Shown here in pieces: positions 1-36,039 of a DNA stretch of 36,039 nucleotides. The DNA is taken from assembly GCA_030650845.1 (NCBI GenBank), contig JAUSDC010000244.1, positions 1-36,039 of the forward strand. Direction: 5' to 3'. Origin of the DNA: Candidatus Methanoperedens sp. Lineage in GTDB: Archaea; Halobacteriota; Methanosarcinia; Methanosarcinales; Methanoperedenaceae. Numbering within the stretch: the first letter of the stretch is position 1; each line of letters opens with the position of its first letter. The notes under the pieces were generated by a model. It did not search any database. It was not told the DNA's origin and saw nothing but the letters and a program-made list of their open reading frames with translations. Position numbers and translations under genes: made by a program.

Positions 1-10
1 TAATCTCGAA

Positions 11-1081
11 ATGCTAAGAAATAATCCCGAAAAATCCCAACAATATGCAGATCTGGAAGTATATCTGATAGAATTGATAATCCAGAATCTAAAAGAGTCC
101 GAGACATCTTTAAGCACGGTTGAGCTTTTTAATTTGATAATTCTTAAAAATCTCATATCTGATAAAATCAAGGCTATTATAGAGATACAACATATAAGAA
201 ATATTTGTGATGATCTGGTAAAAGATGGTATTGTTATCGAAAAAGAAAAGGGTAACTTTTTATATCATGAAAATTATAAAAAAAATTACGAAAATAAGAC
301 AAATATCAATATAAAATCTGTAAAATATAACTTAAACAAAGAGATATATCTTCCGATCCTTGGCATGATCATTGGAGAGCTTCTGCTGTTCATGGGTAAC
401 GTTTACGCAGGTCTTGCTGTCCATGTTATCAATATTCAAGCTATATCCATTGCAATAATACTTGGCAAATTTTCTGAAGATATAAAAAAAGTTTTCCAGA
501 GCATGCTTTTGCTGATACTGATGCGGATAATAAATCTTTCGATGCCGCAGTTTTTCACTTTTACGTTATTATGGTATCCGCTTGTTTACGGTATCATGTT
601 TATTCCTATTTATTATGTCATCAAGAATCAGAACATTACATTAACGAACATTGGCCTTCATTTTAAACGGTGGTACATTTACCTGCCAGCAGCCCTTCTG
701 ATAGGTTCTGCAATGGCTATGCTGGAATTTAGAATACTGCATCCAACTCCGCTTATAGTGAATCTAAAAATACAAAACCTTCTTTTGATATCGATGGTAA
801 TGTTCGTTTTTGTGGCAGCTGTTGAAGAACTGATATTCAGATCTATACTGATCACAAGACTTGAAACAGTGTTTGGATCAATAACTAGCTTATTGCTCAG
901 CTCTCTCCTGTTCGGGATCATGCATGCAGGCTACGGACTCCTGACCGAGATCCTGTTCGCAACCTTCTTCGGTTTAATCCTTGGTTTAATATTCCAGAAA
1001 ACAAGGAGCCTGCCATTCATTGTGGTGATCCACGGCACCGCTAATGTGCTTCTGTTAGGTGTCCTGCCTATAATATCATGA
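11..1081 (+). CDS. CPBP-family intramembrane metalloprotease with N-terminal cytoplasmic domain
   Basis: The C-terminal half carries the CPBP (CAAX protease/bacteriocin-processing, Abi) signature. EELIFR is the EExxxR motif near residue 275, FGIMH follows near 303, and HGTAN (HxxxN) near 341, all within several hydrophobic helices. These residues normally form the metal-dependent glutamyl-protease site in the membrane. The first ~100 residues are hydrophilic and helical, ending in a K/E-rich segment that could be a winged-helix-like domain; that is inference from pattern only. The frame stays open to the left edge, so the ATG at 11 may be internal and the gene 5'-truncated. It converges with the archaeosortase operon, overlapping its last gene by 14 nt. 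Family confidence is high; the substrate is unknown. Confidence 0.85.
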   Translation: MLRNNPEKSQQYADLEVYLIELIIQNLKESETSLSTVELFNLIILKNLISDKIKAIIEIQHIRNICDDLVKDGIVIEKEKGNFLYHENYKKNYENKTNINIKSVKYNLNKEIYLPILGMIIGELLLFMGNVYAGLAVHVINIQAISIAIILGKFSEDIKKVFQSMLLLILMRIINLSMPQFFTFTLLWYPLVYGIMFIPIYYVIKNQNITLTNIGLHFKRWYIYLPAALLIGSAMAMLEFRILHPTPLIVNLKIQNLLLISMVMFVFVAAVEELIFRSILITRLETVFGSITSLLLSSLLFGIMHAGYGLLTEILFATFFGLILGLIFQKTRSLPFIVVIHGTANVLLLGVLPIIS

Positions 1082-1301
1082 TGACTTTTAAGAAAACAAT
1101 AGCTGCAAAGGTTATAAGAAGCGAGATCGTACATATATTAAGCGTACTTGATGCCCAACTGTTCCAGTATTTTGAATCCGAGATCAAAAGACCTATGGCA
1201 AGAGAAACCACAAGAGATACTGTTGCTATTACCCCCCCCTGCGAGATGATATCTATTGGGAGGGAGGTCTGGACATTTGATATCGCCGCAATCATGCTCA
1301 T
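1068..1301 (-). CDS. Small two-helix membrane protein ending the archaeosortase operon
   Basis: This 77-residue protein has two hydrophobic segments (roughly residues 23-41 and 55-76) separated by a short polar stretch rich in S, K and W. No family is recognised. I accept it as real because a full Shine-Dalgarno core (GGAGGT on the minus strand, plus-strand 1313-1318) lies 11 nt before its ATG. It also follows the EpsI-like gene by only 24 nt on the same strand. Its 3' end overlaps the convergent CPBP gene by 14 nt. The long ORF on the plus strand here (1078-1413) lacks protein-like composition and is antisense to two genes. A role beside the sorting enzyme is guilt by association. Confidence 0.65.
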   Translation of the reverse strand: MSMIAAISNVQTSLPIDIISQGGVIATVSLVVSLAIGLLISDSKYWNSWASSTLNICTISLLITFAAIVFLKVIMIL

Positions 1302-1325
1302 ATTTGTATATAACCTCCAGAAGAC

Positions 1326-2114
1326 TTATTCCTTTCTCCTGATCCCTGCCAACACTATACCTGCAGGGATTAACAATGCCAGTGCCATCACAGCCATGCC
1401 TGTCTTTCCGTAATTATTGATGATGTCTTCTGAAACTGTGATCGTTTCTGGATCACCCTGTTTATACATGGTATAGAATAATTCATTTTCGATGAAATCG
1501 TTAATGGTATCGAATGCATTTGATCCATTTGAAATAACTGGCGTTGTAATGCGGATCATGGAGACAGAATCTATTGACCCGACTTTTTTGAACATAAACC
1601 AGTACACCATGATCTGGCTCTGGTTCTTCTTACTATAATCCAGCCTTTTAGCAAATAATTTCGTAAATGGATTCGGTGGATTTGCTATCCTGAACTCGGA
1701 TATGCTTTCGTTATTTATATCCCATCCCCCCAGGCATATTTTTGGATCATGAAAGCTTTCTCCAACTTTGCTGTTTATTATATCCATCCAGACATAACTT
1801 CCATTTCTTTTTTCGTATGTCCTGCTCAGTAGTATATCAGCTTTTAATGCCCTGTAAACACTTTCATCATATCTGAAATCATAGCCTTTCCAGTCTCCAA
1901 GAACTTTCGGAAAAGTTTGCAATTCTTCCATGCTGTTGTATTCATACGCTGTCTTCAGCATGAGACGATTTTTTGTTTCCCCATAGTACGTTGTATCTGC
2001 TATCGTATAATCTGTGATATCCTTAGGGGAGAGCAGGAAAATAAATACATATGAAAATAAGATTATCCCTATCATTATCAAAAGATTTTTTTGAATCGCA
2101 GCCGTCCGAAACAC
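1326..2114 (-). CDS. EpsI-like exosortase-associated protein
   Basis: The 262-aa protein has an N-terminal membrane segment (residues ~11-29), an extracytoplasmic domain and a C-terminal membrane helix (~238-256) followed by RRKE. The domain has the pattern of the EpsI/exosortase-associated family (DUF3485): FPKVLGDWKG near residue 70, then FHDPKICLGGWD near 121, with the conserved His and Cys. EpsI proteins occur beside or fused to exosortases; their exact role is not settled. The start is a GTG at 2112-2114 whose upstream GGGAGG abuts it, overlapping the archaeosortase 3' end by 37 nt. The start could therefore lie somewhat further inside. It is the direct partner of the upstream archaeosortase. 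Confidence 0.8.
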   Translation of the reverse strand: MFRTAAIQKNLLIMIGIILFSYVFIFLLSPKDITDYTIADTTYYGETKNRLMLKTAYEYNSMEELQTFPKVLGDWKGYDFRYDESVYRALKADILLSRTYEKRNGSYVWMDIINSKVGESFHDPKICLGGWDINNESISEFRIANPPNPFTKLFAKRLDYSKKNQSQIMVYWFMFKKVGSIDSVSMIRITTPVISNGSNAFDTINDFIENELFYTMYKQGDPETITVSEDIINNYGKTGMAVMALALLIPAGIVLAGIRRKE

Positions 2115-2893
2115 CTCCCGACAACAAATAGCCCTACCAGGGCAACGCTGAATAAAAGAATGCTAGAAAAATCGTGGAAATAGTTGATCGCTGCCTCCTG
2201 CCCATATTTACCTGCAACAACAAGGATCGAAGTGATCCTGAGAATATTTCCTGCCAGCGCCAATGGTATCGTGGATATAAGTATTGTGGCTTTCATCAAG
2301 TTACTTCCCTCTAATACATAAGCAAATATTATTCCGATCATGAATAGCGAGATCAAAGAATTTATGCCACTGCACTCAACTCCCACTTCAAATGCTCCAG
2401 CAGGGATCGTGATGATAAGTCCATCTCTCACAGCAGGTATCCCTATGAGATTTGCCAAATTAGTGGTTGCTAATACCGAGATCATCTGGGCAGGGGATGT
2501 GATCAAGTAAATAAAAGGTACTGGTATCATTAATACCAGGAAAAGAAATGGAAACTTGATCTTTTTGATAAATTCCCATCCATATAGATATATTATCGCA
2601 CCTGCAAGCGTTATCAAAAGAGAAATTCCTGATAGAAAGCGTATCGTCCATAAGACACTTATCCCCTGAATTATGATACCCAGGGCAAATATTGCCAGAC
2701 CAAACTGAGAAGGCTTCTTATCAATAGATCCAAGCTCTTTCCTCATGTTCCAGATAATATATCCAGATATTAAAGGCACCAGAAATCCATGTGAATAGTA
2801 TTCATTATACATCCACGATTCTACCAGCCATACTAACGTATTGTAGTAGAAGATCAATACTACCGGAATAAATAATATAGACAGGTAACTCAT
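2078..2893 (-). CDS. Archaeosortase (exosortase-family transpeptidase-like membrane enzyme)
   Basis: This is a polytopic membrane protein of 271 aa with about eight hydrophobic helices. It shows the exosortase/archaeosortase catalytic triad: Cys174 in VECSGI, Arg219 in GNILRI and His240 in FHDFSS. These enzymes recognise a C-terminal tripartite tail (motif, helix, basic cluster) on secreted proteins, remove it and probably attach the new C-terminus to another molecule. The gene starts 3 nt after the stop of the S-layer-like gene, with no clear SD, suggesting translational coupling. The likely substrate (4084-4707) is two genes upstream and ends in VPELNP plus helix plus RKYKR. This resembles the VPxxxP-CTERM/ArtB pairing known in methanogens; the subfamily is inferred from the tail, not from a model search. 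Confidence 0.9.
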   Translation of the reverse strand: MSYLSILFIPVVLIFYYNTLVWLVESWMYNEYYSHGFLVPLISGYIIWNMRKELGSIDKKPSQFGLAIFALGIIIQGISVLWTIRFLSGISLLITLAGAIIYLYGWEFIKKIKFPFLFLVLMIPVPFIYLITSPAQMISVLATTNLANLIGIPAVRDGLIITIPAGAFEVGVECSGINSLISLFMIGIIFAYVLEGSNLMKATILISTIPLALAGNILRITSILVVAGKYGQEAAINYFHDFSSILLFSVALVGLFVVGRCFGRLRFKKIF

Positions 2894-2896
2894 TTT

Positions 2897-4069
2897 TCAC
2901 ACTTTTATCTGTATTTTACCTTTTATCAATGATAGAACTTTTCCTACTTCTAAATTCAATGGTCGAGTATTTTTCATAATAATAGAATCTTGAGTAATAT
3001 CTTCTATTTTGAATTCTTCATATCTATTTCCGATAAAAACTTGTTTTTTAGTCCCATATTGGGTAATATCAAACATAATATCGTTTGAAGATATCGAAGT
3101 AGGAATTATTCTTATAATTCTTTCTTTTTTATAATCATTAATTTGATGCCAATATTCTATTGGGGAATTTGCCTGACTGATGATCTCTCTTACGATCTTG
3201 TTATCCTTTAATATGTCAATTTTTAGGGTCTCTTTATTGATGTTCTGACTGTCTATTTCCCTTAAGGTAACAGAATATCCATTTTTTAACTTTAGTGTCT
3301 CGTTTATTGAGAGTTTATTATCTTGAGTTCTCAAAATTATCAGATAAAGAGAGGCTAAACTGTTTGGATAGATCTTTTCATACATTTCTTGAATAAACAC
3401 GATGCTATCTCCATCGCTTACAGTTGAATAAACTGCGTCCCCTATATTTACAATACCATCCCTGACTGTCAGTTCAAGCCTTTCGCCTGATTTGAATTTA
3501 TATATATTAGTGCTTCCATTCTTTTCTACAGTATAGGTGGAACTCTGTGTACTTTCTTTTTCAACCTGGGAAGATTCGGCTTTATTGTCTATGGTTTCTT
3601 TGTTCTGAAGTGAGAGAGGATTGATTTTTGGAAATTGACCATATCCAGTGGAAGGGATTATTTGAAATACATAGGTTCTAAAAGGTTCGATCCCTTTAGA
3701 AAGCACGAATTCAAGCTTCTGGTAACTCCCCTTTAGGTCAGGGATTATAGAAAAGGCTTGGTTTGATATCTCATTATTTTGCAGAATAATTTGCTGATTC
3801 TTTACCTCCTTTCCATCAAGAAGGATTTTTAGTCCATAGTCTACTTTTACGCCCTCCCTGTTTTCAAGCTTTACCCTGTAAACAGCAGGTTTTTCGGAGA
3901 TTATTTCAGTTTCATTTTTTACATGAAAAAGAGTAACAGGTTCAGATGAAGGTTGTATTTCTTCTGCAGTAAGTTCCGTGATTGCAAAATATGCTCCCAT
4001 TGCTCCTGCTGCAGGGAAAAATATGAGGAATAAAAACATCGCAATTTGACTTTTTTTCATATTCCTCAT
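2897..4069 (-). CDS. Secreted/membrane-anchored protein with DUF1616-like and S-layer-like domains
   Basis: The 390-aa protein has a signal or anchor helix at residues ~8-30. The first third (about 45-140) resembles the soluble part of DUF1616 proteins, with a YRVKLENREG-type beta-sandwich and a YQKLEFVLSKG segment. A low-complexity S/T/E linker (~165-190) follows. The rest resembles the methanosarcinal S-layer duplication domain: LKNGYSVTLREID followed by LKIDILKDNK. It has no C-terminal sorting tail. It sits between the sorted substrate and the archaeosortase. Two start codons are possible (M1 and M4); a GAGGA precedes M4 closely. A scaffold, chaperone or surface-attachment role for the sorted protein is inference. 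Confidence 0.7.
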   Translation of the reverse strand: MRNMKKSQIAMFLFLIFFPAAGAMGAYFAITELTAEEIQPSSEPVTLFHVKNETEIISEKPAVYRVKLENREGVKVDYGLKILLDGKEVKNQQIILQNNEISNQAFSIIPDLKGSYQKLEFVLSKGIEPFRTYVFQIIPSTGYGQFPKINPLSLQNKETIDNKAESSQVEKESTQSSTYTVEKNGSTNIYKFKSGERLELTVRDGIVNIGDAVYSTVSDGDSIVFIQEMYEKIYPNSLASLYLIILRTQDNKLSINETLKLKNGYSVTLREIDSQNINKETLKIDILKDNKIVREIISQANSPIEYWHQINDYKKERIIRIIPTSISSNDIMFDITQYGTKKQVFIGNRYEEFKIEDITQDSIIMKNTRPLNLEVGKVLSLIKGKIQIKV

Positions 4070-4083
4070 ATTTAGATTTCTAT

Positions 4084-4707
4084 TTATCTTTTATATTTCC
4101 TCACTATAAGTCCCAATCCTAACAATCCTACTGAGATCAATATTACAGGATTCAATTCAGGAACTGGGATCGTTGGTTCGCCTGGTCTTCTAAAACATGT
4201 TGGCACACCGCTAGCTGGATCCGTCCCTCTATCTGTATCACTTCCGCATATATCCGCACTGATTACATGAACCAAAGTTTTCACATTTGGAGGTCCACTG
4301 AATTGTATAGTACCTACTGGTATTGCAACTCCAGTGAAAGGTATATTATAGGGATTTCCAGCAGAACCGGGGGCGCCGCTAGAACCATCAAATTCTGTAA
4401 CGTTCTTATTTGTAACTTTATAGCCCCAACCATCCCACAATGCATTTGCACTAGTGGGAGCATTTGCATTTGCTATACATACTTCCCTGAACCCAGGAAT
4501 TCCTCCTACTGGATTCATATTTTGTGCACTTTTTACATAATACTTCCAATTATTGCCTCCCAAATCTTCACTCAGTACCACGATTTTATCCGACATAGGT
4601 TTTCCGTTCCAGGTATTTGGATTTGGACAAGGATTTGCAGAAGCAATTCCAACTATTCCCAGCAGTATTAAACATACTGCAACTATTTTTACTATATTTA
4701 TTTTCAT
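4084..4707 (-). CDS. Secreted protein with VPxxxP-type C-terminal sorting tail (candidate archaeosortase substrate)
   Basis: The 207-aa precursor has a clean signal peptide (lysine-containing start, hydrophobic core, cleavage after ASA at residue 24). The mature domain is rich in N, G, P and T with four cysteines (near 27, 77, 153 and 169), and its fold is not recognised. The C-terminus has the tripartite architecture of an archaeosortase target: VPELNP at 182-187, a hydrophobic helix, then RKYKR. A strong SD (GGAGGT, plus-strand 4713-4718) lies 5 nt before the ATG, stronger than any other in the operon, consistent with high expression. It is the only obvious sorting-tail protein in the window and is encoded in cis with the enzyme. 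Confidence 0.85.
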   Translation of the reverse strand: MKINIVKIVAVCLILLGIVGIASANPCPNPNTWNGKPMSDKIVVLSEDLGGNNWKYYVKSAQNMNPVGGIPGFREVCIANANAPTSANALWDGWGYKVTNKNVTEFDGSSGAPGSAGNPYNIPFTGVAIPVGTIQFSGPPNVKTLVHVISADICGSDTDRGTDPASGVPTCFRRPGEPTIPVPELNPVILISVGLLGLGLIVRKYKR

Positions 4708-4749
4708 ATATTACCTCCTATCATATTAGTTTATATGAAAATCATCAAA

Positions 4750-5712
4750 TCAACTTCCCCCAAAAGTTGATTTAAATCCTTTCTTTATCGATTGTTGTAC
4801 CCTGCCTCCGTTTTCCCTTCCTTTTTTGATGGTGACGCCTTCATTTATCATCCTTGAGATCGAATGCAATATTATCCCGGTAAATGCCATGAAACTACCA
4901 ACAAGTGTAAGCATTATCATAAGAAACGTTGGACCAAAATTCAGGCGTCCTCCAGTATAGAAATCCCGCAGAAAGCCAAGCCCAAGGAATAATCCTGCTG
5001 CTGCGAATATCAATCCAGGTACTGTGAAGTAATATAGAGGTCTGTTCAATTCCATGTCATGAAGTACATTCATCAGTACTTTGAGACCATGGCTCACAGG
5101 ATTCTCACTCGAGCAATCCACATCATACCTCACTCCGATCTCAACTTCCTTGATCTTCAATCCTGCGTTCGCGGCATCACTGAGCATCTCGCTTTCTATC
5201 GCTAGCCCAGTTGATTTAAATCTGAACGATGATAAAGTGTCTCTTGCAAATGCCCTGAAACCGCTCTGTGTGTCCGTGATATGAAGTCCTGTGTTGAGGT
5301 TTGTTGCTGAATCAAGTACATTCTGACCAATTCTTCGATAAAAAGGAGTGTTCTTGCCATTGCCGTTCATATAACGACTGCCATTTACGAAATCTGCCTC
5401 TCCTTTGAGTATTGGCTCTACAAGTTTTGATATTTCTTCAGGGTCATGCTGTCCGTCAGAATCCATTGTGACAACGACTTTTGCGCCATTTAGACTCACA
5501 TATTCAAAACCTGTCTTTAGCGCCATACCTTTCCCCATATTCTTTGGGTGGCGGATCACATAGGCGCCTGCCAGTTGCGCCACTTCTGATGTCCTGTCAG
5601 AACTGCCGTCATCCACTACGACGACCTGATCTGCATGCTGTCTTGCATGAAGAACAACACTCCCGATTGATATTTCTTCATTATACGCCGGCAAAATTGC
5701 TGTTATTGTCAT
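4750..5712 (-). CDS. GT2 family glycosyltransferase (dolichol-phosphate sugar synthase-like)
   Basis: The protein has 320 aa. The N-terminal GT-A domain shows ILPAYNEE, VVVDDGSSDRT and the metal-binding DSDGQHD (near residues 85-91), then NGSRY and TDTQSGFRAF, as in polyprenyl-phosphate glucose/mannose synthases. Two hydrophobic helices follow (about 231-249 and 262-287), then a basic tail. It probably charges dolichyl phosphate with a sugar for surface glycosylation. It is the first gene of the minus-strand archaeosortase operon, 42 nt upstream of the sorted protein. The ATG is preceded by a GGGGAG SD. A TATA-like box near 5871-5878 would leave a leader of about 130 nt. Confidence 0.88.
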   Translation of the reverse strand: MTITAILPAYNEEISIGSVVLHARQHADQVVVVDDGSSDRTSEVAQLAGAYVIRHPKNMGKGMALKTGFEYVSLNGAKVVVTMDSDGQHDPEEISKLVEPILKGEADFVNGSRYMNGNGKNTPFYRRIGQNVLDSATNLNTGLHITDTQSGFRAFARDTLSSFRFKSTGLAIESEMLSDAANAGLKIKEVEIGVRYDVDCSSENPVSHGLKVLMNVLHDMELNRPLYYFTVPGLIFAAAGLFLGLGFLRDFYTGGRLNFGPTFLMIMLTLVGSFMAFTGIILHSISRMINEGVTIKKGRENGGRVQQSIKKGFKSTFGGS

Positions 5713-5870
5713 ATTTAGCTCCCCTATTATAATATTTCAGATTCGTTTTTTCCAACATTTACAAGCCAAGCTATAGGTTTATTTGTGTAACACCACATAA
5801 CTACCTGCTATTTTGTGATCGATTTATTTTATATTGTTGCGATTGTACTAGTTCTTAATTGTCATTATTC

Positions 5871-5878
5871 TATTTAAA
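5871..5878 (-). promoter_or_regulatory. TATA-like box for the archaeosortase operon
   Basis: The sequence TATTTAAA (TTTAAATA on the minus strand) lies about 160 nt upstream of the glycosyltransferase ATG and just after the end of the 50-codon ORF. It is the best archaeal TATA match for the minus-strand operon, but it is near-palindromic and the resulting leader would be long. Confidence 0.4.
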
Positions 5879-5889
5879 TCTTTTCTAAA

Positions 5890-6042
5890 TTATTCATGAT
5901 GATTAATATTATTACCATAATAATGATGATGATTGAACACATCCATACATTTCAGTGTGCAGAACAATAATTCTCTGGCACTTTGTTCCTGAATGAAAAT
6001 CTTCTTGTTGCAATTTGCACATTCAGCTTCGATTATTTCCAT
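5890..6042 (-). CDS. Short Cys/His-rich protein (putative metal-binding 50-mer)
   Basis: This short frame encodes 50 residues: an acidic start, CANC at 8-11, a second cysteine pair C28/C32 (CTLKC) and a histidine-rich tail (HHHYY near 38-42, then HH at 48-49). Four cysteines in CxxC...CxxxC spacing suggest a zinc-binding knuckle of the kind seen in small archaeal treble-clef-like proteins. It has an ATG start and an AGGAGT SD (plus-strand 6051-6056) 8 nt upstream, preceded directly by an 8-bp hairpin. A TATA-like element at 6139-6155 is suitably placed. No specific family is recognised. The histidine tail could alternatively bind nickel, iron or copper. Confidence 0.6.
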   Translation of the reverse strand: MEIIEAECANCNKKIFIQEQSARELLFCTLKCMDVFNHHHYYGNNINHHE

Positions 6043-6056
6043 ATTGACACACTCCT

Positions 6057-6085
6057 ATCTGCTGGAATTTTGAACCTCAGCAGAT
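6057..6085 (-). promoter_or_regulatory. Leader hairpin directly upstream of the SD of the Cys/His-rich ORF
   Basis: On the minus strand ATCTGCTG (6078-6085) pairs perfectly with CAGCAGAT (6057-6064) around a 13-nt loop. The AGGAGT SD begins at the very next base. Such placement could modulate ribosome access, but function is inference. Confidence 0.45.
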
Positions 6086-6138
6086 CCAGATCGATATTTC
6101 ACGATCATTCATGATATTATCATTCTCAACTACAACTC

Positions 6139-6155
6139 ATAAATATATATATTTA
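6139..6155. promoter_or_regulatory. TATA-like promoter element
   Basis: The run ATAAATATATATATTTA is close to the archaeal TATA consensus and almost palindromic. On the minus strand it would start transcripts near 6120, giving the 50-codon gene a ~75-nt leader containing the hairpin. Confidence 0.45.
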
Positions 6156-6390
6156 TCTGTCTAGGAAAATAAAAATGATTATTAATATCATAATGAGGTA
6201 TTAGGATTTAATCAGGTGAGCGATCGTGAGTGAAATACTTCTTTTTATTATTTCCTGAAGTCCCCATGTTCATCATGCTGTTAGTTCCTGTATGAACATC
6301 ATCCCCCAGTTTCCTCCCCCCTGAATTGAACATTGAAAAAACATTGAATTATCTTCAGCCTTAGTTCTGGTTCAAATCAAAAATGTTCCA

Positions 6391-6400
6391 TTAAATATAT
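6391..6400 (+). promoter_or_regulatory. TATA-like box of pyrG
   Basis: TTAAATATAT lies about 32 nt before the ATG at 6428, predicting a transcript start only a few bases ahead of it. This argues against translation from the TTG at 6410. Confidence 0.5.
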
Positions 6401-6427
6401 TGCCGATGCTTGACTAAAAAGGCAGGC

Positions 6428-8005
6428 ATGAAGTATATCATTGTCACGGGCGGTGTGATGAGCGGTCTGGGAAAAGGGATAACTGCCGCTTCTATCGGAC
6501 GAATTCTGAAAAACAAGGGCTTTAGCGTTACTGCGATCAAGATAGACCCTTATATCAATATCGACGCCGGGACAATGAGCCCGTACCAGCACGGCGAGGT
6601 CTTTGTACTGAAGGACGGAGGCGAAGTTGACCTTGACCTGGGAAATTATGAGCGATTCCTTGACATTGAACTGACGCGCGAGCACAACATAACCACGGGA
6701 AAAGTCTATCAGACAGTCATAGAAAAAGAGCGCCGCGGAGACTATCTTGGAAAAACCGTTCAGATAATCCCCCACATTACGAATGAGATAAAAGAGCGTA
6801 TAAGGAAAGTGGCAGCAAAAACAGGCGCAGATATCTGCATCATTGAAGTGGGCGGAACTGTTGGCGACATTGAAAGCATGCCTTTCCTTGAAGCAGTCCG
6901 TCAGATGCACAGCGAAGAAAAGGAAGAAGATGTTGCCTTTGTGCATGTGACACTTGTGCCCCTTGACACACAGGGAGAACAGAAGACAAAACCCACCCAG
7001 CATTCAGTGAAAGAACTGCGAAGCCTCGGTCTTCAGCCTGATGCCATCGTTGCGCGGTGCAAGGAACCTGTGCTTGATGATACTAAATCAAAGATAGCCT
7101 TATTCTGTGATGTTCCAGCCAGAGCTGTAGTAAGCGCACACGATGCAAGGGACATCTATTATGTCCCAACTCTTATGGAAAAAGAAGGATTGTCCGATTA
7201 TCTCATGGAGAAGCTCAAACTTACACCAAAGAGCGAGTCGCATGAATGGGATGATCTGATGAATAAGATGGCTGCCATAGATAAGGAGATCCGCGTTGGA
7301 GTTGTGGGGAAATATGCTCATCTTGGTGATTCATACATAAGCATAAATGAAGCTCTCAAGCATGCAGGAATAGAATGCCGATGCAGGATAAAGATAGACT
7401 GGATCGATGCTGAAGAGTTTGAGAGAAAACCAGAGACAATTGATACACTGCAAAAATACAACGGAATACTTGTCCCCGGTGGGTTTGGTGTGCGCGGGAC
7501 TGAAGGTAAGATACTTGCGATAAAATATGCGCGTGAACATAATGTCCCCTATCTGGGTCTGTGTCTGGGTATGCAGCTTGCGGTTATTGAATTTGCTCGA
7601 AACGTAGTGGGTTTAAAGGATGCCAATAGCTCTGAGCTTGCAAAGACCGAATATCCGGTTATTGACCTTCTTCCTGAGCAGGAGAACGTCAAAGACATGG
7701 GGGGATCGATGCGCCTCGGGAACTACGAAGCTGACCTGATAGACGGTTCAATAGCAAGCAGGATATATGGGTGTCTAACTCTTGTGGAGCGCCACAGGCA
7801 CAGGTATGAGGTAAATCCGAAGTATATTTCACAGATAGAAGCAAAAGGTTTGAAATTTACAGGGAAGAATGACCACAGGATGGAGATCGCAGAGCTGCCT
7901 GGACATAAATTCTTCTTCAGTTCCCAGTTCCATCCAGAGTTCAGGTCAAGACCTGGAAAGCCATCACCGCCATTTCTGGCATTTGTGAAAGCGGCACTGG
8001 GGTGA
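6428..8005 (+). CDS. pyrG: CTP synthase
   Basis: The 525-aa enzyme makes CTP from UTP, ATP and glutamine, the last step of pyrimidine nucleotide synthesis. The N-terminal amidoligase domain starts at once with the P-loop-like [10 protein letters not shown] and contains [20 protein letters not shown] and [10 protein letters not shown]. The C-terminal class I glutamine amidotransferase has GGFGVRG and the nucleophile in GLCLGMQ, with the His/Glu pair in QFHPEF. Length is normal. The frame could begin at a TTG at 6410, but the family normally starts MKYI, and the TATA position fits the ATG at 6428. Its stop overlaps the GTG start of the next gene by 4 nt. Confidence 0.97.
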
Positions 8006-8319
8006 GTTTGACATATATTGGAGTAAATAATAGAAAAGATGGCGATATTAAAATAATAATTGCCATTCTAAAAAAATATCCCGGGATAGAACAAGCTCTC
8101 ATTTTCGGCTCAAGGGCTAAAGGCAATTACAGGCCAGGATCTGACGTGGACATTGTCTTAAAAGGCAATGTTAATGAAATCACTACTGAGATAGGTTTTT
8201 CACTCAACGAAGATAGCCTTTTACCTTACAAATTCGATGTGCTGGATTATAACAGCATTTCCAATAAAAACCTGATCGATCACATCAACAGGGTGGGAAT
8301 TGTGTTTTATGCAAGATAA
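8002..8319 (+). CDS. Minimal nucleotidyltransferase (MNT type)
   Basis: This 105-aa protein has the pol-beta-like nucleotidyltransferase signature: GSRAKG at 36-41, followed by SDVDIVL with metal-binding Asp48 and Asp50. The size matches MNT proteins that usually pair with a HEPN protein in toxin-antitoxin modules, where the MNT can AMPylate or otherwise neutralise the HEPN RNase. No HEPN gene is visible on either side. The GTG start lies in a GTGA overlap with the pyrG stop, so it is translated as a tail of the pyrG transcript. It could be an orphan antitoxin or an independent nucleotidyltransferase. Confidence 0.85.
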
Positions 8320-8331
8320 CGGACGTTTACA

Positions 8332-8358
8332 ACGAACTGATACGAACTCGAACGAACT
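8332..8358 (+). repeat. Three direct repeats with 10-nt period
   Basis: ACGAACT occurs three times at exactly 10-nt spacing (8332, 8342, 8352), beginning 12 nt after the nucleotidyltransferase stop. One-turn spacing could suit a protein-binding site; chance is also possible. Confidence 0.4.
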
Positions 8359-8428
8359 CCGGCAGCATGAGTTAAGACAAAAACATTTGGTTTTTAACAA
8401 AATATGCAACCGGAGATTTTGGGTAAAA

Positions 8429-8480
8429 CCCCGCCAGGGGCGGCGCCTCACCGGGGTCTGGGGTCGTAACCCCAGCGCCG
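8429..8480. repeat. GC-rich multi-palindrome element
   Basis: A GC-rich island in otherwise AT-rich non-coding DNA holds nested inverted repeats. CCCC-GCCA-GGGG is at 8429-8440. CTGGGG/CCCCAG with a 6-nt loop is at 8458-8475. An outer CGGCGC (8441-8446) pairs with GCGCCG (8475-8480, sharing one base with the inner stem). The composition differs from its surroundings and resembles REP/MITE-like intergenic elements. It may also end the pyrG transcript, but no U-tract follows. Confidence 0.55.
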
Positions 8481-8531
8481 TTAAGATAATAATGACCGAA
8501 ATTGGTTGTTTTCATCTAGCAGCAATAAATT

Positions 8532-9335
8532 TCACAGGTTCTCAAGCATCCTCTTCCCTTTTCGCACTGCATCCATCGAAAAAACCTCAAGATTATACAC
8601 TCCATTAAATGACAGTTCCTGCAGCACTGAGAAATCAATATTTCCTTCACCCGGCGCGCCGTGCAGGTCGCCAAAGTAACTCTGGGCAAACACCCCATTA
8701 TTGTCGTGCACATGAACATGCACCGTATGACCGTTCAACTTCCCCACAAAATCCCTGAGTTTATAAGCGTCACCTTTGCACGTTAGATTTGCATGACCAA
8801 TATCAAAAGTCGCTCGAAGATCCGGTGAGCCCACATCATTTATCGCTCGCAGGTGCTCATCAACTGTGCAGCAAAGGTTGGTTGGGTCTGTCCCTTCCTT
8901 GTTCTCAAGTCCCAGTATAACGCCGCAATCATTGGCTTTTTTTGACAGCTTTTTCAGGTTCCTTACCATACTCCTGAAGCTTTTTTCCCGGTCGCCAGAT
9001 ATCTTCCCAGGATGTACAACAAGGACGCTGCACCCGAATTCTGATGCAAGACCGATGCTTTCTTCCATGAGATGCCATTGAATGGGATCCATATGTGCAG
9101 TGTCTACCATGAGTTCTTTAGGATAATTTAACGAATCCCCATAATAAGGAGCATGCATGGTCGTAGTTACGTCGCAAGTTGAAAGGATATCTCGCAGTTC
9201 ATCCACGCGCTCTTTTATTAATTTGGATCCATCGTACAACCGCAGCTTCGGAATATAAAGTTCAACGCTCTTAACCTCTTTTTCCAGTTCTGGCAGAGGC
9301 GATGCAAAGGATGAGGCACCAATTATCATTTTCAT
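8532..9335 (-). CDS. Sugar phosphate isomerase/epimerase-like TIM-barrel protein
   Basis: The 267-aa protein belongs to the xylose-isomerase-like TIM-barrel / AP-endonuclease 2 superfamily. It shows the ordered metal-site segments: HAPY near residue 61, VVHPG near 109, LENK near 143, a FDIGHAN segment near 180, HVHVHDN near 207 and the DLHGAPGEGNIDF segment near 221. Members act as sugar isomerases, epimerases or endonuclease IV-like enzymes. The length and lack of endonuclease IV DNA-binding loops favour a metabolic role; the substrate cannot be read from sequence. M1 and M3 are both possible starts. It is divergent from the small membrane protein that follows. Confidence 0.85.
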   Translation of the reverse strand: MKMIIGASSFASPLPELEKEVKSVELYIPKLRLYDGSKLIKERVDELRDILSTCDVTTTMHAPYYGDSLNYPKELMVDTAHMDPIQWHLMEESIGLASEFGCSVLVVHPGKISGDREKSFRSMVRNLKKLSKKANDCGVILGLENKEGTDPTNLCCTVDEHLRAINDVGSPDLRATFDIGHANLTCKGDAYKLRDFVGKLNGHTVHVHVHDNNGVFAQSYFGDLHGAPGEGNIDFSVLQELSFNGVYNLEVFSMDAVRKGKRMLENL

Positions 9336-9407
9336 ATTAGATAGACATCCTGGATGCTATCAAAGTATTAATAAGTTCGAGATTTTAATTCAGTAAAGAT
9401 TAATATA

Positions 9408-9785
9408 ATGAGTGCAATAGAGGATGGAGAAAGGATTGAAATGAACAAAAAAAAAATTATATTCATAGGGTTGCTTGGAGCTGTATTTTTTCTTGCAGGT
9501 ATTTACTTAAGGATCATTGACCAGGAAAAAAGTGACATCTCTTTTGAATATCTTGGCATCGGCACATGGATCGCAGGGATTGTATTTTTTGTCGTTTATC
9601 CAAAATATAAAGAGATAGTATCATTCATTCTGGGGCTATTGGTGCTGCATGCAGGCGTTTTGCTTATTCTGAAAGATCAGTATTCAAATCCGAAACTTCT
9701 TGGCTTCCTGATCTTTACTTCCGGAGTGATTATTGTCTTGAGTTCCGGTTTGTCAGATTATATAAAGAACCGAAAAAAGAAATAA
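9408..9785 (+). CDS. Small four-helix membrane protein
   Basis: This 125-aa hypothetical protein has four hydrophobic segments (about residues 17-34, 49-63, 70-86 and 94-112) and a K/R-rich cytoplasmic end. No family is recognised. The ATG at 9408 lies in a polar leader; an ATG at 9441 (residue 12, before a lysine run and the first helix) is an equally good start and has a GGAGAAAGGA stretch upstream. It converges with the FAD oxidoreductase. Confidence 0.65.
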   Translation: MSAIEDGERIEMNKKKIIFIGLLGAVFFLAGIYLRIIDQEKSDISFEYLGIGTWIAGIVFFVVYPKYKEIVSFILGLLVLHAGVLLILKDQYSNPKLLGFLIFTSGVIIVLSSGLSDYIKNRKKK

Positions 9786-9797
9786 CAAACATCAAGC

Positions 9798-11207
9798 TCA
9801 CAGTTTCTTGTCTTCTTTCAATACTTTCAGGAGTTCAAGCACTGAATATGCAGCCCTTGTGACCCCCATGCTTCTATTATCTGTATCAGTCCCTGCAAGA
9901 TAGAGATTCTTGATCGGTGAACGCTGCCCTGCAATAAAACCGTTTATTGTAACAGCGGCTTTCTCAGGGATAGTTATCTGGTAATGCGTCATCTCGATCT
10001 TCTTATCGATCCCTGGAATAGCTCTCATTATTATCTCAAGCGCACGCTTCTTTTCACTTTCAATGTCCTTCTTATCGTCAATAATGAAGGTGAACCCGAT
10101 CAACTGCTTTCCTTTTGGAGCTATATTCTGATCATAGTTACTGATCGGCATAGCCCAGTAAGCGCCATTTTTGAACCATACCTCAGAACCCATATAATCA
10201 AATTCCTTCATTTTCTCGCTCAATCCAAGCCATATCGTGAGGCTCAATGTCTGCTCTATGCGGGATATGTTCTCTTTAAAATCAGCGGGCAGCGGTACAA
10301 GAGAGGGAAGGGTTTTTACAAAACCCGTGTACACAACTGCGTCAGCTGTATAAGTATCAGTATCAGTTGCAACTCCGGTTGCCTTCCCGTCAAGGGTAAG
10401 TATCTCGCCCACATGTACACCTGTCTTAATACTTACATTTGAAGGCATAGAATACAGGACTGAATTCAGAAAAGATTTAAGTCCTCCACGCGGGTATGCC
10501 TGGGCGTATGCAACCCTGTTGGTGGCAAGTCTTCCCAGGGTTGAAAGACGTGCAGTAAGCTGGTATTTCGACAGCATGCCTGTGAGGGTGGACGCATATG
10601 AATTCCCATTTGTCACGGGTTCGTCTTTGAAGATGTCCTCTGAAACGCTGTCCCTCACAAAACTGCTACCAAAAAGAATACGGTTGACAGAAGTTTCTTT
10701 CATGGATTTGCCTGAAAGGAATGGAGCGATTGCATCAACAAAATCAAAGGTGTCTTTGCTCAACCCTTTTGGCAGGAAATCATAAACTGACTGGCTGCCG
10801 TCAAGCATGCCAAAAGCGTTCAAGGTGATCGCCTTTGTGAGCGACTGGGAAAGTAGCAGCCTGTCTTTTCTGGGTAGCACATCAAAAGTTACAAAATCCT
10901 GGATATTGGAAGGGATTTTTGTAAGACCTTTCTCTGTTCTTACATAATAAGTCCCGTAATCCAGAAAAACAGGAACATAGGTGAAATATTCATCCATCAA
11001 ACGCCGAAGCGGCCCTTCTCTAAGATGCGTTATCGCATGAGGACCAGTATCCACCTGGAAGCCGTCAACTGTATAGCTGTTGCAGTTACCTCCTACTAAG
11101 CTATTCTTTTCAAGAACGAGGACTTTTTTACCGTGCTTTGATAGCGTAAGGGCAGACAGGAGACCGCTTATTCCCCCACCAATAACTATAACATCATAAT
11201 CAGTCAT
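9798..11207 (-). CDS. FAD-dependent phytoene desaturase-like oxidoreductase
   Basis: The 469-aa protein opens with a Rossmann FAD-binding motif (VIGGGISGL, residues 8-16) followed by VLEKNSLVGGNCNSY, typical of CrtI/phytoene desaturase and related amine-oxidase-fold enzymes. The C-terminal FAD motif is YLAGTDTDNRSMG near 435. In archaea such proteins act on isoprenoids or are of unknown substrate. The SD (GGAG, 11214-11217 on the minus strand) is intact, but an insertion element begins within about 10-20 nt of it. The gene has therefore been separated from the co-directional PHP gene beyond the element, and its promoter has probably been replaced. Confidence 0.85.
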   Translation of the reverse strand: MTDYDVIVIGGGISGLLSALTLSKHGKKVLVLEKNSLVGGNCNSYTVDGFQVDTGPHAITHLREGPLRRLMDEYFTYVPVFLDYGTYYVRTEKGLTKIPSNIQDFVTFDVLPRKDRLLLSQSLTKAITLNAFGMLDGSQSVYDFLPKGLSKDTFDFVDAIAPFLSGKSMKETSVNRILFGSSFVRDSVSEDIFKDEPVTNGNSYASTLTGMLSKYQLTARLSTLGRLATNRVAYAQAYPRGGLKSFLNSVLYSMPSNVSIKTGVHVGEILTLDGKATGVATDTDTYTADAVVYTGFVKTLPSLVPLPADFKENISRIEQTLSLTIWLGLSEKMKEFDYMGSEVWFKNGAYWAMPISNYDQNIAPKGKQLIGFTFIIDDKKDIESEKKRALEIIMRAIPGIDKKIEMTHYQITIPEKAAVTINGFIAGQRSPIKNLYLAGTDTDNRSMGVTRAAYSVLELLKVLKEDKKL

Positions 11208-11227
11208 CTAAATCTCCGTGGGGTGCA

Positions 11228-11258
11228 GGGGTAGCGGATACCCCGTACTTAATAGTAC
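11228..11258 (+). repeat. Left-end hairpins of the tnpB element
   Basis: Two adjacent imperfectly separated stem-loops: GGGGTA (11228-11233) with TACCCC (11239-11244), and GTACT (11245-11249) with AGTAC (11254-11258). Subterminal hairpins are the TnpA recognition structures in this superfamily, so a partner TnpA may act in trans. Confidence 0.5.
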
Positions 11259-11349
11259 TAGGAGGAAGCGTACCCCGCCTTATAGCGAACATTACTTTCA
11301 CACCACTATCAAAAGCGATATATATTCCAGAAATCAATGCCGATGCTGC

Positions 11350-12516
11350 ATGGAAAGAACGATTAAACTTAAACTGGAATTGTTTGATGAAAGTAAAGAA
11401 ACGCTTAGACAGACGATGGTTTTGAGTAATCAGGTTTTCAATGAAATTGCCAGATACGGTTTTGATAACCAGACTTGTAGTAAAGTATCTGTCCACCATG
11501 CTACTTATTACGGTATTCGAGAAAAGCATCCTGAACTTCCGTGTTCTATTGTTCAGGGAATCAGAGATGTTGCATGTGATGCACTCAAGGGACTTGAACT
11601 GAAAAAACTTCCCAAGAGTAAACCCTTCTCTGCTATCCGATATAATAAACGTGTGCATAGGATCAACCTTTTCAAACAAACAGTCAGTCTTTCTTCGATA
11701 AAAGGAAGAGTTGCTGCCGAGTTTTCTATTCCTGAATATTACAGGCAATACCTTAATTGGAATTTCAAAACATCTACACTCAGTTATAACAAACAGCAGG
11801 ATACTTTTTATTTGCATGTGACTATTCATAAACTTTCTCCTGAACCCATTGGCGATAAGGTTCTTGGAATCGATAGGGGAATTGTTAATATCGCCGTGAC
11901 TTCCAATAATAAATTTTTCAATAGCAAGCCAGTCAAAAACGTGAGAGCAAAATACGCATTTCTTAGAGCGAAACTTCAAAGCAAAGGCACTAAATCTGCT
12001 AATAAACTTCTCAGGAAGATCAGCAGGAAAGAGCAACGGTTTGTTTCCGGGGTCAATCACTGTATCTCTAAAGAAATTGTGTCTATGCCTTTTGATATTT
12101 TTGCTATTGAAGATTTGACCAGCATAAGGGTTCAGAGCAGAAATAAAGGAATAGATTTTACTCGCAAACTGAATAATTGGGCGTTCTATGAACTTGAACA
12201 GTTTATCAGATATAAGGCTGAAGCTATGGGTAAATCTGTTGTATCTATTGATCCACGGTACACAAGTCAGAAATGCTCTGCCTGTGGACATATCGATAAA
12301 GGGAACAGGAAAGGACATTTGTTCAAGTGTGTTAAATGTGGATTTCAAATGCATGCTGACCTCAATGCTGCGCGGAATATTGCCGTTCTCGGTATATCTG
12401 GAAACGGTAGGCTGACTGTAACTCAGCCATACATTGCGTGTGATGAAGTTGAAGCCCGTGAGGGAATTGATACTGAACATAGTGATAATGCTCCGCACTT
12501 TATAGTGCGGAGTTAA
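11350..12516 (+). CDS. tnpB: RNA-guided endonuclease TnpB
   Basis: The 388-aa protein has the split RuvC nuclease: Asp175 in GIDRG, Glu254 in AIEDL and Asp337 in ADLNAARN. A zinc ribbon lies between the last two (Cys309, Cys312, Cys327, Cys330). All catalytic residues are present, so it is predicted active. TnpB proteins cut DNA guided by an RNA made from the element's right end, favouring retention of the element. The open frame extends upstream to a GTG at 11218, but that part covers the left-end hairpins and has no protein-like pattern. The MERTIKL start at 11350 matches the family. The right-end hairpin lies inside the last codons. Confidence 0.93.
   Translation: MERTIKLKLELFDESKETLRQTMVLSNQVFNEIARYGFDNQTCSKVSVHHATYYGIREKHPELPCSIVQGIRDVACDALKGLELKKLPKSKPFSAIRYNKRVHRINLFKQTVSLSSIKGRVAAEFSIPEYYRQYLNWNFKTSTLSYNKQQDTFYLHVTIHKLSPEPIGDKVLGIDRGIVNIAVTSNNKFFNSKPVKNVRAKYAFLRAKLQSKGTKSANKLLRKISRKEQRFVSGVNHCISKEIVSMPFDIFAIEDLTSIRVQSRNKGIDFTRKLNNWAFYELEQFIRYKAEAMGKSVVSIDPRYTSQKCSACGHIDKGNRKGHLFKCVKCGFQMHADLNAARNIAVLGISGNGRLTVTQPYIACDEVEAREGIDTEHSDNAPHFIVRS
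12491..12512 (+). repeat. Right-end hairpin of the tnpB element (guide-RNA scaffold region)
   Basis: CTCCGCACT (12491-12499) pairs perfectly with AGTGCGGAG (12504-12512) around TTAT, overlapping the end of tnpB. In this superfamily the right end is both a transposition hairpin and the 3' part of the omega RNA, whose guide would be the flanking sequence just beyond the element. Confidence 0.65.
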
Positions 12517-12533
12517 AGTTACGGATACCTAAT

Positions 12534-13217
12534 CTAATGCCCAATATGAAAAATCTTACTGTGGAGTTCTCTGGACAGTCTACGCATTCTTCGCGCCAAC
12601 CCTCGAAAAGCATGGACTATCATAATATTTGGAGGAATGATCTGCCCGCCGGATCTTGTTTTTCCCTTTCGGATGGATTCAAGCACCGAACTTTCACTTC
12701 GATGGCAGTCTATTTCTGTAAAACCCAGCCCAATGGCAGATAGAAGGTGCGAGTCGCTTCCACCAACTTCAGGCTTACCAAGCGATAATGCCAGCTCTTT
12801 TGCCTTTTCATTCTCCCCGAACAGGCATCTTGAATTAAAGGTCTCTATGGCATCAGCGTCTTTTGCTGCATATCCGATGCTGTTTTTCTTGAATGGATGC
12901 GGGGCTATGACCACTGCGCCTTTTTGTCGGGCGATCGTTAAAGTCTCTGATAATGGAAGATCAGGCAGGATATTTTCTCTTATCCCGAGCACGATGAGAT
13001 GTCCGTCTGATGTTGATATCTCTATTCCAGGAATAACGATCAAAGATAGATTCAGTTCCTTTGCTCTCCGTAATCCACTCAAACTTCCTTCGATGGTATT
13101 GTGGTCGCAAATAGCAATGCCATCAAGTCCTTTTCTGACAGCCTGCTTCAGGATATCATCCACTGAAAGATTACTATCTGATGAATAATTGGAATGGATA
13201 TGCAGGTCAAAACGCAT
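12534..13217 (-). CDS. PHP-domain metal-dependent phosphoesterase
   Basis: The 227-aa protein is a stand-alone PHP domain: HIHSNYSSD at 6-14 (HxH), ICDHN near 37, PGIEIS near 64, APHPFK near 104 and GSDSH near 153. These ligands form the tri-metal site of PHP phosphatases, related to histidinol phosphatase and the PHP part of DNA polymerases; YciV/RNase AM-type nucleotide or RNA 3'-end hydrolysis is another family activity. The substrate is not determinable here. A second PHP protein occurs at 21441-22319. It diverges from psmB and shares a 120-nt promoter region with it; the insertion element begins directly after its stop. Confidence 0.88.
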   Translation of the reverse strand: MRFDLHIHSNYSSDSNLSVDDILKQAVRKGLDGIAICDHNTIEGSLSGLRRAKELNLSLIVIPGIEISTSDGHLIVLGIRENILPDLPLSETLTIARQKGAVVIAPHPFKKNSIGYAAKDADAIETFNSRCLFGENEKAKELALSLGKPEVGGSDSHLLSAIGLGFTEIDCHRSESSVLESIRKGKTRSGGQIIPPNIMIVHAFRGLARRMRRLSRELHSKIFHIGH

Positions 13218-13261
13218 AGTACTATACTTTCCTGTATATTGAAAAAACTAACTCAAAAAAC

Positions 13262-13269
13262 TTTAAATA
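13262..13269 (+). promoter_or_regulatory. TATA box of psmB, with upstream A-rich BRE-like stretch
   Basis: TTTAAATA preceded by an A-run is a canonical archaeal promoter. Transcription would start near 13292, giving a leader of about 45 nt that includes the duplicated SD. Confidence 0.65.
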
Positions 13270-13314
13270 CCCATACACAGATTAAGATGTACTAATTTTC
13301 TCATTTTTAGTGAT

Positions 13315-13336
13315 GAGGTATTTGAGAGGTATTTGA
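13315..13336 (+). repeat. Tandem duplication of the SD segment before psmB
   Basis: GAGGTATTTGA is present twice in perfect tandem (13315-13325 and 13326-13336), ending one base before the ATG at 13338. Each copy carries a GAGGT SD core, the second at 7 nt from the start codon. Confidence 0.7.
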
Positions 13337-13337
13337 A

Positions 13338-13967
13338 ATGGACAATATGGAATATAAAGGAACTACCACGATCGGTTTAGTCTGCGATAAGGGAGTAGTC
13401 CTGGCAACCGAGAGAAGAGCGACAATGGGGCACTTCATTGCAAGTAAAGATGCTAAGAAAGTCTATCAGATAGACGATCTTATAGCGATGACAACCGCAG
13501 GCTCTGTGGGAGATGCCCAGAGACTTGTTAAATGGATGCAGGTTGAATCAAGACTTTACAAAATGCGAAGGGAAGAACCAATGACTGTAAAGGGTATTGT
13601 AAGTTTGCTTGCCAACATATTGAGCGGAAACAGGTACTACCCGTATTTTGTCCAGCTTCTTGTAGGGGGGGTGGATAAGAACGGACCTGGAATATATTCC
13701 CTTGACGCCATAGGCGGAATTATTGAAGAAAAGAAAGCTGTATCTACAGGATCAGGTTCCCCGATGGCATATGGTGTTCTTGAAGACAGGTACGTTGATA
13801 ATATGTCTATTGATGATGGAGTCGAACTGGCAGTGCGCGCACTGCATAATGCAATGAAGCGTGATTCAGCATCCGGCAATGGCATAGAAGTGATCAAGAT
13901 CACAGCGGATGGATATACGAAAGTAGAAGATACTGAAATAACTAAATTGCGCGAAGCATTAACTTAG
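13338..13967 (+). CDS. psmB: Proteasome beta subunit
   Basis: The 209-aa precursor has a short propeptide (residues 1-8) cut before Thr9, the N-terminal nucleophile in GTTTIG. Catalytic partners are in place: Glu25 (mature 17, in ATERR) and Lys41 (mature 33). The later [12 protein letters not shown] segment also matches. It forms the inner heptameric rings of the 20S proteasome that degrade unfolded proteins handed on by PAN-like ATPases. It is followed by fttA at 39 nt, an order found in many Euryarchaeota. It diverges from the PHP gene. Confidence 0.97.
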
Positions 13968-13991
13968 TTCTTTTTTATTATTTTTTATTTT
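13968..13991 (+). terminator. U-rich tract between psmB and fttA
   Basis: Directly after the psmB stop comes an almost pure T tract (two T6 runs broken by ATTA). This is the type of signal used in archaeal intrinsic and aCPSF1-dependent termination. The next gene encodes that very factor, and its AAAAGGA SD follows at once. Confidence 0.6.
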
Positions 13992-14006
13992 AAAAGGAAA
14001 AATACG

Positions 14007-15920
14007 ATGACTGTTGATGAATTAATAACTGAATTAAAACATAAAATTAGAGCCAAACTTCCACCCGATGTTACGATATCAGATGTGGATTTTGAAGGGC
14101 CTGAGCTTGTTATTTATACAGAAGAGCCAAAAAAATTTGCAGACAACGGCGACCTGATCAAAGGTCTTGCAAAGGAATTAAGAAAACGCCTTGTAGTAAG
14201 ACCTGACCCAAAAGTGCTGGTCCAGGGCGAGGAAGCCATCGCTGCAATATCAAAGATCGTACCTGCAGAATCAGGCATCTCGAACCATTATTTTGATGTG
14301 GACACAGGAGAGGTAGTTATAGAAGCTGAAAAACCAGGTCTTGTAATTGGAAGACACGGGGAAACGCTTCGTGAAATAACAAAAGAGATCGGGTGGACTC
14401 CAAAGGTTGTCCGCACCCCTCCAATGAAATCAACAACAGTGAACAACATTCGACAGTTCATGCGAGCCAATAAGGATGAACGCAAAACCATCCTGAAGAC
14501 CATCGGCAGAAAGATACACAGGGACATCACATCCAAGGATAAATGGGTGAGATTGACAACGCTGGGAGCATGCCGTGAGGTAGGTCGCAGCTGCTTTTTG
14601 CTATCCACACCTGAAACAAGGATACTTATCGATTGCGGAGTATCTGTAAGCAATGATGATAACGGCACACCTTATCTTTATGTTCCAGAAGTGCAGCCCA
14701 TCAACCAGATAGATGCTGTTGTTTTGACACATGCACATCTTGATCACATCGGACTTGTTCCGCTTTTATTCAAATATGGCTATGAAGGGCCGGTTTACTG
14801 CACCCCGCCAACGCGCGACCTGATGGCGCTGCTTCAACTGGACTATATAGACGTGGCAGCAAAAGAAGGCAGGAAGGCACCTTATGAATCAGTGATGATA
14901 CGCGAAGTGCTAAAACATACTATTACTTTGAATTATGGTGATGTGACCGACATTGGCCCGGACATGAAGCTCACTCTACATAATGCAGGACACATACTGG
15001 GTTCATCCATAGCGCATTTCCATGTTGGGGACGGTTTGTACAATATCGCTTTCACTGGCGATTTCAAGTTCGAAAAAACTCGACTTTTCGATCCTGCAGA
15101 AACTGATTTCCCGCGCATAGAGACGCTTGTGATGGAGGCAACATACGGCGGATCGCGGGACATGCAACCATCACGAAAGGATGCTGAGCGGCATATCACA
15201 CAGATCGCAAAAGAGACGCTTGAAATTGGCGGAAGTGTAATTATCCCGACATTCGCTGTAGGACGAAGCCAGGAAGTCATGATCGTATTAGAAGAAGCCA
15301 TACGAAAAGGATTGATACCTGATGTCCCTGTTTATCTTGACGGTATGATATCCGAGGCTACAGCCATCCATACCACTCATCCCGAATATTTGAATAATGA
15401 ACTCAGGAACCAGATATTCCATAAGGGAATGAACCCATTCCTCTCAAAATGTTTCATCCAGGTGGACTCAAAAGAGAAGCGAATGAAGATCATCAATGAC
15501 CGGGAGCCGTGCATCGTCCTTGCTACATCAGGTATGATGAACGGCGGACCTGTTATGGAATACGTGAAAGCCTTCGGACCTGAGGAAAAGTTCACTCTGG
15601 TTTTCGTAGGTTACCAGGCTGAAGGCACCCTTGGAAGGCGCATCCAGAAGGGATGGAAAGAGCTTCCGGTGTCAGCCGGAGGTGGAAGGACTGAGACTAT
15701 CAAGATCAACCTGAGAATAGAGACGGTTGACGGTTTCTCCGGTCACTCTGATAGAGGCCAGCTTATGGAATATGTGAGAAGGATGAGACCCAGAGCAGAG
15801 CATATCCTGACACAGCATGGTGATGATAAGAATTGCATGGACCTTGCAAGCTCTATATACAGAAAATATAAGATCGAGACAAGGGCTCCAATGAACCTCG
15901 AGACAATAAGGCTGGCTTAG
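14007..15920 (+). CDS. fttA: aCPSF1/FttA transcription termination factor and ribonuclease (KH, metallo-beta-lactamase, beta-CASP)
   Basis: The 637-aa protein matches the length and order of euryarchaeal aCPSF1. Two N-terminal KH-type domains (about 1-145) include a VIGRHGETL loop. The metallo-beta-lactamase domain has HxHxDH at His242, His244, Asp246 and His247, with NAGHILGSS and GDFKFE. The beta-CASP domain has [10 protein letters not shown] and TSGMMNGGP. The C-terminus has GFSGHSD and a late TQHGDD. aCPSF1 is the archaeal homologue of CPSF73 and ends transcription by cutting RNA at U-rich 3' ends. It dimerises through its C-terminus. The SD is AAAAGGA. The upstream U-tract suggests feedback on its own read-through transcript; that is inference. 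Confidence 0.95.
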
Positions 15921-16002
15921 TCGGAAACTAAAGATCATTTCATTTTCTTGAAATCTAGCAGAATAGCAATACTTAAACTTCCTGCCGCATATTCAGAGGC
16001 AC

Positions 16003-16377
16003 ATGGTAAAAGTTGAAGTCGTGATGGATGAGAGGGCTTTGCTTGCACGAGCCATGCTCAACCTCAGGCTGATAAAATTATCCTGGGCGCTTTTCTTTAT
16101 CCTTATAGGAGCGAGCTGGATCCTTGAAAGCCTCCATACGATAGACAGTACGCAAAAATGGGCGCTGTTATATGCTGGCACGGGTTTGATATTGCTATTG
16201 CTGAATCTTCTGAGATTTATTTTCAAGATCCCTGCTAGCAGGTTTACCACAGGGCTTGGATTTCTCGGCGTTTTGATGGGCGCAGCGAATTATTATGCTC
16301 CTGACAGCATTTCAATATGGGCAGCAGCTATTCTTATTATCGGGTTCAGTATGCTGCTGGGTGCGCTAAAGAGATAA
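16003..16377 (+). CDS. Small four-helix membrane protein
   Basis: This 124-aa hypothetical has a short charged N-terminus and four hydrophobic helices (about residues 27-42, 52-70, 83-97 and 104-120) ending in KR. No family is recognised. An AGAGG precedes the ATG closely, and a TATA-like ACTTAAAC near 15970 fits a leaderless transcript. M8 (16024) is an alternative start. It converges with acdB. Confidence 0.65.
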   Translation: MVKVEVVMDERALLARAMLNLRLIKLSWALFFILIGASWILESLHTIDSTQKWALLYAGTGLILLLLNLLRFIFKIPASRFTTGLGFLGVLMGAANYYAPDSISIWAAAILIIGFSMLLGALKR

Positions 16378-16419
16378 TGGAAGTCTTGAAATTGAAGGTG
16401 AAATTAGCAACGAACTCAC

Positions 16420-17073
16420 TTATTTTTCAACCATAGCCCTCGCATCTACAGCAATAGCTCCTATCTCACCAACGATCAGAGGATTTATATCAAGCTCAAC
16501 TATATTCTCTTTCTGTGCCATCTCGGACACAGAAACAAGCACCTGTGCAACAGCATCAATATCTGCAGGCTTTTTTCCTCTGATACCCTTCAGGATTGGA
16601 TATCCCTTTATCTCAGATATCATCTCAAGTGCTTCCTTCTTATCGATAGGAGTAACCCTGAACGAAACGTCCTTATATATCTCCACAAATATCCCGCCCA
16701 GGCCGAACATCAGGGCATGACCGAACTGCGCATCTTTCTTAAGTCCCACGATGACCTCATGACCCGATGGCGCCATCTGCTGTACGAGAACGCCTTCGAT
16801 ATTTGCACCCGGAACAGCTTTCTTTATCCGTGAGATCATGTCAGAAAATGCAGTCTTTACGTCCTCTTTCTTAATGTTTAATACCACCCCCCCCACATCT
16901 GACTTATGAGAAATATCAGGCGAGGATATCTTCATTGCCACAGGAAAACCAATGGTCGAAGCGATACTAAATGCTTCATCCGAACTTTTTGCTAGGCTTT
17001 CCTGTGTAACCATTATCCCATATTTTGAAAGGACTTTTTTTGTCTCATGCTCGGTCAGTATCTTCATTTGCAT
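16420..17073 (-). CDS. acdB: Acyl-CoA synthetase (ADP-forming), beta subunit
   Basis: The 217-aa protein is an ATP-grasp domain of the NDP-forming acyl-CoA synthetase family: GFPVAMKISSPDISHKSDVGGV near 43-64, VLVQQMAPSGHEVIVG near 94-109, FGLGGIFVE near 123 and ELDINPL near 192. It transfers phosphate between the alpha-subunit phosphohistidine and ADP. The 10-nt overlap with acdA means co-translation. Together they convert acetyl-CoA or other acyl-CoAs to acid and ATP, or the reverse. Confidence 0.93.
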   Translation of the reverse strand: MQMKILTEHETKKVLSKYGIMVTQESLAKSSDEAFSIASTIGFPVAMKISSPDISHKSDVGGVVLNIKKEDVKTAFSDMISRIKKAVPGANIEGVLVQQMAPSGHEVIVGLKKDAQFGHALMFGLGGIFVEIYKDVSFRVTPIDKKEALEMISEIKGYPILKGIRGKKPADIDAVAQVLVSVSEMAQKENIVELDINPLIVGEIGAIAVDARAMVEK

Positions 17074-18467
17074 CTCCCCATTTTGTCTTCTGGCCCAACT
17101 TCGATTTTCACTTTGTCAAGAAATTCCCGGTGTTTTATTAAACACGATAATGCTTTCACTGCCCGCTCAGGAACTGGATAATTCGGAATGCACCCGCTCT
17201 TGAGTATCTCTACTCCTTCCTCAGTACCCTCCCCGCCCATCCAGCATGCGATAATAGGTTTGCTGCTTTTTGCTTTTATGCATTTTTGCTTCATCTCGAC
17301 AACTGCTTCTGCCGGGGGCATTGCACTGAACATCATTGTATGAACATAAATAACGATAATGGCATCCACATTGGGGTCATCATGAAGCGCTTTAATGGAT
17401 TTGTCGTATATCTCGAAGGAAACTGTACCTGCAGTGTCTATCGGATTTGAATTCGACGCGAACTGCGGGATGACCTTTTGAATTTTCTCCCGGGTTTCCA
17501 GGGTCAGGTCAACAATATTAAGACCCTGCCTCTCGCACTCATCTGCAGCCACAATAGATGCACCGCCGCCGTTTGACAGTATGGCTACATTATTTCCTTC
17601 TGGAAGAGGCTGGCATGAGAAAGCAAGCGCGGCATCGAAAAGATCATCAATATCATCCACGCGCAGTATACCTGCCTGACGAAAAGCCGCTGAGTAGACC
17701 TCGTCTGAGCCGGCGATGGAGCCGGTATGTGAAAAAACAGCTTTTGCTCCCCGTTTCGACCGCCCTGTCTTGATAGCCACGATGGGTTTTCTTACTCTTC
17801 GCACTGCGTCTATGAACTCCCTGCCGCGTTTTATTCCCTCCACATACATGGCAATGACCCCGGTCGATGGATCGTTGTTCAGGTACTCAATGAGGTCAAC
17901 ATCATCAACATCAGCCTTGTTGCCAGTACTTATGACCTTGCATAGACCAATTCCTGTATCTATTGTCCACTCAGCAAGAGCAAGACCAAGTGAGCCGCTC
18001 TGTGTGATGAACGATATTGAACCCGGGGTGGGCAGCCTGCCAATTATGCTTGCATTAAGGCCTGCAGGTTCGTTCACGATCCCAAGCGTATTTGGTCCTA
18101 TCATTCGCATTCCGTATTTTCTTACGATGGAAACAAGCTCTTTTTCAAGTTCAGCATTTCCTGCTTCGCTAAAACCCGCACTTATCACAATGAGTCCCTT
18201 TACACCTTTTTTCCCGCATTCTTCTGCCACGGAAAGAACAAATTTTGCAGGAACGATTATCAATGCCATCTCCACTTCTCCCGGAATATCAAGGACAGAG
18301 TGATACGAATCCAGCCCCTGAATATTGGTTTCACCTGGATTCACAGGATATACTTTTCCTTTATAAGCGCTCAGGATGTTCTTGAGTATCCTGCCACCCC
18401 ACTTGATCTCGTTATTGGATGCTCCGATAACAGCTATGGATGCAGGATAAAAGATTGAATTTAACAT
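17064..18467 (-). CDS. acdA: Acyl-CoA synthetase (ADP-forming), alpha subunit
   Basis: The 467-aa protein has a CoA-binding Rossmann domain (AVIGASNN near 13-20), two succinyl-CoA-ligase-like domains (ITQSGSLG near 154 and SNGGGASIVAADE near 307) and the active-site histidine in FSHTGSIAG near 253. It makes acyl phosphate from acyl-CoA and passes phosphate through His to the beta subunit. Two-gene arrangement is usual in archaea, whereas bacterial and some archaeal forms are fused. The promoter is likely the AT-rich stretch 18485-18520. Confidence 0.93.
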   Translation of the reverse strand: MLNSIFYPASIAVIGASNNEIKWGGRILKNILSAYKGKVYPVNPGETNIQGLDSYHSVLDIPGEVEMALIIVPAKFVLSVAEECGKKGVKGLIVISAGFSEAGNAELEKELVSIVRKYGMRMIGPNTLGIVNEPAGLNASIIGRLPTPGSISFITQSGSLGLALAEWTIDTGIGLCKVISTGNKADVDDVDLIEYLNNDPSTGVIAMYVEGIKRGREFIDAVRRVRKPIVAIKTGRSKRGAKAVFSHTGSIAGSDEVYSAAFRQAGILRVDDIDDLFDAALAFSCQPLPEGNNVAILSNGGGASIVAADECERQGLNIVDLTLETREKIQKVIPQFASNSNPIDTAGTVSFEIYDKSIKALHDDPNVDAIIVIYVHTMMFSAMPPAEAVVEMKQKCIKAKSSKPIIACWMGGEGTEEGVEILKSGCIPNYPVPERAVKALSCLIKHREFLDKVKIEVGPEDKMGRCK

Positions 18468-18524
18468 TATTTCTTTCCCTTTGATTAGTTATAGTGTCAG
18501 GTTATTAAATTAATATTGCGGTAA

Positions 18525-19322
18525 TCAATCCAGGTATTTGTCAAGCTCGAACAGAATACTCAGGTCAACATCTGCATATGAATTCCTGCCTACCTCGAAG
18601 GGATTGTCCATGTCCTTAATCAGCATTATCAATCCGATAAGCAGGGATGAAGTTGCGCCGATGAGCGCAAGTCCTTCATAAAATGCTTCGGTCTTTACAA
18701 AAAGAAGCACAAGTAAAACAGCAAAAACAGCAAGCTCAGCGAGGGCATATGCTGCCGGAATGAAGGATGTTTCGATTATTGCTTGAATGCGGTTCGCAAA
18801 GCGGTCAATGCTCGTAAGCTCGCTTCGAAGTTTAACAAGGAACTGTGGTGGCACGTTTTTTTCTGAAAGACGATCAATGTCCTTGTTTATTGCGTTCATA
18901 GAAGTATTTATTTCTTTCAGATCCCAGCAGTTCTTCCTGAAGTTCGAATTTATGACATTTAAGAGTTCTCTGATGTGAACACGCATGTCCACAGTGATCT
19001 TTTCATCGCTTAGGTGGATAATCATACTGTCCCTGTATAGGGCTTTTATGGATGTTGCCATTTCACCCGGTATCTTCTCGCTCTCTTTATAATCGGTTAG
19101 TGTGCCAGTGAATATTATTGCTATCGTGAAGATCACACCACCAACAAGAGCAGTAATAAGCGGGCTTGCAGATGCAACGTCAAGATTAAGTCTCATAATA
19201 ACTATTTTTATCACAAGAAGTATCGAAACAATAATCAGTACCTTGATTATCAAACCCCATTTTTTCATGAATCCATTCATATCATTCAATACTGTGTCAA
19301 TATTATAAAAACTATGTTTCAT
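18525..19322 (-). CDS. Bestrophin/DUF4239-like membrane protein
   Basis: The 265-aa protein has two N-terminal hydrophobic helices (~25-43 and 54-72), a long charged helical central region (~75-185) and two further helices (~190-210 and 216-232). DNPFEVG follows near 240. The DNPF-type motif after the last helix is characteristic of the bestrophin-like/DUF4239 group of anion-channel-related proteins. Assignment is from topology plus this motif, so moderately sure. It diverges from kptA over a 46-nt region. Confidence 0.65.
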   Translation of the reverse strand: MKHSFYNIDTVLNDMNGFMKKWGLIIKVLIIVSILLVIKIVIMRLNLDVASASPLITALVGGVIFTIAIIFTGTLTDYKESEKIPGEMATSIKALYRDSMIIHLSDEKITVDMRVHIRELLNVINSNFRKNCWDLKEINTSMNAINKDIDRLSEKNVPPQFLVKLRSELTSIDRFANRIQAIIETSFIPAAYALAELAVFAVLLVLLFVKTEAFYEGLALIGATSSLLIGLIMLIKDMDNPFEVGRNSYADVDLSILFELDKYLD

Positions 19323-19330
19323 GATGTTGG

Positions 19331-19340
19331 TAAATTATAT
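19331..19340 (+). promoter_or_regulatory. TATA-like box of kptA
   Basis: TAAATTATAT is 28 nt upstream of the kptA ATG, predicting a leaderless or nearly leaderless mRNA; no SD precedes the ATG. Confidence 0.5.
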
Positions 19341-19368
19341 AACTTGTTGAGCCATATAAGAATTCGAA

Positions 19369-20043
19369 ATGATAAAAAATTGTGCCCTTCATGGAGTATT
19401 TAGAGGAACCGAATGTAACTGCGGAGAAGCAGGGATCCTGATCCTTGACGATGAGCAGACAGAAAGGCTTGGTCGCTTCATATCAGGGGCGCTGCGCCAT
19501 TTTCCGGACGACCTTGGACTTGCGATGAACCAGCACGGCTGGGTGGACGTGGATGTCCTGTGCGATGCCATGAGAACGAGGTACAAATGGTCTAATAAAG
19601 ATAAGCTTTTTTCTATGATAGAATCGGATGAAAAAGGCAGATATGAAATCAATGGAAGGAAGATCCGTGCAAGGTACGGTCATTCAGTGGATGTCGATCT
19701 TGATTATCCAGAGACCGAACTTCCTGAACTCTATTATGGAGCAAGCCGTGAAGAAGTTGACATATTACTTGAAAAGGGTATAAGACCAATAAAACAGAGA
19801 TATGTCCACCTGAGCACATCAGTGGAAAAAGCCCTTGAAGTCGCCAGGATCCATACCGATGACCCGGTATTGATCTGCATAAGCGCAGAAGAAGCCAAAA
19901 AAGATGGGGTGAAGCTGCTTACTGCAAATGATAACATCGTGCTTTCTGATGAGATATTTCCACAGTACCTGAGTTTAGTAGAGGATGGCATAAATCAGGA
20001 TGATATAGATCAGGATATCAAAGAGAAGGACAGCATCAATTAA
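19369..20043 (+). CDS. kptA: RNA 2'-phosphotransferase (Tpt1/KptA)
   Basis: The 224-aa protein has the Tpt1 fold: LGRFISGALRHFP near residues 33-45, RARYGHSV near 101 with its catalytic Arg/His, and LYYGASREEVDILLEKGI followed by RYVHLS near 145. It removes an internal RNA 2'-phosphate using NAD+, producing ADP-ribose 1'',2''-cyclic phosphate; in archaea the physiological RNA target is uncertain. A short extension before the domain contains CALHG...ECNCG, which may bind zinc. The acidic C-terminal tail (DDIDQDIKEKD) is not part of the family core. Confidence 0.93.
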   Translation: MIKNCALHGVFRGTECNCGEAGILILDDEQTERLGRFISGALRHFPDDLGLAMNQHGWVDVDVLCDAMRTRYKWSNKDKLFSMIESDEKGRYEINGRKIRARYGHSVDVDLDYPETELPELYYGASREEVDILLEKGIRPIKQRYVHLSTSVEKALEVARIHTDDPVLICISAEEAKKDGVKLLTANDNIVLSDEIFPQYLSLVEDGINQDDIDQDIKEKDSIN

Positions 20044-20044
20044 A

Positions 20045-20050
20045 TTTAAA
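20045..20050 (+). promoter_or_regulatory. TATA-like box of pyrB
   Basis: TTTAAA about 25 nt before the pyrB ATG, directly after the kptA stop, predicts a leaderless pyrBI-PHP transcript. Confidence 0.4.
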
Positions 20051-20071
20051 TCGAAAAGCATCATATTAGGT

Positions 20072-20986
20072 ATGATGCTTAATCATATCATCTCAATGAA
20101 AGATTTTTCACGGGATGAAATTGATATTATTCTTAACAGGGCAAAGAAATTCGAGCCTGTTGCAAGGGGTAAACGCTCAAACCTGCTGTCTGGAAAAATA
20201 TTAGCCACCCTTTTCTATGAACCAAGTACTCGCACACGATTGTCCTTTGAGACAGCTATGAAACGCCTTGGCGGGGAAGTGATCGATCTGGGTTCTATTG
20301 AAACAAGTTCTATTGTCAAAGGAGAGAACCTTGCGGACACCATAAGGGTAATCGGAAATTATGCTGATTCCATTGTGCTTCGCCATCCCCGTGAAGGTGC
20401 AGCCAGGATGGCAAGTGAATTTTCTAAGGTCCCAATAATAAATGCAGGGGACGGAGCAGGACATCATCCGACTCAGACCCTTCTTGACCTTTATACAATA
20501 ATGCGCGAAAGCAGCCTTTCAAATCTCAGGATAGCGCTTGTGGGTGATCTCAAGTATGGCCGCACAGTCCATTCGCTCGCATACGCCCTGTCATTGTATC
20601 ATGCAGATGTGACACTTGTTTCGCCAGCTCAGCTCAAGATGCCAGAGGTTATCAAGAAAGACCTGAAAAAAAAGGGGGCTGTTGTCAGAGAAACCACAAG
20701 CATTGAAGATATTGTGGAGGAAGTGGATGTGTTATATGTCACCCGTATCCAGAAGGAGCGCTTCCCGGATCCTGCCGAGTATCAGAAGGTAGCAGGTGTG
20801 TACAGGGTGACCGAAGAACTTCTGAAAAAAGCCTGCGAAAATCTCATTATCATGCACCCTATGCCTCGAGTTGATGAGATCGACCCTGCTGTGGACAGGA
20901 CAAAATTTGCACGTTATTTTGAGCAGTCATTCTATGGCGTCCCTGTCAGGATGGCGCTGCTTGCGATGGCAATGGAGGCAGTTTGA
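20072..20986 (+). CDS. pyrB: Aspartate carbamoyltransferase catalytic subunit
   Basis: The 304-aa enzyme joins carbamoyl phosphate and aspartate, the first committed step of pyrimidine synthesis. Seen are the carbamoyl-phosphate loop STRTRLSFE near residue 52, HPREG near 105, HHPTQTLLDLYT near 131 and the MHPMPRVDEI segment near 266, where most orthologues have HPLPR. Length is normal. The TGA stop overlaps the pyrI TTG start. It belongs to the same pathway as pyrG at 6428. Confidence 0.97.
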   Translation: MMLNHIISMKDFSRDEIDIILNRAKKFEPVARGKRSNLLSGKILATLFYEPSTRTRLSFETAMKRLGGEVIDLGSIETSSIVKGENLADTIRVIGNYADSIVLRHPREGAARMASEFSKVPIINAGDGAGHHPTQTLLDLYTIMRESSLSNLRIALVGDLKYGRTVHSLAYALSLYHADVTLVSPAQLKMPEVIKKDLKKKGAVVRETTSIEDIVEEVDVLYVTRIQKERFPDPAEYQKVAGVYRVTEELLKKACENLIIMHPMPRVDEIDPAVDRTKFARYFEQSFYGVPVRMALLAMAMEAV

Positions 20987-21444
20987 TCGAAAAAGAGATG
21001 CGTGTTCGAAGGATAGAACACGGGACAGTGATAGATCACATCACAGCAGGACAGGCTCTCAATGTGCTTCGTATTCTCGGAGTATCAGGAACTACCAGTG
21101 CAGTGGTGAGCGTGGCGATGAATGTGCCTTCTGGGGCAATTGGATCAAAAGATATAGTCAAGGTAGAGAACAGGGAGCTTGAAGAAGAAGAGGTGGACAG
21201 GATATCGTTAATAGCGCCCAATGCGACGATCAATATCATTCGAGATTTTGCTGTGATAGAAAAATACAGGGTTGATCTTCCTGAGAAGCTTGTCGGCGTG
21301 GTGAAGTGCGCCAACCCGAATTGTATTTCAAATACGAACGAGCCTGTTATTTCAAGATTCACTGTTAACAAAAAACCTGTGGAACTGCGCTGCATCTACT
21401 GCGACCATGTGATATCCGAAGGGATCGCAGAACACCTTATATGA
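20983..21444 (+). CDS. pyrI: Aspartate carbamoyltransferase regulatory subunit
   Basis: The 153-aa protein has an N-terminal allosteric nucleotide-binding domain (IEHGTVIDHITAGQALNVL) and a zinc domain with four cysteines: CANPNC near 109-114 and CIYC near 138-141. It binds CTP/ATP and controls PyrB. The first possible start is a TTG at 20983 overlapping the pyrB stop, with GGAGG at 20974-20978; an ATG at 20998 (MRVRRIEHG) matches the usual family N-terminus and could be the true start. Confidence 0.95.
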   Translation: MIEKEMRVRRIEHGTVIDHITAGQALNVLRILGVSGTTSAVVSVAMNVPSGAIGSKDIVKVENRELEEEEVDRISLIAPNATINIIRDFAVIEKYRVDLPEKLVGVVKCANPNCISNTNEPVISRFTVNKKPVELRCIYCDHVISEGIAEHLI

Positions 21445-22319
21445 GAGAAAATGGAGTTGCAGATGTTCATACACATACCATGTATTCCGGATTCTCCAGA
21501 TATTCCTTCCTGACATATCCGGACAGCGTGACCACACCCAAAAAATCAGTCAGAGTCGCAGAAAAAAAAGGACTTGACCTGCTGTGTATAACAGACCACA
21601 ATTCGATCAAAGGGGCGATCGAAGCAAAGAAATATAATAGCGACCTCGTGGTGATAGGTGAAGAGATATATTCAAAAAATGGAGAAATAATTGGACTTTT
21701 CCTGAATGAAGAGATCAAGCCAGGTTTGAGCGCAGAAGAAACAATAGAACTCATTCATGAGCAGGATGGTATCGCTTTTGCCCCGCATCCCTTCAGCGTG
21801 TATTGCTCATGTTTGGGTAAAAAACTTCATGGACTGAAATTGGATGGGATCGAAGTTTTCAATTCACTGCACAGGGATGGATATTCTAATGCTATTGCAC
21901 TTGAAAATAGCAATGGATATGCCAGGCTCGGAGGAAGTGATGCGCATTCAAGCTCTATGATAGGCAATGGGTACACAACATTTAAGGGAAATTCACAGGA
22001 AGAATTTCGAAAGGCCATAAAGAACAGGCAGACATCATATGGCGGAAAGCCTGTGCCTATAAAGGAAATAGTTAATTACAGCATTCATGTGGCGTTTGAA
22101 TCATCAAAAATGCTCCTGAATTTCAATACCATTGAATGCCCAATGTATGATCGAATATCTGAATTAAAAAAATCTCGTAAACTGATGTACCTGATTTTTT
22201 CATCTGCATACACTTTTTCACCGCTGCCCGTGGTCTGCACCCTCATCGGGAACAGATTGTTGAGTGTCAGGGGGCGCAGGATTATGATGGAGCAGAAAAG
22301 ACCGCCTTTTTATTTATAA
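21441..22319 (+). CDS. PHP-domain phosphoesterase
   Basis: The 292-aa protein has a PHP domain with HTHTMYSG near residue 10, ITDHNSIKG near 50, the APHPFSVY segment near 113 and GSDAHSSS near 168. About 70 C-terminal residues extend beyond the domain, with hydrophobic stretches and basic ends. The start overlaps the pyrI stop (ATGA), so it is co-translated with pyrBI; a link to pyrimidine metabolism is inference. It has several ligands in common with the PHP protein at 12534-13217 but a different length. Confidence 0.85.
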   Translation: MRENGVADVHTHTMYSGFSRYSFLTYPDSVTTPKKSVRVAEKKGLDLLCITDHNSIKGAIEAKKYNSDLVVIGEEIYSKNGEIIGLFLNEEIKPGLSAEETIELIHEQDGIAFAPHPFSVYCSCLGKKLHGLKLDGIEVFNSLHRDGYSNAIALENSNGYARLGGSDAHSSSMIGNGYTTFKGNSQEEFRKAIKNRQTSYGGKPVPIKEIVNYSIHVAFESSKMLLNFNTIECPMYDRISELKKSRKLMYLIFSSAYTFSPLPVVCTLIGNRLLSVRGRRIMMEQKRPPFYL

Positions 22320-22362
22320 TACTGTGCAAACATTGATTTATTTAAGAGTATTATAACCGTGC

Positions 22363-22602
22363 ATGGACGAGAACACCGTGAACAGGACGAAAGCTGCCAT
22401 CAATGCCCTTATCGATATTGAACAATTATGGATAGAGAACACTCCTGACTACAAACTCTCGACACAGGAATTGGTGGTCCTTAAGAAGAGACTTGAGAGG
22501 GTGACTGAGAATGTTTCTAAGATATATGAAGAGAATATTGTTAAAATGCAGGCTGCTGAGGATGAGATAAAGAAGATGCATGAGGGGAAAAGAAAGAAAT
22601 AA
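22363..22602 (+). CDS. Small helical hypothetical protein
   Basis: The 79-aa charged protein is predicted to be a helical hairpin or coiled coil (LKKRLERVTENVSKIYEE segment and a K/E-rich end) without membrane helices. A TATA-like TTATTTAAG about 25 nt upstream of the ATG fits a leaderless mRNA. No family is recognised. It is convergent with the next gene. Confidence 0.65.
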   Translation: MDENTVNRTKAAINALIDIEQLWIENTPDYKLSTQELVVLKKRLERVTENVSKIYEENIVKMQAAEDEIKKMHEGKRKK

Positions 22603-22609
22603 TGGAATG

Positions 22610-22765
22610 TTATTTCAAACCATAAGATTTTCGTCGCCTTTCAATGCTGTCCTTTAACCGATCGTGGTCGCTTGATGGCATTTTTGGTTCTACGAGCTTA
22701 ACTTCTTCTTTCTTGGGCGGTTTGTGTTTTCGGGTTTCCCATACATTATCATATATTTCTGACAT
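22610..22765 (-). CDS. Small basic hypothetical protein
   Basis: I use the ATG at 22765, giving 51 residues beginning MSEIYDNVW, because an AGGTG SD (plus-strand 22772-22776) lies 6 nt upstream of it. The longer frame to 22804 adds 13 residues lacking such a signal. The protein is K/R/E-rich (KHKPPKKEE; ERRRKSYGLK) with no hydrophobic core and is likely disordered or nucleic-acid binding. No family is recognised. Confidence 0.55.
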   Translation of the reverse strand: MSEIYDNVWETRKHKPPKKEEVKLVEPKMPSSDHDRLKDSIERRRKSYGLK

Positions 22766-22855
22766 TGAATTCACCTGACAGGATAACATACTGATTATTT
22801 TCATCCTTAATAAAAAGAAGGTATGATAATTCCAGTATATATTATGTTACTTCTT

Positions 22856-23602
22856 TCAATTCTTTGCAACAACAGTGTTTTTCAGACACCCCACATTCTC
22901 TATTTCCACTTCGACCTCATCACCAACTGATAGTTCACCTACTCCAGCTGGTGTACCAGTAGAAATGATATCACCACGTTCAAGCGTCATAATACTTGAA
23001 ATGAATTCGATCAGGTACGGTATATTAAAGATCAGGTTGGAAGTACTTGAGTCCTGGCTAATTTCTCCGTTCACCCTCGTTCTTATAGCAAGGTTTCTAA
23101 TATCAAGCTCAGGGTCAGCTATGTAAGGGCCAAGGGGAGCAAATGTATCAAAACTCTTAGAGCGCGTCCATTGCACATCCTTCTTTTGAATGTCCCGTGC
23201 TGTCACGTCGTTAAAACAGGTATACCCCATAATAACACTGCCCGCATCGTCCCTGCTGATGTTCTTGCAGCGTTTTCCTATTATTACTGCAAGTTCACCT
23301 TCATAGTCAACACGTTTTGACATTTCCGGATAAACTATCTTTCCGAGTGAACCAATAACTGCAGAAGATGGTTTTAGAAAGAATATAGGTTCGTCAGGAA
23401 TTTCCATCTCGAGTTCCTTTGCATGATCTTTATAATTAAGGCCAACACATATTAATTTGGAAGGCTGTACTGGTGGTAATAACTGCAGGTCAATGAGCAG
23501 GAATGTATCATTATACAGTCCTCTGTCCACGATAACCCGGTTTCCTTTAACTTCGCCGTAGAATGTTTCATTGTCGTATTTAAATCGCCCTATCATCATC
23601 AA
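22856..23602 (-). CDS. Fumarylacetoacetate hydrolase family protein
   Basis: The 248-aa protein has the FAH C-terminal domain: CVGLNYKDHAKE near residue 52, FFLKPSS near 74, DYEGELAVIIG near 98 with metal-binding acidic residues, FNDVTARD near 129, and STGTPAGVG near 215. Members hydrolyse or decarboxylate C-C bonds in 2-oxo acids (acylpyruvases, oxaloacetate decarboxylases, 2-hydroxyhepta-diene-dioate isomerases). The substrate here is unknown. The start is one of three consecutive ATGs behind a GAAGGA SD. Confidence 0.92.
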   Translation of the reverse strand: MMMIGRFKYDNETFYGEVKGNRVIVDRGLYNDTFLLIDLQLLPPVQPSKLICVGLNYKDHAKELEMEIPDEPIFFLKPSSAVIGSLGKIVYPEMSKRVDYEGELAVIIGKRCKNISRDDAGSVIMGYTCFNDVTARDIQKKDVQWTRSKSFDTFAPLGPYIADPELDIRNLAIRTRVNGEISQDSSTSNLIFNIPYLIEFISSIMTLERGDIISTGTPAGVGELSVGDEVEVEIENVGCLKNTVVAKN

Positions 23603-23660
23603 TTTCCTTCTATTAACTTAATACGAGTTTATTAATAAATAACTACCTTATAGTGGTCGA

Positions 23661-24353
23661 ATGAGTAAAACTATAATAATTATATTATTTTTAATCGTAC
23701 TGATAGCCGGATGCCTGGAAACAAAGGATTCATGGCCTGCGACGATCGGTGAATCAACTCTGAAAGAAGCAGGCTGGGCCGGCGCTGGCGCTGTTCAGAA
23801 ACAGAGCCAGACACAGAATGTAGCAGGTACGACAATAAAAATAAACACTGCTGTAATGAATTACAGGGATGATGTCCTTGCAATGAATATTACCAGACAG
23901 CTTCAGAAGCTTTCAGGTATTACTCAGGAACAGGCATCTGATGCTTCACAGTTCACATCCCAGCTTATAACTATGCGACTTGTACTGCCAGGGGGTATCT
24001 CTCTACCATCTGAAATGATGAATAAGATAATTGCTTCCCAGCTTGAACAGATGGCATCCCAGAACAAGATCAGGGATTTTCATAAGACAGGCACTTCAAA
24101 GATCATGCTTGCAGGCGGGAAGGAAACAAATGTTGCGAATTATGAGGGCTATATTGATTTTGAAGGCGGTTCCATAAAGATACGCGGGATCATGGCTGCC
24201 TGGCCTGATTCAGGCTCCAATATCATTGTATTCGGGGTTACGCATTGGGAGGATATCGTCATTACTCCCAGACAGGGTAAGCCAGTATCTGTGGTAATAG
24301 ATGGAGAGCAGGAATCGACTAAAATTATCAAATTGATCCGGAACGTGAACTGA
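23661..24353 (+). CDS. Archaeal lipoprotein of unknown function
   Basis: The 230-aa precursor has a hydrophobic signal peptide with lipobox LIAGC at 14-18, so it should be anchored outside the membrane via Cys18. The mature part is a mixed alpha/beta domain with a Q/S/T-rich start and no recognised motif. A TATA-like TTAATAAAT near 23632 suggests leaderless expression. It diverges from the FAH gene and abuts the convergent HTH regulator, stop to stop. Confidence 0.75.
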   Translation: MSKTIIIILFLIVLIAGCLETKDSWPATIGESTLKEAGWAGAGAVQKQSQTQNVAGTTIKINTAVMNYRDDVLAMNITRQLQKLSGITQEQASDASQFTSQLITMRLVLPGGISLPSEMMNKIIASQLEQMASQNKIRDFHKTGTSKIMLAGGKETNVANYEGYIDFEGGSIKIRGIMAAWPDSGSNIIVFGVTHWEDIVITPRQGKPVSVVIDGEQESTKIIKLIRNVN

Positions 24354-24872
24354 TCAGCCCATCTTTTTGGCAGCTAATTCAATAGCAGCTATAAGGCTGT
24401 CCCGCGGCATGATGGTTGTAACAGGTATGCGAAGCACCTTTTCAACAGTGGGGCTTACAATTGGGGCGCAGACAAGTGCCTTTGCACCATCCCTTTCAGC
24501 CCTGATCGCTGCAACAATAGCATCTTCCATCGATGTTGCGGAGTATTCCCTTACGGTCAGGAGTTTTCCGTGTACTTTTAGTTTCTTTTCAGTAATGTAG
24601 TCAAGAACCGGACGTGCAGCAATAACAGCTATGAACTCGGGTCTATCTGTTCCTTCCATTTTTCGAATCGCACGAACTATCTGTCTTAGCGTCTTTATAT
24701 TTGGCTCGCGATTCCCTGATAACAGCTTGTAAATAGTGCTTGCAGGTATGCCTGACTTCGCACTGAATTCAGCCGCTGTCATACGGATATCTTCCTTGAT
24801 CGTCCTTCCTAATTCCCTCATGAAAGCGTCATCAGACTCAAGTGCAGCCTTTATCAGATCATCAGTGGTCAT
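24354..24872 (-). CDS. HTH regulator with C-terminal PrpR_N-like sensor domain
   Basis: The 172-aa protein has an Xre/Cro-type helix-turn-helix at about residues 30-70 (TAAEFSAKSGIPASTIYKLLSGNREPNIKTLR). A ~90-residue alpha/beta domain follows (SMEDAIVAAIRAERDGAKALV then IPVTTIMPRDSLIAAIELA) and resembles the ligand-binding half of PrpR_N-type sensors; that resemblance is by eye. It has a GAGGA SD and a TATA box near 24898-24906. It lies between the lipoprotein and tRNA-Leu. The regulated genes are unknown. Confidence 0.75.
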   Translation of the reverse strand: MTTDDLIKAALESDDAFMRELGRTIKEDIRMTAAEFSAKSGIPASTIYKLLSGNREPNIKTLRQIVRAIRKMEGTDRPEFIAVIAARPVLDYITEKKLKVHGKLLTVREYSATSMEDAIVAAIRAERDGAKALVCAPIVSPTVEKVLRIPVTTIMPRDSLIAAIELAAKKMG

Positions 24873-24962
24873 TGGTATCCTCTTATCACAATAGTATTAT
24901 TTAAAGTTTTCTTAATACATTTGGGTTATCATCGAACGAACACATCCAAGAGTAAGAGATAA

Positions 24963-25045
24963 TGCGGGGGAAGGGATTTGAACCCTCGAACTCCTGCGAG
25001 AATAGATCTTGAGTCTATCACCTTTGGCCGCTTGGTTACCCCCGC
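24963..25045 (-). tRNA. tRNA-Leu (anticodon CAA)
   Basis: The minus strand folds into a complete class II tRNA of 83 nt: a 7-bp acceptor stem (GCGGGGG/CCCCCGC) with discriminator A, a D arm, and an anticodon stem ATAGA/TCTAT. The seven-base loop is CTCAAGA, giving anticodon CAA. A long variable arm (CTC-GCAG-GAG) and a T loop TTCAAAT complete it. CCA is not encoded and no intron is present. It reads UUG leucine codons. Confidence 0.97.
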
Positions 25046-25148
25046 ACGGGGCTTTGCTGAATTATCCTGATTGAACATAAGGATGTCGGAAACCCCCTCA
25101 AAATATCCAAAAGTATTAAGTATTGAATGCCTTATTAAGCAGAACGTT

Positions 25149-25165
25149 TGTGAATCCTATTCACA
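25149..25165 (+). promoter_or_regulatory. Perfect inverted repeat in front of rps3ae
   Basis: TGTGAA-TCCTA-TTCACA lies 28 nt before the rps3ae start codon. It could be an mRNA hairpin for ribosomal-protein autoregulation or a protein-binding operator; nothing further is visible. Confidence 0.45.
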
Positions 25166-25192
25166 ATATTAATAATATTCGGAGGAAATCAT

Positions 25193-25777
25193 TTGGCAGT
25201 AACAAAAACAGAAGGCTGGAAAGCCAAGTCATGGTACAACCTAGTTGCACCTGAAATGTTCGGAAAAGCGAATATTGGAGAGACCGTGGCAGATGTGCCT
25301 GAAAAATTGATCGGAAGGGTCATAGAAATAACACTCGGGGAATTAACTAACGACCTTTCGAAACAAAATATTAAATTAATTCTAAAAGTTGACAGTGTGG
25401 GCGGCGATTCCGCATACACGAAATTTACCGGTCATCAGCTTACACAGGATTACCTGCGCTCACTGATAAAGCGATCAACATCGAATATTGAGACAAATGT
25501 TTCAGTAAAAACAAAAGATGGCTATACAGTTAGAGTAAAACCATCATGCTACACCATCAAAAGAGCACGGGCGAACCAGGTAAAAGCTATCCGTTCAATA
25601 ATGAACAACGTGATAACATCAAGAGCAAGAGAAATGGACATGGAGCAGTTCGTACAGGAGATCGTAACTGGTAAGCTCTCAGCAAGCATCTATCATGATG
25701 TTAAGCCGATATATCCTCTAAGAAGAGTTGAGGTCAGGAAGACCGAGATCGAGGCTGAACCCGGTACAGCCTCATAA
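25193..25777 (+). CDS. rps3ae: Ribosomal protein eS1 (S3Ae)
   Basis: The 194-aa protein shows the eS1 pattern: WKAKSWYNLVAPEMFG near residue 9, VPEKLIGRVIEITLGELTND, TGHQLTQDYLRSL and PLRRVEVRK near the end. It is a component of the 30S subunit platform. The start is a TTG, decided by GGAGGA at 25181-25186 six nt upstream; no ATG is better placed. A T7 run just after the stop may terminate transcription. It converges with ccmC. Confidence 0.96.
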   Translation: MAVTKTEGWKAKSWYNLVAPEMFGKANIGETVADVPEKLIGRVIEITLGELTNDLSKQNIKLILKVDSVGGDSAYTKFTGHQLTQDYLRSLIKRSTSNIETNVSVKTKDGYTVRVKPSCYTIKRARANQVKAIRSIMNNVITSRAREMDMEQFVQEIVTGKLSASIYHDVKPIYPLRRVEVRKTEIEAEPGTAS

Positions 25778-25782
25778 TTTTT

Positions 25783-26475
25783 TTAAAGATTTTTAGCTCT
25801 TTTCAGTTCATTTATCTTTTCTTTGATCTTTTCGTTATCTATCCTCAGTATTATCAATGATGCTGTGAGCAAGAAGAAGGCAGAGAAACATACTATCATA
25901 GTAAGAAGCATATTGAATGAAGGATGGAATTCCATAATTGGGTGAAGTGTGGACTTGTTCCACAGTCGTATGGATAAATAACTGAGTGGAACACCGATGA
26001 AACCCACTATTCCAAAGACTGCTGACAGCCGTGCTCTTTTTTCAGGTTCTTCTGCAGCCTGGCGCACCATCAGGTAAGCCAGATATATCAAAAACAATAT
26101 TAGCGAAGTATTGAGTCTGACATCCGTAGCCACCCACCAGGTCTTTGCCCACCAGGCCCCTGAACGTATCCAGATCGATCCACTGACTAGAGTTAAAAAT
26201 GCAAATATAACGCCGACTTCTGCGCCAGAATAAGCCATAATATCCCATTTCTGCGTTTTATATTTTAAATATAAAATACTTGATATAAATACTACTGTGA
26301 AAGCAAGATATGCAGATATTGCTATTGGTAGATGAAAATAAAATATTTTAAAATCATTAGGATCATCTGCAACTGTTTGTTTTGAGTCGATTGGAATTGG
26401 TGCATAGAAAAGCACTAGATATGCGGAGGCAAGCATTAGTATTGCAGTTATTATAAGTAGTAATTTCTTTAGCAT
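25783..26475 (-). CDS. ccmC: CcmC-like haem-handling cytochrome c biogenesis protein
   Basis: The 230-aa protein has six hydrophobic helices and the CcmC layout: conserved His in FYFHLPIA near residue 48, the tryptophan-rich segment WAKTWWVATDVRLN near 108, and the second His in EFHPSF near 183. CcmC binds haem at the outer face and passes it on for c-type cytochrome assembly. The tryptophan-rich motif deviates from the bacterial WGxxWxWDxRLT in having T where the second W-D tryptophan lies. No other ccm genes are adjacent in the window, so they must be elsewhere or the system is reduced. Confidence 0.9.
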   Translation of the reverse strand: MLKKLLLIITAILMLASAYLVLFYAPIPIDSKQTVADDPNDFKIFYFHLPIAISAYLAFTVVFISSILYLKYKTQKWDIMAYSGAEVGVIFAFLTLVSGSIWIRSGAWWAKTWWVATDVRLNTSLILFLIYLAYLMVRQAAEEPEKRARLSAVFGIVGFIGVPLSYLSIRLWNKSTLHPIMEFHPSFNMLLTMIVCFSAFFLLTASLIILRIDNEKIKEKINELKRAKNL

Positions 26476-26523
26476 ATTATCTAACGTTTACATGAGTTGT
26501 AAATATATTACCTTTTTGTTTCG

Positions 26524-27423
26524 TTAAAAAATCACCCATATACCTGCAATAGTTGCAGCAGTTCCAATTACAAGACCTGGCGTTATTTTCTCTTTCAGTG
26601 TGACGAGAGCTAAAATGCTTGAGAGAAATGGCGTTATCGCAGCAAGACTTGTGGCTTTTGCCGCGCCGATAAGGGTCATGCTGTTGAAGAACAGATAGCT
26701 GCCTATGCCCATTCCTGCTATCCCGCCTAATCCCAGCAATATGTATGCTTCCCTGCTGAACCTGAAAATGGCAACTGGACCTTTTTGTATCGAGTAACCA
26801 ACATAGAGCAGAGCAAGAGGCAGAGGCATGCTTATAAGGACTGACTGGAACGGATCAACATCGTTCAAACCTGTTTTTGTCGCAACGACCGAGAAAGAAT
26901 ACAGGAAAGCTGCAAGTACTGCGAATGAAACCCCAAGCTTAACATTCTTCTCTGTTCCTGAATTATGTCCTCTGCTCAGTACCCAAACTCCTATCACTAT
27001 CAGCACTGTTCCTGCAACAACTTCAGGACGGATCTTTTCATGCAACAGCAAAGCGCTTAATAGAATGGTAAGGAGAGGGAACGTAAAAAGTATGGGTATG
27101 AACCTTGAGACCGAGATGTTCTCAAGCCCTTTCATGTAAGCCATGCCCCCAATTATCAGACGCAGCAGCCCGCCAAGGTTAAGGAAGAAAAAACCAGCAA
27201 GTGCGAAATTGAATTTCCATCCAACCATCATAAGGTACATGATGAAAACGAACATCATCGCAAAGAATGTGCGTATAAGCACTGCAGGTATCGCTCCTGC
27301 GCTGATACCTTTCTTATAGAAGACCGCAGCAACTGACCAGCATAATGCGGCTGCCAGCGCGTATAGTTCGCCTGAGATCACAGGTGAGTAAAGGTGACTT
27401 GTAATATTATTACTTATCGCCAT
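26524..27423 (-). CDS. EamA/DMT-family transporter
   Basis: The 299-aa protein has ten hydrophobic helices arranged as two homologous EamA halves (starting about residues 16 and 160), each closing with a GxxLIxxGVWxL-like strand. Members export amino acids, nucleobases or other metabolites; the substrate cannot be read. It diverges from the iron operon over 74 nt that include the putative DtxR operator, so iron control of this gene is possible but unproven. Confidence 0.88.
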   Translation of the reverse strand: MAISNNITSHLYSPVISGELYALAAALCWSVAAVFYKKGISAGAIPAVLIRTFFAMMFVFIMYLMMVGWKFNFALAGFFFLNLGGLLRLIIGGMAYMKGLENISVSRFIPILFTFPLLTILLSALLLHEKIRPEVVAGTVLIVIGVWVLSRGHNSGTEKNVKLGVSFAVLAAFLYSFSVVATKTGLNDVDPFQSVLISMPLPLALLYVGYSIQKGPVAIFRFSREAYILLGLGGIAGMGIGSYLFFNSMTLIGAAKATSLAAITPFLSSILALVTLKEKITPGLVIGTAATIAGIWVIF

Positions 27424-27455
27424 CGAAAACTTTATAGGTGTGCAAAATAATAATA

Positions 27456-27469
27456 TTAGGTATACCTAA
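27456..27469. promoter_or_regulatory. Putative DtxR/IdeR-type iron operator
   Basis: TTAGGTATACCTAA is a perfect 14-bp palindrome whose TTAGGT/ACCTAA arms match the half-sites of bacterial DtxR/IdeR boxes. It lies in the promoter of the ftr1-dtxR-feoB operon, 28 nt before the ftr1 start, where binding would block transcription. The second gene of that operon encodes a DtxR-family protein, so autoregulation by iron is the natural reading. Confidence 0.75.
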
Positions 27470-27497
27470 CTAAAAATCAAGGAGAACAAAAACTAAT

Positions 27498-28358
27498 ATG
27501 ATAGCAAATATATTACCGAGTTTCATAATAACCTTCAGAGAAGCACTTGAAGCTGCTTTGATAATAGGGATAATCGCAGCTTATATCGCAAAGCTCGGAA
27601 GAAAAGACCTCAATGGATACATTTGGGCAGGAATAATTGCTGCCGTTATAGCAAGCATCGGCGTTGCGATGATATTCAAGATAATATACGGTGGGCTCAG
27701 TGGACGGCAAGAGCAATTGTTCGAGGCTGCGGCTGCTCTTACCGCTGCCGCCGTTCTAACATACATGATATTCTGGATGGCAGGAAGTTCAAAGAAGATA
27801 AAAGGAGAGATACAGGAAAAAGTGGATATATCCATCTCAAAAGGCGAAATGCTGGGGATAGCACTGCTTTCTTTCATCGCATTCTTCAGGGAAGGTGTCG
27901 AGACCGTACTTTTCCTTGGCCCACTTGCGATAAGCTCTCCTGTCGAAACGCTTGCTGGATTTGCGCTCGGTGTGATGGCGGTCGTGCTCCTGTCCGCAGT
28001 CATGTTCAGAGGATTTCACAGGCTCGACCTGGGCAGGTTCTTCAAATACACGAGCATATTGTTGATACTTTTCTCAGCAGGAATGGTAGCCACAGGAGTG
28101 CATGAACTCAATGAGGCAGGCATCATCCCTCCTGTGATAGAGCATTTTTGGGACATTAACCCCCCGGTTAACACTGACGGCACATATCCCCCTTTTCACG
28201 AAAATGGTGTTGTTGGAGGCATCCTTAAATCCCTTATCGGATACAACGGCAATCCATCGCTCACTGAAGTGATCGCATATTTTGGCTACTGGGTGATCAT
28301 CGGAATATTCATATACAGGTCATATATGAAACATCCAGAGGTAAAACATGGAAGCTGA
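27498..28358 (+). CDS. Ftr1/EfeU-type iron permease
   Basis: The 286-aa protein has seven hydrophobic helices and the two REXXE iron-binding motifs: REALE at 14-18 and REGVE near 134. Such permeases take up ferric or ferrous iron, in fungi and bacteria with an oxidase partner; no partner is seen here. A GGAG is 13 nt upstream of the ATG. It is the first gene of an operon with a DtxR regulator (11-nt overlap) and feoB. Combining Ftr1 and Feo routes in one transcript is notable. Confidence 0.93.
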   Translation: MIANILPSFIITFREALEAALIIGIIAAYIAKLGRKDLNGYIWAGIIAAVIASIGVAMIFKIIYGGLSGRQEQLFEAAAALTAAAVLTYMIFWMAGSSKKIKGEIQEKVDISISKGEMLGIALLSFIAFFREGVETVLFLGPLAISSPVETLAGFALGVMAVVLLSAVMFRGFHRLDLGRFFKYTSILLILFSAGMVATGVHELNEAGIIPPVIEHFWDINPPVNTDGTYPPFHENGVVGGILKSLIGYNGNPSLTEVIAYFGYWVIIGIFIYRSYMKHPEVKHGS

Positions 28359-28998
28359 TAATTCAAGGACAGAGGAATATCTTGAATCTATTTTCAAACT
28401 GCAGGAGGAACAGCATCCTGTAAGTACATCTCGCCTCGCAGAGCACCTGAAACTCTCCGCGCCTTCGGTCTCGGAGATGGTCAAGAAACTCACGGGAAAA
28501 GGTCTTGTGTTCCACTCGGAAAAAGGTGTTTGCCTAACAGATGAGGGAAAATCCCTTGCTAAAAAGGTCATCAGGAGACACAGGCTCTCTGAGCGCCTTC
28601 TTACCGATGTTCTGGGCTTCAAATGGGATGAAGTGCATGATGAGGCATGCAAGCTTGAGCATGCTATAAGCCCGGAGATGGAAGACCGCATAGCAGAAAG
28701 CCTGGGAAACCCGAAGACATGCCCCCACGGTCATGCCATCCCTGACAAAGACGGCACACTCATCAAAGAAAAAGTGAAACCTCTCTCTGAACTGAAAGCC
28801 CGAGAAAAAGGTATCATCGTCAGCGTGTTTGAAGAAGACCCGAAGATGCTCAAGTACCTTGCGTCACTTGGGATGTTACCTGATGTGTGCGTTAAAGTGG
28901 AAGAGGTTGCACCGTTCGGAGGTCCGCTTATCGTATGCGTAGGGGGCTCACGATACGCTCTTGGAAGAGAGGTCGCTTCAAAGATCAAGGTGAAATGA
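28348..28998 (+). CDS. DtxR/MntR-family metal-dependent repressor
   Basis: The 216-aa protein has an N-terminal winged helix (TEEYLESIFKLQEE, then SAPSVSEMVKKLTGKGLV) and a dimerisation/metal domain with EVHDEACKLEHAIS near 92 and CPHGHAIP near 126. A FeoA/SH3-like C-terminal domain (~145-216) completes it. These proteins bind Fe2+ or Mn2+ and then DNA. Location between two iron transporters indicates iron. The presumed operator is the palindrome at 27456-27469. The stop overlaps the feoB start. Confidence 0.94.
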   Translation: MEADNSRTEEYLESIFKLQEEQHPVSTSRLAEHLKLSAPSVSEMVKKLTGKGLVFHSEKGVCLTDEGKSLAKKVIRRHRLSERLLTDVLGFKWDEVHDEACKLEHAISPEMEDRIAESLGNPKTCPHGHAIPDKDGTLIKEKVKPLSELKAREKGIIVSVFEEDPKMLKYLASLGMLPDVCVKVEEVAPFGGPLIVCVGGSRYALGREVASKIKVK

Positions 28999-31001
28999 TG
29001 CTTTCGTGCCACGGGGCGCTTAAGGAAATAAAGGGTTGCACAGATTTTGTTTTTGTGCTTGCAGGAAATCCCAATGTGGGAAAATCAAGCATTTTCAACC
29101 GGCTCACTGGTATGGGCGTTGTGACTGCCAACTATCCAGGAAAGACTGTCGAACTGAACATGGCAACAACGACCTTCAAAGACCTTCGCATAGGGATAAT
29201 CGACCTTCCAGGCAGCTATGCCCTTGGTGCGGTATCAGAAGACCAGTGGGTAGCACGTAGAGCAGTGCTTGACACCAGTCCTGACGCTGCGATAATGATA
29301 CTTGATGCCACGAACCTTGCAAGGAACCTCTACATGACGCTGCAGTTCATCGACCTGGGCATTCCTATTGTGGCTGCACTGAATCTGATAGATGAGGCTG
29401 AAAAGAGAAATATCATAACCGATACTGAAAAGCTTTCAGAACTTCTGGGGATCCCTGTTGTGTCCACCATTGCAACAACAGGACAGGGTCTTGATGAACT
29501 GATACAGAATGCTGTCGAGATGGCTGGAAAGAAGTATGAAATAAGATATAAGGTCCGCTATGGGACTGATATCGAAAACAACATCAAGAAGCTTGAAGAT
29601 TTGCTTTCAAAGTATAATTTCGGGATCGCTTCGAGGGCACTTTCGCTGTTGCTTCTTGAAGAGGATTCTGAATTCATCGAGCTTGTAGAAAAAAATGCTG
29701 ATGGCAGGATAATTCTTGATGAAGTAAAAAAGATAAGTAAGGACATTCAACAAAAACACGGCGAAAAGACACCAATGCGGATAACCCGTGAAAGGCATGG
29801 ACTTGCAGGCTCAATAGCCTCACAGGTGCAGGGGGAGATAACACCAGCCGCGTCGGATAAGCTATGGGCTTACACGACGTCGCCAATTACAGGGATTCCA
29901 TTGTTGGTAAGTGTACTGGCAGTCATCTTTGCATTCCTGTTCTATGGTGGGAACATTCTTTCTACATTGTTCAGCGACCTTTGGGCTAAATATTTATCCC
30001 CCCTGATAGACGGGGCGATTTTTTCTGTCTTTGGCACAGGTCATATTGGAAAAACGCTCATCTGGGGTTTTGATGCAGGCATCCTTGCTGCGCTTGCGGT
30101 TGGAATTCCGTATGTTCTCACGTTCTATTTCCTGCTTGCTTTCCTTGAGGATACGGGATACCTGAACTCGGTGGCGTTCCTCACTGACAGGCTTATGCAT
30201 AAATTCGGGCTTCATGGAAGAGCAATAATACCGCTTGTTGCTGGCGCCGGATGCAATGTGCCGGCGATAATCGGAACTCGTGTGCTCACAACCATGCGTG
30301 AGAGAACTATCGCAAGCACCCTCATTACTCTCATCCCCTGCAGCGCACGCACTGCAGTTATCCTTGGTGCGGTCTCGCTTTTTGTGGGGTGGAAACCCGC
30401 AGTCGCAATATATATCATCATTCTTGCGCTCGTTTTCTTTGTCGGTGTTGGACTCAACAAAGTTATGCCTGGAAGTTCCTCAGGGCTTGTCATGGAGATG
30501 TTCCCATTCAGAGCTCCCATAATATCGAATATCCTCAAAAAGACATGGTACAGGTTCAAAGACTTCGTGTTCGTGGCTTTTCCAATCGTTGTCGTGGGTT
30601 CCATTGTTCTGGGTGCATTGTATGAAACCGGATACCTCTGGAAACTGGCTGCTCCTCTCTCGCCAGTTGTTGAAGATTGGCTCGGTCTTCCTCCTGTGGC
30701 AGGGTTGACGCTGATCTTTGCAGTGCTGAGGAAAGAGCTTGCGCTGCAACTTCTGGTTACGTTCGCTGTTGTGCAATACGGAGGGGGCGCCAGCAACCTG
30801 CTGCTGTTCATGAAGCCGACGCAGCTTTTTGTTTACGCGCTTGTGAACACAATATACATCCCGTGCGTTGCGACCATTGCAGTCCTGGGTCGTGAGCTTG
30901 GCTGGAGACGCGCTATAAGCATCATGGTTTTTACGATAGTGCTTGCTATTCTTATGGGTGGGATCGCTCTTCGGACAATTAATTACTTCCATCTTCTATG
31001 A
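28998..31001 (+). CDS. feoB: Ferrous iron transporter FeoB
   Basis: The 667-aa protein has the G domain with GNPNVGKSS (G1, 23-31), NYPGKTVE (G2), DLPGSY (G3) and NLID (G4), a helical GDI-like domain to ~270, then a membrane domain with the two gate repeats (GxxCNVPAI-type at GAGCNVPAI near 416, and CVAT near 631). It imports Fe2+. Two adjacent ATGs overlap the dtxR stop; the one at 28998 is 5 nt from an AAGGTG SD, while that at 28995 is too close. A longer frame to 28935 would run within dtxR and is rejected. FeoA exists here only as the domain of the regulator. Confidence 0.96.
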   Translation: MLSCHGALKEIKGCTDFVFVLAGNPNVGKSSIFNRLTGMGVVTANYPGKTVELNMATTTFKDLRIGIIDLPGSYALGAVSEDQWVARRAVLDTSPDAAIMILDATNLARNLYMTLQFIDLGIPIVAALNLIDEAEKRNIITDTEKLSELLGIPVVSTIATTGQGLDELIQNAVEMAGKKYEIRYKVRYGTDIENNIKKLEDLLSKYNFGIASRALSLLLLEEDSEFIELVEKNADGRIILDEVKKISKDIQQKHGEKTPMRITRERHGLAGSIASQVQGEITPAASDKLWAYTTSPITGIPLLVSVLAVIFAFLFYGGNILSTLFSDLWAKYLSPLIDGAIFSVFGTGHIGKTLIWGFDAGILAALAVGIPYVLTFYFLLAFLEDTGYLNSVAFLTDRLMHKFGLHGRAIIPLVAGAGCNVPAIIGTRVLTTMRERTIASTLITLIPCSARTAVILGAVSLFVGWKPAVAIYIIILALVFFVGVGLNKVMPGSSSGLVMEMFPFRAPIISNILKKTWYRFKDFVFVAFPIVVVGSIVLGALYETGYLWKLAAPLSPVVEDWLGLPPVAGLTLIFAVLRKELALQLLVTFAVVQYGGGASNLLLFMKPTQLFVYALVNTIYIPCVATIAVLGRELGWRRAISIMVFTIVLAILMGGIALRTINYFHLL

Positions 31002-31132
31002 AAACACAATGTCCACTATGCGGGTTCAGGTTTGATACGAAAGATAACAAAGGCTGCAGTGCCTGTCCGCGCTTCATGAAGTGCGGGATGGTGCTGTGTC
31101 CCAACTGCGGGCATGAGTTCCCGGGTGAATAA
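30998..31132 (+). CDS. FeoB-coupled 44-aa zinc-ribbon protein
   Basis: The ATG overlaps the feoB stop (ATGA), and the frame encodes 44 residues with seven cysteines: CPLC at 5-8, CSAC at 20-23, Cys29, and CPNC at 34-37, followed by GHEF. This is a rubredoxin/zinc-ribbon-like pattern without a membrane helix. Small Cys-rich proteins downstream of feoB are known in bacteria, though those are membrane-bound. It could bind Zn, Fe or an Fe-S cluster and act as a metallochaperone or sensor for FeoB. The tight coupling and pattern make it a real gene in my view. Confidence 0.8.
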   Translation: MKTQCPLCGFRFDTKDNKGCSACPRFMKCGMVLCPNCGHEFPGE

Positions 31133-31171
31133 AGGTGGTGAAAAATCTATTAGTAGTCGAAATTGGTATAA

Positions 31172-31405
31172 TTACTCCATTTCCCGGATACTAACTAAAG
31201 CATGTTTATAGACAATGATCTTCAACGGTTTCTTCGATTTAATGTCCTTGGTTTCCACCAAAATAAGTTCATACTTGTCATAACTGGTCAATATCCCGGT
31301 TATTGTTTTACCGCTCAAGGTGTCACAAACGATTACCTTATTCAAGAAGTCAGTTAAATATGACTTCTGTGACCATTCATCTTTATTTCTTTGTTCTCCG
31401 ACCAT
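31172..31405 (-). CDS. LSm/Hfq-like RNA-binding protein
   Basis: The 77-aa protein has an N-terminal helix followed by a five-strand Sm pattern: FLNKVIVCDTLSGKTITGILTSYDKYELIL (Sm1-like, ~20-49) and KIIVYKHALVSI (Sm2-like, ~63-74). The YKHALVSI end is close to the YKHAISTI type of bacterial Hfq rather than the archaeal SmAP IRGDNV type. Hfq-like Sm proteins are known from a few methanogens. It is expected to form a ring that binds U/A-rich RNA. It diverges from hisS and has a TATA-like TTTATAAAT near 31433-31441. Confidence 0.72.
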   Translation of the reverse strand: MVGEQRNKDEWSQKSYLTDFLNKVIVCDTLSGKTITGILTSYDKYELILVETKDIKSKKPLKIIVYKHALVSIREME

Positions 31406-31504
31406 TTTATATCACTCTAATCATGTTCGCCTAATTTATAAAATGTTTGATTCATAAGGGTTATAATGTATCAAGCTGTATTCGGGGCAAGAGGAAAGTA
31501 TATT

Positions 31505-32734
31505 ATGGAAGTCCAGAGACCCCGCGGAACCCGTGATTTTCTGCCTGAAGAGATGGCAAAGCGAAGAAATATTGAGAACAGGATGCGTGATGTTGCTCAT
31601 CGTTGGGGATATGGAGAAATAAAAACACCAACTTTTGAAAATATTGAGCTTTTTACATTGAAATCAGGAGAAGGGATACTGGGAGAGATCTACAATTTTA
31701 AAGACAAAGGTGACCGGGAAATCGCGCTTCGCCCTGAACTAACTGCGCCTGTCATAAGGATGTATGTTGAGGAACTCCAGAGGTCTGCAAAGCCGCTTAA
31801 ATTCTATTATTTCGATAACTGTTTCAGGTATGAGCGCCCTCAAAAAGGACGTTTCCGTGAATTTTTCCAGTTCGGCGTGGAAATAATTGGAAGCCCGCGC
31901 CCCGAGTCTGAAGCTGAGGTAATTGCGATGGCTGCGGAGATGTTAAAGAGCGCGGGGGTGCAGGGTGACCTTCATGTAGGGAATCTGGGCATCGTGAGAA
32001 CGCTATTGAAAGACCTGGAAGTGGAGCACCAGAGCAAGATAATGCGCTTTGTGGATAAGAAGGACGACAAGGGGCTTGAAGAATTCCTTGACCATATTCA
32101 GGCGCCAGATGATATCAGGGGAAAATTGTTCCGCCTGATAGGACTGCGGGGCGAAAACGCAGTTCATGAAGCCCGAGAGCTTGTAGGAGATATTGATGCA
32201 ATAAAACAATTTGAGACCCTTCTTGAATTGCTGGACGTATACGGTCTTGAATACAATGTTGATCTTGGCATAGCCAGGGGGCTTGATTATTACACCGGGA
32301 TGGTTTTCGAGATATACTGCGAAGGACTCGGTGCGCAGAATCAGGTGTGCGGCGGCGGCTCGTACAGGCTGGCGCAGTTGTTCGGGGGCGAGGATACGCC
32401 GTCCACAGGGTACGCGATCGGATTTGACAGGATAATGGAGATATGCGAGGTAAATCATGTTGCTCCGCAGCGAATTGTTGTGGTTTCATTCGAAGATACG
32501 CGAAAGGAAGCCATCACTATCACCCAGAAGCTTCGCGAAAAGGTGCCAGCTTACATCGATGTTATGGGAAGGAAGTTCAAAGACCAGATCTCCTATGCCA
32601 ACACAATAGGCGCAAGCCACGTGGTCATCGTGGGGAAGAACGAACTTGATGCAGGAAAAGTAGCGCTCAAAGATATGAAAACAGGGGAACAGGTACTTGT
32701 TACGGTAGAGGAAGTTCTTAAGGTTCTATCGTAG
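31505..32734 (+). CDS. hisS: Histidyl-tRNA synthetase
   Basis: The 409-aa class II synthetase has RGTRDFLP at 6-13, motif 2 ([16 protein letters not shown] near 110), the histidine loop ARGLDYYTG near 258 and motif 3 ([12 protein letters not shown] near 310), then a C-terminal anticodon-binding domain. It charges tRNA-His. The frame is open to an ATG at 31466, but [11 protein letters not shown] at 31505 with GAGGA 9 nt upstream matches the family start. A U-rich stretch follows the stop (32735-32756). Confidence 0.96.
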
Positions 32735-32752
32735 TTTTATTGTATCTGTTTT

Positions 32753-33334
32753 TTATTGGCTTTCCTTACATCCAATAAGCTCATACAGCATCCTCATCGC
32801 TTCCGCCTCCCGCGGCCCTCCACATTTCCTGACAATAGTATTGCAATACTCTATCTGTCTGAGATATTCTTGACCTTTCGTGTTAACATATCGCGTGGCA
32901 TGTATCGAAGCTTCAATGACCGCATTGAAACCCCGATTCACAGGTTTAATGACCTTGCGAAGTATCTTTCCTTTTACCGGGATCATTTCAACCATAGAAA
33001 CATTCTCCCCCTTATTACAGGTACAATCAAAAATAACCCATCCAAGGCTATTTTTCAGGACAGGAAAACCATTGATGGCTTCGAAATTTTCTACCCCGAG
33101 ATCTGACAGCGCAGACTTAACAAAAAGAACGGGATCATCCACGATATTGGCAGATGCTCCTGGATTTACCTGAATATTTTTAAGCGTCGTAGAGTTATAT
33201 ATTCTGGCAAAAAGCCTTCCATCCTTTCTATGAAGACCAATAGGTGCTGCATTGGGAACGTAGTCCGCAGATAATGTGGAAAGGATAATCTCTGAGATCC
33301 CTTCCTGAAATCCGAAATCCTCAAGATCTATCAG
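32753..33334 (-). CDS. DUF447 flavin-binding split-barrel protein with non-standard start codon
   Basis: DUF447 members are small proteins with an FMN-binding split-barrel fold. The obvious start (GTG, 33142) would remove the conserved first 64 residues. Reading upstream in the same frame gives DFGFQEGISEIIL, NAAPIGLHRK and LFARIYN before NIVDDPVLFVKSAL, exactly the family N-terminus. The frame is closed by a TGA nine codons before DFGF, leaving only CTG at 33332-33334 (overlapping the stop of the upstream gene as CTGA) or ATT just before it. GAGGGG lies 8 nt ahead of the CTG. I therefore call a 193-aa protein. A sequencing error is an alternative. Confidence 0.8.
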   Translation of the reverse strand: MIDLEDFGFQEGISEIILSTLSADYVPNAAPIGLHRKDGRLFARIYNSTTLKNIQVNPGASANIVDDPVLFVKSALSDLGVENFEAINGFPVLKNSLGWVIFDCTCNKGENVSMVEMIPVKGKILRKVIKPVNRGFNAVIEASIHATRYVNTKGQEYLRQIEYCNTIVRKCGGPREAEAMRMLYELIGCKESQ

Positions 33335-34194
33335 AATCTCATCCCCTCAAAAAGTGATACGAACAGCCCTGATATTATCAGATCAGCAGTCGAGCCAGGA
33401 TTCACACCATTTTTTATTAATTCATCATCAAATGAATGAATATTATGCATTTTGTCGTCCATGTCGTCTGTTTTCAAAATATTTTTTGCTCGAATGGAAA
33501 CCTCATCAGCTTTTGCATAATCGAATTTGGTCTGTATGAATGTGTCTTTGTATTTAGACAACAGCTCCATGAACGTGAGCACCACGGCATCATTTATTCC
33601 GTGTTTTTTGATCTTATTCTGGATAGATGCGGCGCATTCAAAAGTTTTCTGGAAGCCGTTAGTCCATTCCTCTGCTATCATGTCATAACCGGCTGATATC
33701 TCCATCATATTAAACAGTGTTAATCCCTGGGCTCTTATTTTTTCAGTTGATGCAGCATCAGTAAGGTCTAGGTCTTTTACAGGTTTGACTTTTACCCCTG
33801 CATCTGAAAATGCTCTGTAGAATTCGACAGCATCATTGACCGTAGTCCTTCTTACAACTTTTTTAACCTGCACTTTCAGACCTTCTATATCATCGCATCT
33901 TCCAGCTGCCATAACAAGCGGAATGAGAAGTATAAATGCCCCGAAATGAGTATTGCCTCCCTTCTGCCATTTACTGCTTTCCAGAACAGCTTCCCGGATC
34001 AATGAACCTGCTCCTGAATCTGATCGTGCTGCTTTTTCCAATATGGGGAACACGCCCACAGCGCTTGCCAGGAAATGCTCAAAGCGAGTATCAGCATAAT
34101 TGTGGTCTCTGTCAATGTTGCCAGGCTTTGGCGTTGCTGATACTTCAAGGAGCATAGCAAGCTGAGCGCACCTGGAGATGTGGGATGTGGTCAT
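33331..34194 (-). CDS. CitG-like triphosphoribosyl-dephospho-CoA synthase family protein
   Basis: The 287-aa helical protein matches the CitG/MdcB family: ASATPKPGNIDR-like VSATPKPGNIDRDHNYAD near residue 18, GGNTHFGAFILLIPL near 79 and DLTDAAST near 144. In bacteria CitG makes the prosthetic-group precursor of citrate lyase from ATP and dephospho-CoA, but no lyase is here. Archaeal members are not citrate-linked. The stop overlaps the DUF447 start. My recollection is that both families accompany tetrahydromethanopterin genes in methylotrophs, so a pterin or related cofactor role is possible. Confidence 0.85.
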   Translation of the reverse strand: MTTSHISRCAQLAMLLEVSATPKPGNIDRDHNYADTRFEHFLASAVGVFPILEKAARSDSGAGSLIREAVLESSKWQKGGNTHFGAFILLIPLVMAAGRCDDIEGLKVQVKKVVRRTTVNDAVEFYRAFSDAGVKVKPVKDLDLTDAASTEKIRAQGLTLFNMMEISAGYDMIAEEWTNGFQKTFECAASIQNKIKKHGINDAVVLTFMELLSKYKDTFIQTKFDYAKADEVSIRAKNILKTDDMDDKMHNIHSFDDELIKNGVNPGSTADLIISGLFVSLFEGMRF

Positions 34195-34227
34195 TATAAC
34201 GTGATATTATTTTCAGATTAGATAAAT

Positions 34228-35148
34228 TCATTTGTGCTTAAAATCTGGATTGAACCAGAATTCATAATGGACAGCCGCAGAATCGGTTCTATTATAATAA
34301 AGCCCATTTTTTAGTTCATACAGATAAAGCGAAAGTTTGGGGTAGGAAAATCTCCTGGCAAAAGCCTTGCTCTTCCTGTCCCATGAAGTATTCACAAGGC
34401 ACAGGCACTTATACTGGTTCTTTTTCACTGAAATTGATTCCTTATGGACAAGCCCGGCCAGATCCTTGTTGTCCTGAAATCTTACTTCAAATTCAAGTGA
34501 TATTCCGAATCTGTTGGACAGTATTGCAGTAATGCTCTTATGGCCTGAGCTGTGCTCCCATTTTGCTTCATGAGGATATTCACCTGTATGGAGCACTTTC
34601 GGGCTGAATGATGAATACTTTAACGACAAAGAATTGAGATAAAGATCAAGTTCTGATGAAACTGGATCAGGTATTTTTATAATTGGATATTCTTTGTTCA
34701 ATTCTTCTACAAAAAGTTTACTAAGTTTAAGAGTTACTGGTTTTCTTTTACGCACTGCATTTCTGAATGCAAATGAATAATCTTCAATGGATCCTATTTT
34801 TATTGATGTGGATAATTGTCGTTCAAGTTCATGCGCAAGTTTTTCTGAACTATCAATAAGTTCTATCTCTGCTGATTTCCACTTCTCAAGTGATGTTGTC
34901 TCATTTTTAAAATTTGTCGGGTCAGGTTTTAGTATTTCCAGGTTAAGAGAGTTAAGCAAAATCCTCAAATCCGTCAACTGTACAGGGTCTTTTGATATAT
35001 TGATCATCCGGTCAATGATAATTCGAGCGCTGCCCAGGTTGATCAATATTTTACGGGTATTGGAAGCCTGGACGTTCTCAAGCCCGGACTTTCCATTTTT
35101 AAACCTGACCCAGTTTATCTTCGTTATAAGCTTCGAAATCCAATTCAT
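34228..35148 (-). CDS. Unrecognised protein coupled to a cupredoxin lipoprotein
   Basis: The 306-aa protein has no membrane segment. The first 130 residues look helical, and the C-terminal half (about 160-306) alternates strands and contains a basic/aromatic block, FARRFSYPKLSLYLYEL near 270 and HYEFWF near 296. I do not recognise a family; a weak resemblance to nuclease-like folds is not strong enough to name. Its ATG overlaps the stop of the upstream cupredoxin gene (ATGA), so they are co-translated. Composition is like that of its neighbours. Confidence 0.7.
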   Translation of the reverse strand: MNWISKLITKINWVRFKNGKSGLENVQASNTRKILINLGSARIIIDRMINISKDPVQLTDLRILLNSLNLEILKPDPTNFKNETTSLEKWKSAEIELIDSSEKLAHELERQLSTSIKIGSIEDYSFAFRNAVRKRKPVTLKLSKLFVEELNKEYPIIKIPDPVSSELDLYLNSLSLKYSSFSPKVLHTGEYPHEAKWEHSSGHKSITAILSNRFGISLEFEVRFQDNKDLAGLVHKESISVKKNQYKCLCLVNTSWDRKSKAFARRFSYPKLSLYLYELKNGLYYNRTDSAAVHYEFWFNPDFKHK

Positions 35149-35495
35149 TTGACTATAATTTTTCCTTTCATGCTGGGATGTAAATTACACCAGTAGTCAT
35201 AAATTCCTATTTCATCAAATTTATGCTGGAACGTCTGTCCCTGACTGAGTTCACCGGAGTCGAATCCTGCACTTTTCACTGTGTGATTATATGAATCCAT
35301 TTGCTTCCATGTTACAGTTCCCCCCTTAGCAATATCTACCTGTGCAGGAATGAAATTAAAATTATTAATTTCTACCGTAGCAGTTTTTGCCGCTAGCCCT
35401 GAAGTTTCCCCCGGAGTTGTTGCTTTTGGTTGCGAAGTACATCCACTTAATAACAATATTAAAACTAATGATCCTATGATCCAGACATTTTTCAA
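35145..35495 (-). CDS. Blue-copper (cupredoxin) lipoprotein
   Basis: The 116-aa precursor has a signal peptide with lipobox LLSGC at 15-19, then a G/T-rich linker and a plastocyanin-like domain. Type 1 copper ligands are present: His in YNHTV near residue 70 and the cluster WCNLHPSM near 102 (Cys, His, Met). It should carry electrons or copper at the outer face. The start is a TTG, decided by GGAGGT (plus-strand 35502-35507) 6 nt upstream. A TATA box lies at 35531-35538. It is co-transcribed with the unknown gene downstream. Confidence 0.92.
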   Translation of the reverse strand: MKNVWIIGSLVLILLLSGCTSQPKATTPGETSGLAAKTATVEINNFNFIPAQVDIAKGGTVTWKQMDSYNHTVKSAGFDSGELSQGQTFQHKFDEIGIYDYWCNLHPSMKGKIIVK

Positions 35496-35530
35496 ATTAA
35501 AACCTCCAGTAAGGGATATGACTCTTGTAA

Positions 35531-35538
35531 TTTATATA
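35531..35538 (-). promoter_or_regulatory. TATA box of the cupredoxin operon
   Basis: TATATAAA on the minus strand, about 40 nt upstream of the TTG start. It predicts a short leader containing the GGAGGT SD. Confidence 0.55.
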
Positions 35539-35549
35539 GATTTTCCACA

Positions 35550-36038
35550 TCATATTATATTCAAGGAATGCCTTATATTCTGCTCGCTGATCTTAATAAT
35601 TGCCCTTTCAGCCATCCCCCCGGAGGCAAAAATAGCAACATTAAAACCCCTCTGCGCCGCAAGTATTCCAGACTGGATGACATCAAATTCTATATCACAT
35701 CTCAGGTTCATCCTTCCCATCAGCACTTTTGCAGAAGTGCCCATGGCACCGATCTTATGTGGTCTGATGTCGAGAAGGAGTTTCCGAACTTTTTCTGTTT
35801 CCACAACCCTTGTTCCCCCTTCTGTGATCCCCGGAACTCTTATTATTGTAATACTTCCAGCAAGCTGCTGCAGGGAACCTGTAACATCTTTTACTGCAAT
35901 ATCATCTCCATTTTTGCCGCTGAATACCACTTTCCCTCTTAAACCTGTTCCACTTTTTTCAGCAATAAGCATCCCATTCTTCATTTCAAGGATTACGTCC
36001 TCGCCTGCATGCACGTCGCACCCCGCTATAGCGCACCT
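35550..36038 (-). CDS. Unrecognised archaeal protein, 5' end beyond the window
   Basis: At least 163 codons are visible, and the frame remains open to the right edge, so the GTG at 36014 is probably internal (the frame reads CAIAGCDVHAGEDV through it). Features are a beta-rich first part (GLRGKVVFSGKNGD), KLLLDIRPHKIGAMGTSAKVLMGR near the middle and IFASGGMAERAI near the end. The glycine-rich turns could be a nucleotide- or cofactor-binding domain. I cannot assign a family; it looks like a conserved archaeal or methanogen-type protein. It is divergent in position from nothing visible; 54 nt separate it from the cupredoxin gene. Confidence 0.7.
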   Translation of the reverse strand, partial: RCAIAGCDVHAGEDVILEMKNGMLIAEKSGTGLRGKVVFSGKNGDDIAVKDVTGSLQQLAGSITIIRVPGITEGGTRVVETEKVRKLLLDIRPHKIGAMGTSAKVLMGRMNLRCDIEFDVIQSGILAAQRGFNVAIFASGGMAERAIIKISEQNIRHSLNII

Positions 36039-36039
36039 G

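Follow-up and report, generated by a model that had tools for sequence, protein, structure and literature searches.

An exosortase/EpsI locus with a convergent CPBP protease gene and VPEL-tailed candidate substrates in the archaeon Candidatus Methanoperedens

The closest described counterpart of the locus considered here is the bacterial EpsH/exosortase A-EpsI-PEP-CTERM system (TIGR02602, TIGR02914, and TIGR02595; PMC1569441). In a 2006 survey, PEP-CTERM/EpsH was confined to bacteria with an outer membrane, archaea were named as lacking it, and the function of EpsI was not known (PMC1569441); in the table of a 2017 survey, a single EpsH domain is entered in a column for ANME. Archaea are known to use ArtA and ArtC with PGF-CTERM and PEF-CTERM tails, respectively, and for ArtA cleavage has been linked to lipid anchoring, with archaetidylethanolamine as the proposed nucleophile (PMC7157517). 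Myxosortases (Mrt_core, MrtS, and MrtJ) form a further comparison, and small dedicated enzyme-target loci are known for MrtJ (PMC11980579). Our literature search returned no archaeal EpsI modules, VPEL tail class, or ANME-2d PEP-CTERM loci, some of which a 2012 archaeosortase paper may mention. The exosortase E/protease (TIGR04162) and pepcterm_CAAX (TIGR03008) models describe exosortases combined with a CAAX/CPBP protease.

The locus lies within a window of 36,039 nucleotides that constitutes an entire contig (C48) of a host genome (G000) of 3.4 Mb in 258 contigs, and the closest relatives of its exosortase belong to Methanoperedenaceae (ANME-2d) metagenome-assembled genomes (MAGs; 61-86% identity). 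Six minus-strand ORFs (Table 1), separated by 42, 14, 3, -37, and 24 bp, form the tight operon that a preliminary description had placed at 1068-5712; the convergent CPBP protease gene was absent from its gene list. The coordinates and lengths given there were reproduced, as were the GT2, EpsI-like, and exosortase-superfamily domains (PF00535, 9.5e-27; PF11984, 2e-14; PF09721, 7.1e-58). Its central reading, an operon that joins a sorting enzyme to an EpsI partner and a tailed substrate, is retained, whereas the identification of the enzyme as an archaeosortase and the proposal of a single target are revised below. Upstream of the operon we noted a short, His-rich minus-strand ORF (5890-6042) that contains a CxxC pair and is possibly metal-binding, followed at 6410-8319 by a CTP synthase-like gene (pyrG) and a small nucleotidyltransferase-like ORF, both recognized by eye; a pyrG-like ORF is also found near an exosortase in L005, in the opposite relative orientation. 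No relatives were found in viral contigs, which thus give no sign of a mobile carrier.

Table 1. Coordinates of the predicted genes of the exosortase/EpsI locus (window positions)
Feature	Position	Strand	Evidence
Glutamic intramembrane protease of the CPBP family (Rce1/myxosortase-like); gene convergent with the operon	11..1081	+	PF02517, motifs
77-aa membrane protein (TM77)	1068..1301	-	no family match (Pfam, TIGR models)
EpsI/DUF3485 protein, 262 aa, two terminal TM helices	1326..2114	-	PF11984
EpsH-type exosortase, 271 aa, Cys174/Arg219/His240	2078..2893	-	TIGR02602, PF09721, triad
Secreted protein, N-terminal region DUF1616-like, C-terminal region S-layer-like (both weak matches)	2897..4069	-	
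Secreted substrate candidate, 207 aa	4084..4707	-	sequence; tail-model match 6.9e-17
GT2 glycosyltransferase, AglJ-like, two C-terminal TM helices	4750..5712	-	PF00535 9.5e-27

The locus shares with the bacterial EpsH system an EpsH-type Cys/Arg/His enzyme, an epsI gene immediately following that of the enzyme, secreted substrates of motif-helix-basic-tail architecture, and, at some loci, glycosyltransferase neighbours. It differs in its archaeal host, in the VPEL motif that replaces PEP in Methanoperedenaceae, in the convergent CPBP gene, in the few targets (compared with a median of 8 in a bacterial survey), and in missing the cut-offs of the XrtA and EpsI models. With ArtA and ArtC it has in common the superfamily, the triad, the tail architecture, and the archaeal host; unlike them, it has an EpsI partner, its enzyme reaches only 26.3 bits with the ArtC model (cut-off 100), and its VPEL tails do not track ArtC. 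The exosortase and CPBP protease are encoded here by two separate convergent genes, in contrast to TIGR04162 (17.5 bits, cut-off 150) and TIGR03008 (no match).

The enzyme passed the 8TM_EpsH model TIGR02602 (160.6 bits, cut-off 105.55); its best subfamily was XrtA (exosortase A, TIGR03109), although that cut-off was missed (177.8 vs. 208 bits), and ArtC was the sole archaeosortase model to match. Since the EpsH model was passed and the ArtC model was not, the enzyme is a bacterial-type (EpsH) exosortase rather than an archaeosortase. The triad residues C174, R219, and H240 occupy the positions previously assigned to them and are conserved in 42/42, 42/42, and 41/42 homologues, respectively. 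The genome contains six exosortase/archaeosortase-family genes over the cut-off; two of them are ArtC (267 and 262 bits), and another comes closest to ArtC and ArtD without reaching their cut-offs. A search for solved structures similar in sequence to the exosortase or to EpsI found none.

The epsI gene starts within the exosortase gene, which it overlaps by 37 bp. Its product belongs to DUF3485 (54.2 bits, cut-off 26.1) and failed the TIGR02914 EpsI model (29.2 bits, cut-off 42.8). His122 and Cys127 are invariant in 41/41 homologues, so that a chemical role for EpsI through these two residues is possible. AlphaFold prediction of EpsI together with six homologues gave no usable model (pLDDT 37.7). 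TM77 homologues (54-82% identity) follow EpsI in all Methanoperedenaceae stretches that cover this position, and are also found near f8 loci.

The product of the convergent gene is a well-supported CPBP-family member (66.2 bits, cut-off 22.4; 3.4e-18) with all three family motifs, EExxxR, FxxxH, and HxxxN, intact as EELIFR, FGIMH, and HGTAN. The gene adjoins the exosortase/EpsI pair at 9 of the 10 assessable Methanoperedenaceae loci, the exception being M. nitroreducens ANME-2d (L005), and CPBP genes adjoin exosortase loci in five families, at many loci and in either orientation. Only three CPBP genes are present in the whole host genome, and two of them neighbour exosortase/archaeosortase genes (that of C48, and that of C54 within a few kb). 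The window protein also has an N-terminal extension of about 100 aa that is absent in relatives; a part of it, about 70 aa, recurs with 43-45% identity beside an ArtC gene (L015:1208-4492) and in the C54 CPBP protein (L017:5294-6652).

A CPBP sorting protease has been demonstrated in Myxococcus (PMC11980579), and the protease of the locus might itself sort the VPEL-tailed proteins, with the exosortase and EpsI as accessories. The glutamic protease fold, the intact motifs, the distant match to myxosortase models, and the conserved adjacency agree with this; on the other hand, every myxosortase model stayed below its cut-off (MrtS 31.0 vs. 130, Mrt_core 26.5 vs. 100), the protease is paired with an exosortase, the tail motif has no Cys, unlike MYXO-CTERM, and VPEL tails persist in G393, whose exosortase locus lacks CPBP. 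We consider such a division of labour quite improbable.

The 207-aa protein has the architecture ascribed to it, an N-terminal signal/TM segment and a C-terminus formed by VPELNP, a hydrophobic helix, and RKYKR, which corresponds to a PEP-CTERM-like arrangement of signal peptide and motif-helix-basic C-terminus. The PEP-CTERM model (TIGR02595) gave no match in the host genome at E up to 10, and PEF-CTERM (TIGR03024) gave none at the locus and none over the cut-off in the genome; therefore a local profile was built from eight VPEL tails, including those of the window and of contig C224 and excluding that of contig C199. This profile recovered three ORFs in the genome, in the window (6.9e-17), on C224 (1.0e-15), and on C199 (8.4e-12), with the next best match at 0.66. 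The string VPELNP occurs only once in the whole genome, but the search for other tails yielded three VPEL-tailed ORFs and not the single target envisaged earlier.

The C224 protein combines an ice-binding-like domain (PF11999, 9.6e-62) with a DUF11-type domain and is apparently not encoded at the window locus; a second ORF near it (4512-5369 in L089) also looks ice-binding-like by eye. C199 ends in a DUF1616 gene (L143:8325-9185) that runs off the contig end. In L002 and L006 a DUF1616 gene directly precedes the CPBP gene, so C199 may adjoin the first base of the window, which would probably place its substrate at the same locus; the two contigs share no end overlap. These results support a small, enzyme-specific set of targets. 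The preliminary description had the enzyme serving the 4084-4707 product alone, which the operon would first cleave and then modify with a glycan or a lipid. The tight operon and the unique VPELNP string fit that proposal, as do the PEP-CTERM tails of G389 and G025, all of which lie beside their own exosortase. Against it stand the two further VPEL-tailed ORFs of the host genome, the tails of G393, G397, and G404, which are all unlinked to the exosortase, and the absence of the substrate gene at L003-L006 and L071, and we regard it as very doubtful.

VPEL tails were then compared with the distribution of the enzyme. The exosortase is carried by 11 of the 34 Methanoperedenaceae genomes (one copy is cut at a contig edge). 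Strong VPEL tails were found in 11/11 exosortase-positive and 2/23 exosortase-negative genomes (Fisher p 2.7e-7, ignoring the relatedness of genomes), and the weakest of the best tail matches in the positive genomes was 1.3e-9. The profile drew on tails from six exosortase-positive genomes; the count excluding the source genomes, 5/5 vs. 2/23 (p 2.1e-4, again ignoring relatedness), is therefore the fairer one. Both exceptions, G400 (97% complete) and G399 (87%), have VPEL tails and no EpsH-type exosortase, which may reflect assembly gaps or loss. A tail match of 1.3e-6 in G364 was not counted as VPEL, since it reads VPEFPT and is a PEF tail.

It may be asked whether VPEL tails are instead processed by ArtC, the exosortase having another job. 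The host genome contains two ArtC genes (262-267 bits) and no PEF-CTERM tail over the cut-off, and PEF and VPEL tails resemble each other. However, four ArtC genomes with no EpsH-type enzyme over the cut-off (G396, G398, G403, and G414; 235-265 bits) have no strong VPEL tail, and VPEL/VPEP genes adjoin the exosortase in other families, which makes processing by ArtC unlikely. Relatives of the window substrate ectodomain in G364 and G418 (4.6e-8 and 6e-8), genomes without an EpsH-type exosortase, carry PEF-CTERM tails; judging by these sequences, the same kind of protein appears with a different tag and, presumably, a different enzyme. The data support the view that the VPEL tail class tracks the EpsH-type exosortase and not ArtC.

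The conservation of gene order in relatives divides the locus in two. The exosortase, EpsI, TM77, and the convergent CPBP gene form a constant core in Methanoperedenaceae, with DUF1616 behind CPBP in some genomes. The substrate, S-layer-like, and GT2 genes vary, so that the order expected from the preliminary description is kept for the core only. The substrate gene lies upstream of the exosortase in G000, G405, G419, and G415, whereas M. nitroreducens ANME-2d has unlinked VPEL tails only. The S-layer-like gene is present at six Methanoperedenaceae loci and absent at those of G393, G395, G397, and G404; matches consistent with its DUF1616/S-layer label exist, but all are below cut-off (PF07752, 29.2 vs. 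30; PF07760, 18.8 vs. 31.6; TIGR01567, 24.6 vs. 121.9). The GT2 gene, which failed the AglJ model (157 bits, cut-off 325), is found in G000, G397, G404, and G420, and at the f19 locus L080. Inspection by eye also pointed to a cytochrome-like multihaem protein ending in a PGF-CTERM-like tail (L005:3823-4770), close to the exosortase locus of M. nitroreducens.

The preliminary description took EpsI to be unusual in an archaeal locus, but 32 of the 393 sampled genomes of the phylum encode it, spread over 16 of 136 genera, and an exosortase almost always lies next to it. Four further archaeal families have related exosortase/EpsI pairs, and in two of these families genuine PEP-CTERM proteins are encoded alongside. 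At f9, f4, and f19 loci the tail genes lie just upstream within the exosortase operon. Two of the f9 products are secreted proteases, one papain-family (L083:8106-9515) and one subtilisin-family (L082:3785-5509), with PVPEL/PIPEL tails and genes immediately upstream of exosortase/EpsI, and the f4 and f19 tails pass as PEP-CTERM (19.7 and 26.1 bits, cut-off 16). The TIGR02595 cut-off was reached in archaeal genomes G389, G025, G082, and G064. PEP-CTERM tails number one in G389 and two in G025 genome-wide, and all adjoin the exosortase/EpsI pair; strict dedication of enzyme to target, which fails in the window genome, thus holds for the PEP-CTERM tails of these two.

In an exosortase tree of 45 rows, in which bacteria are thinly sampled (only eight sequences, plasmid-borne), archaeal EpsI-type exosortases (f1, f4, f8, f9, and two f19 copies) form one group (support 96/89) apart from the bacterial eight, and the Methanoperedenaceae copies form one group (99/99) inside it. 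A 510-aa exosortase-EpsI fusion in an f19 archaeal MAG (L018, G082:C46) groups with bacteria and reflects either transfer or contamination. The module could in principle be a remnant, or have come recently from bacteria, and have no settled role, as its patchy occurrence in 11 of the 34 family genomes and its matches to bacterial-type models might suggest. We hold this to be extremely improbable in view of the conserved triad, the invariant His and Cys of EpsI, the conserved neighbours, and the position of the Methanoperedenaceae group within the larger archaeal one.

The interpretation that we favour, and consider probable, is that the locus is an archaeal exosortase/EpsI sorting module, whose EpsH-type enzyme acts on a small set of VPEL-tailed surface proteins. 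The N-terminal signal would export these proteins, and the C-terminal helix and basic residues would hold them in place. By analogy with ArtA and given the triad, the exosortase may recognize VPEL, Cys174 would cut, and the new C-terminus would be transferred to an acceptor with release of the tail; this acceptor might be a lipid-linked glycan or, following the ArtA model, an amino-lipid. The substrate may be glycosylated or attached to a lipid. The observed association with EpsI suggests that it is co-expressed and assists on the outer face, and the CPBP protease may belong to the same pathway, most likely acting on the released tail helix or on a second tail site. Two of the three candidate targets would probably be encoded at the locus and the ice-binding-like one elsewhere. 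The S-layer-like and GT2 genes would be optional local cargo or helpers, and GT2, where present, may supply a lipid-linked sugar. A bolder extension, which we put forward tentatively as possible rather than likely, is that several archaeal lineages have an undescribed two-protease machine, in which a Cys exosortase, an obligate EpsI with His and Cys taking part in the chemistry, and a CPBP protease act in turn on one tail. If so, EpsH/EpsI sorting would need no outer membrane and would serve small local sets of targets, e.g., exported proteases and adhesin-like proteins.

The presence of EpsH, EpsI, and matched tails in archaea suggests that the core sorting reaction is separable from the outer membrane, and the systems of G389 and G025, with one or two targets, are small enough to suit work on the role of EpsI. 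Methanoperedens oxidises methane anaerobically and transfers electrons across its surface. In this organism the module may provide a third route for fixing surface proteins, in addition to PGF/ArtA and PEF/ArtC.
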